Assembly: GCA_003225455.1 (NCBI GenBank) | Contig: QIAB01000033.1 | Coordinates: 1 to 53,727, forward strand | DNA length: 53,727 nt | From: Acidobacteriota bacterium | GTDB lineage: Bacteria > Acidobacteriota > Terriglobia > Terriglobales > Acidobacteriaceae | Reading direction: 5' to 3' | Part shown: piece by piece, positions 1-53,727 of the stretch | Layout of the letters: each line of letters starts with the position of its first letter | Position numbering within the stretch: position 1 is the stretch's first letter | Program-made: the position numbers and the translations under genes | The notes under the pieces: model-generated | Told to the model about the DNA's origin: nothing | The model's database searches: none | The model's input: the letters and a program-made list of their open reading frames with translations, nothing else

Positions 1-213
1 CTTTTTCTTCGTAGGATTGAAGGTGGAGAGCCCCGCCAGCTTCTGCTCGATCCGCTCCCATTCCTCGAAGGGATAAACTTGAGCAACCTTTCCGTCCAAG
101 CTGGTGATGTAAAATTGCGTCCCGTACTTCTCGTCGATCACACGTTTGAACTCGGCGGGGACCTTGAGGCGTCCCTTTTCGTCGACGCGGGTTGGGTGAT
201 TGCCGCGAAACAT
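1..213 (-). CDS. mraZ: MraZ transcriptional regulator, partial (C-terminus outside window)
   Basis: The first 71 codons of MraZ, reading leftward off the window edge. The N-terminus reads [20 protein letters not shown], and the DEKGRL/VPAEF signature of the SpoVT/AbrB-like fold is clear. The ATG at 213-211 is preceded on the minus strand by AAGGGG at good Shine-Dalgarno spacing. MraZ is a DNA-binding regulator at the head of the dcw cluster, so rsmH and ftsL are expected just left of the window. That neighbourhood is established knowledge and is not seen here. The family is about 140-150 residues, so roughly half is present. Confidence 0.93.
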
Positions 214-245
214 TGGTTCTGCCCCTTGCGGGGGCTATAAACTTG

Positions 246-262
246 GTGGCAGCGACTGCCAC
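246..262. promoter_or_regulatory. Perfect 7-bp inverted repeat in mraZ leader
   Basis: GTGGCAG-CGA-CTGCCAC forms a perfect inverted repeat centred about 40 bases upstream of the mraZ start. It could be an operator or a leader hairpin. MraZ normally binds its own promoter through TGGG-containing repeats. TGGG words also occur on the plus strand around 288-315, but their orientation and spacing do not clearly match the known operator, so the assignment is open. Confidence 0.35.
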
Positions 263-632
263 AAAAACGAGGGAGGTAAAAGCGGCAGCAATTTGGGTCG
301 TTTCAGGTTTTTCTGGGCTCGTTTTGGGCGTTTCAGCCTTGAATTCCACTGGCGCCTCGGGTTTATTTACTTCTGCCCACATCCTACGCCTAAACGGTTT
401 GCTGTCAATAGGAAAGTTTAGGGTTAGGTTGGCGCAATCTGTCCCAGTCTGAAAAGCTCAATAAATTGGGGATAACTTATGAGATGACCACTAGCAGTTG
501 TGTTTTAAGGTTTGGTTCGTCGGCCCGTAACCTCAATCGGGAGAAGGCATCAGGCTGTGGAAAATGCTTGAGTCCTTTTTCCGTGAATCACCCGATATTG
601 ACACAGATTACGTGCGCACGTATTATTGGCGA

Positions 633-860
633 GTGAATGTTACGTTATCTATTGACGATCAGGTGATCCAAGAAGCACGACGTCGTGCCGAGGCGATGGG
701 CACGAGCGTGAACCAGCTTGTGCGCGAATACCTCGAGCAGCTTGCCGGGAAAACCGATCCCCACGCCGATGCCGCAGAATTCGAACGGCTTTCGCGTGCA
801 GCGCAGGGCAACTCGCGCGGATGGAAGTTCAATCGCGAGGAACTGCACGAGCGGAGATGA
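633..860 (+). CDS. vapB: VapB-type ribbon-helix-helix antitoxin
   Basis: A 75-residue protein beginning (V)NVTLSIDDQVIQEARRRA, the usual start of small ribbon-helix-helix antitoxins, followed by a helical NQLVREYLEQLAG segment and a charged C-terminal tail that would wrap the toxin. The GTG at 633 is chosen because family members begin with MNVTLSID. An in-frame ATG at 564 would add 23 residues with no family resemblance. The stop overlaps the toxin start by four bases (ATGA), so translation is probably coupled. The protein should bind and neutralise the PIN toxin encoded next and repress the operon. Confidence 0.85.
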   Translation: MNVTLSIDDQVIQEARRRAEAMGTSVNQLVREYLEQLAGKTDPHADAAEFERLSRAAQGNSRGWKFNREELHERR

Positions 861-1285
861 ACGGCATCCTCGCATTCTTTGACACGAATGTGTTGGTTTA
901 CGCGGACGATACTTCATCGCCTACCAAACAGGACTGTGGCATCGCTCTTTTCGCCGAACATCTAGGTCGTGGTACCGCCGTCCTGTCATTGCAAGTCCTC
1001 CAGGAGTATTTTGTTGCGGCAACACGCAAGCTCGGGCTGGCTCCGGACATAGCCCAGCGGAAAGTTGAAGTTCTTGCTCGCGCGAGAATCGTTCAGCTCC
1101 ACGCGGCTGATGTAATTGCCGCGATCGAGCTGCATCGGCTCACCAAACTCTCTTTCTGGGACGCGCTCATTGTTCATGCGGCCCGTTCCGCTGGCGTGTC
1201 GGTGCTTTACAGCGAAGATTTTCAAGATGGGGCAGTTCTCGGCGGAGTGCGGGTGGTTAATCCATTTGTGACGACAAACAGGTGA
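857..1285 (+). CDS. vapC: VapC-family PIN-domain ribonuclease toxin
   Basis: A 142-residue PIN domain. Acidic active-site residues are visible in order: D9 in FFDTNVLVY, E50 in LQEYF, D102 in SFWDALIV and D121 in YSEDF. These would bind Mg/Mn for RNA cleavage; VapC toxins commonly cut tRNA or rRNA. The ATG at 857 overlaps the antitoxin stop, and GCGGAG sits just upstream as a ribosome site. A start at 821 would put 12 residues inside the antitoxin gene and is unlikely. A hairpin GTCGTG-AAA-CACGAC at 1290-1304 follows the stop but lacks an adjacent T tract. The active site is complete, so the module is likely functional. Confidence 0.9.
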   Translation: MNGILAFFDTNVLVYADDTSSPTKQDCGIALFAEHLGRGTAVLSLQVLQEYFVAATRKLGLAPDIAQRKVEVLARARIVQLHAADVIAAIELHRLTKLSFWDALIVHAARSAGVSVLYSEDFQDGAVLGGVRVVNPFVTTNR

Positions 1286-1349
1286 GTTCGTCGTGAAACA
1301 CGACATGTCCTGCGCATCGTTTCAATTTTTGCATTCTTCTAGTTCTTCG

Positions 1350-1410
1350 CGTAGACGTGGGACCAGGAAGCCGGTTCTGCGCTCGTATTCGTGTCAGCGC
1401 CGAACTTCTG
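1350..1410 (-). pseudogene. Relic of ICMT-family methyltransferase 3' end
   Basis: About 60 bases match the last codons of the methyltransferase gene at 3370-3954 in the same orientation, including the stretch encoding EYERRTGFLVPRL (intact copy EYERKTGFLAPRL). A four-base deletion relative to the intact copy breaks the frame upstream of that peptide, and nothing of the rest of the gene is seen. The two copies bracket the 1512-3225 cassette as direct repeats. Confidence 0.6.
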
Positions 1411-1511
1411 GGCGGTGTTTTAGGCTTTGGTTCTTAGATCGTAAACCAGTTAGAACGTATTGGAGAATCTGTGGAAAATACGTTGAACAGGTACTCTTGA
1501 ACGGTTGCGGC

Positions 1512-2381
1512 CTACGCTGCGAATTTAGTAAACATCGAAAAACCGTAGTCTCCCAGCCAACCCTTGCTAAGCAGGTCGACAATCCTCAGAAAACCATCGG
1601 AGTCGCAGCCCATCGATTTGAGTTCTGGGTCTGTGTCGAACCGCTTTTGCAGCATGTAGGTCAGGCTAAGAAATCGGTCTCGAACGGCGCGATCATCTAG
1701 CTTTAATCTCCAGAGATGGATCAGTCTGACGCGGTCCCCAATGACTCTGTATGTTTGTTCGCCTTGGGCATCACGGAGAGTAGGTCCCGCTCCACCGAAT
1801 TCGTCCGCGCAATACTGAAGCAGTTCGTCCAGTGCCGCCATGTGGTCGAGGGTCGCGAAATACCCAGCACAAACGAGGTCGATCTTCGTTCCTGTACCAG
1901 CCAAGATCCGGTCGGGATTAACGTTCTGCGCCATCAACTCCCGCCAGGCACTGTCCGTGGCGAATGTTATTGAATCGGAAAACAGCAAGGCTACGGAATT
2001 GGTGGAGATACGCCCCATCTCGTTAAAAAGCATTTCTAGCACAGTAGCATTCAAGAGGTCTGGGGCGAGGCGGTCCGCATATTCGATGTCGAGGACGGAT
2101 TCGACGCGCGCGACATTCGGGAGCCACTTAGAGAGTCTCGGGGAAAACACTGTGGAAGCGCCGACGTTTAAAGATGGAAGAACACGCTCTCGGTTCCTTT
2201 GGAGCACCGACTCGGCTTCCGACTTGGAGAAGAAGCCCGCTTCCACGCCGTAGTGTAGCCACAAAACGGCTTCAATATCTGCAGCTGCATTGAACTGGTT
2301 CGATAACACATTGCCTTCCACACTGTTCGGTCGCTCGAAACAGCTCCGCCAGAAGCGCTCAAGTTTATGCTGCCTTTGCAT
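1512..2381 (-). CDS. Unrecognised 289-residue protein, partner of the hydrolase
   Basis: I do not recognise a family. The protein is soluble-looking, mostly helical and acidic, with no signal peptide, membrane segment or obvious catalytic motif. Its start (ATG 2381-2379) overlaps the end of the upstream hydrolase gene by 17 bases in a different frame, so the two are probably translated from one mRNA and are likely functional partners. Cysteines are few and not arranged as a metal site. Such a co-translated partner could be an immunity protein, a regulator or a complex subunit, but none of these is shown by the sequence. The pair lies between the two copies of the methyltransferase 3' end, which suggests acquisition as a unit. 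Confidence 0.7.
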   Translation of the reverse strand: MQRQHKLERFWRSCFERPNSVEGNVLSNQFNAAADIEAVLWLHYGVEAGFFSKSEAESVLQRNRERVLPSLNVGASTVFSPRLSKWLPNVARVESVLDIEYADRLAPDLLNATVLEMLFNEMGRISTNSVALLFSDSITFATDSAWRELMAQNVNPDRILAGTGTKIDLVCAGYFATLDHMAALDELLQYCADEFGGAGPTLRDAQGEQTYRVIGDRVRLIHLWRLKLDDRAVRDRFLSLTYMLQKRFDTDPELKSMGCDSDGFLRIVDLLSKGWLGDYGFSMFTKFAA

Positions 2382-3225
2382 GGATCATATCTCGGACAAA
2401 TGTCAATGGTCGAAGATACATGGTCGAAGGCTTGCAGATGGACGTGTGTGATTTCTCAGCTTCGTACTGACACTCAAAGTCCGTCGGAAGTGGACAAATC
2501 GACGCTACTGAGTCCTTTCTGCTGAAAATATTTCGTGCTCGGAAGGCGATCAATTCCGGAAAACGTTTGGCGAGGTCGACCGTTTCGTTCCGAATGTGCC
2601 GGAGAACCGGGTCGTCACTTACGAGCTGCTGATACGCTGGCGAGCTGTTCAAGCAAGAACGCACCAGGCTGCCGAGCACGGGCGATTTGAGCAAGACCCC
2701 CTTCCAGCCGCAAATCATCGCTCCAAACATTGCAGGTGCAAACATCCGCAGCTCAGCTTGGAAGACAGAGGTCGATGGAGATCTGGTAGCGTATGACATG
2801 GCTCGCTCGACGACGGCGCCGCGAACCAATACCGCACCCTCAGAGTGCGCTACCGCCACTAAGTGAGTGTATTTCTTTTCTGGTCCACTAGTAATAGCCC
2901 CGAGATTACGCCAGTCGGGCTTGGGAAACACGCGCTTCATGAAAACGTTGAGAGCAGAGACGTTTGGCCAAATCTGCATTCCGGTGCTGTCGTAGGAGTA
3001 GAAGTAGAAATCGCAAAAGTGCCACCAAGTATCAGCTAGCCTATCGGGTAAGGTTTGAAACTGCCACCATGTTTTCTCACTATTTCCCCCGAAACCATGC
3101 ACGAAAACGATCGCGGTATTGCACGGGTGATCATCGACTAGCAGCCCGTAGGACTCCCCAGCTAGTTGGTATCGGGTGCGAGACGACGGATTCATTAACG
3201 TCACATACGCGAGCGAGGACACCAA
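2365..3225 (-). CDS. Alpha/beta-hydrolase (serine esterase/lipase-like)
   Basis: A 286-residue alpha/beta-hydrolase. Residues 40-47 (VFVHGFGG) give the oxyanion-hole strand-turn. AHSEG around S128 is the nucleophile elbow, with Ala replacing the first Gly of GxSxG. H260 in KSHTSICKP is the likely catalytic His, and D238 is a candidate acid. No signal peptide is present, so it is probably cytosolic. The start is uncertain: TTG at 3225 has AGGTAG just upstream, whereas ATG at 3195 has no ribosome site. Hydrolases with this FVHGFGG...TW / SH..ICKP layout occur as standalone enzymes and as effector modules in conflict systems, so the substrate cannot be named. It is the first gene of a two-gene unit. 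Confidence 0.8.
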   Translation of the reverse strand: MVSSLAYVTLMNPSSRTRYQLAGESYGLLVDDHPCNTAIVFVHGFGGNSEKTWWQFQTLPDRLADTWWHFCDFYFYSYDSTGMQIWPNVSALNVFMKRVFPKPDWRNLGAITSGPEKKYTHLVAVAHSEGAVLVRGAVVERAMSYATRSPSTSVFQAELRMFAPAMFGAMICGWKGVLLKSPVLGSLVRSCLNSSPAYQQLVSDDPVLRHIRNETVDLAKRFPELIAFRARNIFSRKDSVASICPLPTDFECQYEAEKSHTSICKPSTMYLRPLTFVRDMIHAKAA

Positions 3226-3369
3226 CTCTACCTGGCGTGAAACGGCGGTGTCAAGGATAAAAACCGCGCATCCATGCCCTGGGGAGATGAATGGCCTCGC
3301 TGAACCGCGGCGCTGTCCTCGCGCCGCGCATCTTCGTCTATGGGACTTCTGCCTACGGATTTCTCCATT

Positions 3370-3954
3370 TTATGCGTACAAACGTGGCGCCAGGAAGCCG
3401 GTTTTGCGCTCATATTCTTGAAATGCAGCCCCGAACTTCTGGCGCAGAACGCGTTCTTCTTTCCTCGCCTTGATCATGTAATTTATGAGCAGCAACAGAA
3501 AGGCAGCGACGCCCCGCCACTCTCCGACGGCTATAGCGGTACCCGCAATTCCCACGAGCATTCCGGTATGAATGGGGTGGCGAAGCCTCGAATACGGCCC
3601 GGTGCTCACGAGTTGGTGGTCCGTCTTGATCTCAACCTTGTCGCTCCAATAGCGGCCAAGATGCCGCCTCGCCCAGATCATGAGCAAAATGCCGAGACAA
3701 GCTAGCGCAACCCCAAGGTCACGAATTGCAACATGATTGGGAACGAATCGCACTGCAAGCGGTCCAACCGGCAGCGATGGCGATAGCGAAAGCAGAAACG
3801 TCACAGCCAGGATGAGCAGTCGCAGGATCCGATGCGCCTGCGGTTCTGCTGTCTCCGCAGCGGCCTCCCTTGCACCGCGAGCGCTCAGGATCCAGTAAAG
3901 ACCAGCCCCTGCCCACAGCCAATTCAGAACTGAATGAGTCTGAGCTGGAGTAAC
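3370..3954 (-). CDS. Isoprenylcysteine carboxyl methyltransferase (ICMT/PEMT) family membrane protein
   Basis: An integral membrane SAM-dependent methyltransferase of the ICMT/PEMT type, about 195 residues with 4-5 membrane spans. Diagnostic C-terminal motifs are TGPYSRLRHPIHTG (SAM and substrate site) and KARKEERVL. The first standard start in frame is GTG at 3804, but the open frame runs at least 50 codons further upstream and encodes two good membrane segments (SVLNWLWAGAGLYWILSA and RLLILAVTFLL). A very strong AGGAGGAGG sits just before a GTT codon at 3954-3952, where homologues would be expected to have Met. I therefore place the start there and treat the codon as non-standard or miscalled. 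The bacterial substrate is unknown. Confidence 0.75.
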   Translation of the reverse strand, partial: VTPAQTHSVLNWLWAGAGLYWILSARGAREAAAETAEPQAHRILRLLILAVTFLLSLSPSLPVGPLAVRFVPNHVAIRDLGVALACLGILLMIWARRHLGRYWSDKVEIKTDHQLVSTGPYSRLRHPIHTGMLVGIAGTAIAVGEWRGVAAFLLLLINYMIKARKEERVLRQKFGAAFQEYERKTGFLAPRLYA

Positions 3955-4069
3955 GGTCTCCTCCTCCTGAGGTCGTCAAAATAGTAGATCGCGTTTCTCG
4001 GACACACGTCAAAACGGCGCACGTCGGCTTGATTTACATTTCGGCCGTCAATGGGTAATCCGTTCGAGT

Positions 4070-4097
4070 AAAAAAACGGACGCGCTGGGCGCGTCCG
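4070..4097 (-). terminator. Rho-independent terminator of the TonB-dependent receptor gene
   Basis: A perfect 9-bp stem (CGGACGCGC / GCGCGTCCG) with a TGG loop, followed on the minus strand by seven Ts. It lies 24 bases after the receptor stop codon. Confidence 0.88.
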
Positions 4098-4120
4098 CTC
4101 TGAAGGAAGAATGCAAATCG

Positions 4121-7100
4121 CTAGAAGATGATCTTTACGGCGAGTTGCATGTTGAACTGCTCACCCGGGCCGAGGCCAGGGGCGCCGTTGAAGTCGCCGA
4201 TCGTGTCACTCACCAGACCAAACGATGCGCTTGTGTTGCAGACGCGGTCACTTGGTACCGGGGAGCTCGCGTTCAATGCACCGCAACTGCTGCCCACGGA
4301 GCCAGGTCCAGAGGCAAGATTGATCCGGTTAAAGACGTTAAACATGTCGGCCTGCAGGCGGACTTTGACCCGCTCACCAACCGGGATGCTCTTGAAGACT
4401 GAGAGGTCCAAGTCTCCAAAGCCGGGGGCGCGAAACCGGTTACGAGCGAGATCACCAACTGTGCCTGGCGCCGGTGCGGCGAACGCGGCCGGATTCAACC
4501 ACTGCGTCCCTCCGCCAGCGGCTGAGAAGTGGTGGGACACTCCAGCGAACGGGTCACCAATCACATCGAGGCCCAAACGTACTTCGTCGGATGGCTGTCC
4601 GCTGTGCCAATTCATGACGCTGCTCACTTGCCAGTTGTTGACAAGCCATCTTGACCAGCCAGTAGCCCACGAAGCTTTAGGCACATCATAGGTGAAATTC
4701 ACCGTAAAGAGATGCCGCGTGTCGTAATCGCTGTTCCCGTAATCGAACTTGGAATTGAAAGCGTCGTCCGCGATTACGGCGCGGTACTCGCTGATCTCGT
4801 CCAGCGAATGTGCCCACGTGTACGCAAACTGCGACGTAAAGCCGTGCCACGACCTGATCCTGAAGGTACTCTGCAGCGCGTTGTAGTTGGAGGTGCCGAT
4901 GCTGTTGAGTTGGAGAATGGAGCCGAAGTTTGGAAAAGCATTATTTTGGTTAATATTCGTCACTATGTTAAGTTTACGTCCCTCGCTGCCGACATACCCT
5001 ATCTGGAGCACGGCGGCGCTGCCTAAGCCCTTCTCCACCTGCAGGTTGTAGTTATAGAAGTAGGGTGTGCGGAAGTTTTGGTTGACAGCAAAGACATTGA
5101 ATCCTGGAGTGGTAGTGCAAAGCGGATCGGTACAAGTCACGACTCCCGGAAAGATGGCGCCGGTCGGGTTGGGCGTGCCGTCTGGGCAGACAGATTGCTG
5201 CACGGCCTGCCAGTTGTAGACGCCGCTCGCATTAGTTGGGGGATTTGGGGGACAAATAGGAGAGCTGTAGGTGGAAACGGCAGCCGGACCTATCGGATTG
5301 CCCTCCAGTCCCTGCGCCGCTGTAATAGGCGGGCGAAAGTCCAAAAACGGATTCATGTTGATTTGGTCATAATAGACCCCGATTCCGCCGCGCACCACCA
5401 GATCACCGGTGCCCTTCGGCTGATAGGCGAAGCCGAATCGTGGCGCAAAGTTATTCCTGTCGGGCGGGAAAATGGAGTCAATCCCATTTCCCTGGATGAG
5501 CAGTCCCTTTCCCGGGATAAAGACCGCGAGGTCCTTCTTGTCGCTATGGAGTGGCCCGAAGTACTCGTAGCGCAGGCCGACATTAAAGTTGAGTTTACGA
5601 GTGACTTGCCACGCATCCTGCACATACGCATTGAAAGCGTTCACTCTGACAAATCGTTCCGGATTTCCTACGGCTATGGTCGAGGATGACACGTTCCCAG
5701 CCAGAAAGTCGGCCAGAGCTGCTGTTGTGGGATCCGTGCCTGTGGGCCAGCCCGTGCCATCGCCGTTAGGTCCCGCAGTTCCGTCAAAGACGAACTTTCC
5801 CGTCCCACGGCGGTGATAGAACTCATTTACACGCGCCTGGCGGAACTCACCTCCGAAACGGAATTGGTGTGCCCCGACGTTGTAGGAAATGATGTCTGTG
5901 AGATGGCCGGTGATGTCATTGCGGCCTTCCGGAGGCGTGAGACCGATTTGCTCAAATCCCGCCCCGCTGACACCGGACGGAGGAGATATTACGATATTGG
6001 GCGCGCCGAGAATGGGCTTTCCGTGAATAGTGGCATCTGGGCTAAGGAACAAGCCCAGGGCTCTAGTATCGAAACTGTTGTTGAAGTCATGGAAAACCTG
6101 GTTGAAGTAGTTGACGCCTACGAGCACCTGATTCGTCACGCGCGGCGAGAACGCGGAATTCAACACCGCCGAGTAGTTGTATACGTGGATGGGAGCAACT
6201 TCGAAATAATCGTGCAGATTTGAACTGGCGGTTCCCAGCGCGGGACTGCCACCAAGGGGAGCAGTCTGGTTACCTTGTCCTCCAAACCAGCGGCCGGAGA
6301 GGTGGTGCTTCTGGTTGAAGTTGTGATCGACCTTTACGACGCCGTTGTAGCTGTAGCCGGTGGATGCGATTGGGCTAAAGAAATTGTCGGGGGTCCCATC
6401 CAGGCCGCCGATCAGGTTTCTTGGCCAGAAGCCGTTCGGGCCGATCAGGTTTGCGGACAGCGTGCTCTCAGGAACAGACTTGGAATTCAACAGCGCCAGT
6501 GCTTTATTGATCCACTTGTCCGACGGTTCGGTGGCCTTGCCGGACAAGCCAATGATGTAGTTCTGTTTTTCAAAACTGAGAAAGTAGAATGTCTTGTCCT
6601 TGATGATGGGGCCACCCACGCTACCGCCGTAGTTTTGGTTGCGCAGGGGCGGAGCTTTCGGCACCGACTCCGACGGCGTGAAGAACGGCGAGGAGGCGGC
6701 GTAGAATTCATTCCGGTTGAAGTAGTAAGCCGAGCCGTGCAACTGGTTGGTGCCGGACTTAGTGACTAGGTTAACCGTGCCCCCCGCATTGCGTCCTGCT
6801 TCTGGCCCGTTCTGAGTCTGCGCCGAGAATTCGTCAATCGAGTCAATGGGCAGGATGATGCCGGCAATGCCCGACACGCCGCCCTGGTTGACGGCAGGGA
6901 TGTTATGCCAAAAATCGTTGTTGTCCACTCCGTCGATCTGCCAGTTCATCTGATTGGGGCGGGTGCCATTGAGCGAACCGAAGCCGCCTACGTTATAGCC
7001 GCCAAAGCCCGGTTCGACGGAGATCAGCTGGGTGTAGTCGCGTCCATTCAGCGGGGTGTTCTGGACGACATCGCCGGGTATCGTCATGGTCTGGGTTTGG

Positions 7101-7501
7101 GTGGCGGTGTCAACAGTAAGAGCAGCCGCCGAGACTTCCACGGTGGTAGCCTGCTTGCCCATGGAAAGCTTGATCGGCAAGGTATAGATGGTGCCCGCTA
7201 TTACTTGAACCTTGTCGACTGTGTAGGCGCTAAAACCGGGGGCCGCTACGGAAACCTTATACGTGCCGAGCGGGATGTCCTGGAAGGCGAATGAGCCTCC
7301 GCTCGTGGTCACCGTGCTGAGCGCGATGCCAGTCGCTTCGTTCGTAGCCTTTACATTGGCTCCCGCGACAACTGCCCCTGATGGGTCCGTCACGTTGCCG
7401 TTGATAGCGCCGCGAAATGTCTGCGCATATCCTGGCACGGAGAAGGAGAACACTAGGGTCAGCAATAGGACAAAAATACCGAAACTCAATAAGCGCCGCA
7501 T
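4121..7501 (-). CDS. Oar-like TonB-dependent receptor with carboxypeptidase-regulatory domain
   Basis: An outer-membrane protein of 1126 residues. Residues 1-26 are a signal peptide ending GYAQ. Residues about 30-115 form a carboxypeptidase-regulatory-like beta sandwich (GAINGNVTDPSGAVVAGANV). A plug region follows with NTPLNGRDYTQLI and NQMNWQIDGVDNND, then a long beta-barrel rich in aromatic strands, ending QLAVKIIF with the terminal Phe used for outer-membrane assembly. This architecture is greatly expanded in Acidobacteriota and is linked to uptake of large oligosaccharides or peptides. The actual ligand is unknown. An excellent AGGAGGT lies 5 bases before the ATG. It is a single-gene unit with its own terminator. 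The roughly 300 bases upstream (7502-7797) hold no gene I can support and should contain the promoter. Confidence 0.93.
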   Translation of the reverse strand: MRRLLSFGIFVLLLTLVFSFSVPGYAQTFRGAINGNVTDPSGAVVAGANVKATNEATGIALSTVTTSGGSFAFQDIPLGTYKVSVAAPGFSAYTVDKVQVIAGTIYTLPIKLSMGKQATTVEVSAAALTVDTATQTQTMTIPGDVVQNTPLNGRDYTQLISVEPGFGGYNVGGFGSLNGTRPNQMNWQIDGVDNNDFWHNIPAVNQGGVSGIAGIILPIDSIDEFSAQTQNGPEAGRNAGGTVNLVTKSGTNQLHGSAYYFNRNEFYAASSPFFTPSESVPKAPPLRNQNYGGSVGGPIIKDKTFYFLSFEKQNYIIGLSGKATEPSDKWINKALALLNSKSVPESTLSANLIGPNGFWPRNLIGGLDGTPDNFFSPIASTGYSYNGVVKVDHNFNQKHHLSGRWFGGQGNQTAPLGGSPALGTASSNLHDYFEVAPIHVYNYSAVLNSAFSPRVTNQVLVGVNYFNQVFHDFNNSFDTRALGLFLSPDATIHGKPILGAPNIVISPPSGVSGAGFEQIGLTPPEGRNDITGHLTDIISYNVGAHQFRFGGEFRQARVNEFYHRRGTGKFVFDGTAGPNGDGTGWPTGTDPTTAALADFLAGNVSSSTIAVGNPERFVRVNAFNAYVQDAWQVTRKLNFNVGLRYEYFGPLHSDKKDLAVFIPGKGLLIQGNGIDSIFPPDRNNFAPRFGFAYQPKGTGDLVVRGGIGVYYDQINMNPFLDFRPPITAAQGLEGNPIGPAAVSTYSSPICPPNPPTNASGVYNWQAVQQSVCPDGTPNPTGAIFPGVVTCTDPLCTTTPGFNVFAVNQNFRTPYFYNYNLQVEKGLGSAAVLQIGYVGSEGRKLNIVTNINQNNAFPNFGSILQLNSIGTSNYNALQSTFRIRSWHGFTSQFAYTWAHSLDEISEYRAVIADDAFNSKFDYGNSDYDTRHLFTVNFTYDVPKASWATGWSRWLVNNWQVSSVMNWHSGQPSDEVRLGLDVIGDPFAGVSHHFSAAGGGTQWLNPAAFAAPAPGTVGDLARNRFRAPGFGDLDLSVFKSIPVGERVKVRLQADMFNVFNRINLASGPGSVGSSCGALNASSPVPSDRVCNTSASFGLVSDTIGDFNGAPGLGPGEQFNMQLAVKIIF

Positions 7502-7797
7502 TTGCTACCTCCTAAGTCAACTCAGTTCACACTGGTTTTTCTCTGTTGTGTTGCCCTGGGTAGGAAATGCACGTCGTCACGTATAGGACCAAAGTACTAG
7601 TGTGCCTATCTTGCTTGTTTTGAATGGAAACAAGGACCTGTCTCCAACTGGGATACGCAGCATGGAAGGATGGCGAAGCTGAATATATGAAAATCTGTAT
7701 CTTGGGGCGGCTTGGGCTTTTGAACAGCCAATCTATTCCGTACGGCCTGCCTCCCAGTTTCATGCAGAGAACGCGAGGCTAGGATGTCGGCGATTCT

Positions 7798-8163
7798 CTA
7801 TCTCGTCGGCTCTACCACCACCGCGGTCCCATAGGCTAAAACCTCGGTCACCCCCTGCATGACCTCGGTCGCGTCGTAACGCGCACCGACAACTGCGTTC
7901 CCGCCCAGTTCGGCCGCGTGCTGCAACATAAGGTCGAACGCCTCCGCGCGGGTTTTCTCGCATAAATTCGTTAGGAGAGTAATGTTGCCGCCAAGAATCG
8001 TCTGTAGTCCCGCGCCGATGGTTCCAAAAATGGATCTTGAACGAACCACAATTCCACGCACGACGCCCAATGTTCGCAATACTCGAAAGCCATCGAGTTC
8101 GAATTGCGTGGTGACCATGGTATGCGAAACCATTCGCCCCGGTGCGCTGTAGCTTGTACCCAT
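7798..8163 (-). CDS. YbjQ/UPF0145 family protein
   Basis: A 121-residue protein of the YbjQ (heavy-metal-binding domain) family. Visible marks are the [21 protein letters not shown] block and the end LAYGTAVVV, with [15 protein letters not shown] between. The family forms pentamers or decamers of poorly understood function; metal binding is inferred only from family naming. ATG 8163 is selected because AGAGGAG lies 7 bases upstream. A longer frame to 8277 adds a basic non-conserved extension. It is one of two adjacent small minus-strand genes, with a 65-base gap from the CPXCG gene upstream. Confidence 0.88.
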
Positions 8164-8228
8164 TCTTGTTCTCCTCTTGTTCTCCGCAACTTGAATCGCC
8201 ACTACTATAACGCGACGGCCACGTTTTG

Positions 8229-8420
8229 CTATTCCAGTTCGGCTCCTATCACGCATTCCCGTCTCTGCGGATCCCATTCCACACGCAAGACATTCGGCTT
8301 GCAGCAGACCTGGCAGTCTTCTACATAGGCCTGGGATCGTCCGGCGGACTCATCGACGGCGGCTTCGTTCCACTCTCCGCAACCGGCGCACTGGAAGCCG
8401 GACGTCATCGCCTTGCGCAC
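8229..8420 (-). CDS. CPXCG-motif small cysteine-rich protein
   Basis: A 63-residue zinc-ribbon-like protein. CAGCG near residue 11 and CQVCC near residue 36 give paired cysteines typical of the CPXCG family, followed by a short strand region (NVLRVEWD). The second pair has an extra Cys (CQVCC). The start is GTG 8420, or ATG 8408 which would drop four residues; neither has a clear ribosome site. Family function is unknown, and zinc binding is inferred from the cysteine layout. It lies just upstream of the YbjQ gene on the same strand and may share its transcript. Confidence 0.8.
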
Positions 8421-8530
8421 TGTAACACTGTTTTCACCAACTATTCATCTCCCATTAACCTGCTCTGCCGCTGAATCCCGCTATGCTGGCCAGCTTTGGA
8501 GCGTGGCACTCTCCCAGGAGGCATCTTTCC

Positions 8531-10143
8531 ATGAAAAATAAATTCGCAGTGGCCTTGGCCGGCGCTCTTGCGCTTGCAGCATTCGTTCCCGGCGCATCCG
8601 CCGACTCACATATTAATGAACGTAACCACATCCGCCACGTCCTGCTGATCAGCGTCGACGGTCTGCACGCGCTCGATGTGGCCAATTTTGTCCAGAGCCA
8701 TCCCAACTCTGCGCTGGCCGAGTTGTCGAGTCATGCCCTCACTTATTCCAACGCGCGCACACCTTCCCTTTCGGATTCTTTTCCCGGCCTGCTCGCGCTC
8801 GTGACTGGCGGGTCGCCTGTCAGCCACGGCTTGTTCTATGACGTCAGCTACGACCGCGCGATTTTCGATCCCACCAACACAACCTGCTCGGGGTCTCCGG
8901 GAAACACCATGGTATTTGACGAGAGCATCGACCTGTATAACTCGTCGAATGTCTCGCTGAATGTGATCGATCCCACAAACTGCCGCGTGTCCTGGACTCC
9001 CATGGTAACTGCGTGCCGTTGTTTCCACACAGCGCGCTGCGGACCAACACTATTTTCGAGGTGGTCAAGGCCTCGGGCGGACAAACGGCCTGGGCAGACA
9101 AGCATCCTGCTTACGATCTGGTGAACGGTCCTTCGGGCACGGGCGTGGATGATCTATACACGCCGGAAATCACCAACAACAACGGATTCGATGCGACCGT
9201 CAGCGTTGTCTGCACGGTCGACAACGATCAGCTAAAAGTTAAGGCGATCATTAACGAAATTCATGGCCTGAGGCACGACGGCACACCCGGACCAGGCGTC
9301 CCGGCAGTCTTCGGTATGAACTTCCAGGCGGTAAGCGTAGGGCAGAAGCTGGCCAAAGACAACTCCGATGGAAGCTGCACGGAAGATACAGGGCCGCTGA
9401 ACGGGCAACCTGGAGGCTACACCGACGGTGCTGGGACACCGAGCGCTGTTCTTGCCTATGGGCTGCAGAAAACTGACGACGCCCTGGGCAGCATGATCCA
9501 GGCACTTAAAGATCAGGGTATTTATGACTCGACCCTATTCATCGTCAGCGCCAAGCACGGGCAGTCGCCAATAAATCCGGTGAAGGTCAACAAGCCGGGC
9601 CACTTCGCAGACCTGGTCGCGGCTCTTCCTGATGCCGGAACGAACGCCGGCGCTCTCGCCATTGCCAGTGCCGCTGCTTGCGGCAGTGGCCCTTGCGGCT
9701 TTGTCCAGGATGATGATATAGCGCTGATCTGGCTGCAGGATCAGAGCCAGAGCCCGGCAGTTGCGGCTTATCTGAACACCAACGCTATTGCGCTGTTCGC
9801 CGATGACGTGATGGGCGGGACCGAGCTCAAGCTGAAGTTCAACGATCCAACGAAGGATAGCCGCACACCCGATATCATCGTTCAACCCGTGTACGGCACT
9901 ATCTATACCGCTTCGACAAAGAAGAATGCCGAGCACGGCGGCTTCAGCTTCGGTGACACCAACGTCGGCCTCATCGTCTCGAACCCAGAGCTGCGCGCCG
10001 GCGTCCTGAAGACTCCGGTGGCAACCTCGCAGGTGGCGCCAACGATCCTGAAGGCGCTGGGCATTGATCCGCAAAACTTGAAGTCAGTTAGGGTCGAGAA
10101 AACCGACGTGTTACCTGGACTGCCGTTTGTCCGGGAGAAATAG
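8531..10143 (+). pseudogene. Secreted alkaline-phosphatase/phosphodiesterase-superfamily protein, frameshifted
   Basis: Two frames together encode one type I phosphodiesterase/nucleotide pyrophosphatase-like enzyme of about 537 residues. The first begins MKNKFAVALAGALALAAF (signal peptide) after AGGAGG, with metal ligand Asp in LLISVDGLHALD and the catalytic-loop region SLSDSFPGLLALVTGG. The second carries the remaining metal-site motifs SAKHGQSP and AEHGGFSFGDTNVGL. Reading crosses from one frame to the other near 8977-8979. Adding one A to the AAA there would give IDPTKLPRVLDSHGNCVP and restore a smooth family-like sequence. No standard slippery heptamer is present, so this is either a genuine one-base deletion or a base-calling error. 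If intact, the protein would hydrolyse phosphoesters outside the cytoplasm. Confidence 0.85.
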
Positions 10144-10170
10144 CCCTCTTCAGGACAGCAGCGAACGCTA

Positions 10171-10189
10171 GGGGAGCGTCAAGCTCCCC
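10171..10189. repeat. Hairpin between convergent genes
   Basis: GGGGAGC-GTCAA-GCTCCCC forms a perfect 7-bp stem between the phosphatase gene and the convergent decarboxylase gene. No T tract follows on either strand, so it may be a palindromic repeat or a weak bidirectional terminator. Confidence 0.5.
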
Positions 10190-10218
10190 CGTGTCCGCTG
10201 AAACGTGGTTGAGCTGCA

Positions 10219-11706
10219 TCAGGCCGCAGATTTCTCGATCTCACGGCCGATCCGCAGCGCCTCGCGCACAAATAGATCGAAATCTTCGCTGCGGCTGCGA
10301 TGGTTACAAATAGACACTCGGAGCGCAAATTTTCCGCCCAGAATTGCCACTGATGGCGCCGCGATTCCCTGTTCCTGCAATCGCATCAGCAGTTCGCGAT
10401 TGAGCGCGTTCAGTGACTGTTCATCTCGTACTCTGCCCCTGTAGCGAAGACAAATGATGTTTAGCTCACCGCGAGCCACTAGCTCAAGCTCCTCACTGGA
10501 TTCAACTAGCCCAGCCAGATAACGCGCCTGTTCGATATTTTGTTCAAAAAGTTCGCCATATTTGCGCAGGCCGTGCTCCTTGAGGCACATCCAGACTTTC
10601 AGCGCGCGGAAACCACGCGACAGCTCCGGGCCATAATCGGAAAGCCAGCGCTCGCCTGAGCACAGTCCGCGCGGCATGCGCGAAAGATAACCTGCCGCTT
10701 CGCTGAATGCTTCGCGATGCTGGGATTCATCGCGCACCAGCACGCAGCCTACGTCGTAAGGCATCTGCATCCACTTGTGCAAATCGAATGCCAGCGAATC
10801 GGCCCGCTCCATGCCGCGCAGCATCGGTCGCAGCGAATCGGAAATTGCCAGCGGAGCGCCGATCGCGCCGTCTACGTGGAACCACAGACCGTGCTCTGCG
10901 CAGAGATCGGCAAGCCCCGCGAGATCGTCAACCGCGCCTGTATTCACCGTGCCTGCGTTGCCGATCACGCAAAGCGGTTTCAGGCCATCGTGTTTATGGC
11001 GCGAGATCGCATCTTGCAAAGCAGCGATGTTGATCTTGAAATCGGTGCCGGCCCCGATCGGGCAAAAAGACTGCTTGCCGAACCCCAAAAGCTGCAATCC
11101 CTTGATGATGGAATTGTGGGTCTCGCTCGAGCCATAGAACATCATGCGCGCGGGGGCAGGGAAAAGTCCGTCTTCCTTCACATTGATCCCGGCCTTGGCG
11201 TGGCGCGCGACCGCCAGGCCGATGATGTTGGCCATGGAAGCGCCGGTCACTAGTAAACCGCTCGACTCCGCGGGGAAACCAAGCGCCTGTTTCATCCAGT
11301 CAATCACCTGCCGCTCCACGAGAGTTGGTGCGTGATCTCCGCTGCCGAGATTAGGATTTATTCCCGCGGCGAGCATATCGGCCAGCATGCCAAGGCCCGA
11401 GCCTGCGCCGATCACCCATGCCCAGAATCGCGGATGAAGATTGCCTTCAGCGTAAGGCAGTACGTAGCGGCGGAAGTCTTCGTAGGCCTTTTCTGCGCCT
11501 TCACCGTCAACGGGCGGGGAGGTTCGAAACCGTTGCCGAACTTCTGAAGGAATCGGCTGCCATACCGGACGCTGCGCGATAGTCGCAAGATGATCGATCA
11601 TGTCATCCACCATGCGGTGGCCGAGCTGCCGCAATTCTGACCAGTCTTGCGGATCGAGTCCTTGTTCTGTTCTTGTGATTGGCTGCAAATAAGTTGAGGC
11701 TTCCAT
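10219..11706 (-). CDS. PLP-dependent aromatic-L-amino-acid-type decarboxylase (group II)
   Basis: A 495-residue group II pyridoxal-phosphate decarboxylase. Key sites are H197 in SSETHNS (ring stacking), D279 in FHVDGA (pyridine N contact) and K311 in FDLHKWMQMPYD (Schiff-base lysine). NPNLGSGDHAPTLVE around residues 118-130 is the usual substrate-side segment. The length suits the aromatic amino acid or glutamate decarboxylase families; the exact amino acid cannot be told. AGGA lies 8 bases upstream of the ATG. It is cytosolic. The next gene upstream on the same strand is a MocR-type regulator 102 bases away, which makes control by that regulator plausible. Confidence 0.9.
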   Translation of the reverse strand: MEASTYLQPITRTEQGLDPQDWSELRQLGHRMVDDMIDHLATIAQRPVWQPIPSEVRQRFRTSPPVDGEGAEKAYEDFRRYVLPYAEGNLHPRFWAWVIGAGSGLGMLADMLAAGINPNLGSGDHAPTLVERQVIDWMKQALGFPAESSGLLVTGASMANIIGLAVARHAKAGINVKEDGLFPAPARMMFYGSSETHNSIIKGLQLLGFGKQSFCPIGAGTDFKINIAALQDAISRHKHDGLKPLCVIGNAGTVNTGAVDDLAGLADLCAEHGLWFHVDGAIGAPLAISDSLRPMLRGMERADSLAFDLHKWMQMPYDVGCVLVRDESQHREAFSEAAGYLSRMPRGLCSGERWLSDYGPELSRGFRALKVWMCLKEHGLRKYGELFEQNIEQARYLAGLVESSEELELVARGELNIICLRYRGRVRDEQSLNALNRELLMRLQEQGIAAPSVAILGGKFALRVSICNHRSRSEDFDLFVREALRIGREIEKSAA

Positions 11707-11808
11707 GAGATGAATCCTAGTGCGGGGCCGCTCAATCGAACAGATTCAGGAAAGTGAAAAACGAGGGAGTACACTTTGCTCGATCAAACGCTTACTGCGG
11801 ACTCGTTA

Positions 11809-13260
11809 TCAAACCAAGCGCGATGCTTGAGCCTTCTCGCATAGCCGGGCGAGCGTCAGCAGCGCGCGATCGTAAATTTCGGACCAAACATGCCCACAAT
11901 TAATCCGAATATGATTCTTGTATTGGCCAGTTGCAGAAAAGATCGTCCCCGGCAAGATGCTGATGTTCTCCGCCAGGGCAGCGCGATACAGTTTGAGCGC
12001 ATTGATCTGTGGCGGGAACTCGATCCACAGCATGTATCCGCCCGCCGGACGGCTGATTCGAGTGCCTTGCGGAAAATACTTTGCCATTGCGTGGCGAACG
12101 CTCTCCACTTGTCCCACCAGTCGCGTGCGCAGCCGCTTCAGGTAACGATCATAGCCGCCAGTCTCCAGGAATTCTGCAATCACCCTCTGCTGCAATGACG
12201 GGCTGGCCACCGAAGTAAGGAGCTTCAGCCGCTCCACTTCCTCGCGAAAACGGCCCGCCACTACCCACCCGATCCGGTATCCCGGCGAAAGAATTTTTGA
12301 AAACGAAGAGTAGAGAATCACCAGACCATTGCGATCAAATGCCTTTGCGGTGCGTGGCCGCAGATCTTGGTGCGCGAGATCGCCATACACGTCATCCTCG
12401 ATCAGGGGAACATTCCAGCGCGCGGTCAGATCCACCAGCGCTTTCTTGTACTGGTCCGGCAAAACGTAACCCAAAGGGTTATGCGAATTGGTCATAACTA
12501 CGCAGGCCTTCACGCGATGCTTGCGGATCGCCGCCTCCAGCTGGTTCAGATCCATTCCGCACTGCGGATTCGTAGGGATTTCGATCACCCTCATGCCCAG
12601 CGATGCCGCGCTCTCCAGAATGCCGAAATACGTCGGACCCTCCATCGCGATCACATCGCCGGGCTTGGCCACGGCTCGGAGACTCAGATTGAGAGCTTCA
12701 AGCGCGCCGCAGGTCACGGCTATGTCGCGTGGCGAGAAGTTGCAGCCCATATCCGGCGAGCGGCGGGCAATCTGCCGGCGCAGCGCCTCCAGCCCCGGCG
12801 GGAAGTCATAACGCGCGCTGTGCTCCGGTTCACGCCGTACGATGCGGCGCAAGATCAAATTCAATCGCCGGTTGGGATACAGTTCCGGGCTGGCGCAGCC
12901 CGCACCTAGCGGAATATTGGCGGGGTTGTTCGCCGATTCCATCAGCTCAGCCATGATGGCGTTGGCCGTCACCGCCTTCGGCTGGGTTTTGGGAGCTTCA
13001 AATTGCGGCTCGGGGATGAGCGCAGAGAACGGAGTGCGCACGTAGAAGCCAGATTGCGGCCGCGCTTCCAGATAGCCGCGACTCTCCAGCCACAAGTATG
13101 CTTGTAGCGCGGTTGACATGCTCACGCGCCGCTGGCGGCTGAGCCGGCGAAGCGATGGAACGCGGTCGCCAGGGCGTAGCGCTCCGCGAGCGACTTGCTG
13201 CGTCATGCTTTCCGCAATTTGCAAATAAAGTGGGGATTCGGTGCGCGCTGCGGTTGCCAT
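11809..13260 (-). CDS. MocR/PdxR-type GntR regulator with aminotransferase domain
   Basis: A 483-residue fusion. Residues about 8-78 are a GntR-type winged helix (PLYLQIAESMTQQVARG, PGDRVPSLRRLSR, SGFYVRTP). Residues about 115-475 are a class I aminotransferase fold with NSHNPLGYVL, D290 in IEDDVYGDL and K322 in YSSFSKILSPGYRIGW as the PLP lysine. MocR proteins bind DNA and use the aminotransferase fold as a ligand sensor, often without transaminase activity. The adjacent PLP decarboxylase on the same strand is a natural target, but this is inference. Start ATG 13260 has no strong ribosome site, though the N-terminus fits the family. Confidence 0.9.
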   Translation of the reverse strand: MATAARTESPLYLQIAESMTQQVARGALRPGDRVPSLRRLSRQRRVSMSTALQAYLWLESRGYLEARPQSGFYVRTPFSALIPEPQFEAPKTQPKAVTANAIMAELMESANNPANIPLGAGCASPELYPNRRLNLILRRIVRREPEHSARYDFPPGLEALRRQIARRSPDMGCNFSPRDIAVTCGALEALNLSLRAVAKPGDVIAMEGPTYFGILESAASLGMRVIEIPTNPQCGMDLNQLEAAIRKHRVKACVVMTNSHNPLGYVLPDQYKKALVDLTARWNVPLIEDDVYGDLAHQDLRPRTAKAFDRNGLVILYSSFSKILSPGYRIGWVVAGRFREEVERLKLLTSVASPSLQQRVIAEFLETGGYDRYLKRLRTRLVGQVESVRHAMAKYFPQGTRISRPAGGYMLWIEFPPQINALKLYRAALAENISILPGTIFSATGQYKNHIRINCGHVWSEIYDRALLTLARLCEKAQASRLV

Positions 13261-13382
13261 GTTGCGGATGATAACAGATCAGCAAGCATTGGTACTGTAC
13301 CGGTAGCAGTCACACAGATCTGTATTGGTATAGAACAGTGCGGGTGCGGATTAGCCTGATCTTGCGCTCGGGTGGGATGCCT

Positions 13383-13532
13383 TCAGATTGGGGTTCCCGT
13401 TTTCAGCAGCTCATTTATGCGTTGCACCGGCGCCACAAGTTTGTCAGTATTTTGTTCTTCGGACGCCTCTTTGCAGAGCTGTTGGAGCTCGGGCGATAAT
13501 CCATCCCCCAGCGGCACAAAACACCTTCCCAT
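13383..13532 (-). CDS. Small helical protein (49 residues)
   Basis: A short frame encoding MGRCFVPLGDG followed by LSPELQQLCKEASEEQNTDK and a leucine-rich helix ending in TGTPI. The pattern L-x2-LC-x2-A-x2-EQ-x4-KL-x5-N-x-LL also opens the response regulator at 21415-21978 (LAQKAANEQDPKKLL...LNQAL). This suggests a conserved Acidobacteriota helical module. No good ribosome site precedes the ATG, so the start could differ. It sits on the same strand as the MocR gene, 122 bases upstream of it. Function unknown. Confidence 0.55.
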   Translation of the reverse strand: MGRCFVPLGDGLSPELQQLCKEASEEQNTDKLVAPVQRINELLKTGTPI

Positions 13533-13574
13533 CGCGGATCTGAGACGTCGGGTTTATAACATGAGTGAAACAGG

Positions 13575-13652
13575 GTAGCGCCGCCGTCTCGGCGGCCCGA
13601 TATGCGGGCGGGACGCCCGCCCGCCAGACAGCCGGCCGGAGGCCGGCGCTAC
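13575..13652. repeat. REP-like palindromic element (GTAGCG...CGCTAC)
   Basis: A 78-bp intergenic block bounded by GTAGCG and CGCTAC containing three nested GC-rich hairpins (GCCGCC..GGCGGC, GCGGGCG..CGCCCGC, GCCGGCC..GGCCGGC). The same boundary hexamers enclose a 47-bp element at 36017-36063, so this is a dispersed repeat family. Confidence 0.75.
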
Positions 13653-13661
13653 GAATAGACT

Positions 13662-14018
13662 ATGTCCGACTCGTGGAAAATTTCCATGTCGGCTTACCAG
13701 GCGTTCGAACTCGTCGACATGCGTGTGGGCCGCGTCACGCGCGTGGAAGACCATCCTCGCGCGCGCAAGCCGGCCTACAAGCTGTGGATTGATTTCGGCC
13801 CCGAATTTGGGGTCAAGACCTCCAGCGCACAGATTATTCCCAATTATTCCAAGCAGGATTTAATGGATAGGCTCGTGGTTTGTGCTGTGAATCTGGGTGT
13901 AAGAAACATCGCCGGATTTGCATCTGAGGTTCTGACGATGGGCATGAGCGACGACAAAGGAAACGTCGTGCTCTTACAGCCGGCAAGTGATGTGCCGCCA
14001 GGTTCGCGGATCTTCTGA
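13662..14018 (+). CDS. csaA: CsaA-like tRNA-binding domain protein
   Basis: A 118-residue OB-fold protein of the CsaA type. The DMRVGRVTRVEDHPRARKPAYK block and KTSSAQIIPNYS are the family's dimer and tRNA-binding signatures, and the end LLQPASDVPPGSRI matches. CsaA binds tRNA and has chaperone- and secretion-linked roles in Bacillus. The ATG at 13662 gives about ten extra residues before the conserved core, and an internal ATG (13689) is possible. It is a single gene, with a 189-base gap before mnmG holding no other recognised gene. Confidence 0.88.
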   Translation: MSDSWKISMSAYQAFELVDMRVGRVTRVEDHPRARKPAYKLWIDFGPEFGVKTSSAQIIPNYSKQDLMDRLVVCAVNLGVRNIAGFASEVLTMGMSDDKGNVVLLQPASDVPPGSRIF

Positions 14019-14207
14019 TTATTTCCTGTGCCAAAAAATCGTTGTCGACGGGATTGGTGCTGCGTTTTTGAGCGACTGATTTTCTGGGCGCTGGCAACCG
14101 TGCATGGCCGGAAATCAGGATCGGGGCAGCGCATATCCGGCACCTCTGCGCGGTGATTATCCGCCCGCGTGTCAACTGCGAGTTGCTAAAATGAATTAAG
14201 GATCAGC

Positions 14208-16283
14208 GTGCCGCAATTCACCGAACAATTCGATGTCGTCGTTGTTGGTGCTGGTCATGCCGGATGCGAGGCTGCAATGGCCTGCGCACGCATGGGCCTA
14301 AAGAGCGCGCTTTTCACCCTCAACGTTGATCTGATCGCGCAGATGTCTTGCAACCCCGCAGTGGGTGGTATCGCCAAAGGCCACCTGGTGCGCGAGGTCG
14401 ACGCCCTCGGTGGCATCATGGGCGAAGTCACCGATGCTGTCGGCATTCAATTTCGTCTCTTGAACACTTCGCGCGGGCCAGCCGTCTGGTCTCCGCGCGC
14501 CCAGTGCGACAAGCAAGCCTATCGCTTAAAAATGCGTGAAGTGCTCGAATCGCAGCCGAACCTCAAAATCAAGCAGGCTGAAGTCGCGGACTTGATTGTC
14601 GAGGAGGCCACAGATCACGTGGAGACGGCCGCCCTCGGCCGTCTGGACGAGCGAAGCTCGGCAGAAGCCAACGACCAAGCGCCAACGACCAAGGGCCAAC
14701 GACGGGTCCTCGGCATCCGCCTCCGCGACGGCCGTACGGTGGGTGCACTAGCGGTGATCATCACCACCGGGACATTTCTCAACGGCCTCATCCACTGCGG
14801 CGAGCAGCAATATCCTGCGGGGCGTTCGGGTGAACCGCCTGCGGTCCTCCTTGGCGAAGCGCTGAAGAAACTGGGGCTGCGCGGTTGCCGCTTGAAGACA
14901 GGAACGCCTCCTCGTCTCGATGGCCGCACCATCGACTGGTCCCGCTTCCAGCTTCAGCCGGGCGATCTTGATCCCACGCCCTTCAGCTTTCGCACGAAGC
15001 GCGTCGCGCACCACGACTCGCAGGTGCCTTGCTACATTGCGTATACGACCGAAGAGACGCACCGCATCATTCGCGAGAACGTCCACCGCTCGCCCATGTA
15101 CAGCGGCCAGATCAAGTCCATCGGGCCGCGTTATTGCCCATCAATCGAAGACAAGATCGTTAAATTTCCGGACAAAACCACGCATCAGCTTTTCCTTGAG
15201 CCGGAAGGCCTGAACACGCACGAGATATACGTCAACGGAATGAGCACATCGCTTCCGGTCGAGGTCCAGCTTGCGATTTTGAAATCTGTTCCTGGCCTCG
15301 AAACTGCTGAAATGCTCCGGCCTGGTTATGCCATCGAATACGACGCCATCGATCCCACGGAACTTGAGCGCACGTTAGAAACGAAGAAAATTTCCGGTCT
15401 CTTCCTCGCCGGCCAGATCAATGGAACAAGCGGATACGAAGAAGCGGCATGTCAGGGCCTGATGGCGGGGGTCAACGCCGCACTGAAAGTCAAGAATGAG
15501 CCGCCGCTGGTTCTGGATCGGACCGAGGCCTACACGGCGATCCTTATTGACGACCTGATTTCCAAGGGCACGAACGAGCCTTATCGCATGTTCACGTCAC
15601 GCGCGGAGTTTCGTTTGCACCTACGCATTGACAACGCCGACCGTCGGCTCAGTCCGCATGGCCGCCGCGTCGGATTGATTTCGGATGAAGCGTGGGCGGA
15701 TTTTCAAGCCAAACAAGAACGCTTAGCTTCAATGAAAGACTGTCTGGAAAAAACGAGGTTCACCACGGCGATGCTTGGCCGGATCAGCACGAATCACGTA
15801 GGGGCGGACGCCCGCGTCCGCCCGGGCGAGCGCGACTATACTGCTTCAGTCGGCCAATCTCTCGCCCAACTCCTCAAGCGTCCTGAGGTTACTATCGAGC
15901 ATCTCGTGCCGGTGCTGCAAGAATTGGCTCCTTCATTTTTCCAGCGCGACTCCTCAGCGCCCTCTGCGATTGATCTTTCATCCGAACTCCGCAACGAACT
16001 TAAATCCATCGAAACCGAAATCAAGTACGAAGGCTATCTCCAGCAGCAACAGCGCGCCATCGAGCGCCTCAAGAAAGCCGAACAACGCAACATTCCCGAA
16101 TGGTTCGATTACCACTCGGTCAGCGGCCTCTCCCGCGAGATGCAGGAGAAGCTCGTCAAAATTCGCCCTCGCACTCTCGGCCACGCCAGCCGGATCCCCG
16201 GAGTTACCCCAGCAGCCGTTTCGTTGGTCAATGTCTACATCGAAATTCAGGCACGCCGCCGCGAACACGCCACTGCAATTTAG
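14208..16283 (+). CDS. mnmG: MnmG (GidA), tRNA uridine-34 carboxymethylaminomethyl modification enzyme
   Basis: A 691-residue FAD enzyme that, with MnmE, installs cmnm5 on U34 of certain tRNAs. The N-terminal dinucleotide fold is [41 protein letters not shown] and [17 protein letters not shown] are diagnostic. GTG 14208 follows AAGGA at good spacing. The protein is longer than the usual 620-630 residues because of two extra segments, one about 140-165 ([16 protein letters not shown]...) and one near 527-542 ([14 protein letters not shown]). Each overlaps a perfect 9-bp palindrome in the DNA. Both keep the frame and fall between conserved blocks, so the enzyme is probably active. Confidence 0.95.
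14623..14644. repeat. REP-like palindrome inside mnmG (first)
   Basis: AGACGGCCG-CCCT-CGGCCGTCT is a perfect 9-bp stem with a 4-base loop, within the first non-conserved insert of mnmG. It is followed at about 14670-14703 by a short tandem CCAACGACCAAG-like repeat typical of intergenic DNA, yet all of it is translated. Confidence 0.75.
15802..15823. repeat. REP-like palindrome inside mnmG (second)
   Basis: GGGCGGACG-CCCG-CGTCCGCCC is a perfect 9-bp stem with a 4-base loop, embedded in the second mnmG insert and encoding part of ADARVRPG. Its design matches the first intragenic palindrome. Confidence 0.75.
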
Positions 16284-16398
16284 GGCCTTCTCCGGCGCCA
16301 ACAGTACACGCTAAACTTTTTCGCGACGGGCCTGCGCCTCGCGACCTATCGAAGGCCCGCTAAGCAAATCGAAGTTTCTGTTGTGATAGGTTTTAAAG

Positions 16399-16872
16399 AT
16401 GAATTACGCCTGGATGGAAACACCAATCGGCCGGCTGCTACTAATCTCGGATGACAACGGACTCCGCCGAATTGATTTTGCAAATGGGAACAGCCGCCCA
16501 GATGCAGCATGGCACGACAACCCGGCCGCGCTGAAAGAGACGATCGGCCAGCTTGGCGCTTACTTCGCCAGCGAGCTGAAAGAATTTGACGTTCCTCTCG
16601 CTCCGGAAGGTACACAGTTTCAGAAAAATGTTTGGCGCTGTCTCTGTGAAATTCCTTATGGCGAAACAATCTCGTATGGCGAACTTGCACGTCACGTCGG
16701 CAATCCCAAGGCTTCGCGCGCCGTCGGCCTGGCGAATGGCGCGAACCCGATTCCCATCATTATTCCCTGCCATCGCGTGATTGGAAGCGATGGCAAGCTC
16801 ACCGGATACGGCGGTGGCCTTTCCGTGAAGGAGACGTTGCTCTCACTCGAAGCACAAGGTCGAGCGCGTTAG
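16399..16872 (+). CDS. ogt: Methylated-DNA--protein-cysteine methyltransferase
   Basis: A 157-residue O6-alkylguanine-DNA alkyltransferase. The acceptor Cys is C124 in IIPCHRVIG. RAVGLANGANPIPI precedes it and forms part of the DNA-binding and active-site region, with FQKNVWRCLCEIPYGETISYGELA upstream. The enzyme repairs O6-methylguanine by suicidal alkyl transfer. There is no N-terminal Ada-type zinc domain, so it is Ogt/MGMT-like. It lies 115 bases downstream of mnmG on the same strand and could be read through from it; its start lacks a strong ribosome site (GGTTTTAAAG precedes it). Confidence 0.93.
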   Translation: MNYAWMETPIGRLLLISDDNGLRRIDFANGNSRPDAAWHDNPAALKETIGQLGAYFASELKEFDVPLAPEGTQFQKNVWRCLCEIPYGETISYGELARHVGNPKASRAVGLANGANPIPIIIPCHRVIGSDGKLTGYGGGLSVKETLLSLEAQGRAR

Positions 16873-16989
16873 CTTTTAGCCGAATTGCGGAGCATCTTGG
16901 ATCCCGCCCTTCGAGACTCAATCATCACGTCACAAAGTTTCAGTGTCGGCTCACGGAAAAATGCGGTGCAGAACGCACGACTACGTTCG

Positions 16990-17200
16990 TTATGTGCAGT
17001 TCAACATCGCCTTCCCGCTTACCTTTGGGGAAGTGTTCTGCAAGCTATTACTCACGGTGATTTGCAGATCAGCGGGAGCCGTAGCGGTAATAGTGGATAA
17101 TCCTGGCGCAACGCATGTCGCAAATCCCGTGTCATCGATGGTTGCCGCTGCAGTGTTCGACGATTTCCACTTCACACCGTCCGCCACGTTAACTTTCCAT
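16990..17200 (-). pseudogene. Truncated inverted copy of the Ig-like lipoprotein gene
   Basis: About 70 codons closely matching the C-terminal part of the lipoprotein at 20882-21268, on the opposite strand: WKSSNTAAATIDDTG, ITATAPADLQITVSN and NTSPKVSG...LNCT are shared. The signal peptide, lipobox and first part of the Ig-like domain are missing and unrelated sequence precedes. It is a decayed partial duplicate. Around it, 16873-16989 and 17201-17327 show no gene. Confidence 0.75.
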
Positions 17201-17327
17201 ACTAGGAGGCAAGCGACGCGAGCACATCCAGCAGCTATTTGCCGAATTGACTGGATTGAGAAAAGCGGCCTAGAAACCCATACAACACCCTTCCTCGAAT
17301 GTCTCATCGAAATCGTGAGGTGCTCCA

Positions 17328-17666
17328 ATGCTTCAGTTTGTCTGTGATTCGTGCGGCGCTATCAAGCTAGATTCAGAAACGTGGATTGTGGGTATGGCAG
17401 CAGAGGCGGTTGGCACTGCTCGGCGGGAAGTTACGATCCAATCTGCTTGGGATCGAGCCACAGCTATGCATCCCCTTGCCGTACACTTCTGCTCTATCCA
17501 ATGCAAGGACGATTACATGGCTCAACTGTTCGCTCCTACTGTCCCTGCGAAGGAGATTATTCATGCAGGTCCAGCAAAGGTAGTGATCGAGCAAAGTGGT
17601 CCCTCAGTGGAGAGAGTAGTGGTAAAAGCCAAAAGCCGCATTCCACGATGGAAGCGTGCGGCTTGA
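17328..17666 (+). CDS. Small CxxC-type conserved protein (paralogue of 29792-30136)
   Basis: A 112-residue cytosolic protein starting MLQFVCDSCGAIK, with a second cysteine pair in HFCSIQCKDDYM. CxxC...CxxxC spaced about 50 residues apart suggests a zinc site. The middle (ETWIVGMAAEAVG...AHPLAVHFC-like) is shared with its paralogue on the other strand near 30 kb. GAGGTG lies 5 bases before the ATG, and the same ribosome-site block is kept in the paralogue. The C-terminus is basic (KSRIPRWKRAA). I do not recognise a named family, and its function is unknown. Confidence 0.75.
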   Translation: MLQFVCDSCGAIKLDSETWIVGMAAEAVGTARREVTIQSAWDRATAMHPLAVHFCSIQCKDDYMAQLFAPTVPAKEIIHAGPAKVVIEQSGPSVERVVVKAKSRIPRWKRAA

Positions 17667-17750
17667 ACAACTGCTTGGCCACAAATTTGCAGGCCATACC
17701 ACGAGGCCTCTCGGCATCCCACTAGCCATTGTTCTTGAGGAGTGTGCGCC

Positions 17751-18155
17751 ATGTGTCTCCGTGCGGTCCGATTCTGCCGAGCATTTCTCGCTTTCATCTT
17801 AGCTATATTCTTTGCCCTTCCACCAAGCTTGTTTGCGGAGTCTCATCTGGTAAATCCCGCAGAACTCCATCAGGAGTTGCTGAAGGCTTCTCGGATAAGG
17901 GTGGAGAATCAACACGCGATTCAGCAATTATTGTCCTCAGATGTAGGCAAAAAGGCGCTTCAATCCGTTCACGTGGATCAAGTCCAGGTGACACGAGCAA
18001 TCGCTGGACTGGACGACGCGGAACTGGCGCGGCTTGCCGAACGTGCTCGGCGGGGACAACAGGATTTCGCGGCGGGTTCGCTCAGCAAAGAGTCGTTACT
18101 GATTATTGCGGTCGCAGTAATTGTTGTGATTATTATTGTTGCTGTAAAAGTCTAA
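17751..18155 (+). CDS. PA2779/DUF6627-like small membrane protein
   Basis: A 134-residue protein. An N-terminal hydrophobic segment (FLAFILAIFFALPPSLFA) reads as a signal peptide or anchor. A helical middle (VNPAELHQELLKASR, LSSDVGKKALQSVHVD, LDDAELARLAERA) follows, and the C-terminus is a second membrane span (LLIIAVAVIVVIIIVAVKV). This layout resembles PA2779/DUF6627 proteins, which are often encoded beside lipoproteins or membrane-stress genes; the match is by pattern only. ATG 17751 is chosen because GAGGAG lies 8 bases upstream. A GTG at 17742 would overlap that ribosome site. Confidence 0.75.
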   Translation: MCLRAVRFCRAFLAFILAIFFALPPSLFAESHLVNPAELHQELLKASRIRVENQHAIQQLLSSDVGKKALQSVHVDQVQVTRAIAGLDDAELARLAERARRGQQDFAAGSLSKESLLIIAVAVIVVIIIVAVKV

Positions 18156-18268
18156 GGCATAGTAGTTTCGCCTGCTGTTGAAGACCTCATTCAAAAGCAG
18201 GCCAGCGGGAATCCTGGCGAGAGACGAAGGCTCTGAGTTTGTTCCCCATTTCGGGCTGATGGCGACCC

Positions 18269-18404
18269 TCACTTCATTCCGTGATGCTGCCTTGCCCAGT
18301 CTTCCGCCTTCTCTAATTCCTGGAGAGCGGCGTCGATATAGACCGCTTGGAAAGCCAAACGCGCATCCAGTGGGATGATCGCGCGAACTGACCTCGTTCG
18401 CCAT
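18269..18404 (-). pseudogene. Frameshifted small helical protein gene
   Basis: The minus strand opens with MANEVSSR and then, one frame over, continues AIIPLDARLAFQAVYIDAAL followed by QELEKAEDWARQHHGMK and a stop. The second part has strong helical protein character. The shift lies near 18380. It is probably a small gene broken by one base, or a base-calling error. The surrounding 18156-18503 interval holds nothing else I can support. Confidence 0.4.
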
Positions 18405-18503
18405 CGAACTAAATTTTTTAAACTTGAAATCTATAACGAAAATGTTTTAGAACATTCCCCCAAAGAGATTTCCCAAGCATGTTCAACGACGTGGAGGGCT
18501 GCC

Positions 18504-18722
18504 ATGCTGGATACTAATTGGCAGGAGTTATACAAGGCCGCACTTTTTGAATTGAATCCCCACGAAATGCTGACTCGCATCGACGCGGCACGGCACGCCA
18601 TCGCTCAACAAGAATCGAGTGCGGATATTACGGAAAGGGAGCGTCGCAAGTTGGCAGATGCTCGTTCAATACTCTCGACATTGAGCAGAGTTGCTTCTTC
18701 GGAAGTTGACCGGGTCGCATAG
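18504..18722 (+). CDS. Small helical protein, W-x2-LY-x2-AL type
   Basis: A 72-residue protein: NWQELYKAALFELNPHEMLT followed by RIDAARHAIAQ and a KLADARSILSTLSR helix. The WxxLYxxAL-E-xxP....RI-xAxxAI pattern is shared with the gene at 19953-20153 and is, to my knowledge, a very common but uncharacterised Acidobacteriota family. ATG 18504 has GGAGGG 5 bases upstream; the first methionines of longer frames lack this. It is probably cytosolic and coiled-coil or two-helix in form. No function is known. Confidence 0.75.
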   Translation: MLDTNWQELYKAALFELNPHEMLTRIDAARHAIAQQESSADITERERRKLADARSILSTLSRVASSEVDRVA

Positions 18723-18755
18723 CGTTAGCAAAGCCTTGCTTGCGGGCGGTGTTTT

Positions 18756-19043
18756 ATGACTCTGGCAGAAAACCTCCGCACAAAATATGCCCTGACAAAC
18801 TTTAAGGCGCGCGGCAATTGCCTTCCTCTGATGGCGATTAACGAGGTGCTAGAAGTGGCGGCACAGGTTGCAGACCGGGGAGACGCTCCCGCTATCGCCA
18901 GTCAGATTCGTGCTTTGAAATGGCAAACCGAAACACCTCTTTTCGCCCCGCAATTCGCACTGAGAGAGATGCGGCGTAGAGCAAACCTACAGCAGCCGTT
19001 CTTGTGCGCGGGCGAAGGCCCCTTCGAGGTAGACTGGCTCTAG
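18756..19043 (+). CDS. Hypothetical 95-residue protein with a C-terminus inside a duplicated block
   Basis: Unrecognised. The first ~75 residues look like a soluble helical protein (LMAINEVLEVAAQVADRG). The last 20 residues are read antisense through the repeat block that starts at 18981, so the original C-terminus may have been lost when the block arrived. No clear ribosome site precedes ATG 18756, which follows the previous gene's stop by 33 bases. It could be a second gene of the same transcript. Confidence 0.5.
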   Translation: MTLAENLRTKYALTNFKARGNCLPLMAINEVLEVAAQVADRGDAPAIASQIRALKWQTETPLFAPQFALREMRRRANLQQPFLCAGEGPFEVDWL

Positions 19044-19642
19044 GCCAGACGCCCAAGGACGGCGACGCGGTTGGGCTGTGATGTCTCTTGTTCAGTTCGC
19101 AAGGTCGCTTTGCGCTTATCAAGCGGATGAAATTCGAGCCAACCTTCCCATGTGCCGTCAGCCCTCTCTTGGGCATAAATACGTACTATGTAGTCCGTGC
19201 CGTCCCCGTCCTTCACACGCGTCGAGTGTTCGTGAATGAATTCTGCCATTGCTGCACTCGTTCAGTCCTGATTTTTCCTCTTCCAGATTTCAACGACTCC
19301 GCATGCGTTCATTGCTTGTTATCCTAAAAGTCATTACCGTCTGAAAGCCGTTGCTCGAAAAGGACGACAATGATTTTATGCTCGTCATTGTCAGCGTGGC
19401 CAGTCTGAAAAGCGGATTGCAGATCTCCGTCGAACGACCGCAGCACAGCGCGAATGCTACACGTACATACAATTCATTTGACGAAGCCAGAGACGCACTG
19501 CTGAGTTTCGGGATTGCTGAGGAAGTCCTGAATGAATACCTGAAACTGCTTCCTGAGCTAGGAACAGGTGAGCGTTTGAAGTTCCCACCGCTCGATGTGC
19601 CGCATCATGATCTCGTTGCCGAAGGCTTCAAACTCGGCATCG
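18981..19642. repeat. Duplicated two-gene block, copy A
   Basis: Matches 21996-22579 in the same orientation along its length, apart from indels. Each block holds a minus-strand gene starting MAEFIHEHS and a plus-strand gene starting MLVIVSVA or its relic. In copy A the plus-strand gene is intact and the minus-strand gene is broken; in copy B the reverse holds. Confidence 0.85.
18987..19249 (-). pseudogene. Frameshifted copy of the MAEFIHEHS small protein
   Basis: Starts MAEFIHEHSTRVKDGDGTDY and follows its intact paralogue (22004-22270) through TSQPNRVAV. A four-base deletion there shifts the frame to an early stop (LGRLA, stop at 19040). The downstream bases still encode YLEGAFARAQ in another frame up to a stop at 18987. 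It may still yield a 69-residue truncated protein. Confidence 0.7.
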
Positions 19643-19647
19643 GATGA
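19378..19647 (+). CDS. Small hypothetical protein of duplicated block (intact copy)
   Basis: A protein of about 89 residues beginning MLVIVSVASLKSGLQISVER, with a predicted helical EARDALLSFGIAEEVLNEYL segment and an ending that resembles small amphipathic single-domain proteins. Its decayed paralogue lies at 22377-22579. The start is uncertain: ATG 19378 matches the conserved first residues, while a TTG at 19351 would add nine residues. I do not recognise the family. It is transcribed away from the broken MAEFIHEHS gene, so the two form a divergent pair in the block. Confidence 0.65.
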   Translation: MLVIVSVASLKSGLQISVERPQHSANATRTYNSFDEARDALLSFGIAEEVLNEYLKLLPELGTGERLKFPPLDVPHHDLVAEGFKLGIG

Positions 19648-19730
19648 TTTCCCACAAGATTACTCCAGAGTGGAGCACTCGATTACCCGTGTTCCTAGGT
19701 CAAGATCAAATTCTGTGAGTAAATACGTGT

Positions 19731-19847
19731 GTGCCGTATAGACCAATTGTGGAACGGTTGCTGACGGCATCAGTGATTCTGCTCGCGATCTCGCTGCTCG
19801 TCTTCGCATATATGTTCTGCCAGGTGTACATCACGGTCTCACGCTGA
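19731..19847 (+). CDS. Possible 38-residue single-span membrane protein
   Basis: GTG 19731 opens a short frame encoding MPYRPIVERLL, then a hydrophobic stretch (TASVILLAISLLVFAYMFC) and a short tail ending in TVSR. The positive-then-hydrophobic layout is typical of tiny membrane proteins. There is no clear ribosome site and no paralogue here, so it remains tentative. The rest of 19648-19952 shows no gene. Confidence 0.38.
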   Translation: MPYRPIVERLLTASVILLAISLLVFAYMFCQVYITVSR

Positions 19848-19952
19848 CGCAGGATCGTCGCTTAGGTTCGCTATAGGACTGAGCCGAAATTCGGCGTTAG
19901 CTTATTGTTCACGTCAAAGCCTCCACTGTTCGGAGGTGGTTTAGGCGATCGC

Positions 19953-20153
19953 ATGGCGGAACACCTAGAATGGATCAGGCTTTATAGGTCAGCCTTACAG
20001 GAAACTGATCCTGCGAAGCAACAGGCTCGGATTGAAGAAGCGAAGCGAATGATGAAACAGGCGTTACGCTTGGCAGTCGAGTACGAAGATTCCGATCAGC
20101 GGCGCACGATCAGCGAAGCTCTAAGCCATCTCGAAAATATCCGGCGGAGCTAA
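19953..20153 (+). CDS. Small helical protein, W-x2-LY-x2-AL type
   Basis: A 66-residue protein: EHLEWIRLYRSALQETDPAK, then RIEEAKRMMKQALRLA and a final helix SEALSHLENIRRS. It shares the W-x2-LY-x2-AL-E-x2-P-x4-RI pattern with the gene at 18504-18722. ATG 19953 places the conserved Trp seven residues in. GGAGGTGG lies rather far upstream (about 15 bases), so the start may be imperfect. Function unknown; it probably forms a helical hairpin. Confidence 0.7.
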   Translation: MAEHLEWIRLYRSALQETDPAKQQARIEEAKRMMKQALRLAVEYEDSDQRRTISEALSHLENIRRS

Positions 20154-20158
20154 ACAAT

Positions 20159-20267
20159 TTATGCGGCGTCAGGCTTTGTCGAGTTCTTCTCGGGGTTAGC
20201 CCTCAAGCCGAACCGAGCCTCAAGTTCCCGCACGATTCGTGCGGCTTGGGCTTTGTGCGTCTTTCAT
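20159..20267 (-). pseudogene. Decayed small helical protein gene
   Basis: ATG 20267 gives MKDAQ, but the protein-like sequence HKAQAARIVRELEARFGLRA with tail NPEKNSTKPDAA and stop at 20159 is in the adjacent frame. One inserted base near 20255 would explain it. It fills part of the 20154-20449 interval, where nothing else is apparent. Confidence 0.38.
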
Positions 20268-20449
20268 GAATAAAAACCTGTTCGAATTTCCGAACAAGCC
20301 GCGCTTTGCCGAGAACGCTGCCTGTTCATCAACATTGGAGGGTTCCTCCCCTTGTTCGGTTTTTGGAACGGAATGGACAAAAGTTCACCAAACTTTCCAG
20401 CCGAGCAAACACTAAACCTCACGACAACCCTTTTGGCTGAGGAGCGATT

Positions 20450-20668
20450 ATGCCCAACGTCGAACGCGGCTCATGCCGCTTCAGTCTCAGGAAAACCAGC
20501 GAGGGCAAGCCCGCAATTGAGATGGAACTATTCCACAACACGGTCCCTCATTTAGCAGCGGTTAGCCTGAGCTTTGAAGTATTAAGCGGAATCACCATCG
20601 AGCAGACGCGAAATCTCATCGAGAAGATGAACGACCAGATCGTTGGAGTGGTCGTCACTGCGAAGTAA
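20450..20668 (+). CDS. Hypothetical 72-residue protein
   Basis: The protein begins MPNVERGSCRFSLRKTSEGK and continues with alternating strand-like segments (IEMELFHNTVPHL, VSLSFEVLSGI) and an amphipathic helix (QTRNLIEKMNDQIVGVVV). GAGGAG lies 6 bases before the ATG, a strong sign of translation. It is cytosolic by appearance, with no metal or catalytic motif. I do not recognise the family. Confidence 0.68.
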   Translation: MPNVERGSCRFSLRKTSEGKPAIEMELFHNTVPHLAAVSLSFEVLSGITIEQTRNLIEKMNDQIVGVVVTAK

Positions 20669-20881
20669 GCCAGTCGAATCCTGACGAGAGCAGATAGACC
20701 GGAAGACCCCGCGCCTCTAAGTCACTCTCCGTGACAGTTCATTATCATGGGCGAGCCGCTGTCTCGAAACTGAAGCAGGTCTTAAATCTCGCGAAGTTTT
20801 TTGGTTAGCCGTCGAACATAAGCGTGACGAAGAGCAACCATTGTCCGCTTCGTGGGACTCCTACCTTGCTGGAGATTCCCC

Positions 20882-21268
20882 ATGAAGTATTTTCTGTTTC
20901 CTTCGCTTCTGATGATTGCCGCTCTCCTCGTGGCTTGTGGAGCAGGACACCCGAGACTGACCAGCATTGCGGTCTCACCCTCGTCGGCAACTGCTTCCAG
21001 TAGTCCCCAAGGCCAGGTAGGCTTCACCGCAACCGGCACGTTCACGGATCACAGTAGCCGCGAATTGCATGTGACAGACGGTTTGACGTGGAAGTCATCG
21101 AACACAGTCGTTGCGACGATTGATGACACCGGCGAGGCGACGTGTGTATCACCAGGCCCAGTCACCATAACGGCAACAGCTCCGGCTGATCTGCAAATTA
21201 CCGTGAGCAATGGTGTGCAGAACACTTCGCCAAAGGTCAGTGGCAATGGCATGTTGAACTGCACCTAA
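20882..21268 (+). CDS. Lipoprotein with bacterial Ig-like (BIG2) domain
   Basis: A 128-residue protein. MKYFLFPSLLMIAALLVACG is a lipoprotein signal with the lipobox LVAC, so the mature N-terminus is a lipidated Cys. The remainder is a single BIG2-like beta sandwich: LTSIAVSPSSATA, VGFTATGTFTD, LTWKSSNTVVATIDDTGEAT and TITATAPADLQI. Ig-like domains of this kind serve surface adhesion or structure. The C-terminus ends CT, and two Cys (ATCVSP and LNCT) could form a disulfide. GGAG sits just upstream of ATG 20882. A truncated inverted copy lies at 16990-17200. Confidence 0.83.
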   Translation: MKYFLFPSLLMIAALLVACGAGHPRLTSIAVSPSSATASSSPQGQVGFTATGTFTDHSSRELHVTDGLTWKSSNTVVATIDDTGEATCVSPGPVTITATAPADLQITVSNGVQNTSPKVSGNGMLNCT

Positions 21269-21414
21269 GCAGCATCATTTCTCCAAAGGTGTTCAAATTT
21301 CACACTCAGGATCGGGTAATCCACAAGTTACTTCAGAGCCAAACGCCGGTTACAAATGTCAGTTGGTCGAGATCAGTTTCCTGTGAGTAAATAAAAATTA
21401 GAAATTGGGCAGAT

Positions 21415-21978
21415 ATGGGCAACAAGGACTGGAAGACACTGGCGCAGAAAGCTGCGAACGAGCAAGACCCCAAGAAGCTTCTCGCCATCATTCAAGAACT
21501 CAACCAAGCTCTGGAAGAACGTGAGAACCAAGTTCGCGGCAGGGTTTCCACCAAAACAGCGCCGGGCAATCGGCTTCTCTTTGTCGATGATGAACCGAGC
21601 ATTCGTCTGACGCTTCCGCCTATCTTGCAGGAGCGTGGGTTTCAAGTGCAGGTCGCAGCCAATGTCTCGGAGGCCCTCGCAGCAATAAAGGCTCATCAAT
21701 TCGATGTGCTGTTGTCGGACATCAATATTGACCGCGAAAGCGATGGATTCACAATCGTCCATGCCATGCGAGAAGCTAATCCAGATTGCGTAACGATTCT
21801 CTTGACGGGGTACCCGGCTTTTGAAACCGCAGTGCGCAGCATCCGAGCCGAAGTGGATGACTATTTCACAAAACCCGCTGATCTGAACGCTATTGTTAAC
21901 ACGATAGATCGGAGGTTGTTCGCTCGCGGCATACAAAGAACTTTCCCACCCAAGAAAGCCAGTCAGACAAGCGGCTAG
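21415..21978 (+). CDS. Response regulator receiver protein with N-terminal helical module
   Basis: A 187-residue protein. Residues about 1-38 are a charged helix module (LAQKAANEQDPKKLLAIIQE) also seen as a separate small protein at 13383-13532. Residues about 53-170 are a receiver domain with D58/D59 in FVDDEP, phosphoacceptor D102 in LLSDI, T131 in LLTGY and K153 in FTKPAD. No DNA-binding or enzymatic output domain follows, so it may act by protein contact, like CheY or Spo0F. No histidine kinase is nearby, so its partner must be elsewhere. The frame is clean and the receiver residues are complete. Confidence 0.87.
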   Translation: MGNKDWKTLAQKAANEQDPKKLLAIIQELNQALEERENQVRGRVSTKTAPGNRLLFVDDEPSIRLTLPPILQERGFQVQVAANVSEALAAIKAHQFDVLLSDINIDRESDGFTIVHAMREANPDCVTILLTGYPAFETAVRSIRAEVDDYFTKPADLNAIVNTIDRRLFARGIQRTFPPKKASQTSG

Positions 21979-22003
21979 AATTCTGTGGTGAAGGGCGCAA
22001 AGC

Positions 22004-22270
22004 CTACAGCAGGCGTCCTTGTGCGCGTGCGAAGGCCCCTTCGAGGTAGATTGGCTCTAGACCAGACGCCCAATACTCTACGGCAACGCGGTTGGGCTGT
22101 GATGTCTCTTGTTCAGTGCGCAACGTCGGTTTGCGCTTATCTAGCGGATGAAATTCGAGCCAACCTTCCCATGTGCCGTCAACCCTCTCCTGTGCATAAA
22201 TACTTACTACGTAGTCCGTGCCGTCTTCGTCCCTCACCCGCGCCGAGTGTTCGTGAATGAATTCTGCCAT
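22004..22270 (-). CDS. Small conserved protein (MAEFIHEHS type), intact copy
   Basis: An 88-residue protein: MAEFIHEHSARVRDEDGTDY, then IYAQERVDGTWEGWLEFHPL, TEQETSQPNRVAVEYWAS and YLEGAFARAQ. The sequence suggests a small alpha/beta fold with a strongly conserved TWEGWLEF strand. ATG 22270 is favoured because the paralogue at 18987-19249 shares it. A frame extending to 22303 is not conserved. I believe relatives are widespread in Acidobacteriota but uncharacterised. Confidence 0.72.
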   Translation of the reverse strand: MAEFIHEHSARVRDEDGTDYVVSIYAQERVDGTWEGWLEFHPLDKRKPTLRTEQETSQPNRVAVEYWASGLEPIYLEGAFARAQGRLL

Positions 22271-22374
22271 TGCTGCACTCGTTGAGTCCTGATTTTTCCT
22301 CAATTCCTTTTCTAGCGACCGGGTTAAAAATCATTACCACTTGAAAGCCGCACCCGAACAGGACGACAATGATT

Positions 22375-22710
22375 TTATGCTCCATATGTCAGCGTGGCCA
22401 ATCTCAAAGGAGCGTTGCAGGTCTCCGTCGCGAAGCAAGAGATATCTTGCTGAGATTCGGGATTGCTGAGGAAGTTCTGAATGAATATTTGAAACTGCTG
22501 CCTCAGCCAGGGACAGCGTCTGATGTTCCCGCCGCTTGATGTGCCGTATCCCGATCTCGATGCCGAAGGCTTCAAGCTCCAGCGTGGCCGTAGCAATCTC
22601 AGAACGAACCAGCCTAGATAGAGGAAGTCGCAGACCACGCCCACGAAAACCAGACGCCAGAACCATTCTTCGAGCGACCGTGGTTTCGTTGCCGAACCTT
22701 TGACAGTCAC
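22375..22710 (-). CDS. Small membrane protein, C-terminus overwritten by repeat block
   Basis: GTG 22710 overlaps the stop of the preceding gene in a GTGA arrangement, which points to translational coupling. The first 46 residues contain a membrane segment (LEEWFWRLVFVGVVCDFLYL). From about 22579 onward the frame runs antisense through duplicated block B and has no protein-like character. The original C-terminus was probably replaced when the block inserted. No known family. Confidence 0.45.
   Translation of the reverse strand: MTVKGSATKPRSLEEWFWRLVFVGVVCDFLYLGWFVLRLLRPRWSLKPSASRSGYGTSSGGNIRRCPWLRQQFQIFIQNFLSNPESQQDISCFATETCNAPLRLATLTYGA
22377..22579 (+). pseudogene. Decayed copy of the 19378-19647 gene
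   Basis: Opens ATGCTC like its paralogue, then loses two bases, later about 60 internal bases, and shows further indels. Matching stretches include the DNA for FGIAEEVLNEYLKLLP. No continuous frame remains. Confidence 0.72.
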
Positions 22711-22922
22711 GCCGCCTTTTTGGTCGGCACATCCGCCTCTTTGGTCGGCACATCGAGGATACGCGCGGGACGCGCTCCGTATAGCTCTACTCGTTGTTTC
22801 GACCACTTGAGCAATTCGCCGTACAGAAGCCAAATGCCTGCTAAACATAACGGCACTACGATGACAAGCAGATACCAGTCCGATGGATATAATTTTACGA
22901 GCGCGAATAGGGGAATATTCAT
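22707..22922 (-). CDS. Small single-span membrane protein (71 residues)
   Basis: The protein begins MNIPLFALVKLYPSDW and has one clear membrane span (YLLVIVVPLCLAGIWLLY), followed by a basic cytosolic tail containing a short repeat (DVPTKEADVPTKKAA). The repeat is also visible in the DNA as a doubled 15-base unit. A weak GAGG precedes ATG 22922. Its stop overlaps the next gene's GTG start. It follows the 22981-23151 gene on the same strand by 58 bases, making a three-gene set of small proteins. Function unknown. Confidence 0.62.
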   Translation of the reverse strand: MNIPLFALVKLYPSDWYLLVIVVPLCLAGIWLLYGELLKWSKQRVELYGARPARILDVPTKEADVPTKKAA

Positions 22923-22980
22923 GACCCATGAACCTCGTCAATTGCCATCCAGTTCCGTTGCGTCCGTGGGGAATCAACTG

Positions 22981-23151
22981 TTAGGCGGCTTCATCGTTGG
23001 AGCGGAGTGTCTGCGTTCCGATGTCTGCGTTCTGCAAATAATCCTTCGTAGCGTCTTGAAGTTCCGAAAGAGCCTTTTCTACGGCGATTTCATTTTGCGC
23101 CGCCAAGACCTTCGCACAAAGCTGGCGGACTGTTTCCTCGGAGGCGGGCAT
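22981..23151 (-). CDS. Small helical protein (56 residues)
   Basis: ATG 23151 opens a frame encoding MPASEETVRQLCAKVLAAQN, then EIAVEKALSELQDATKDYLQ and a polar tail ending SNDEAA. Composition and periodicity are those of an amphipathic two-helix protein. Codons are ordinary and the frame has no interruptions. No strong ribosome site is seen. It appears to be the first gene of a small minus-strand set with 22707-22922 and 22375-22710. It is probably one of the abundant small helical proteins of this phylum; function unknown. Confidence 0.6.
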   Translation of the reverse strand: MPASEETVRQLCAKVLAAQNEIAVEKALSELQDATKDYLQNADIGTQTLRSNDEAA

Positions 23152-23655
23152 GAGCTACGGCACACAAAAAGGACTATCCCGCTCTTCAGTTGATTGTTCA
23201 ATAAGGTACATTCCCTAGGGGAAGGAGAAAAAACGCTGACGAGAGCAGTCCCGCACAATCAGGCATTGACTGAGGCACTCCTTTGAGTGCCGGACTGGTG
23301 GGCGTTTCGAGATCGTCGCGTCAGCAGATCTAGAAACGCCGACGATCGGAGAGCCGGGGGGCGCTATGAAATCAAGAGACCTATTCCCCTCGAACCGAGG
23401 GGAAGGGCGAGTCTCGCTCGTCCGCCCGGACGAGGGCCCGCCGAAGCCGTGCGGCAATTCCGATTCTGCCGGCGGGGTAACGAGTGACGGGTTACCAATA
23501 ATATGCAGCGACTTGCACTGCATTATCTCCGACGTGCACGAAATTTACCGTCGTAAGTTCCATTTATGGAGCAGCTTAGATCGTATATCGGCGTTGGCTT
23601 AGAAGCTGCACTTTGCTGAGATGCCTGCTGTTCCGGGGCGCCAACGGGGTGCCAA
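23152..23655. other. 504-base interval without a supported gene
   Basis: Contains an inverted repeat GGCGTTTC (23301-23308) / GAAACGCC (23333-23340) and GC-rich palindromic stretches near 23400-23445. Open frames here have poor protein character. It may hold decayed repeats and the promoter region of flanking genes. Confidence 0.5.
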
Positions 23656-24084
23656 TTGCTGGATTCGACGATTCAAGCGGTGGACGCCAAACCGAAGCAC
23701 TCGATGCTTCCGGTTCTTGTTGTATTGTTTCTGATTTCTTACGGCCTGCTCGCCAAGCTAGTGATGGAGCAGGGGCGAACCATCGATTCCCAGCGTTCTC
23801 TGATCCGGCAGTTATTTGGCGACAGCAGCCAGCTATCCGCAATGAATGGGAAATCTGCTCAAGCCCAGCATGCCGCTGGACAGGCGCACAATCCCAAAGC
23901 GAAACCGCAGGCAAACACTCCGTCGACTCAGGTTAAGCCGCAGGGGTCACCCTCCCAGGTGACTCCGCGGAACCAAGCCAGGAACGAGCAGAGCGCGGGT
24001 AAGTCTCGCAAAGCATTTCCGCGGAGACCGCCTAAGGCTGCGGCTGATGAAGCGGATGAACGCAGGACGCTCGTAGTTATTTAA
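23656..24084 (+). CDS. Membrane-anchored protein with a long polar tail
   Basis: A 142-residue protein with one membrane span near the N-terminus (SMLPVLVVLFLISYGLLAKL), a conserved-looking juxtamembrane helix (EQGRTIDSQRSLIRQLF) and a low-complexity tail rich in Q, P, A and K. It would sit in the inner membrane with the tail outside or in the periplasm. TTG 23656 with GGGGTG upstream is the likely start, giving a short basic lead (QAVDAKPKHS). ATG 23704 would begin inside the span. I believe this is a common Acidobacteriota family, but its role is unknown. Confidence 0.72.
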   Translation: MLDSTIQAVDAKPKHSMLPVLVVLFLISYGLLAKLVMEQGRTIDSQRSLIRQLFGDSSQLSAMNGKSAQAQHAAGQAHNPKAKPQANTPSTQVKPQGSPSQVTPRNQARNEQSAGKSRKAFPRRPPKAAADEADERRTLVVI

Positions 24085-24107
24085 ATTGCAGTGCCAAGCC
24101 TGACCCG

Positions 24108-24356
24108 ATGAAAGTTCTGGCCACGTTGCTCTTATCGCTGTCTCTGCCCGGCTCCCTCAGGTTGCTGCCGCCACGCTCGCCCCTTGACTATACGGTGCAA
24201 CGCGCGCGCAAAGGTGGCCGCTGGTTTCTAGCCCAAAACGGACACGCTGTCTATTGCTATGGCCCGGTGCGAATGATTCCGGAGGCCGGGGGCGGCCTGC
24301 AGCGCGTTGCCACCTACTGCCAAGGGGAGCGGCCGATTGTGCCGCTGAAAGATTAG
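24108..24356 (+). CDS. Small secreted hypothetical protein
   Basis: An 82-residue protein with an N-terminal hydrophobic signal (MKVLATLLLSLSLPGSLRLL) and a short domain with two Cys (AVYCYGPV, ATYCQGE) that could form a disulfide in the periplasm. RKGGRWFLAQNGHAVYCYGP reads as beta strands. It starts 23 bases after the preceding membrane-protein gene, so the two may share a transcript. I do not recognise it. Confidence 0.62.
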   Translation: MKVLATLLLSLSLPGSLRLLPPRSPLDYTVQRARKGGRWFLAQNGHAVYCYGPVRMIPEAGGGLQRVATYCQGERPIVPLKD

Positions 24357-24416
24357 AACCACCTCTTAGTATCGCGTCCCAAAACTTCGCGCAATAAGTT
24401 AGAAACGATTTGAAAG

Positions 24417-24436
24417 GGCGCGTCTTCAGACGCGCC
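24417..24436. repeat. Palindromic repeat unit
   Basis: GGCGCGTC-TTCA-GACGCGCC is a perfect 8-bp stem with a tetraloop, of the same general type as the other GC-rich intergenic palindromes in the window. Confidence 0.6.
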
Positions 24437-24535
24437 GTAACCTCCCCAAAGGAATAAGGCTTTAGCCACTGAGGTGAAGTTGCGGCAGAGGTCGCTAGCT
24501 GTTGGCCTCGCCAGGTCGCTCATCTAAACACAATT

Positions 24536-24581
24536 GAGGTACATAGTAATCGGGTAAGCACCCGATTCAAGTGTTACCCTC
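24536..24581 (+). other. Nested stem-loop, possible structured RNA
   Basis: An inner perfect stem AATCGGGT-AAGC-ACCCGATT (24548-24567) sits inside an imperfect outer stem GAGGTACA / TGTTACCCTC. A plus-strand terminator follows 60 bases later. It matches no riboswitch or RNA family I can name. The whole 24357-24685 interval lacks a coding gene. Confidence 0.4.
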
Positions 24582-24640
24582 TGCCTCGATAAGATGTCAT
24601 CAATTTGGCTGGAAAGGCGCGCGCCTGATTCTGCGGCCTC

Positions 24641-24682
24641 CCCCCGGGTAGCACTCACCTCCACAATCCGGGGGATTTTTTT
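24641..24682 (+). terminator. Rho-independent terminator
   Basis: CCCCCGG (24641-24647) pairs with CCGGGGG (24668-24674) across a 20-base loop, followed by A and seven Ts. It reads on the plus strand, 285 bases after the last plus-strand gene, which suggests a transcript ending here. Confidence 0.68.
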
Positions 24683-24685
24683 AAA

Positions 24686-25012
24686 TCATTTCTCTCGGTT
24701 GTCTTCGGCGCGCTTGACAGCGAATCGCTCCGACGGCGTGCAGGTCGAATAGCCAATCGGATGTGTAACGTCGGAATGCTTCGACTCTCTTTCAACATAG
24801 TAGCTGCGCATCTTGAGGCATGTTGGTTGCGCATCGCGCTCTATGCCTGCGAACGCGGCGTTGACGTCAGCCGAGGCAGAAGGAGAAATAATCCCCCATG
24901 CGTCCGGTGCCCCACTTTTTTGATTGAGAGTGTCTGAGGCTTTTCCCTGATTCTCGGCAAAGACCGGCGAGATCAGGAACGGCAGAAGGGATACCGCAAC
25001 CAGATAGCGCAT
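24686..25012 (-). CDS. Small secreted hypothetical protein with conserved Cys pair
   Basis: A 108-residue protein. MRYLVAVSLLPFLISPVFAE is a signal peptide. The mature part contains QPTCLKMRSYYVERE and IGYSTCTPSERF, whose two Cys may form a disulfide. The CLKMRSY...GYSTC arrangement is, as far as I know, widespread among short secreted Acidobacteriota proteins of unknown role. No membrane segment follows the signal. The plus-strand terminator lies just beyond its stop on the opposite strand and does not serve it. Confidence 0.72.
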   Translation of the reverse strand: MRYLVAVSLLPFLISPVFAENQGKASDTLNQKSGAPDAWGIISPSASADVNAAFAGIERDAQPTCLKMRSYYVERESKHSDVTHPIGYSTCTPSERFAVKRAEDNREK

Positions 25013-25065
25013 ACGGCACGCTCAATGAGGCGCATTATACGCATCATCCCGCGTTAGCATAGCTC

Positions 25066-26016
25066 ATGACCCTGCTTGGGCTGGCGATAACATTCCTGAC
25101 TGCGACGGTTCTGTGCGTTGAATTCGCTCGACACCGGCAAGCCAGGTTGTCGGCGTATGGCTGGGCTGGTCTGATCGGATTGATAATCGCCGAATGGCTC
25201 CTGTTCCGAGGCTTTGAGCCGGTCGCAATTTATTTCACACCGATTGCCTGGACTTGCTATGTCCTGCTGGCGGATGCGGCCGTACTTGCGGTCCGGGGGC
25301 ATTCCCTCCTGCGCGATGAGCCCAGAAAGTTTGTGTGTATCGCCGCGCTTTCGATCCCGCTTTGGCTGATCTTTGAAGCCTACAATTTGCGCTTGCAGAA
25401 CTGGAGCTATATTGGCGTGCCGGTAGCCTGGCCGTTTGCGCTGCTGGGCTATGGCTGGTCATTTGCGACCATCTTTCCAGGCATCTTCGAAACTGCCGAC
25501 CTGATTGAATCCTTCGGTTGGTTCCCACCACGACCTCCCATCAAATTTTCGTTACCGGCCCGGCGCGGAATGGTCTTTTTTGGCGCGATCTGTCTTCTTG
25601 CCCCGTTGATTGCGCCGCAACCTGTCGCAAGGCACTTGTTCGCACTGGTTTGGATCGGCTTTGTGTTCCTCTTGGATCCCATCAATTACCGGCTCGGCTT
25701 ACCGTCGCTCATCGGTGACTTCACGGCAGGGCGCCGCTCGCGGTTTTACTCTTTGTTAGTGTCCGGGTTTGCCTGCGGCTGGTTTTGGGAATTCTGGAAT
25801 TACTGGGCTGCCGCCAAATGGCACTACATTTTTCCCATCTTTCAAAGCTGGAAGATTTTTGAGATGCCGGTTCCAGGCTATCTCGGCTTCCTGCCTTTTG
25901 CTCTCGAATGCTTTGTGATGTACGTGACGGCTTCGTGCCTGCTGCGCGTCCACGGACTTAAAAGCGAAAGCCCTGAACATCAAGCCGGATCACTCAGGGA
26001 TCTCTCGCTCCGATAA
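25066..26016 (+). CDS. Polytopic membrane protein of unknown function
   Basis: A 316-residue inner-membrane protein with about 8 hydrophobic spans. Aromatic-rich loops stand out: FEAYNLRLQNWSYIGVP, WFWEFWNYWAAAKWHYIFP and FEMPVPGYLGFLPFALECF. The two WxF/W-rich blocks bracket the halves of the protein and could be a pair of functional loops, perhaps for a lipid or carotenoid-like substrate, but that is only a guess. The start ATG has no strong ribosome site. It stands alone, divergent from the secreted gene on its left. Confidence 0.78.
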   Translation: MTLLGLAITFLTATVLCVEFARHRQARLSAYGWAGLIGLIIAEWLLFRGFEPVAIYFTPIAWTCYVLLADAAVLAVRGHSLLRDEPRKFVCIAALSIPLWLIFEAYNLRLQNWSYIGVPVAWPFALLGYGWSFATIFPGIFETADLIESFGWFPPRPPIKFSLPARRGMVFFGAICLLAPLIAPQPVARHLFALVWIGFVFLLDPINYRLGLPSLIGDFTAGRRSRFYSLLVSGFACGWFWEFWNYWAAAKWHYIFPIFQSWKIFEMPVPGYLGFLPFALECFVMYVTASCLLRVHGLKSESPEHQAGSLRDLSLR

Positions 26017-26150
26017 TGCGCTGTTCATTTCGGACCATCCACAGCAGACGTGTAGGACCGCCTCAACTCTCCGGATGGCCTAGCTACGGGGGCAACTCAT
26101 CAGGCATTCCAATACATCTTCACTGCAGGTCCGCCGGCAGGGGAAGAGCC

Positions 26151-26726
26151 ATGAAAAACGCATTTGCATTTCTGCTACTGCTCACGATTTCTGCGTTCGC
26201 CCAAACCAACCACGTGATTCCCAAAGGCGCCGAGATCAAAGTGCGCACCGACGGCGCCATTCCTGCGAAGCCGGCTGCGGGAAGCGCTTACTCCGCTACC
26301 GTGAGTCAGGACGTCCAAGACAGCTCGGGTGCGGTCCTGATCCCGCACGGCAGCCCGGCGCGGCTGGTCGCAATGAAAAACGGCGATGACACGACGCTAG
26401 ACCTGCGCTCCGTTACCATCAATGGCCGCCGATATGCGATCACCAGCGCTGCGGGAAAATCCAGTCCGGGCGGATTGGGCGCCAACAAACGCACGGCTAA
26501 ATACGTTGGAGGCGGGGCCGCGGTCGGGGCGGTGCTGGGTGCTCTGCTTGGGGGCGGTAAGGGAGCGGCTATCGGAGCCCTTGTGGGAGGAGCCGGAGGC
26601 GCCGGCGCTCAGGTCTACAGAGGTCGCAAGAAGGAAATTCCCGCTGAGACAGAGCTCACCTTCAAACTAGCCGACGATCTTCAGCTCCGGGCCATGAGAG
26701 GCCGGTCCGCTGGCGCACGTAAGTAG
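26151..26726 (+). CDS. Exported glycine-zipper protein
   Basis: A 191-residue protein. MKNAFAFLLLLTISAFAQ is a signal peptide. A beta-rich domain follows (HVIPKGAEIKVRTDGAIPAK, GAVLIPHGSPARLVAM, DLRSVTINGRRYAI). Residues about 125-155 are a glycine-zipper block (GGGAAVGAVLGALLGGGKGA) typical of proteins that insert in or span the outer membrane. The end returns to strands (ETELTFKLADDLQL). ATG 26151 has GGGGAAGAG upstream, and an upstream frame to 26016 lacks protein character. Its function is unknown; a cell-envelope role is likely. Confidence 0.8.
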   Translation: MKNAFAFLLLLTISAFAQTNHVIPKGAEIKVRTDGAIPAKPAAGSAYSATVSQDVQDSSGAVLIPHGSPARLVAMKNGDDTTLDLRSVTINGRRYAITSAAGKSSPGGLGANKRTAKYVGGGAAVGAVLGALLGGGKGAAIGALVGGAGGAGAQVYRGRKKEIPAETELTFKLADDLQLRAMRGRSAGARK

Positions 26727-26974
26727 TGCGGAGCCAAGTGCGTCGCGAAGTCAATGCAGGCGGATCGCTCAACCCAATCTGCCATTTCCCTTAAGCGTTT
26801 TACCATGAAGCTTGGAACAGGGGTGCCGTGGCGTGAAGCCCCCGTGTATCCGAGTGCCTCAAATCGAGTTTTCCCCAACCCACTAGAAGCGTAGAATTGC
26901 GTTCTGCGGGGAAATCCGGTTGTACGAATCAGGCCGACGGAACGTTGAAATGCATTGATGATGGAGGATCAAAT

Positions 26975-28393
26975 ATGGCTACCCTGAGGACTGCGCTGCG
27001 GCCCGACCCGACCTTTTATCCTTCTCCCAAAATGGCGATGGAGGCGGCTCCCGAAAAGCTGGCATTCGTCACCCTGCTAAATCCGAAGCAAGATGGACAG
27101 AGCGATGCACTGGCGTTGCTGGATGTCGATCCCAGTTCGCCGAATTTCGGCCAAGTCGTATCCGAGACGAGAATGCCTTTTGCCGGGGACGAGCTCCACC
27201 ACTTCGGCTGGAATGCTTGCAGTTCCTGCCTTTGCCCCTACTCACCCCATCCACACATGGAGCGCCGCTATCTGGTCGTGCCCGGTTTACGCTCATCGCG
27301 TATTCACATCATTGATACCAAACCCGACCCACGTAACCCGAAGCTGGTGAAAGTCATTGAGCCTGAGACTGTGCTGAAGCGTACCGGGTATAGCAGGCCT
27401 CACACTTCGCATTGCGGTCCAGATGGTATCTACATCAATGCAATTGGCTCGAGCAATGCTGATGGTCCAGGGGGCATCTTTGTCATGGATCCCGACACAT
27501 TCGAGATCAAGGGCCGGTGGGAAGAGGATCGCGGTCCACAGTTCCTCGCCTACGACTTCTGGTGGCATCTCGGGCATGACACGATGATCACCAGCGAATG
27601 GGGCACACCCAGCATGGTCGAAGACGGGATCAACCCCGAACTGTTGGTCGCGGGAAAATATGGCCACGCATTGCATGTCTGGGATCTACGCGAGCGCCGT
27701 CACCAGCAGGTTCTCGATCTTGGGCCCGAACAGCAGATGGTTTTGGAACTGCGGCCCGCGCACGATCCCAACAAGACGTATGGGTTTGTGGGCGTGGTCA
27801 CTTCGTTGAAGGATCTTTCCTCTTCTATCTGGCTCTGGTATCGCGAGGGCACGAACGGCAGCAGCTCGTGGAAGATTCGCAAGGTGATCGAGATCCCCGC
27901 GGAAGCAGCCGATCCCGAACAGTTGCCTCCACTGCTCAAAGGCTTCAAGGCGGTACCACCTTTGGTCACTGACATAAACCTTTCTCTGGACGACCGGTTC
28001 TTGTACGTCTCCTGTTGGGGCACAGGCGAACTGCTGCAGTATGACGTCTCGAATCCTTTCCAGCCCACCAAGGCCGGTTCCGTGAAGCTTGGCGGCATCG
28101 TACGTCGTCAGCCGCACAGCAGCTATCCCGATGTGGCGCTTAACGGAGGACCGCAGATGGTCGAGATCAGCCGCGATGGAAAGCGCGTTTACCTCACCAA
28201 CTCGCTCTATCGCACCTGGGATGAGCAGTTCTATCCCGACGGCGTTCGCGGCTGGCTGGCAAAGCTTGATGTCGATCCGAATAGCGGGATGCGTCTGGAC
28301 CCGAAGCTCTTCGTTCATTTCGAGTCGATGCGGCCTCACCAGGTACGCCTCGAAGGCGGCGATTCTTCGTCGGACTCGTTTTGCTTTTCGTGA
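26975..28393 (+). CDS. Selenium-binding protein 56 (SBP56) family / methanethiol-oxidase-like
   Basis: A 472-residue seven-bladed beta-propeller-type protein. The N-terminal half contains HHFGWNACSSCLC, the site where family members bind selenium or copper. Conserved His-rich motifs follow: SRPHTSHCG, WWHLGHDTMITSEWGTP and KYGHALHVWDL, and near the end MRPHQVRLEGGDSSSD. Members oxidise methanethiol or bind selenium; which applies is not decided by sequence. GGAGGA sits 7 bases before ATG 26975. No export signal is seen. The next gene starts 9 bases downstream, forming a two-gene operon. Confidence 0.92.
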   Translation: MATLRTALRPDPTFYPSPKMAMEAAPEKLAFVTLLNPKQDGQSDALALLDVDPSSPNFGQVVSETRMPFAGDELHHFGWNACSSCLCPYSPHPHMERRYLVVPGLRSSRIHIIDTKPDPRNPKLVKVIEPETVLKRTGYSRPHTSHCGPDGIYINAIGSSNADGPGGIFVMDPDTFEIKGRWEEDRGPQFLAYDFWWHLGHDTMITSEWGTPSMVEDGINPELLVAGKYGHALHVWDLRERRHQQVLDLGPEQQMVLELRPAHDPNKTYGFVGVVTSLKDLSSSIWLWYREGTNGSSSWKIRKVIEIPAEAADPEQLPPLLKGFKAVPPLVTDINLSLDDRFLYVSCWGTGELLQYDVSNPFQPTKAGSVKLGGIVRRQPHSSYPDVALNGGPQMVEISRDGKRVYLTNSLYRTWDEQFYPDGVRGWLAKLDVDPNSGMRLDPKLFVHFESMRPHQVRLEGGDSSSDSFCFS

Positions 28394-28402
28394 GGAGCAA
28401 CC

Positions 28403-29038
28403 GTGACTTACGAACACTTGACTTCATGGACGACGCTGATCATCTTGGGCGCCTTCCATGGAATTAACCCCGCAATGGGCTGGCTCTTTGCAGTGGCGCA
28501 GGGACTGCAAGAGCACCGGCGAAGCGCCGTGTTGCGCGCTTTGGGACCACTTGCATTGGGTCACGCGCTCGCGATTTTCACCGCCATCCTCGTCGCAATG
28601 ATCGCAGGATTCACCATACCGGTTCACTACCTTCGCTGGTTGGTTGCAGCAGTCCTGGTCGGTATGGGGGTGCGCTGTCTGTTCCGCCATTCACACTTGC
28701 GGTGGGCAGGCATGCGCGTGGGAATTGGTCAGTTGACCCTCTGGTCTTTTCTTGTTGCCTCGGTCCATGGCGCCGGAGTCATGGTGCTCCCCGTGTTCCT
28801 CCGCATGTCAACCGCCCATGCTTCTGGTGGTCTCACTGACAATGTCTCTGGAATGCCCGCCGCTGCGATTAGCGCGACTATGCTGCACGCTGCAGCATAC
28901 CTGCTGGTTACGGCTGGCACGGCGCTGCTGGTCTTCGAAAAACTCGGGCTAGGATTGCTGCGAAAGGCGTGGATCAACCTGGACCTGATCTGGGCGGCCG
29001 CGTTAGCGGGCACAGGCGTGGCTACGCTGGTAATGTGA
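28403..29038 (+). CDS. Polytopic membrane protein in SBP56 operon
   Basis: A 211-residue inner-membrane protein with about six spans. The first conserved block GAFHGINPAMGWLFAVAQGL has a His and Asn in the first helix pair. SFLVASVHGAGVMVLP carries a second His, and a third lies in SATMLHAAAYLL. Intramembrane His residues suggest metal or thiol handling, perhaps export linked to the upstream selenium-binding protein; this is inference. GTG 28403 has GAGGAG 5 bases upstream, 9 bases after the previous stop, so it is almost certainly cotranscribed. I do not know a named family. Confidence 0.82.
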   Translation: MTYEHLTSWTTLIILGAFHGINPAMGWLFAVAQGLQEHRRSAVLRALGPLALGHALAIFTAILVAMIAGFTIPVHYLRWLVAAVLVGMGVRCLFRHSHLRWAGMRVGIGQLTLWSFLVASVHGAGVMVLPVFLRMSTAHASGGLTDNVSGMPAAAISATMLHAAAYLLVTAGTALLVFEKLGLGLLRKAWINLDLIWAAALAGTGVATLVM

Positions 29039-29138
29039 ATCAGCAGCTTTGACAGGCAGTGTTCAACAAGGCCTACGTCGCGTAATCCGGCGGGCACCGG
29101 CATCGCCCTTGATGGTGAGCAAGTATCCTCTGAGCGAA

Positions 29139-29603
29139 TTATCCCTTTCCGCTTTGCTTAGCCACGATTTGTTCCCGAAGTCTCCGCGACAGATTCACCG
29201 CGACTGAGCGGTAGAACCGCGACGCAAGGTGAGGAAACAGTTCAAACAAATCCTCCAACACCGACCACTCGAGAGAGTACGCCTCGACTTCTCCTTCAGC
29301 AGTCGCCGTAGCACTGGCGACGCTATTTTCCAGAAATGCCATCTCACCACAAATCTCACCGGGCCCAATCTGCGCGATCCTGGTTCCGGAAACCGCTATG
29401 CTGACCTTGCCTGCTCCCAACACATACAGTGTTCTCGACTGCTTCCCGTAGGAAACCAGTTTTTCATCTTTCTTAAAGCTCAGTCGTTTAGCTTTGTCTA
29501 TGATTAGCGCCCAATCATTTGGGGTGAGATATTTTAGAGGGTTTTTCGCCGTCTGCAATAGGGACAACAGTTGTTGTTGCGCAGGTCCTGTTGGATTATC
29601 CAT
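29139..29603 (-). CDS. Cyclic-nucleotide-binding domain protein without output domain
   Basis: A 154-residue protein that is essentially one cNMP-binding fold: LYVLGAGKVSIAVSGTRIAQ and then IGPGEICGEMAFLENSVASA, where GE..CGEMAFLE is the phosphate-binding-cassette region. The cassette has SVASATA instead of the RTATA-type segment, so ligand affinity may be altered. No helix-turn-helix follows, only a helix ending in basic residues, so it is not a CRP-type activator and may regulate by protein contact. The gene is isolated, with 29604-29791 upstream showing nothing definite. Confidence 0.85.
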   Translation of the reverse strand: MDNPTGPAQQQLLSLLQTAKNPLKYLTPNDWALIIDKAKRLSFKKDEKLVSYGKQSRTLYVLGAGKVSIAVSGTRIAQIGPGEICGEMAFLENSVASATATAEGEVEAYSLEWSVLEDLFELFPHLASRFYRSVAVNLSRRLREQIVAKQSGKG

Positions 29604-29791
29604 TGTCCGCGATTAAAACAAGAAGAGGATAACAGGCAGCGGTCTGCGGTGGGAGATGTTTCTGCTTCCTGTAATGTTGACCCATTCTGAAACTGCACGC
29701 TTCTTGCTTCAACTGCGGTCAAAAAGCCGTGTATCAAGCAGATCATCAACGGGCAGTCATCCGCCGCCCGCCTCAATGGATAGTCCGGCGC

Positions 29792-30136
29792 TCAGGCCGC
29801 ACGCTTCTTCCCTCGTGGGCTGCGGCTTTTAAGCTTTGTCACAACTCTCCGTATTGCTGGACCACTCCTTTCCACCACGACTTCCGTTGGACCAACCATG
29901 ACTTTTTCCGAAGAAGCTTCAGGAGCGAACAGTTCAGCCATGTAGTCGTCCTTGCATTTAAGCGAGCAGAAGTGGACAGCCAATGGATGCACAGCCGTTA
30001 CTCTGTCCCAATCTGATTTGATCGTGACCTCCCTGCGAGCAGCGGTCATTCCTACCGCTTCTGCTGCGATGCCAACAATCCAAGTCTCCCTTGGCGCCTT
30101 CACCCTACCGCAAGAGTCGAACACAAATTGAATCAT
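29792..30136 (-). CDS. Small conserved protein, paralogue of 17328-17666, first Cys lost
   Basis: A 114-residue protein matching the 17328 gene throughout: MIQFVFDSCGRVK, ETWIVGIAAEAVG, HPLAVHFCSLKCKDDYM. The first Cys of the CxxC pair is Phe here (VFDSCG against VCDSCG), so a four-cysteine zinc site cannot form. GAGGTG 5 bases before ATG 30136 is shared with the paralogue. A longer frame to 30211 has no counterpart. The basic tail (KLKSRSPRGKKRAA) is longer. It lies downstream of an HTH gene on the same strand. Confidence 0.75.
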   Translation of the reverse strand: MIQFVFDSCGRVKAPRETWIVGIAAEAVGMTAARREVTIKSDWDRVTAVHPLAVHFCSLKCKDDYMAELFAPEASSEKVMVGPTEVVVERSGPAIRRVVTKLKSRSPRGKKRAA

Positions 30137-30232
30137 AGGAACACCTCGATGGGTTTTGGATGGGATATTCGAAAGAAATGTTGTGCGCTTCTGGGAGAAC
30201 ATACTTTCCAACGAGAACGATGCTGGAGTGAG

Positions 30233-30538
30233 CTAGGCAGCTTTGCGTGAGGATCTTCCCTTACGCCGAGTTTCGGAAAGCGCACGTTTCAGATCGGCAG
30301 TGAGGTCGGCGCTTTCCGTTGCAATATGGACGGGAGAACGCGAACGCGACTCTTTCCCTATCCAACGGTTCAACTCATCAGGCAGGGCATATACATACCG
30401 CCCACCGCGATGGACCGGCATTCCTGACCGCTCCCATCGCTGTGCTGTCGCGACCGGCAATCCTAGAAACTCGGCAATTTCCTGCCAGCCCTGAAGTTCG
30501 CGAATTTGATTTTTTTCCTTCTTGGCCATGCAAACCAT
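30233..30538 (-). CDS. Excisionase/MerR-type helix-turn-helix protein
   Basis: A 101-residue DNA-binding protein. The segment ELQGWQEIAEFLGLPVATAQ followed by RWERSGMPVHRGGRYVYALP is a typical helix-turn-helix plus wing of the DUF3853/excisionase-like type. The tail is polar and basic (TRRKGRSSRKAA). Two Met starts (30538 and 30529) are possible and neither has a clear ribosome site. The 3' end of the gene plus about 50 bases downstream is duplicated at 31510-31612. It may regulate its neighbours or be left from a mobile element. Confidence 0.75.
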   Translation of the reverse strand: MVCMAKKEKNQIRELQGWQEIAEFLGLPVATAQRWERSGMPVHRGGRYVYALPDELNRWIGKESRSRSPVHIATESADLTADLKRALSETRRKGRSSRKAA

Positions 30539-30597
30539 ATTGTTGATGCGGTTAAGAAGATTTTGGTAGGCCGGCGTGAACCCCGCTGCTGTGCGGG

Positions 30598-30849
30598 TTA
30601 AACAGAAAACTTGAAGGTGGCGGTTGCGCCGTGCTTGGGGCCGTTTCTTTCTACGAGGCGAATGCCATGGTCCGTCTGAAATTTCATTGCATCCAGAGCG
30701 TCACAAACCAGGGACATCTGCTCGTTGTCGAACCCTAACGCCCTGAGCACATCAGCAGCGACAATCGTGATCGAAGCAGTTTTGATCGCTCTGGCTGGAA
30801 CAATGTAATTGCGATAAACGTAGTCTCGAACCGCTTCCGATTGCGACAC
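30598..30849 (-). CDS. Small hypothetical protein (83 residues)
   Basis: A compact protein beginning (V)SQSEAVRDYVYRNYIVPARA and continuing ASITIVAADVLRALGFDNEQ, VCDALDAMKFQ and a final strand (ATATFKFSV). The middle reads like a winged-helix or swapped-hairpin fold. GTG 30849 is chosen because GGAGG lies 7 bases upstream. The longer frame reaching 31071 is not protein-like before this point. It is 59 bases upstream of the HTH gene on the same strand. The family is not named; I suspect relatives in other Acidobacteriota. Confidence 0.68.
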   Translation of the reverse strand: MSQSEAVRDYVYRNYIVPARAIKTASITIVAADVLRALGFDNEQMSLVCDALDAMKFQTDHGIRLVERNGPKHGATATFKFSV

Positions 30850-31170
30850 CTGATGCCCTCCGAGTGAGCAATGAGTGCCCCGTTTCGGTGTGAGACCGGA
30901 GCACTCACGCCGAGCAGTCCCAGAGGGGGTGGAAGGACGATACGACGGAAAGCTGGCCATGCAAATGGCACGCCAGTGGCTGAAAAGAGTTTCACGCTTC
31001 ACTTCACTGTACCCGCATGCCCGGAAAATTGGCACCGAGGTGCCAGGCACGATGAGGCCCTTGGCGGTCAACAGGGCCCGTCGTGGTCGGTGAAAGGATT
31101 TTCACCCACTGTCGTGCCATTCCATCGGCCACGGGCCCGTGATATTAAGGTTGGGTTCTTGGGGGTCCCT
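30850..31170. other. Interval without a supported gene
   Basis: The frames here (for example one reading PEHSRRAVPEGVEGR near 30900) look like translated repeat DNA rather than genes. A perfect 12-base palindrome CACGGGCCCGTG at 31130-31141 lies 29 bases before the next gene and could be an operator. Confidence 0.45.
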
Positions 31171-31395
31171 ATGAAAGCACGAGTCATTGGCTATCTCGGT
31201 AGTCTTCTCCTCCTCGCGGTCTTCTGCTCTGTGAGCGCAGTCCAGGTTGTGGCAAAGCCGCATCCGAAGGACAATCCGAAAACCGTACGAGTTCCGGAAG
31301 GTGATGCCCCGACCATGCTGTTCATCACCGCTGCGACCCTCGGCGTTGCACTCTTCGCGGGCAGGCGCATGACCAAGCATCAGGCTAGTCGCTGA
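31171..31395 (+). CDS. Small exported protein with possible PEP-CTERM-like sorting tail
   Basis: A 74-residue protein. MKARVIGYLGSLLLLAVFCS is a signal peptide. A short polar region follows (KPHPKDNPKTVR), then VPEGDAP, a hydrophobic helix (TMLFITAATLGVALFAG) and a basic end (RRMTKHQASR). VPEG + helix + RR is the layout of PEP-CTERM/exosortase sorting tails, though this variant is not a textbook match. If so, almost the whole mature protein is the sorting signal. GGGGGT lies 5 bases upstream of ATG 31171. No exosortase gene is in the window. Confidence 0.65.
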   Translation: MKARVIGYLGSLLLLAVFCSVSAVQVVAKPHPKDNPKTVRVPEGDAPTMLFITAATLGVALFAGRRMTKHQASR

Positions 31396-31509
31396 GGAAG
31401 GTCAATTCCTAGAATTCACGGTTGTGCAGCTTGAGGCGTTTTGCGGGCGTGAGTGGAGCGGGAGCCCTCAGCCGAAACCGCGAGCGCAGCGAGGGACCTC
31501 CCAGCAAAG

Positions 31510-31612
31510 TGTTGTGCGCTTCGTGGGAAAACATACCTGCCAATAAGAACGATGCCGGAGTGAGCTAGGCAGCTTTGCGTGAGGACCTTCCCTTACCCCG
31601 AGTTTCCGAAAG
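31510..31612 (-). pseudogene. Duplicate of the HTH gene 3' end
   Basis: About 103 bases match 30179-30280 in the same orientation, covering the last codons and stop of the HTH gene and the downstream flank. The rest of the gene is missing. It lies in the 31396-31634 interval with no other feature. Confidence 0.7.
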
Positions 31613-31634
31613 AACAACCGATGCGGGCGCGAGA

Positions 31635-31988
31635 CTACGCTCTCCCGCCCATCGTGAACGGCTGCCCGCAGCTATTGCAGAATCTCGAACCCCACGGTGA
31701 GTATTTCCCGCATGCGCGGCACAGTTCGGAGGGCGGATTGACCTGCGGGGCCGATTGCTGAACCACGACTTGAGTCGGTTTTGGCTCGGATTTTAGTGCC
31801 CACGCGAGCGCTATGACCCACCCGACCAGCGTCCATCCGAGAAAGAAATTGATGGCCAGAACCGATCCAAAGTCGCCTTTGTTCCAGGCGAGGATGCTAG
31901 GTAAAAAATAGAGTCCTAGGATCAGAAGAGCGAGGAACAAAATGCTCCCGGCATCACCACCCGCTGAATCGAATAGAAAAACCGCCAT
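31635..31988 (-). CDS. Superinfection-immunity-family membrane protein with zinc ribbon
   Basis: A 117-residue protein. Two membrane spans (SILFLALLILGLYFLPSILA and LAINFFLGWTLVGWVIALAW) match the superinfection immunity (Imm-like, PF14373-type) family, named after T4 Imm, which blocks phage DNA entry. Relatives are common in bacteria without any phage link. The C-terminal tail adds a zinc ribbon, CRACG...CNSCG, on the cytosolic side. ATG 31988 has AGAGGT 7 bases upstream; a longer frame to 32045 is unlikely. Any defence role is inference only. Confidence 0.82.
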   Translation of the reverse strand: MAVFLFDSAGGDAGSILFLALLILGLYFLPSILAWNKGDFGSVLAINFFLGWTLVGWVIALAWALKSEPKPTQVVVQQSAPQVNPPSELCRACGKYSPWGSRFCNSCGQPFTMGGRA

Positions 31989-32136
31989 GATAGTAACCTC
32001 TGGCGGGGGAAGGCGCACTATCCCATATTTGCGGCTGACGTGCAACCGGATTGTGGCCAGGAAATCAAGGAAAAAGACCCCAGTTCCGGTGCACGGGCCA
32101 GAAATGCTTGGAAGCGAAGTAGGTTGCCAAAGATTC

Positions 32137-32181
32137 TGGTAGGCCCGGCAGGACTCGAACCTGCAACCCTCGGATTAGAAA
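32137..32181. repeat. Displaced tRNA-Arg 3' end (putative att repeat)
   Basis: 45 bases identical, except for one C/T difference, to 33508-33552, i.e. the CCA end, T-arm and 3' anticodon arm of tRNA-Arg(TCT). Both copies have the same orientation. The adjacent bases cannot fold into the missing 5' half, so it is a fragment. This is the pattern left by integrases that use tRNA 3' ends. Confidence 0.82.
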
Positions 32182-32361
32182 GCTGGCTGTGCAAGCTACC
32201 TAAACCAGTGATCCTGCTGGCGGGCTCTCGGCGAAAATAGGCACCGGACGGGCTGTTTCGAGCGTGGCTGTTGCGAAAGTTGCTGCAAAGACGTAACCAC
32301 CTTTCATCTAGCCGCCCCACAGCCTTGGTGTTTGTGATCGCAGAAGCTATCCTGAGCAGTA

Positions 32362-32955
32362 ATGAATCAAGAGCCGAAATCGTCTCGCAGCGGGTCTACG
32401 CTCGCGTCCATTTTGGGTGTGCTTGGATTCGTGCTGAGTGTCGTAAGTTTAGGGTGCCAAGTGCATGTACACGAGGAAAGCTTGACAGACAAGGCTTTGG
32501 TCAGGTTCTCGATTTCCTTCCCTGACTACAAGATGATCCGCTCCGTAACTAAAACAGGTAAAAATCGAGTCGACCTGGACTTAGACGCATCATTCCTAAA
32601 GAAAAACGGGCTCTTTGCGGAGGTTATCAACATCGGGCAGCATCCACTCTACGTCAAGCAAGTGCGACTCATTGTCCCGTGTCCAGAGACCCGGGATAGC
32701 GATTCGATCACCTTTCAGCCAGCAAAAGGTTCGCCCCGCGCTCTTGAGCCGGGAGCAGCAACCATCTACAAGGCAGGTCCTTGGAATTTGTCAGACCATC
32801 CCCTGCTTGACCCAGCGGAGCGATTCTGTGTAACCGTCGAGTCGAACAAGGGGCTTGTCACTCAGACCGATGAAATCTCAGACATGACATTCTCGATAGG
32901 CAACCGGCTCAAATCGACATCGACAAAGCCAAAGACTCAAAAGCCCATCCGCTGA
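32362..32955 (+). CDS. Unknown membrane-anchored protein, cargo of the tRNA-Arg element
   Basis: A 197-residue protein with an N-terminal cytosolic lead (MNQEPKSSRSGS), one membrane span or signal anchor (STLASILGVLGFVLSVVSLG) ending near a Cys (GCQVHVHEES), then a soluble beta-rich domain (VRFSISFPDYKMI, VDLDLDASFLKKNGLFAEVI, YVKQVRLIVPCPETRDSDSI, ERFCVTVES). The SLGCQ sequence could be read as a loose lipobox but lies later than usual. I do not recognise the family. It lies between the two tRNA-Arg repeats with an integrase relic and is the only sizeable cargo gene there. Confidence 0.7.
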   Translation: MNQEPKSSRSGSTLASILGVLGFVLSVVSLGCQVHVHEESLTDKALVRFSISFPDYKMIRSVTKTGKNRVDLDLDASFLKKNGLFAEVINIGQHPLYVKQVRLIVPCPETRDSDSITFQPAKGSPRALEPGAATIYKAGPWNLSDHPLLDPAERFCVTVESNKGLVTQTDEISDMTFSIGNRLKSTSTKPKTQKPIR

Positions 32956-33040
32956 ATCATTCTGGCTTACCCTGAATTGCTCCAGGTTGCCCCGGTTCAT
33001 GGTATCCAGCTCGTAAGAAGAAGGATGCTAAGCTATCAAA

Positions 33041-33289
33041 ATGATCCACATCATAGTCTTAGCTATTTTATTTTCGATTATGTACCACTTTCTTGCGCCG
33101 CGCGGCGAGCGAACCCCGCACTGCGCGCCCGCTCGCCTGGAATTTCCACTTCCGCCAACTCCGCCACTTGATTGGCTGGGCGGTTACGATGATTCTGCGA
33201 ATCTCGCGGCTTTGATTGCCATTCATCAGAATGCACGACAGGCTGCCTTGGCCAGCTATTCAGACGAAGGCTTTCTCTTCGTATCGTAG
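33041..33289 (+). CDS. Small membrane-anchored hypothetical protein
   Basis: An 82-residue protein with an N-terminal span (MIHIIVLAILFSIMYHFLAP) and a polar tail (ANLAALIAIHQNARQAALAS). It lies inside the putative tRNA-Arg element. There is no convincing ribosome site (AAGGATG is about 14 bases away) and no recognisable family, so it could be a chance frame. The 32956-33040 gap before it holds nothing. Confidence 0.4.
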   Translation: MIHIIVLAILFSIMYHFLAPRGERTPHCAPARLEFPLPPTPPLDWLGGYDDSANLAALIAIHQNARQAALASYSDEGFLFVS

Positions 33290-33340
33290 TTCAGCGGGGC
33301 GGGTAGGCCTTGATACTTCTTCTCCGCGCAGCTGCGCCGA

Positions 33341-33505
33341 GAAGGAACGCACCCGAAGCTCGTGTCGACTCTGCTCGGTCACTCGAACGTGCACTTGGCG
33401 ATGGACGTGTACGACCACGTCGAGATCGGAGAGCTGGTGACGCCGATCGAGAGAGTGTCCGCTCAGTTGTTGCGAGATGTTGCGAAGCCCGAGGCAAGCG
33501 CTTGA
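33341..33505 (+). pseudogene. Tyrosine recombinase (integrase) C-terminal relic
   Basis: The last ~54 codons of a phage-type integrase: EGTHPKLVSTLLGHSNVHLA followed by MDVYDHV and a short tail to a TGA two bases before tRNA-Arg. LLGHSN carries the catalytic His-region, and the Tyr in MDVYDHV is the catalytic tyrosine. The upstream catalytic domain and a start are absent: a stop at 33311 closes the frame. Its place beside the tRNA 3' end is typical for integrases of tRNA-targeting elements. Confidence 0.75.
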
Positions 33506-33507
33506 TT

Positions 33508-33584
33508 TGGTAGGCCCGGCAGGACTTGAACCTGCAACCCTCGGATTAGAAATCCGATGCTCTATCCGCTTGAGCTACGGGCCC
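33508..33584 (-). tRNA. tRNA-Arg (anticodon TCT)
   Basis: A complete 77-base cloverleaf on the minus strand. The acceptor stem GGGCCCG pairs with CGGGCCT (one G-T pair), discriminator A, and CCA is encoded. D-arm AGCTC...GAGC. Anticodon stem TCGGA/TCCGA with loop TTTCTAA gives anticodon TCT (33550-33548), which reads AGA. T-arm GGTTCAAGTCC. It is the intact attachment-site copy of the putative integrative element to its left. Confidence 0.95.
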
Positions 33585-33674
33585 GTGTTCAATTTGATTG
33601 TACTTTGCGTTCGTCTACCGTCAAACGTCGTTACCCGCCGCCTTATACTACCCACCTGACCGCGAGGCGGCTTC

Positions 33675-34808
33675 GTGTCTTACTCTTCAGTGCGCTCTTC
33701 ATCGCGCTTGGCCTACATCGATTGGATGCGTGGGCTGGCCTGCGTCCTGATGTTTCAGACGCATTGTTACGACTCCTGGCTTAGCGCCGAGGCACGCAAG
33801 AGTACCTTCTTCATGTGGTCGCAATTAGGCGGCACGCTGCCTGCGCCGTTGTTCCTCTTTCTTGCGGGAATTTCATTTGCGCTCGTGGTCGACAAGCTGC
33901 GGCAAAAGGATCTAATGGCTTCTCAGATCGCGCGCACCACCATCCGCCGCGGCGCTGAAATTTTTGGTTTGGGGTTACTGTTTCGCGTGCAGGAATATCT
34001 CATCGCCTGGGGATGGGCGCCGTGGAGCGATCTGTTCCGCGTGGATATTCTCAACACCATCGGCATTTCCATGATGCTGATGGGAGTGAACTGCGGGATA
34101 GTTTTCTGGATCGCAAGATCGCACCAGGCTGTTGCGCTGGCCGGAGCGGCAGCAGCAATCGCTTTAGCGATCGCACTAATGACGCCTCCGCTGTGGACAA
34201 CCTGGCGTCCGCACTGGCTCCCTTGGCCGCTCGAATCCTACATCAACGGCGTGCACAATCTCGGAGAACCCCAGCCGTGGCTCTTCCCGATCTTTCCCTG
34301 GGCTGGTTTCGCTTTTGCCGGCCTAGCCATAGGCTTGTTCCTGTCGAGCGGCTGGGGACGCAGTCACAGCAGCCGGACATTCGCGCTGGTCGCGGGCGGC
34401 GGAGTCGCGCTCATCTATCTGGCGCGATGGTTTGATGCGCGGCCCTGGCAGCTTTATCCGGTGTACGACTATTGGCACACCAGCCCTAATTTTTTCCTCG
34501 TCCGCGTCGGTTTGCTGCTCATAATTCTCTCGGCCGTCTACGCCTGGTGCCGCTGGGGCGCTGGACAATGGGGCTTCAGCCCGCTGATACAGCTGGGCCA
34601 AACATCGCTGCTGGTGTACTGGGTGCACATTGAATTTGTCTACGGCCGTTTCTCTATATTGCCCAAACGCGCACAGGATATTCGCACTGCATCATTCGGC
34701 CTGCTCGCGATTTTCCTTTCGATGCTTTTCCTCTCGCTAATGCGCACCAAACTGAAGGGAAGAGGAACGGCTGTGCTGGCATGGTTTCGCAAACCAGTCA
34801 GCGCGTGA
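33675..34808 (+). CDS. DUF1624/heparan-alpha-glucosaminide N-acetyltransferase-like membrane protein
   Basis: A 377-residue inner-membrane protein with about 10 spans. The N-terminal block YIDWMRGLACVLMFQTHCYD holds the conserved Arg and His (THCYDSW) of this acyltransferase-like family, followed by PAPLFLFLAGISFALVVD and, late, LIQLGQTSLLVYWVHIEFVY. Human HGSNAT uses acetyl-CoA to acetylate glycans across a membrane; the bacterial substrate is unknown. GTG 33675 places the conserved IDWMRG at residue 15. It converges with the next gene, and the two overlap by 11 bases at their 3' ends. Confidence 0.85.
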   Translation: MSYSSVRSSSRLAYIDWMRGLACVLMFQTHCYDSWLSAEARKSTFFMWSQLGGTLPAPLFLFLAGISFALVVDKLRQKDLMASQIARTTIRRGAEIFGLGLLFRVQEYLIAWGWAPWSDLFRVDILNTIGISMMLMGVNCGIVFWIARSHQAVALAGAAAAIALAIALMTPPLWTTWRPHWLPWPLESYINGVHNLGEPQPWLFPIFPWAGFAFAGLAIGLFLSSGWGRSHSSRTFALVAGGGVALIYLARWFDARPWQLYPVYDYWHTSPNFFLVRVGLLLIILSAVYAWCRWGAGQWGFSPLIQLGQTSLLVYWVHIEFVYGRFSILPKRAQDIRTASFGLLAIFLSMLFLSLMRTKLKGRGTAVLAWFRKPVSA

Positions 34809-35379
34809 ATTTCCATGAAGCAGAAATCTGCCGGATGGCGTTTTCCACCAGCTTCAATCCAATCGCCCATTGATGCCGGGCGCGTTCCTGCTCGTCGGCA
34901 TATCCAAATAGATAGAAGGTGATATAGAAGCCCTCGCGAGCCTCGTTATCGTGACGAAAGTAGCAGCGCCGGATCAGAAACTCTGCCGCTGCCGGAATCT
35001 CTGGAACCCGCTTCAACAATTGAGTCAGCCGCTGAGCTAATTGCTCGTGCGCGAGGAACAAGAAGCGCAGTTCTTCCGCCGAGAACAGCAGATCGACATA
35101 CGAGCCAAATTTGCACGCGGCGCCGAATATTTCTTCTTCTGCGATGATCTCTGAGCTGGCCCACGCATCGCACTTGGCAGTTTCAAGAATGCTGGAAGGC
35201 GTATTGATCGCCGCCAGAAACTCGCCCAACTCCGGCACGCGCTGCGCTTCCTTTACCTCTGCCAGCAGCTCCGGGTGCCGCTTCAGGTCGTAATAACGAA
35301 GACCATCCTCCTCGGCTGCCCAGGGAAATTCTAGCGTCTCATCCTCGGCCCCGAGCTCCACCGCAAAATCAGTTTCCAC
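34798..35379 (-). CDS. Conserved hypothetical cytosolic protein
   Basis: A 193-residue acidic, helical protein with no signal or membrane span. Blocks such as LEFPWAAEEDGLRYYDLKRH, SYVDLLFSAEELRFLFLAHE and REGFYITFYLFGYADEQERA look well ordered. I do not recognise a family or motif. Its start is one base from the end of the lemA gene upstream (stop 35381, start 35379), so it is very probably in the lemA operon and may work with LemA. It converges with and overlaps the acyltransferase-like gene. Confidence 0.72.
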   Translation of the reverse strand: METDFAVELGAEDETLEFPWAAEEDGLRYYDLKRHPELLAEVKEAQRVPELGEFLAAINTPSSILETAKCDAWASSEIIAEEEIFGAACKFGSYVDLLFSAEELRFLFLAHEQLAQRLTQLLKRVPEIPAAAEFLIRRCYFRHDNEAREGFYITFYLFGYADEQERARHQWAIGLKLVENAIRQISASWKFTR

Positions 35380-35380
35380 G

Positions 35381-35986
35381 CTATTTTGCCGGAGCTGTTT
35401 GCGGCGCTGGGTTGGGTGCAGAGAAGTTTACCTTTGGCACTTCGCGCGAACCCTCGGCAGCGGCAAAGTACGCGCTGTTTGGCTTGAATCCTGCCCACTG
35501 GGCAAAGATGTTGTTGGGAAACTGCTGAACGTAGGTGTTGTAATCTTGAAGAGTATCGTTATACCGCTTGCGCTCTACGGCGATGCGATTTTCCGTCCCC
35601 GCCAACTCATCCTGCAAGCGCAGGAAATTCTCGTTCGACTTGAGCTGCGGATAATTCTCAGCTATGGCTAGCAGCCGCCCTAGCGCGCCGTCTAATTGCT
35701 GGTTGGCAGCGATTTTGCCTGCCGGTGTTCCCGCCGAAAGCAACGCCGACCGTGCCTTGGCGATATCCCCGAACACGGTCTGCTCCTGCTTGGCATAGCC
35801 TTTGACCGTCTCAACCAGATTAGGAATCAGGTCGGCGCGGCGTTGCAGCACGACGTCCACCTGCGACCATGCTGACTTCACTGCCTCGTTCTTGCTGACC
35901 AGCGTATTGCGGACGCTTACGTATTTGCCGAACGACAGCAGGGCGATCAGCAGTAACGTAATAATCAGAATCAGGCTCTTGCTCAT
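35381..35986 (-). CDS. lemA: LemA family protein
   Basis: A 201-residue LemA protein: N-terminal membrane span (LILIITLLLIALLSFGKYVS), then the coiled three-helix core with SAWSQVDVVLQRRADLIPNL VETVKGYAKQEQ, LLAIAENYPQLKSNENFLRL and the YNDTLQDYNTYVQQFP hallmark. The function is poorly known; LemA genes commonly pair with a TPM-domain gene, as they do here (36921-37691). AGGAG lies 6 bases before ATG 35986. A nucleotidyltransferase-like gene and a palindromic repeat separate the two. Confidence 0.93.
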   Translation of the reverse strand: MSKSLILIITLLLIALLSFGKYVSVRNTLVSKNEAVKSAWSQVDVVLQRRADLIPNLVETVKGYAKQEQTVFGDIAKARSALLSAGTPAGKIAANQQLDGALGRLLAIAENYPQLKSNENFLRLQDELAGTENRIAVERKRYNDTLQDYNTYVQQFPNNIFAQWAGFKPNSAYFAAAEGSREVPKVNFSAPNPAPQTAPAK

Positions 35987-36016
35987 GGAAGCTCTCCTAA
36001 AAAATCAACCTCACTT

Positions 36017-36063
36017 GTAGCGGCCTCTGGCCGGCCATTGGGCCGCCGGGACGGCGGCGCTAC
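36017..36063. repeat. REP-like palindromic element (GTAGCG...CGCTAC)
   Basis: A 47-bp element bounded by GTAGCG and CGCTAC with inner GGCC and GCCGCC..GGCGGC stems. It has the same boundaries as the element at 13575-13652, and lies between lemA and the nucleotidyltransferase-like gene. Confidence 0.72.
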
Positions 36064-36067
36064 CCGA

Positions 36068-36805
36068 CTACTTCCGATCAGACGCCATCGACTTCGGCAT
36101 TCTATCCACTCCGGTGGTCACAGCCTCGATTGCCATCAAATATCGGCTGGCAACGTCTGTAACGCGGAACTGTTTCCGGTCAGATTTCTTTGCGCGAACG
36201 TCCATTAGTTGTACGAAGGCCGAAGAATCGAAGTTCATCCGCGACGCCAACTCCTGCACCGCATCGCGCGAATGTTTTCTGCCCGGCTCACCTAATTCCA
36301 CCAGCACATGCCGAAACAGGGTCGTGAATGACGACAACGAATTCAGCATCAGTTCCCATAGATCCTTATCGCGGCTTCCTGCCAACAATATATGCTGCCG
36401 CAGCAGAAACAACTTTTCGCGCAGCTCGTATTCAATCTGAGAGCGATGCAGATGCATTGGGACATCCAAATTGCTCAACAGGTCTTCTCCATAAAGCACT
36501 CGATGCCGCTGCTTCATGTCCATAAATTCGATGGAGAAAACGTCGGCGGTATCTTTCAGCTCCTGCGGACTCAGAATCAGCGGCGGATGATGCTTTTTCT
36601 TTCGCCACCACTCCACAGCACCCGCGATCTTGCTCAGGGAAGCAAAGGACGTGTCCTGCAGAACGCACAGCAAATTCAAATCCGAATATTCCGGATGAAA
36701 TTCTCCTTCTGCTGCCGAGCCGTAGAGAATCACACTTGTGAGGTTGCCGCCCGCTGCCGTCCGCATCTTCTCAACAAACTCGCTGACCAGCTTCTCGTGA
36801 ACCAT
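36068..36805 (-). CDS. Nucleotidyltransferase-fold protein with altered active site
   Basis: A 245-residue protein. LTSVILYGSAAEGEFHPEYS followed by DLNLL is the minimal nucleotidyltransferase signature GS-x9-13-DxD, but the second carboxylate is Asn (D42-L-N44). A helical C-terminal part follows (LREKLFLLRQHILLAGSRDK). Known family roles include antibiotic adenylylation and MNT/HEPN toxin neutralisation; with N44, catalysis may be lost or changed. There is no signal peptide. It lies between lemA and the TPM gene on the same strand and is probably part of that cluster. Confidence 0.78.
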   Translation of the reverse strand: MVHEKLVSEFVEKMRTAAGGNLTSVILYGSAAEGEFHPEYSDLNLLCVLQDTSFASLSKIAGAVEWWRKKKHHPPLILSPQELKDTADVFSIEFMDMKQRHRVLYGEDLLSNLDVPMHLHRSQIEYELREKLFLLRQHILLAGSRDKDLWELMLNSLSSFTTLFRHVLVELGEPGRKHSRDAVQELASRMNFDSSAFVQLMDVRAKKSDRKQFRVTDVASRYLMAIEAVTTGVDRMPKSMASDRK

Positions 36806-36826
36806 TGCTCCCCCTAACTACAAGTC

Positions 36827-36882
36827 GATGGAGGAACGGGCGTCTCGCCCGTCCAGCCGGGCGGGGACGCCCGGCCTCCATC
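36827..36882. repeat. 56-bp palindromic element (GATGGAGG...CCTCCATC)
   Basis: Outer arms GATGGAGG/CCTCCATC enclose two hairpins, ACGGGCG-tct-CGCCCGT and GCCGGGCG...CGCCCGGC. It is a dispersed REP-type repeat between the nucleotidyltransferase-like gene and the TPM gene. Confidence 0.72.
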
Positions 36883-36920
36883 AGCAAGTGTCCAAAACCT
36901 CCACCGCCATTCACGTCTCT

Positions 36921-37691
36921 CTACCAGCTTCCACTCGCTCCACCTCCGCCGGAACTGCCCCCACCAAATCCGCCGAACCCACCTCCACCACCGCCGAAGC
37001 CACCTCCGCCCCACCCTCCGCCGCTGTAGCCGCCTCCGTATCCACGTCCGCCAAACAAGAACCACCAGAACAAGAGCCGTCTCAGTGGAGTAAACAGTAC
37101 TATCAAAATAACAATGACAAGAAGAAGGATTCCACCCACCGAGATTCCTGACTCCGGATTCGGCGTTGGCGCTCGCGTCTGTATGCCGGTGAGTTGAATG
37201 CCGGCATCTTGTGCAATTACCCTCGCCACCCGCGAGGTCATCAGCGCGACCGCGCCGTTGTAATCATTCTGGCGCAGCAGTGGTACAGCCTCGCGCGCAA
37301 AGCCGCCGACCTTGCCGTCCGGCAAAATCGGTTCGAGCCCGTAGCCTACCTCAATCCGGTAGCGGTGATCTTTCACCGCCAGCAGAATCAGAACGCCGCG
37401 ATTCGTCGCCTTACTTCCAATGCCCCACTTGTGGAATAAGTCAACCGCATAGCTCTCAATATCCGAGCCATCAAGCGAGTTGATTGTGACTACCGCAATT
37501 TGCGCGTGGGCTTTCTGATCGATCTGCTGGCAGATGTTGTCCAGTTGCGCGACACTGGTTCGGTTAAGAACATGGGCGAAGTCATTTACGTAGTCGGTCG
37601 GATGCAACTGCGCGACCGGCTCGGCATACCCCAGCACCGAGATCCAGAGCACCAGAATCCCGAGCAGGATTGTGCGCCGGGCAGGCTTCAT
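36921..37691 (-). CDS. TPM-domain (YgcG-type) membrane protein
   Basis: A 256-residue protein. A signal/anchor (ILLGILVLWISVLGYA) is followed by the TPM domain: VNDFAHVLNRTSVAQLDNIC, IAVVTINSLDGSDIESYAVD, LFHKWGIGSK..NRGVLIL and RIEVGYGLEPILPDG. A second span (GGILLLVIVILIVLF) precedes a Gly-rich tail (GGGYSGGGWGGGG-type). TPM proteins face the periplasm and act in membrane quality control or photosystem repair in other organisms. ATG 37691 is favoured over an upstream GTG at 37733 because it begins the signal sequence. LemA-TPM pairing is common and present here. Confidence 0.88.
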   Translation of the reverse strand: MKPARRTILLGILVLWISVLGYAEPVAQLHPTDYVNDFAHVLNRTSVAQLDNICQQIDQKAHAQIAVVTINSLDGSDIESYAVDLFHKWGIGSKATNRGVLILLAVKDHRYRIEVGYGLEPILPDGKVGGFAREAVPLLRQNDYNGAVALMTSRVARVIAQDAGIQLTGIQTRAPTPNPESGISVGGILLLVIVILIVLFTPLRRLLFWWFLFGGRGYGGGYSGGGWGGGGFGGGGGGFGGFGGGSSGGGGASGSW

Positions 37692-37811
37692 TTGCGGTGA
37701 TTGTACAGGAGTGAAATGCGGTCCTGCGGACACTCGGATGAGACACGGCGGCGGACGCTTCCGACAAGAAGATAGTTTGAATCCTCAAACCACGGAGAGG
37801 CACAGAGGAGA

Positions 37812-38759
37812 TCAAACGCCGACAGGTTGCTTGGCGCCCACAGGGACGGACGTCAACCAGTTGTGGCGGTCAGGCTTCTCTCCGTGAATGACTGCGTAGA
37901 ACTCTTTCTGAATGGCCTTGGTGATCGGTCCGGTGACGCCCTTGCCGACACTGATCTTGTCAACGGAGCGAATGGGTGTGATCTCAGCAGCGGTCCCGGT
38001 GAAGAAAGCCTCGTCAGCGATGTAGAGCATCTCCCGTGGAATTCCCTGTTCGACAATCGGAATGCCGAGGTCGCGGGCAATCTGCAAGGCCGAGTCCCGC
38101 GTGATGCCTGGCAGTACAGAGTTCCCCAGCGGCGCGGTTTGCAGGGTCCCATTCCTTACCACGAAGACATTCTCGCCCGATCCCTCGCTGATATAACCTT
38201 CGGCATCCAGCGCGATTCCCTCGGCGTACCCGTTCACGATGGCTTCCATCTTGATGAGCTGCGAATTCATGTAATTCGCGCCAGACTTCGCCATTGCCGG
38301 CAGTGTGTTAGGCGCGATGCGAGTCCACGAGGAAACGCAAACATCTACGCCCTGCTCGGCATCGGCTCCGAGGTATTTTCCCCAAGGGTAATTACAGATA
38401 TAAACCTCAGTCGGCGAATTGAAGGGATTCACGCCCGCCTCGCCGTAACCACGCAAGACAATCGGGCGGATGTAGCACGGCCACACACCGTTATTCTTGA
38501 CCACTTCGACCATGCCGGAAACTAATTCGTCGCGGGTAAAATCCAAATCAATCCGATAAATCTTGGCGGAATCAACCAGGCGCTGCATGTGCTCATTGGC
38601 GCGGAAGATCGCCGGGCCGTTGGGGAGCGCGTAACAACGGATCCCCTCAAACACCGACGAGCCGTAGTTCACCACGTGCGACATGACGTGGATATGGGCG
38701 TCGTCCCAGGGGATCAATTTTCCGTTGTGCCAGATTTTCTCGGTCTGTTGGATGGCCAT
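37812..38759 (-). CDS. ilvE: Branched-chain-amino-acid aminotransferase
   Basis: A 315-residue class IV PLP aminotransferase. HVMSHVVNYGSSVFEGIRCY, AKSGANYMNSQLIKMEA (PLP-lysine region), YISEGSGENVFVV and GITRDSALQIARDLGI are the family blocks, and EAFFTGTAAEITPI closes the active site. It performs the last step of Ile, Val and Leu synthesis using glutamate. AAGGAG lies 6 bases before ATG 38759. It is a single-gene unit. A consensus TATAAT lies about 110 bases upstream on the minus strand. Confidence 0.95.
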   Translation of the reverse strand: MAIQQTEKIWHNGKLIPWDDAHIHVMSHVVNYGSSVFEGIRCYALPNGPAIFRANEHMQRLVDSAKIYRIDLDFTRDELVSGMVEVVKNNGVWPCYIRPIVLRGYGEAGVNPFNSPTEVYICNYPWGKYLGADAEQGVDVCVSSWTRIAPNTLPAMAKSGANYMNSQLIKMEAIVNGYAEGIALDAEGYISEGSGENVFVVRNGTLQTAPLGNSVLPGITRDSALQIARDLGIPIVEQGIPREMLYIADEAFFTGTAAEITPIRSVDKISVGKGVTGPITKAIQKEFYAVIHGEKPDRHNWLTSVPVGAKQPVGV

Positions 38760-38870
38760 TGGCGCTCCTTACAAGGGACAGATTCGGCGGTGCGGCACAG
38801 AGATGCATGTTTCTCCTGCACAGTTTTATCGGCACATTCCGGCAGGGCAAAAGGCCACGAACTACGCTCA

Positions 38871-38876
38871 ATTATA
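38871..38876 (-). promoter_or_regulatory. Candidate -10 box upstream of ilvE
   Basis: A perfect TATAAT on the minus strand, with TTTTGG 17 bases upstream as a poor -35. The leader to ilvE would be about 105 bases. No leader peptide or T-box is evident in 38760-39058. Confidence 0.35.
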
Positions 38877-39023
38877 ACTGAGGGTGAAAGGACCAAAAGA
38901 GCACAGATCAGCGCTGTTGGGGGGCTACAGGTCTGAACGTGCCTTAGCTATTCGGCGCTCCTCGAGTCCATAAAAGCGTCCGGCGCTGCTGTTTTTGTTT
39001 GCATTTTGCCCGGAACCCAGCTA

Positions 39024-39049
39024 GTGTATATACATATTTGTAACTACAC
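39024..39049. promoter_or_regulatory. Inverted repeat upstream of brnTA, possible operator
   Basis: GTGTA (39024-39028) and TACAC (39045-39049) form an inverted pair around the palindromic TGTATATACA. It ends 9 bases before the brnT start. BrnA is known to autorepress brnTA promoters, so an operator here is plausible. Confidence 0.35.
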
Positions 39050-39058
39050 AAAGTAAAT

Positions 39059-39331
39059 TTGGAATTTACTTGGGACGCGCGAAAGAACCGGGCCAACCAA
39101 CGAAAGCACGGCATCAGCTTTGAGACGGCCATTCTGGTCTTTGATGATCCGTTTCAACTGAGCGTTCAGGACCGGGAAGTAGCAGGCGAAGTGTGGTGAC
39201 AGACGATCGGAATGGTGAACGCAGTAGTTTTTCTAGTGGCGCACACCGTGGATGATGAGGGGCATATTGGAGTCATCTCAGCCCGCAAGGCGACGCGACG
39301 CGAGGGGGGTATCTATGCGGAAGGAGCCTAG
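39059..39331 (+). pseudogene. brnT: BrnT toxin gene with in-frame stop
   Basis: A 90-codon frame clearly encoding BrnT: LEFTWDARKNRANQRKHGIS, FDDPFQLSVQDREVAGE, then a TGA at 39197-39199, then QTIGMVNAVVFLVAHTVDDE and ISARKATRREGGIY. BrnT normally has a short E-x-R-W-Q-T-I-G motif where this copy has E-V-W-stop, so both the Arg and the Trp codon differ. TTG 39059 is the likely start. The truncated 46-residue product would lack the C-terminal half of the ribonuclease fold. It overlaps brnA by 17 bases. Confidence 0.82.
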
Positions 39332-39629
39332 GAGCGTGAGAAGTAACCAGCGATCAAGGCAGACGCTTACTGCTAAGCAGAAGCGCGAGCTTGCCCGTCT
39401 GGCCGCCGTTCGTGATGATCAGATCGATATTTCGGATGTTCCGGAACTCCCGCCAGCAGCCTGGAAAGATGTCGTCCGGGGCAGGTTCTATCGTCCCGTG
39501 AAGCAGGCTGTCTCGATGCGCCTCGACGCCGATGTCGTCGCCTGGCTGAAAAAGCGAGGCAAAGGATATCAGACCCGGGCAAACCGCATCCTGCGAGAAC
39601 GCATGCTGGATGAATCCAGGCGAGCCTGA
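39315..39629 (+). CDS. brnA: BrnA antitoxin
   Basis: A 104-residue antitoxin: a polar N-terminal half that binds toxin (DDQIDISDVPELPPAAW) and a C-terminal ribbon-helix-helix DNA-binding part (KQAVSMRLDADVVAWLKKRG, YQTRANRILRERML). BrnA neutralises BrnT and represses the promoter. GAGGGGGG lies 5 bases before ATG 39315. The gene is intact although its toxin partner carries a stop codon, the decay order expected when the toxin is lost first. Confidence 0.85.
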   Translation: MRKEPRSVRSNQRSRQTLTAKQKRELARLAAVRDDQIDISDVPELPPAAWKDVVRGRFYRPVKQAVSMRLDADVVAWLKKRGKGYQTRANRILRERMLDESRRA

Positions 39630-39684
39630 AATCGGCTTTTGGCTGAAGGACTTGCGCTCGCTTTGGCAACCGCACTGCCAAGTC

Positions 39685-40599
39685 TTACACCGCCACACGT
39701 CGCAACCGGAGCGGTATATCTCGCTGCTCCTGACTCTGTCGCAGATGCTCCAGAAATGCGCGGTGGACGCGGCTGCGGAAGTGTTGCTTGAGTTGCACGA
39801 TTCCTACTCGGCGATAGGCGCTATCCTCTGCGAGCGGAAGAAAGCGGCAGCCTTCGCGTTCTTCGACCGCCATCTCGGGGACTACGGAGACGCCTGTGCC
39901 GGCAGCCACCATGGCCAGGATTGTGGTGAACTGGCCGCTCTCAAAGACCACATTGGGCTGCAAGCGGGCACGTCCGCAGGCAGACAAGGTATTTTCGCGA
40001 AAGCAGTGGCCTTCCTTGAGTAAAAGAAAGGGATCGTTCTCGATTTGCTTGAGGTGAATGCGGGGCAACGACGCTAGCCGGTGATTTTGCGGAACGACGA
40101 CGTAGAGCCGTTCGCGAAAAAGTTCGCGCGACAAACAATTAGAGGCTGGAACCGGCAGGGCGAGAAGGGCGAGGTCAATGGTGCCTTCCTGGATTCGATT
40201 GAGCAGTTCGCTGGTTACTTCCTCCACCACGCTAACCTGAACGCGGGGAAATTTTCGGGCGAAGCTGGCCAGGCATGAGGGCAAAAAGTATGGCGCGATA
40301 GTTGGGATGGCTCCGATTACGAGCTTGCCTTGCTCTGTTCCTGCCATCTCCTGGATTTCCAGCTTGGCAGCACCGACCTGGCGCAGGATGGCCTCGGCGC
40401 GGGGCAGAAAAGCCTCCCCCGTTTGCGTCAGACGTACGGTCCGCCCTAAGCGATCAAATAATCTGGTGCCGAGTTCATCCTCGAGCTTGCGGACCTGCTG
40501 CGAGAGCGAAGGCTGGGCGAGGTGTTCGTGTTGGGCGGCGCGGGTAAAGCTACTGGTCCTGGCTACAGCGCAAAAATAACGGAGTTGATGAAGTTGCAT
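39685..40599 (-). CDS. oxyR: OxyR-type LysR regulator (peroxide sensor)
   Basis: A 304-residue LysR regulator. The winged helix-turn-helix covers residues 1-60 (LRYFCAVARTSSFTRAAQHE, AQPSLSQQVRKLEDELG). The sensor domain contains C199 and C208 in GHCFRENTLSACG, the same spacing and numbering as the redox pair of E. coli OxyR, with QFTTILAMVAAGTGVSVVPE nearby. It should be activated by H2O2 through a C199-C208 disulfide. It is divergent from a Dps-like ferritin gene, with an OxyR-type operator between them. Confidence 0.92.
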   Translation of the reverse strand: MQLHQLRYFCAVARTSSFTRAAQHEHLAQPSLSQQVRKLEDELGTRLFDRLGRTVRLTQTGEAFLPRAEAILRQVGAAKLEIQEMAGTEQGKLVIGAIPTIAPYFLPSCLASFARKFPRVQVSVVEEVTSELLNRIQEGTIDLALLALPVPASNCLSRELFRERLYVVVPQNHRLASLPRIHLKQIENDPFLLLKEGHCFRENTLSACGRARLQPNVVFESGQFTTILAMVAAGTGVSVVPEMAVEEREGCRFLPLAEDSAYRRVGIVQLKQHFRSRVHRAFLEHLRQSQEQRDIPLRLRRVAV

Positions 40600-40639
40600 T
40601 TGAGATCAATCTGCGATTCGAATCGCGATGTTCGCAGCC

Positions 40640-40676
40640 AAAGGAAAATACTATGCTTGGAATAGAAACTATATCT
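40640..40676. promoter_or_regulatory. OxyR operator between oxyR and the Dps-like gene
   Basis: Four tetranucleotides spaced by exactly seven bases: AAAG-N7-CTAT-N7-ATAG-N7-ATCT, against the OxyR consensus ATAG-N7-CTAT-N7-ATAG-N7-CTAT (the inner two perfect, the outer two 3/4 and 2/4). It lies 52 bases before the ferritin-like start. A separate palindrome GCGATTCGAATCGC (40613-40626) sits next to the oxyR start. Confidence 0.65.
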
Positions 40677-40727
40677 TAGACCTATGCAGAGATCGGGCGC
40701 TAGAGTGGAAACTGAAAAGGAGGCTCC

Positions 40728-41348
40728 ATGCCTGAGAAGAAAGACGTTCAAGTCGTCAAACATGGCGACGTCACCCAGCGAGTGGGAGTGGAAGTAATCA
40801 AGGCGCGTGGCGTCGATGTTGACTTGCTGATCAAAAAGTTAATTGCCAACGCTGCCGCAGAATTTGCCAGCACGTATTACTACTACACCATCCTTCGCAT
40901 GCACCTGGCCGGCCATGAAGATTACAAAGAGATTTGTGAGGATGCGCGCCTCGAGGATCGCGCTCATTGGGAGCTGATCGTGCCTCGCATCTACGAACTT
41001 GGCGGCGAATTGCCGAACGACCTGCCCGCGTTCCATGATCAGGCGGGTTGCCGCGCGGCCAAACTGCCGGATCCGCCGACGGCGGTGAATATTCTGACCC
41101 TGCTGCTGGAGTCCGAACGCTGCGCTATTCGCAGCTGGATCGAGATTTGCGACATGACCTTCGGCAAGGACCCGCGTACCTACGACATGGCGTCGCGCAT
41201 TCTAAACGAAGAGATCGAGCACGAGGCCTGGTTCATCGAATTGCTGGCTCATGAGCGCGACGACAAGACCATCCCCTCCGGACACTTCCGCCGCGGCGAA
41301 CCGGGACACGCGCCCTACAGCAAGAATGCAAAATTCTACAACCCGTAG
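40728..41348 (+). CDS. Dps-like (DPSL/thioferritin-type) ferritin
   Basis: A 206-residue four-helix ferritin-like protein. Metal ligands are visible as E45 (NAAAEFAS), E76 and H80 (RLEDRAH), E128/E130 (LLLESERC) and the ExxH around H165 ([10 protein letters not shown]). Cysteines C108, C132 and C141 are present; a Cys pair near the metal site is characteristic of DPSL or thioferritin proteins. These store iron and protect DNA from peroxide. AGGAGG lies 4 bases before the ATG. The OxyR operator lies directly upstream, so peroxide induction is expected. Confidence 0.88.
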
Positions 41349-41406
41349 AACTTAACCCCGTGGTCCTGCTTGGCTTTCTGGCCAGGCAGGACTACCGTGG
41401 GAAAAT

Positions 41407-41772
41407 ATGGCGTCAGGGCCTGAAGGATTCCAGATCACGCTGGTACTGCCTAATTCAGAAGAGCGCACGATCCAGATGGGTCGGGACGAGCACATTTGGG
41501 ACGCAGCATTCGCCACCGGGATTGTCCTGCCTGCGCTTTGCCTCCAAGGATATTGCCTAACCTGCGCCGGACGGCTTGAGAACGGCGGTGAAGTCGACCA
41601 GTCCGATTCTCTGGTTTATCTACCCGAGGATCGCCAGGCTGGCTTCGTGTTGTTGTGCACGGGAAAGCCCAGATCTTCGCTGCGAATCCGAACCCACCAG
41701 CAAAAACAGATGCGCGAGTTCCGGAAAGGAAAAGGCCTGCTGGCGCCCTATTCTTGGAGCAATAATGAGTGA
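41407..41772 (+). CDS. Plant-type [2Fe-2S] ferredoxin
   Basis: A 121-residue ferredoxin. C45, C50 and C53 (C-LQGY-C-LT-C) and C84 (FVLLCTGK) are the cluster ligands of the plant-type fold, with DAAFATGIVLPALC leading to the loop. A basic C-terminal extension (QKQMREFRKGKGLLAPY) is unusual. It starts 58 bases after the Dps-like gene, so it may be cotranscribed and supply electrons for iron release or repair after oxidative stress; that link is inferred. The start is ATG 41407, with no strong ribosome site. Confidence 0.9.
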   Translation: MASGPEGFQITLVLPNSEERTIQMGRDEHIWDAAFATGIVLPALCLQGYCLTCAGRLENGGEVDQSDSLVYLPEDRQAGFVLLCTGKPRSSLRIRTHQQKQMREFRKGKGLLAPYSWSNNE

Positions 41773-41846
41773 TTCCCCAGGTGTGACCACACCGACCTTG
41801 GCTAATCGTTGAATCTTGAGGGGCAGCAGCGAAACTGGCCGAAGCA

Positions 41847-43322
41847 TCAGCGAGATGCTGTTGCCGCGACCTGTCCTGCTGGTTTGAGATCGGCGTGAAT
41901 GGGATTCGACAGCTCATCTCCCCGGAAGTATTGGCCCTTGGCCCCGCTCATCTCCGGCATGGCAACAAACGGCTTGCTGTAATCGTTGCCGGCATTCCAG
42001 AACAAGAATCCAATCCCACCTTTGTTCTTGGCGGTCAGCACCTGTACTTCAATGTATTTGGGCGAATAGGTTTTCGTTCGCCAGCGGAAGGCTTGCAGCC
42101 ACGGGCGAATTACGACTCCGCTGCCTTTGGTGATCAGCTCAAACCGGTCCATCGACTCGGCGATGAAGTGTTCAGGCGCATCGCCGGGGCGGGCATAGCC
42201 ATCCATGCCGAAGAAGTGTGACGGGTAAATCATGGGTGAGAGCACGTCACAATATTTCGCCATGCTCACGATGTCTTGGCCGGTATGTGCAAGGTCAACC
42301 TGACGCTGCCAAGCCATGACCCCGAATACATCCAGAGACAACAGAACACCCATCGGGTGTAGCTCGGCATAGGCGCGCTTCAGGAAATCTGCGATTACAT
42401 CGGTGCGGTGCCACTCGGGATGCGCGGTTTGGAATACAAAGCTGGCGTCTTTTTGGTCACCCTCGGCGGGGAAGCGCACATAATCGAACTGAATTTCGTC
42501 CGCCCCGGATTCGGCTGCCTTCTTGGCCAGCGCGATGTCAAATTCCTGAACTTTGGGCTGAGAAGGATCGGTCCAAACCAGCTTCCCGTTCTCCCGCCAA
42601 GCCTGGCCGCTCTTACGTGATTTCACGGCAAGCTCAGGATGGGTGGTGACCAGGCGCTCGTCCCGGAAAATCGCAATGCGCGCAATGGCGTGCATGTTTT
42701 GCGAGTGAACAAAGCGCACAAATTTGGGTAAATCGCGAATGGCAGAGCGATGGCTTCCGAGCAGCGGATGCTCAAATGGGATATTTACAGCACCATCAGA
42801 ATCCTTGATATCGAACACAACTGCATTCCCGCCCACCTCGCGCCAGCGTCGGATAATGCGCATGCCGCGATCGCTTGCCGCCATCACTCCGGTCAGGTAC
42901 ACTGCCCGGACTTCGAAATCGCGTGCCACCGGAACAGATTTCTCTATGATCGGCGCGTCCAGGATTCCCGGAATAATTACCTGCTGTCCGGGTTTTAGAA
43001 ATGTGCCATGGGCGTCGGCATTGGTATTGCGAATTGCCTGAGCCAATTCGGTGGAAGTCAGGTATGAAGTCTGAGAAAGATAATGACGAGCCACAAGAGG
43101 AATACTGTCTCCGCGCTTAGCTACATACAGTGTGGTCCCCGGGGGCGCAACTGCTGGCGTTGGGCTGTTGCTCGTGGAACTGACCGCAATCGACGGCTTG
43201 GAGGCTTGTACCAACTGCGGCTGAGCTGACTGCGCCGCCGAAATCATGCGCCATCCTATGAGGGAAAGGCAAAACATGATAGGCAGCGAAACCCAAATGA
43301 GACGACGCAAGTTTTTCTCCAT
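41847..43322 (-). CDS. DUF4015 putative glycoside hydrolase with LysM-like domain
   Basis: A 491-residue exported protein. N-terminal hydrophobic segment (RLIWVSLPIMFCLSLIGW), then a Ser/Pro linker, then a LysM-like peptidoglycan-binding motif (LYVAKRGDSIPLVARHYLSQ, LKPGQQVIIPG). The C-terminal domain is the DUF4015 TIM-barrel-like fold with VRAVYLTGVMAAS, VVFDIKDSDG, EIQFDYVRFPAEGD and SPMIYPSHFF. Its acidic residues suggest glycan hydrolysis, perhaps of peptidoglycan. ATG 43322 is chosen at the basic lead of the signal; a GTG at 43385 adds an unlikely extension. It is divergent from the AAA+ gene. Confidence 0.85.
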   Translation of the reverse strand: MEKNLRRLIWVSLPIMFCLSLIGWRMISAAQSAQPQLVQASKPSIAVSSTSNSPTPAVAPPGTTLYVAKRGDSIPLVARHYLSQTSYLTSTELAQAIRNTNADAHGTFLKPGQQVIIPGILDAPIIEKSVPVARDFEVRAVYLTGVMAASDRGMRIIRRWREVGGNAVVFDIKDSDGAVNIPFEHPLLGSHRSAIRDLPKFVRFVHSQNMHAIARIAIFRDERLVTTHPELAVKSRKSGQAWRENGKLVWTDPSQPKVQEFDIALAKKAAESGADEIQFDYVRFPAEGDQKDASFVFQTAHPEWHRTDVIADFLKRAYAELHPMGVLLSLDVFGVMAWQRQVDLAHTGQDIVSMAKYCDVLSPMIYPSHFFGMDGYARPGDAPEHFIAESMDRFELITKGSGVVIRPWLQAFRWRTKTYSPKYIEVQVLTAKNKGGIGFLFWNAGNDYSKPFVAMPEMSGAKGQYFRGDELSNPIHADLKPAGQVAATASR

Positions 43323-43689
43323 CAACAAAAATGCTTCCGTGATGCTAAACGGACCCACAGCCAAGCGCCAGTTACGAGCGGCCAACGCCGGGGGGACTGC
43401 TGAGGTCCAGCAGTTAGACGCGCCGAGAAAGTTCCCGGATGCTGCGCAAACGTTTTCCCTTTACACGATTTCACTGGGGCTTGTACCTGACTCTCTTTTT
43501 GAGGGCTGCGCATCTAAGGCTAGTAGAGAGTAGATGATGGGCTGTTGCCCGAAGATGGCGAGTCGTTTGCAGTAATGGGGATTGTTCAGGCACAGGGAAG
43601 GTGACAAATTTTGCCATGACATATCCCATGACTCAGTCTCTCAGGAATCGGACGCGGCCCAAGGAAAAGAAAGACGAGGGCTTGACCCT
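43323..43689. other. Divergent intergenic region
   Basis: 367 bases between the DUF4015 gene and the AAA+ ATPase gene. It must hold both promoters. I see no convincing gene or operator; frames here lack protein character. Confidence 0.5.
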
Positions 43690-44850
43690 ATGAAAACCGT
43701 CCTCAACGCAGTGCTTGACCCTACCCGCCGCAGCAGTGACGCCAAAGACTTTGAAGGCGCGCTTCGCCGCAAGATTGTAGGCCAGGACCAGGCGGTGGAA
43801 AAGGTGGTGGAGATTTATCAGATGTTCCTGGCGGGATTGAACCCTCCCGGCCGCCCGGTGGGCAACCTGCTGTTTCTCGGTCCGACCGGCTCAGGCAAGA
43901 CTCGCGTAGTCGAGGCGATGGCAGAGGCGCTGTTCGGCGATTCGCGCGCCTCCATCAAGATTGATTGCGCCGAGTTTCAGCACTCCCACGAGATCGCCAA
44001 GTTGATCGGATCGCCTCCGGGATATCTGGGTCATCGTGAGACGCATCCGCTGCTTACGCAGGAAGCGCTCAACCAATGGCACACGGACAAGCTCAAACTC
44101 TCAATCCTTCTGTTCGATGAGATCGAGAAGGCCTCTGACGCACTCTGGCAACTGCTGCTGGGAATTTTGGATAAGGCCACGCTGACCCTCGGCGATAATC
44201 GCCGTGTCGACCTGTCGCAGTGCATCATCATTATGACCTCCAACCTCGGTGCTGGTGAGATGAGCAACCTGGTTGAAGGCGGGATGGGATTCGCGCAGAA
44301 GCCGACCGAAGTAGACGCGACGTTCGATGAAAAGATCAACCGCACTGCAACCGAAGCGGCGCGGCGCAAGTTCACGCCCGAGTTCATGAACCGAATCGAC
44401 AAAACGGTCGTGTTCAAGACTCTACGCTCGGAGCACCTGCAACAGATTCTGGAAATCGAGCTGGGCATGGTGCAGCAGCGCATTCTGATGGCTTCGGCGA
44501 CGAATCAGTTCGTCTTCAGTTGCACGCCGCGAGTGAAGAATTTTCTGCTGCACGAAGGAACAGATCCCAAGTATGGCGCGCGGCATTTGAAACGTGCCAT
44601 CGAGCGGCACGTTGTTTTTCAGTTGGCTAACCTGGTTGCAACCAGCCAAGTAAAGCTGGGGGACTTCGTGCGCATCGATCTCAGCCCGGAAGGCCGCCTG
44701 ACCTTTGTGAAAGAAGCCGAGAACGCAATGGTTCCCATGTTGCTGGAGCGTTACGGCGCTGCGGCCGGCGTGAGTGCAGCCGCTCGTGCAACTCGGACGG
44801 CGGTTTCACGGCGGGAACTGGGTGCAACCGGGACGTTGGACGGCAAGTAA
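43690..44850 (+). CDS. Clp-type AAA+ ATPase (single D2-like ring domain)
   Basis: A 386-residue ATPase. Walker A is GPTGSGKT with K70, Walker B is LLFDEIEK with D143/E144, and FTPEFMNRIDKTVVF holds the arginine-finger region. The small lid (DPKYGARHLKRAIERHV) is of ClpA/ClpB D2 type. It lacks the N-domain, D1 ring and ClpX zinc domain, so it is a stand-alone unfoldase-like protein; a ClpP-docking loop is not evident. ATG 43690 has GAGGGC about 9 bases upstream. A rho-independent terminator follows, so it is monocistronic. Confidence 0.88.
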   Translation: MKTVLNAVLDPTRRSSDAKDFEGALRRKIVGQDQAVEKVVEIYQMFLAGLNPPGRPVGNLLFLGPTGSGKTRVVEAMAEALFGDSRASIKIDCAEFQHSHEIAKLIGSPPGYLGHRETHPLLTQEALNQWHTDKLKLSILLFDEIEKASDALWQLLLGILDKATLTLGDNRRVDLSQCIIIMTSNLGAGEMSNLVEGGMGFAQKPTEVDATFDEKINRTATEAARRKFTPEFMNRIDKTVVFKTLRSEHLQQILEIELGMVQQRILMASATNQFVFSCTPRVKNFLLHEGTDPKYGARHLKRAIERHVVFQLANLVATSQVKLGDFVRIDLSPEGRLTFVKEAENAMVPMLLERYGAAAGVSAAARATRTAVSRRELGATGTLDGK

Positions 44851-44869
44851 ATCAGGACTAGCACCGAAA

Positions 44870-44899
44870 GGCGCCGCTTCTTGGGCGGCGCCGATTTTT
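44870..44899 (+). terminator. Rho-independent terminator after AAA+ ATPase gene
   Basis: Perfect 8-bp stem GGCGCCGC/GCGGCGCC with a 7-base loop, then GA and five Ts, 20 bases after the ATPase stop. It also lies beyond the 3' end of miaA on the other strand. Confidence 0.8.
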
Positions 44900-44911
44900 G
44901 TTCTGGAAGCT

Positions 44912-45871
44912 TTATTCTTTCGCCGCTTTGCGGCCTTCCCGAGCGATCACGGCTAGGCATTTCTCCTGCATTTCCGCTCGGTCGCCAAAGCCACGCATCC
45001 AAACCACTCCCGGCTCGCGGCGGAACCAGGTCATCTGCCGTTTGGCATAGTTTCGATGAGCCTGCTGAGCGGCTTGCAGCGCGGTCGTACGATCAATATC
45101 GCCTCTCAACAGTTGTATCGCTTGTTTATAGCCCAGAGAACTCAGCGGTCGCGCGGAATCGCCGTATTTCTGCATGAGTCGTGCGGTTTCTTCCACCAAG
45201 CCTGACGCGAACATTTTCTCTGCGCGCTGATTAATGCGTGCATAGAGAGCATTGCGATTAGGGTCGAGCCCCAGTCGAATAATGCGAAAGCCCTCGAGCG
45301 GCTGGCGCCCTTGCTTCCACAGCTCGGACATTTTTTGGCGTGAGGCCAAACAAACCTCAATTGCGCGAATGAGCTTGGGCATATCATTTGCGTGGATGGC
45401 CTCGGCGGCGGCGGTATCAAGCCGCTTGAGCACGCGATGCAGGTGAGCCGATCCTTTTTCTGCTGCGCGTTGGCGCAGGCGCTCGCGGAGTTCTTCTGAA
45501 CGCTGCGGGCCGGGGAAGAGTCCTTCCAGCAGCGCGCGGAGGTAAAGGCCGGTCCCCCCAACTACAATAGGGAGTTTGCTGCGAGAGTGGATTTTTCGCA
45601 AAACCTCACGTGCTCGCCGCGCGTACTCGCCTGCGGTGATGTAGCTGGTTGGATCGACAAAATCGAGAAGATGATGAGGCACCCGGGCGCGTTCCGCCGC
45701 GCTCGGCTTAGCTGTGCCGATCTCGAACTCGCGGTACATGGCGACGGAATCACAGTTGACGATTTCGCCGGAAAAGTGCTCTGCGAGGCTGAGTGAAAGC
45801 ACGGTCTTGCCGCTTGCCGTCGGGCCAAGCACTACAACCAGCAGCGGCTCGCCGCCCACGTCAGCGGGCAC
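44912..45871 (-). CDS. miaA: tRNA dimethylallyltransferase
   Basis: A 319-residue MiaA. P-loop GPTASGKT, then NCDSVAMYREFEIGTAKPS, HHLLDFVDP, VVGGTGLYLRALLEG and, late, YAKRQMTWFRRE are all present. It transfers a dimethylallyl group to A37 of tRNAs reading UNN codons. GTG 45871 is the start; the ATG five bases upstream is in another frame. The start lies inside the last codons of a hidden 49-codon gene (11-base overlap), so MiaA translation is probably coupled to it. Confidence 0.95.
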   Translation of the reverse strand: MPADVGGEPLLVVVLGPTASGKTVLSLSLAEHFSGEIVNCDSVAMYREFEIGTAKPSAAERARVPHHLLDFVDPTSYITAGEYARRAREVLRKIHSRSKLPIVVGGTGLYLRALLEGLFPGPQRSEELRERLRQRAAEKGSAHLHRVLKRLDTAAAEAIHANDMPKLIRAIEVCLASRQKMSELWKQGRQPLEGFRIIRLGLDPNRNALYARINQRAEKMFASGLVEETARLMQKYGDSARPLSSLGYKQAIQLLRGDIDRTTALQAAQQAHRNYAKRQMTWFRREPGVVWMRGFGDRAEMQEKCLAVIAREGRKAAKE

Positions 45872-46010
45872 TCCATGGAATGTGATGCCAGTAGCGAGCC
45901 AGGGTGATGATCATGATTAGCGCGGCGATGATCAGAAGGCCCGCGGCTTCCAAGGTATAGATATGCGGGCGGGGGGCATCAGGCCGGTGCTGTGGGGAGG
46001 CAGCAGGCAC
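45861..46010 (-). CDS. Small membrane protein upstream of and overlapping miaA (49 residues)
   Basis: GTG 46010 opens a frame encoding MPAASPQHRPDAPRPHIYTL, one membrane helix (EAAGLLIIAALIMIITLARY) and the tail WHHIPWSAR. Codon use and the clean amphipathic layout look genuine, and the stop overlaps the miaA start by 11 bases. It could be a real small membrane protein or a translated leader that sets miaA expression. The ribosome site is weak. I recall similar peptides upstream of miaA in related genomes but cannot confirm this here. Confidence 0.6.
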   Translation of the reverse strand: MPAASPQHRPDAPRPHIYTLEAAGLLIIAALIMIITLARYWHHIPWSAR

Positions 46011-46154
46011 GAAGATATTGTAACGCCGGAGTGGGAGACAGGATTCGATAGCGGAACAAGTCAGAATGCAGAAGGCGGAACCCATCCACTTCTGATCCTT
46101 TCTGACTTCCGCGAAACGCCCCGCCACGAGTGCTACACTACACCGCATTCTGCT

Positions 46155-46988
46155 ATGTCCGCACCGCAAACCAACCCAGCGCACAAGGTCATACGCTTTG
46201 GAGTCTTCGAGGTGAATCTTGCAGCCGGGGAACTGCGCAAGAGCGGCATGCGGATTCGCCTGCAAGAGCAGCCGTTCCAGGTGCTGGCTTACCTGCTCGA
46301 AAGACCCGGCGAGGTCGTCACCCGCGACGACCTGCGGCAGAAATTGTGGCCTGCGGATACTTTCGTCGACTTCGATCACAGCCTGAACACCGCAGTAAAT
46401 AAGGTGAGAGAAGCGCTGGGAGATTCGGCCTCCAGTCCCCGATATCTGGAGACCGTGGCACGGCGGGGATACCGCTTTTTGGCAAAAACTGAATTCGTGC
46501 AATCCGGGCGGGAGGACGCCGCGAAGGAGCCTGCGAATAATCACCCGGATAGCCCGCCGCTGCATCCTGAACTCGATGTTCCGCTACCACATAGAAGTCT
46601 GACGCGCGCTTTGTTCGGGCTGATTCAGATCATGTATCTGGTGTTCTATCTCGTCGCCCTCTTTCGACTGCCGGAAATCGATCGCGTCACTGATTCATTT
46701 CTTCCCAGATGGGTCGCGGCTGCCATTCTGGTCGCTGTCGTGACCACGGCAGGCGTAGGAATTCCGTTGCGGTGTTATCTGTTTACTGCATCGGCCTTCG
46801 ATTATCGCCGGTTGGGGGAGAAGTTCCAGAAACTGTTCTTGGCGATTTTGGTCCTTGACCAGTTATGGGCGGTGGCGCCGTTTTTGATGGCGCAGAGAAT
46901 CGGTTTCGGTGCGGCGTTTGCGGCAACCGCGGCGCTGCTCTATGTGCCATTTTCAGAGCGCACGCTGGTACGACTGGCCTACTCATAG
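46155..46988 (+). CDS. CadC-like winged-helix membrane regulator
   Basis: A 277-residue protein. Residues about 10-105 are an OmpR/PhoB-type winged helix: IRFGVFEVNLAAGELRKSG, EQPFQVLAYLLERPGEVVTR, LWPADTFVDFDHSLNTAVNK and RYLETVARRGYRF. A linker follows, then about four membrane spans (LIQIMYLVFYLVALF, WVAAAILVAVVTTAGVGI, LFLAILVLDQLWAVAPFLM, FGAAFAATAALLYVPF). There is no periplasmic TPR part, unlike most Acidobacteriota members. It should bind DNA while membrane-embedded, sensing something in the bilayer. ATG 46155 fits the domain start. Confidence 0.87.
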   Translation: MSAPQTNPAHKVIRFGVFEVNLAAGELRKSGMRIRLQEQPFQVLAYLLERPGEVVTRDDLRQKLWPADTFVDFDHSLNTAVNKVREALGDSASSPRYLETVARRGYRFLAKTEFVQSGREDAAKEPANNHPDSPPLHPELDVPLPHRSLTRALFGLIQIMYLVFYLVALFRLPEIDRVTDSFLPRWVAAAILVAVVTTAGVGIPLRCYLFTASAFDYRRLGEKFQKLFLAILVLDQLWAVAPFLMAQRIGFGAAFAATAALLYVPFSERTLVRLAYS

Positions 46989-47078
46989 CGATTTTTGGGG
47001 AACCGTGCTCACCAAAGCTGCGTATCAGCGTCTGGAACCCAGGAGTAATGGTGTGTTTTCTGGGGTGAGGAGCTCCAA

Positions 47079-47879
47079 ATGATTCGTATTTCAAAGCTGC
47101 TGTTGCTGCTGTTTGCATTGGTTTCTGTCGCTCGTGCGGACGAGTGGTCGAAGACTTTTATTATTACCGGCAAACCGGCGCTTCGCGTAGAGACCAGCGA
47201 TGCCAACATCCGCGTGGATACCTGGGACCAGAACACAATTGAGGCCCGGGTGACGTCAGAACACTGGAAAATTGGTGAGGGTGGGGTCAGGGTACTCGAG
47301 CGCCAGAGCGGGGATTCAGTTGAGCTTGAAGTCCGTTTGCCGCACGAGCACCATATCTGCATTGTTTGCGTGAATATCCGTAGCTACCGCGTGAACGTGG
47401 AAATCCATATGCCGCGTGAAGGCCGTGTGAATCTCCATACCGGCGATGGTTCTATAAAGCTCAGTAATTTCAAAGGTGACATGGACCTCGAAAGCAGCGA
47501 TGGCAGCCAGGAGATTGAATCCGTTGATGGGACTCTGCGGGCGCACGCCGGCGATGGCCACATTCGTGCCGCCGGGCGCTTTGATTCTTTGCAAGTCAGC
47601 ACCGCAGACGGTCGCATCGAAACCCGTGCGCTGGCGGGTTCGACCATGGGGTCGAGCTGGGACCTGCATGCTGGAGACGGAAGCGTTACCCTCGAACTGC
47701 CGGAGAATTTTGCTGCTGATGTTGACCTGCACACGGGTGACGGTCACATCAGCCTCGATATGCCGGTCACGGTTGAGGGCCGTCTTGGCGGAAACAATAT
47801 TCACGGAAAGCTGAACGGCGGGGGAAATTTGCTGACGATTCATACCGGAGATGGATCGATTAGACTGCAGAAATCGTAA
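47079..47879 (+). CDS. Exported DUF4097-like beta-repeat protein
   Basis: A 266-residue protein with signal peptide (MIRISKLLLLLFALVSVARA). The remainder is a right-handed beta-repeat with recurring GDG units: LHTGDGSIKLSNF, SSDGSQEIESVDG, HAGDGHIRAAG, LHAGDGSVTLELP, LHTGDGHISLDMP and HTGDGSIRL. CIVCV contributes two Cys. DUF4097 and adhesin-like beta solenoids share this form; a role at the envelope is likely but not shown. It follows the CadC-like gene by 90 bases on the same strand and may be its target. The start has GAGG nearby. Confidence 0.83.
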   Translation: MIRISKLLLLLFALVSVARADEWSKTFIITGKPALRVETSDANIRVDTWDQNTIEARVTSEHWKIGEGGVRVLERQSGDSVELEVRLPHEHHICIVCVNIRSYRVNVEIHMPREGRVNLHTGDGSIKLSNFKGDMDLESSDGSQEIESVDGTLRAHAGDGHIRAAGRFDSLQVSTADGRIETRALAGSTMGSSWDLHAGDGSVTLELPENFAADVDLHTGDGHISLDMPVTVEGRLGGNNIHGKLNGGGNLLTIHTGDGSIRLQKS

Positions 47880-48027
47880 TCGCAGTATTACGTCGGGATT
47901 TGGAGAAGCGGCGTTTTTGCGGGCCTAACGCTGACTGCAGGGCGTAGATCATCACTTCCCGTACCCGGACCTACGTCGTGAGCTAAATTTATTCCGCCCC
48001 GTTGGGGCCGAGAGTTGGAAGAGGCGC

Positions 48028-50073
48028 ATGGAGAAACGAACTGGGTTGGCAGTCTTGATCCTTGCTTTGCTAACGGCGTTTGCTTCCGCTCAAAATGCGA
48101 AAAGCGCACAGCCTGTCTTAAATGTCAGCTCAATGGACAAAAATGTCGATCCTTGCGTGGATTTTTTTGGGTACTCGTGTGGCGGATGGATCAAAAAGAA
48201 TCCTATTCCGCCGGATCAGACCAGTTGGCACATCTACTCGAAGCTGGAAGACGACAACAAGCTGGTTCTGCGCGACATTCTGGAGAGCGCCGCAAAGGCT
48301 GATCCCGAGCGCGATGCGACTAAGCAAAAGATTGGAGATTACTACGCTGCTTGCATGGATGAGAGCGCGATCGAGAAGGCTGGAATCGCACCGCTCCGGC
48401 TTGAGCTGGAGCGGATCGGAAATTTGAAATCCAAGGAAGAGCTCGCCAGCCTGGTCGTTTCCATGCAGCCCGCCAAAGAGAACTACTTGCGCCAGGAAAC
48501 CGTACTCTTCGATTTTGGGTCCCTCCAGGACTTCAAAGATTCAACCCAAGTCATCGCCGCGGCGGACCAGGGAGGGCTAGGCCTGCCGGATCGCGATTAT
48601 TACCTGAAAGATGACGAAAAGTCGCAGGAACTCCGCAAAGCCTATATGGCTCATGTGCAAAAAATGTTCGAACTGCTGGGCGATAAGCCGGATGCCGCCG
48701 CAGTCGAAGCGCAAGCCGTCATGAAGATCGAATCGGCGCTCGCGAAAGGATCGCTCACCCGCGTCGAGCGCCGTGATCCGACCAAGCTGTATCACAAACT
48801 GAGCAGAGAAGAATTGCAACGCCTCAGCCCGTCGTTCCACTGGAGCGAGTATTTCACGCGTGTGGGTTTGGATTCTTTGCAATCACTCAACGTAGTGACG
48901 CCGGATTTCTTCAAGGCCTTAAACGCCCAGCTCGAGCAGGAAGACTTGACGAGTTGGAAGGCGTACTTGCGATGGCATCTGGTGCATGCGAATGCTCCGT
49001 TTCTTTCGTCGGCGTTCGTGGACGCGGATTTTGATTTCTTTGAGAAGACGCTGCAAGGCACCGAGCAGCTTGAGCCTCGCTGGAAACGCTGCGTAAGTGC
49101 GGTCGATAACCAAATTGGCGAGGCTCTGGGTCAAGCCTACGTAGAACGCAACTTCAGCCCGGAAGCCAAGCAGCGCGCGCTGAAAATCGTGAAGCAGATC
49201 GAAGCCGCCATGCAGCAGGACATCACCGGTCTTCCCTGGATGAGCGCAACCACAAAACAGCATGCATTGGAGAAGCTGCACGCCATCGCCAACAAGATTG
49301 GCTATCCAGACAAATGGCGGGACTACAGCGCTCTGAAAATCGATCGCAATGATGAACTGGGCAACGTGCTTCAGGGACGCGAATTTGAATTTCACCGCCA
49401 ATTGGCGAAGATCGGCAAACCAGTAGATCGCGGGGAATGGCAGATGACACCACCCACCGTGAATGCCTACTACGATCCGCAAATGAACGACATAAATTTT
49501 CCTGCGGGAACCTTGCAGCCGCCGCTGTTCAGCGCTGAATCCGATGACGCGCCCAATTACGGCAATACCGGCGGCACCATCGGGCACGAATTGACTCACG
49601 GCTTTGACGATGAAGGCCGCCAATTCGACGCGCAGGGCAATCTGCGCGATTGGTGGACGCCGGAAGACGCGAAAGAGTTCGAGCAGCGGGCCAGTTGCAT
49701 TTCCAATCAGTATTCGCAATATGTGATCGTCGATGACATCAAGATCAATGGAAAACTGACGCTCGGTGAAGATGTCGCCGATCTGGGCGGTCTGATGCTC
49801 GCCTACATGGCATGGAAGGACGAAACGAAGAATCAGAAACTGGAGCCACTCGAAGGGTTCACGCCCGAGCAGCGGTTCTTCATTGCCTACGGGCAAAGCT
49901 GGTGTGGCAGCACGCGAGATGAAACCAAGCGGCTGCGCGCGACCGTTGATCCGCACTCACCCGACAAGTACCGGACGAATGGCGTGGTTTCGAATATGCC
50001 GGAATTCCAGGAGGCGTTTCACTGCAAAGCTGGTTCGCCGATGGTGCGGGAGAATCGCTGTAGAGTGTGGTAG
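48028..50073 (+). CDS. M13-family (neprilysin/PepO) zinc metallopeptidase
   Basis: A 681-residue exported peptidase. Signal peptide TGLAVLILALLTAFASAQ; N-terminal domain with DPCVDFFGYSCGGWIKKNPI; catalytic domain with VNAYYDPQMNDINFPAGTLQ, the zinc motif HELTH (H520, E521, H524) in GGTIGHELTHGFDDEGRQFD, and the third ligand Glu in LGEDVADLGGL. The end CKAGSPMVRENRCRVW matches M13 enzymes. It cleaves peptides of limited size in the periplasm or outside. The ATG is preceded by GAAGAGGCGC. The last bases overlap a palindromic repeat. Confidence 0.95.
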   Translation: MEKRTGLAVLILALLTAFASAQNAKSAQPVLNVSSMDKNVDPCVDFFGYSCGGWIKKNPIPPDQTSWHIYSKLEDDNKLVLRDILESAAKADPERDATKQKIGDYYAACMDESAIEKAGIAPLRLELERIGNLKSKEELASLVVSMQPAKENYLRQETVLFDFGSLQDFKDSTQVIAAADQGGLGLPDRDYYLKDDEKSQELRKAYMAHVQKMFELLGDKPDAAAVEAQAVMKIESALAKGSLTRVERRDPTKLYHKLSREELQRLSPSFHWSEYFTRVGLDSLQSLNVVTPDFFKALNAQLEQEDLTSWKAYLRWHLVHANAPFLSSAFVDADFDFFEKTLQGTEQLEPRWKRCVSAVDNQIGEALGQAYVERNFSPEAKQRALKIVKQIEAAMQQDITGLPWMSATTKQHALEKLHAIANKIGYPDKWRDYSALKIDRNDELGNVLQGREFEFHRQLAKIGKPVDRGEWQMTPPTVNAYYDPQMNDINFPAGTLQPPLFSAESDDAPNYGNTGGTIGHELTHGFDDEGRQFDAQGNLRDWWTPEDAKEFEQRASCISNQYSQYVIVDDIKINGKLTLGEDVADLGGLMLAYMAWKDETKNQKLEPLEGFTPEQRFFIAYGQSWCGSTRDETKRLRATVDPHSPDKYRTNGVVSNMPEFQEAFHCKAGSPMVRENRCRVW

Positions 50074-50108
50074 AGGCTTTTTCGCGGGCGGGGTCGCCCG
50101 CGCCACAC
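50066..50108. repeat. REP-like palindrome between convergent genes
   Basis: Outer arms GTGTGG/CCACAC and an inner perfect stem CGCGGGCG-gggt-CGCCCGCG (50083-50102). The left arm covers the last codons of the M13 gene and the right arm reaches the end of the TonB-family gene. No T tract suits a terminator. Confidence 0.65.
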
Positions 50109-51235
50109 TAACGCAGCTCGGCCTCTTCCATATTGCAGTAGAAACGGATACGCAGTTTGAGATATTGCCCGGCGAACTCATTGGGCAATGCCGGGAATGG
50201 ATCAGATGCTTTTATTCCGCCCCAGCCTGAGCGATCCAGCGGCGGGTCGCCAGAGGAATCGGTCAGCGCCATCCCGGTGATCCGGCCATCTCGGAGGATG
50301 TAAAATTCGATGGCGAACTTGCCTCTCTTCCCTGAAAAAAGCGCAGACTCGGGCAACTGGCGCACCCAATTAGCTTTAATCTCGCGAAGAATGCGGCTAA
50401 GGTATGGGCCGAAGTCGACACCCATCGTGTCGCTGAGAACCTCGGCTTGTCCTTGCGCGCGAGCTTTGCTTCCTTGATTTAGTCCGAAGTCGCCGTTATC
50501 ACCCCCGTAGCTGCCGCGATTGGCGAGGGCCGCACGCCCGGCCTCTTCAATGGCTGTTCCTGGAGACACCGTTTTCGTTTCGAAGCTTGGCTTGGGCGCT
50601 CTTACCGGTGGCGCCTCCAGCTTTGCGATTTGATCCTGATTTTGCGAAGGTGGAGTTGCGGCTGCGCCTGGCGACTGGTTTGGCTGTTGCTGCTGAGCTT
50701 GAGTATTCTGGGCTGGCGAAGGCGATGCCGCCGGTTGCTGAGGAGTTTGCGGAACACGTTGTCCAGGTGCTCCAGGCCGCGCACTATCTAGAATTTTCTT
50801 TAACTCCCGGCGATCCAGCTGCGGCGCGCGTGAGGTTGCGATGCGATTCTTATCAGAGATGCGATCGCTCTCGGGCGGTTTCGTCAGCTTCTGTTCGTCG
50901 GGTGGCAGTTCGAGAAACGTGAGTTCTTTCTGGCGCATCAAGTCATTCGGAGTCACCATAATTACCTGGCGTTTCGGCAGGTATCTCTCGATTCTTGGGC
51001 CGTTGACAGCCAGAATAATTAACGTGAGATGGACGACAACCGAGATCCAAAATGCTTCGCGCTGACGAGAGCGCGATAGGTCATCCTGCAGTTGGACGAG
51101 CAACCTGGGAACATCGTGCAGCCCGCGGAAAGCTGATTCCCAGCCCTCAACATCGTACAAATCCGCCGCGTGCGCTGGCGTGGACGTTGGCGGCGACGAA
51201 ACCGTGGGCCTGGGCGGAATTTCGGTCGTTGGCAT
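50108..51235 (-). CDS. TonB-family energy-transducer-like protein
   Basis: A 375-residue protein. A cytosolic lead is followed by one membrane span (EAFWISVVVHLTLIILAV), a long Pro/Gln-rich periplasmic linker (PQQPAASPSPAQNTQAQQQQ) and a C-terminal TonB-like domain: VDFGPYLSRILREIKANW, KFAIEFYILRDGRITGMALT and SGDPPLDRSGWGGIKASDPF. TonB-type proteins energise outer-membrane receptors such as the one at 4121-7501. The cytosolic lead of about 80 residues is longer than usual. No ExbB/ExbD genes are in the window. Confidence 0.85.
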   Translation of the reverse strand: MPTTEIPPRPTVSSPPTSTPAHAADLYDVEGWESAFRGLHDVPRLLVQLQDDLSRSRQREAFWISVVVHLTLIILAVNGPRIERYLPKRQVIMVTPNDLMRQKELTFLELPPDEQKLTKPPESDRISDKNRIATSRAPQLDRRELKKILDSARPGAPGQRVPQTPQQPAASPSPAQNTQAQQQQPNQSPGAAATPPSQNQDQIAKLEAPPVRAPKPSFETKTVSPGTAIEEAGRAALANRGSYGGDNGDFGLNQGSKARAQGQAEVLSDTMGVDFGPYLSRILREIKANWVRQLPESALFSGKRGKFAIEFYILRDGRITGMALTDSSGDPPLDRSGWGGIKASDPFPALPNEFAGQYLKLRIRFYCNMEEAELR

Positions 51236-51638
51236 CGAACTGCTGGTTTACCTTTGTTTAGACACGACCTGCCGCCCTTTCGTTGCTGGATGCAGCAACC
51301 CTGATCACGGGCGGGGTGTCGCGATGACTCGGCGCCTGCCTTTATTTTCGCATCTTTCCACGAATTCTGCGAAAGGCTGAAAGGACAGGCACTTACGAAC
51401 CGAACCTGACTCAACAATGGCCGATCAATGCAAAGCGTAACGCGAATTGCGGGAGGTGAACGTCAAAAAATGTAAAGCGATTTTGAACTCCAGACTTCTG
51501 CTGTACGGCGGGCGGAGTTGCACGGTGAAATCCCTGACCAGAACAGGTTTCTCGGCATGAGGGCTTAGGATCCATATGTTTGCGGACAAACCTGAACGTG
51601 CTCAATAGCCTCAAACATAGGTTACTGCGAGTTGGCGC
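51236..51638. other. Divergent intergenic region
   Basis: 403 bases between the TonB-family gene and the AsmA-like gene. It should hold two divergent promoters. No hidden gene or clear operator is seen. Confidence 0.5.
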
Positions 51639-53219
51639 ATGGCGATCGCACCCCCATCCTTACACCTTGACCGAAAGCATTTACGGCTACGACTGGCTCT
51701 GACTGTTGTAGCTGTGGTTGCCACGGTGGTTGGTATTGTCTTGGGAGTTCGTTGGCCATTCAGGGAATCCGCCGTCATCCAGTCACTCCAGGACGCCAGC
51801 TCCAGTCAAGTAACGATTCGGAACTTCCGTGGTGTTTATTTCCCCCACCCCGGCTGCGTTGCCGAACAAGTGACTTTCCGCCGCGAGCCATCCGACCCTG
51901 ACACGCCGCCACTCATTAGCGTCCGCAAGCTGACTGTCGAAGGCAGCTTTCTGGGTGTCATCACGAAACATGTCACGCTGATCCGCGCCGATGGCATGGA
52001 CGTGTTCATTCCGGCGCAGTCAACAAATCGGAGATTCCGAGCTTCCAGTAACGTAATCGTTGATAACTTGACTGTAAACGGTGCAACGCTGCAGTTTGGT
52101 TCCCGAACGCCGGACAAGCCGCCCACGAAGTTTGCCATCCATGACTTCACGTTCCGCAACATTGGCGGCCGAGGCCCCATACTGTTTCATGCGAAATTAT
52201 CAAATCCCGAGCCGCCCGGTGAAATTGATACCAACGGAAGGTTCGGACCTTGGAAGACCGGCGATCCTTTCCAAAGCCCTGTCTCCGGAGACTACTCCTT
52301 CCAGCATGCAGATCTTGGTGTGTTCAAGGGGATCGCCGGAATCCTGTCCTCGACCGGCAAGTTTCAAGGCGTGCTCAAACGCATCGCGGTTCAAGGCACA
52401 ACTGACACTCCCGATTTCAAAGTCACATCCAGCAGCCACCATGTCCGGTTGAAGACCCAATTCAAGGCATTTGTAAACGCATCGACTGGGGATGTCTTTC
52501 TCGATGAAGTGGATTCGGGTTTCGGAAGAACAACAATCCTGACTGCGGGCAGCATCGCACACCAGGCAGGTCAGAAAGGAAGGTTCACAGAGCTGAACAT
52601 GCAGGCAAAAGACGGACGCATTCAGGATCTCTTTGAGCTGTTCATTAAGGAGAGCCGATCTCCCATTGCCGGCGTGACTAGTTTCCGAGCCCATGTCTTG
52701 CTTCCGCCCAAGAAGCATCCCTTTTTCAAGAAAGTCCAGTTGAATGGCGATTTCGGCATCCAGGCCGGGGAATTTACAAAGTCGATCACACAACAGAATG
52801 TAGATAAGCTCAGCGCCGAATCTCGTGGTCAGAAGGACGACAATCCTGAAACTGTTCTTTCCAATCTGAAAGGACATGTGGAACTCGAAGATGGAATCGC
52901 TACATTTTCGAACCTTTCTTTCGGAGTGCCCGGAGCGCTCGCGCAAATGCAAGGAACCTATGATTTGATCTCGGAAAAGGTCGATCTTCACGGAACTCTG
53001 AAAATGGACGCCGCGGTTTCCCACACGGCGCACGGTCCTAAGGCACTGCTGTTCAAACTCGTGGATCCGTTTTTCAAGAGGAAACCCAGAGGGTCGGAAG
53101 TGCCGGTGAAGATCACAGGAACATACCGACATCCGTCATTCGGGTTGGACCTGGGCGGTGGCAAGAAAAACCGCAACGCAAAGGAATTGGAGCGCCTCTA
53201 CCAAAGCCGCAAGAAATGA
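51639..53219 (+). CDS. AsmA-like membrane protein
   Basis: A 526-residue protein. One N-terminal span (LALTVVAVVATVVGIVLGV) anchors a long beta-rich periplasmic part with repeating strands: VIQSLQDASSSQVTIRNFRG, VDNLTVNGATLQFGSRTPD, FKGIAGILSSTGKFQGVLKR and near the end AQMQGTYDLISEKVDLHGTL KMDAAVSHTAHG. The terminal SEKVDLHGTLKMDA stretch is the AsmA C-terminal repeat. AsmA-like proteins form lipid-transport bridges between membranes. Start ATG 51639 sits just before a short basic lead. A lipid-transfer role is inferred from family. Confidence 0.85.
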   Translation: MAIAPPSLHLDRKHLRLRLALTVVAVVATVVGIVLGVRWPFRESAVIQSLQDASSSQVTIRNFRGVYFPHPGCVAEQVTFRREPSDPDTPPLISVRKLTVEGSFLGVITKHVTLIRADGMDVFIPAQSTNRRFRASSNVIVDNLTVNGATLQFGSRTPDKPPTKFAIHDFTFRNIGGRGPILFHAKLSNPEPPGEIDTNGRFGPWKTGDPFQSPVSGDYSFQHADLGVFKGIAGILSSTGKFQGVLKRIAVQGTTDTPDFKVTSSSHHVRLKTQFKAFVNASTGDVFLDEVDSGFGRTTILTAGSIAHQAGQKGRFTELNMQAKDGRIQDLFELFIKESRSPIAGVTSFRAHVLLPPKKHPFFKKVQLNGDFGIQAGEFTKSITQQNVDKLSAESRGQKDDNPETVLSNLKGHVELEDGIATFSNLSFGVPGALAQMQGTYDLISEKVDLHGTLKMDAAVSHTAHGPKALLFKLVDPFFKRKPRGSEVPVKITGTYRHPSFGLDLGGGKKNRNAKELERLYQSRKK

Positions 53220-53269
53220 TTGCGCTTTGGTTTTCCGCAGCACAAGGCCCGTTCCGATGTGGCCAAGCT

Positions 53270-53686
53270 TCACGCTTTGAGTGCTTCGCGCTTGCGACGT
53301 GCTTCGCACTCTGCGCGCAGGCGCTCGTAATGCTTCGTTAGGCCCTCAAGTTCTCCGTCCGAGAGATGCTCAATACTGATCATTTCATTGTGCGCGCTGC
53401 GAATCGCCCGAATCACTTCGTCGAGTTTTAAATGCAGTGCACGAGCGTCCCGATTTTGAGTGTTTTGGATCAGAAAAACGACGAGAAATGTGATAACCGT
53501 CGTCGCAGTATTTATTACCAATTGCCAGGTATCGGAGTAATGAAAATAAGGACCTGCGGCGCCCCAAAGTATGATCGTGAACACAGCGAACACGAATGCC
53601 CAAGCCGATCCCACCCATCCGGCAGCCTTGGCGGCCATGGTTCCGAACCAAACACTGAACGTCTCATTTTCGTTGTTCCGTTTCAT
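53270..53686 (-). CDS. Low-affinity iron permease family protein
   Basis: A 138-residue protein with two membrane spans (GWVGSAWAFVFAVFTIILWG and LVINTATTVITFLVVFLIQN) and the family block QNTQNRDARALHLKLDEVIR in a cytosolic helix. It belongs to the low-affinity iron permease-like (Fet4-related) family, short bacterial form. ATG 53686 is preceded by GGTGGGCGG. An iron transport role is suggested by family name only; bacterial members are poorly tested. It converges with the AsmA-like gene. Confidence 0.88.
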   Translation of the reverse strand: MKRNNENETFSVWFGTMAAKAAGWVGSAWAFVFAVFTIILWGAAGPYFHYSDTWQLVINTATTVITFLVVFLIQNTQNRDARALHLKLDEVIRAIRSAHNEMISIEHLSDGELEGLTKHYERLRAECEARRKREALKA

Positions 53687-53727
53687 CCGCCCACCTCGTC
53701 CGGTACTCTTAGATGCGATGTGGCGCG

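Follow-up and report, generated by a model that had tools for sequence, protein, structure and literature searches.

Islands integrated at tRNA genes are marked, in Islander, by a regenerated tRNA and a displaced fragment of its 3' end; Islander also tests for an integrase gene, and the length profile of its islands peaks at 13.6 and 39.9 kb (PMC4383910). Cis-mobilizable elements (CIMEs), described in streptococci, are 1.2–13 kb long and carry cargo (PMC7563491); by definition they are derived from ICEs or IMEs (PMC7563491, PMC5704250). Island remnants of such a kind are among the known sources of orphan genes (PMC2718499).

The window – the whole stretch of 53,727 nucleotides of Acidobacteriota DNA that was analysed – contains a locus of ca. 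1.37 kb which is very probably the decayed remnant of an ordinary tRNA-Arg island, with most of the element and most of its integrase lost. The initial annotation had placed here an intact tRNA-Arg(TCT), a displaced 45-base copy of its 3' end, the C-terminal relic of an integrase two bases from the tRNA, and a 197-residue open reading frame, and each of these was recovered in the analysis that follows.

The tRNA-Arg gene and its displaced 3' half

The window contains one tRNA gene, a tRNA-Arg(TCT) on the minus strand, which ARAGORN places at 33508–33584 and Rfam at 33511–33584 (70.4 bits). A 45-nt copy of its 3' half, from the anticodon loop to the CCA end, lies on the same strand at 32137–32181. 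The two stretches, 32137–32181 and 33508–33552, form a direct repeat in the same orientation, identical at 44 of 45 positions; when the window was shuffled 100 times, a 22-base probe taken from the displaced copy never matched by chance. The repeat unit is 1371 bp, and the interior between the copies extends from 32182 to 33507. Deleting the unit in silico and joining the flanks at the displaced copy gave a complete tRNA-Arg(tct). A regenerated tRNA with a displaced 3' half is the hallmark of site-specific insertion into tRNA genes (PMC4383910), here of the class with crossover in the anticodon loop. The displaced copy would then be the distal attachment site and 33508–33552, the 3' half of the tRNA-Arg gene, the proximal one.

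Presumably the element brought the half at 33508–33552, and 32137–32181 is the original chromosomal 3' end. This assignment is weakly suggested by position 57 in the T loop, which is G in the displaced copy, like 15 of 20 relatives, and A in the intact tRNA, like the other five. The bases adjoining the displaced copy have no similarity to the 5' half of the tRNA (the alignment score was equalled in 66% of shuffles), which argues that the copy is a half-gene and not a decayed whole tRNA. No third copy of the tRNA-Arg 3' end was found in the window or genome-wide, where a close probe found just the two known copies; a larger tandem array was rejected on this ground.

The intergenic DNA to the left of the element contains an 89-nt repeat, 90% identical between 30192–30280 and 31524–31612, and a longer stretch (31405–31640) has only four matching places in the whole genome. 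Just outside the distal attachment site, the minus strand at 31635–32045 encodes a short membrane protein; it carries a superinfection immunity domain (PF14373) and may have a zinc ribbon.

The integrase tail and the reading frames of the interior

On the plus strand at 33320–33505 is a reading frame for the C-terminal 61 residues of a tyrosine integrase, recognized by comparison with full-length integrases and retaining the GH and Tyr motifs. It stops two bases short of the CCA end of the tRNA and reads FSAQLRREGTHPKLVSTLLGHSNVHLAMDVYDHV... The closest match is the C-terminus of a 456-aa integrase of genome G070, which has a Pfam phage integrase domain (54% identity over 61 residues, E 3e-17); other full-length integrases match at 46% (G077), 45% (G032) and 38% (G148) identity. 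In all four genomes, which belong to related genera, the C-terminus of the integrase faces the 3' end of a tRNA gene – tRNA-Lys(CTT) in G070 and G077, tRNA-Thr in G032, and tRNA-Met in G148 – so these nearest full-length relatives target tRNAs other than tRNA-Arg.

The alignment begins just past the HxxR box. The late histidine and the tyrosine are kept, the first arginine, the lysine and HxxR are absent, and the frame therefore lacks the full catalytic set R..K..HxxR..H..Y. About 395 integrase residues are gone, and the enzyme is dead. No further significant pieces of this integrase were found within the element, and no close homologue of the tail was found elsewhere in the same genome. A 26-bp near-perfect palindrome at 33319–33344 lies exactly at the start of the tail and possibly marks a deletion junction.

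The main open reading frame of the interior (32362–32955, plus strand) encodes 197 aa with a single hydrophobic segment near the N-terminus (residues 14–32); the rest of the chain has no known domains. Of 1000 dinucleotide shuffles of the element, 8 gave an ATG reading frame of this length or more; the frame is thus probably, not certainly, a gene, and it is the probable cargo of the element. The protein had no match in Pfam, PHROGs, NCBIfam or PADLOC, and only chance-level matches in the PDB. No convincing relative was found in plasmids, phages or close relatives, nor in GTDB and viral contigs, where the scans depend on exact short peptides and would overlook remote homologues. In 399 genomes of the class there was one marginal match (33% over 60 residues, E 0.002). 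A structure prediction made without an alignment had a mean pLDDT of 33.5, too poor for use. The most that is inferable is a membrane-anchored accessory protein of the lost element. A second open reading frame of 82 aa (33041–33289, plus strand), of uncertain coding status, had no significant family match. Besides the integrase tail, there were no family matches inside the element, and no conjugation gene is left in it.

Occupancy of tRNA genes in related genomes and in the same genome

The 3' side of tRNA-Arg(TCT) was compared in 20 related genomes. The source genus is represented in the sample by a single genome, so there is no empty site from a close relative. Synteny with the relatives is kept only on the 5' side of the tRNA, not on the 3' side; an acyltransferase-like gene, at 33675 in the window, is near the same tRNA in several of them. 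A full integrase at the same tRNA-Arg, for which the initial annotation had proposed a search, does exist: in G068 a complete 462-aa integrase with a confirmed domain, from a more distant branch, ends 34 bp from tRNA-Arg(TCT). No distal attachment copy was found in the stretch of G068 examined. Traces of integrases are found in two more genomes. In G036 a decayed frame 6 bp from the tRNA holds an integrase tail, recognized with a profile built from these integrases and with no Pfam match alone, and G014 has a short frame 28 bp away that, judged by eye, is like an integrase C-terminus. In G045 and G067, displaced 3' copies match the tRNA up to the anticodon loop or slightly beyond it, like the copy in the window, and in G003 and G076 there are 24-nt exact copies of the 3' end of tRNA-Arg(TCT), ending 111–123 bp downstream. 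These integrases, tails and displaced copies show that elements have repeatedly integrated at tRNA-Arg(TCT) in this family.

The 111–123 bp stretch that the 24-nt copy closes in G003 (L072:559-681) and G076 (L088:542-652) includes a dispersed repeat that matches at dozens of places in G003; the stretch is similar to microCIMEs, the smallest remnants flanked by att sites, or to a repeat with tRNA ends as its target. In G081 (L048:105-1460), a full 452-aa integrase-like frame ends 41 bp upstream of the 5' end of tRNA-Arg(TCT), opposite the usual side.

The source genome itself has 15 Pfam integrase stretches, that is, several other integrases. It also has two more displaced tRNA 3' copies, which indicates that such remnants are not unusual in it. 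One is a 45-nt displaced 3' copy 5.8 kb from a tRNA-Asn(GTT) (G000:C79:39382-45255; L102:3383-9256). This pair encloses subunits I and II of a cytochrome bd oxidase and a methyltransferase-like gene, and no integrase was found between the tRNA and its copy. The other, of 38 nt, matches the 3' end of a tRNA-Lys(TTT); the tRNA is on contig G000:C174 and the displaced copy is at G000:C179:4738-4775 (L103). On the latter contig there is, in addition, an integrase frame truncated by the contig end, which is directed towards the 3' end of a tRNA-Met.

Origin of the locus and its place among known elements

In the proposed history, the simplest one, an element with a tyrosine integrase of ca. 456 aa would have entered the tRNA-Arg(TCT) gene by recombination between its attP and the region of the anticodon loop. 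The 3' half carried by the element would have rebuilt the tRNA, and the one originally there would have ended up at the distal end, at 32137–32181. An internal deletion would later have taken out the bulk of the element and the whole integrase gene except for its last ca. 61 codons; what survived would be the two attachment ends, the integrase tail and an orphan cargo gene. Such a remnant could no longer excise itself; at most, it might be mobilised if another element, with a matching integrase, inserted next to it. Nothing indicates present mobility, and the original size and type of the element (phage, ICE or other) are not readable from what remains.

The initial annotation had offered a choice between a remnant after massive deletion and a very small non-autonomous element mobilised in trans. 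The former is well supported – by the attachment pair, the regenerated tRNA, an integrase tail without its core active site, and the islands at the same tRNA in relatives – while the latter gained no support. That a minimal element is still mobile through an integrase supplied in trans is very unlikely: its attachment ends are near-identical and the other integrases of the genome could in principle recombine them, but the 1.37-kb locus is single-copy in the genome, the tail has no close homologue there, the relatives have neither a convincing relative of the 197-aa gene nor a similarly close attachment pair, and the integrase tail indicates an autonomous ancestor. About as unlikely is the narrower version, in which a single-gene element of 1.37 kb, its protein family unknown from anywhere else, continues to excise and integrate by means of the integrases of other tRNA islands in the same genome.

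A composite origin, with the integrase tail and the distal attachment copy coming from two tandem insertions whose middle was deleted, ranks below both. Tandem accretion at one target gene is known in other bacteria and several kinds of element use tRNA-Arg(TCT) in the family, but just two copies of the tRNA 3' end are present here, for which one insertion suffices. Partial tRNA copies can arise by duplication, and the initial annotation would have counted its reading as refuted if the 32137 copy belonged to another decayed tRNA gene and relatives had no islands at this site. Neither holds. No tool result supports a decayed duplicate here, and its probability is close to nil: the match to the tRNA breaks off abruptly at the anticodon loop, the partner copy has an integrase tail beside it, and the copies in relatives are broken at about the same place. 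A decayed second tRNA gene was accordingly rejected, the flanking bases being unlike a 5' half.

As a decayed tRNA-Arg island, the locus shares with the islands of Islander the regenerated tRNA, the displaced 3' fragment in the same orientation at the ends, the anticodon-loop crossover, a tyrosine integrase, and an element on the 3' side of the tRNA. It differs in its unit of 1.37 kb and in having only the integrase tail; with just the C-terminal 61 residues remaining, it is classed as a decayed remnant and not as an intact island. The remnant also resembles a CIME: attL and attR are both retained at the sequence level, the integrase is truncated and no transfer genes are found, a cargo gene is left, and the size is in range. 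No conjugation gene is left, however, to demonstrate an ICE or IME origin, or a conjugative ancestor at all, and the window contains no tandem partner for it. A tRNA-island remnant is a common kind of genomic fossil, and this one is ordinary though cleanly documented – a clean case of a tRNA island reduced by decay to one cargo gene, with an intact attachment site on either side.
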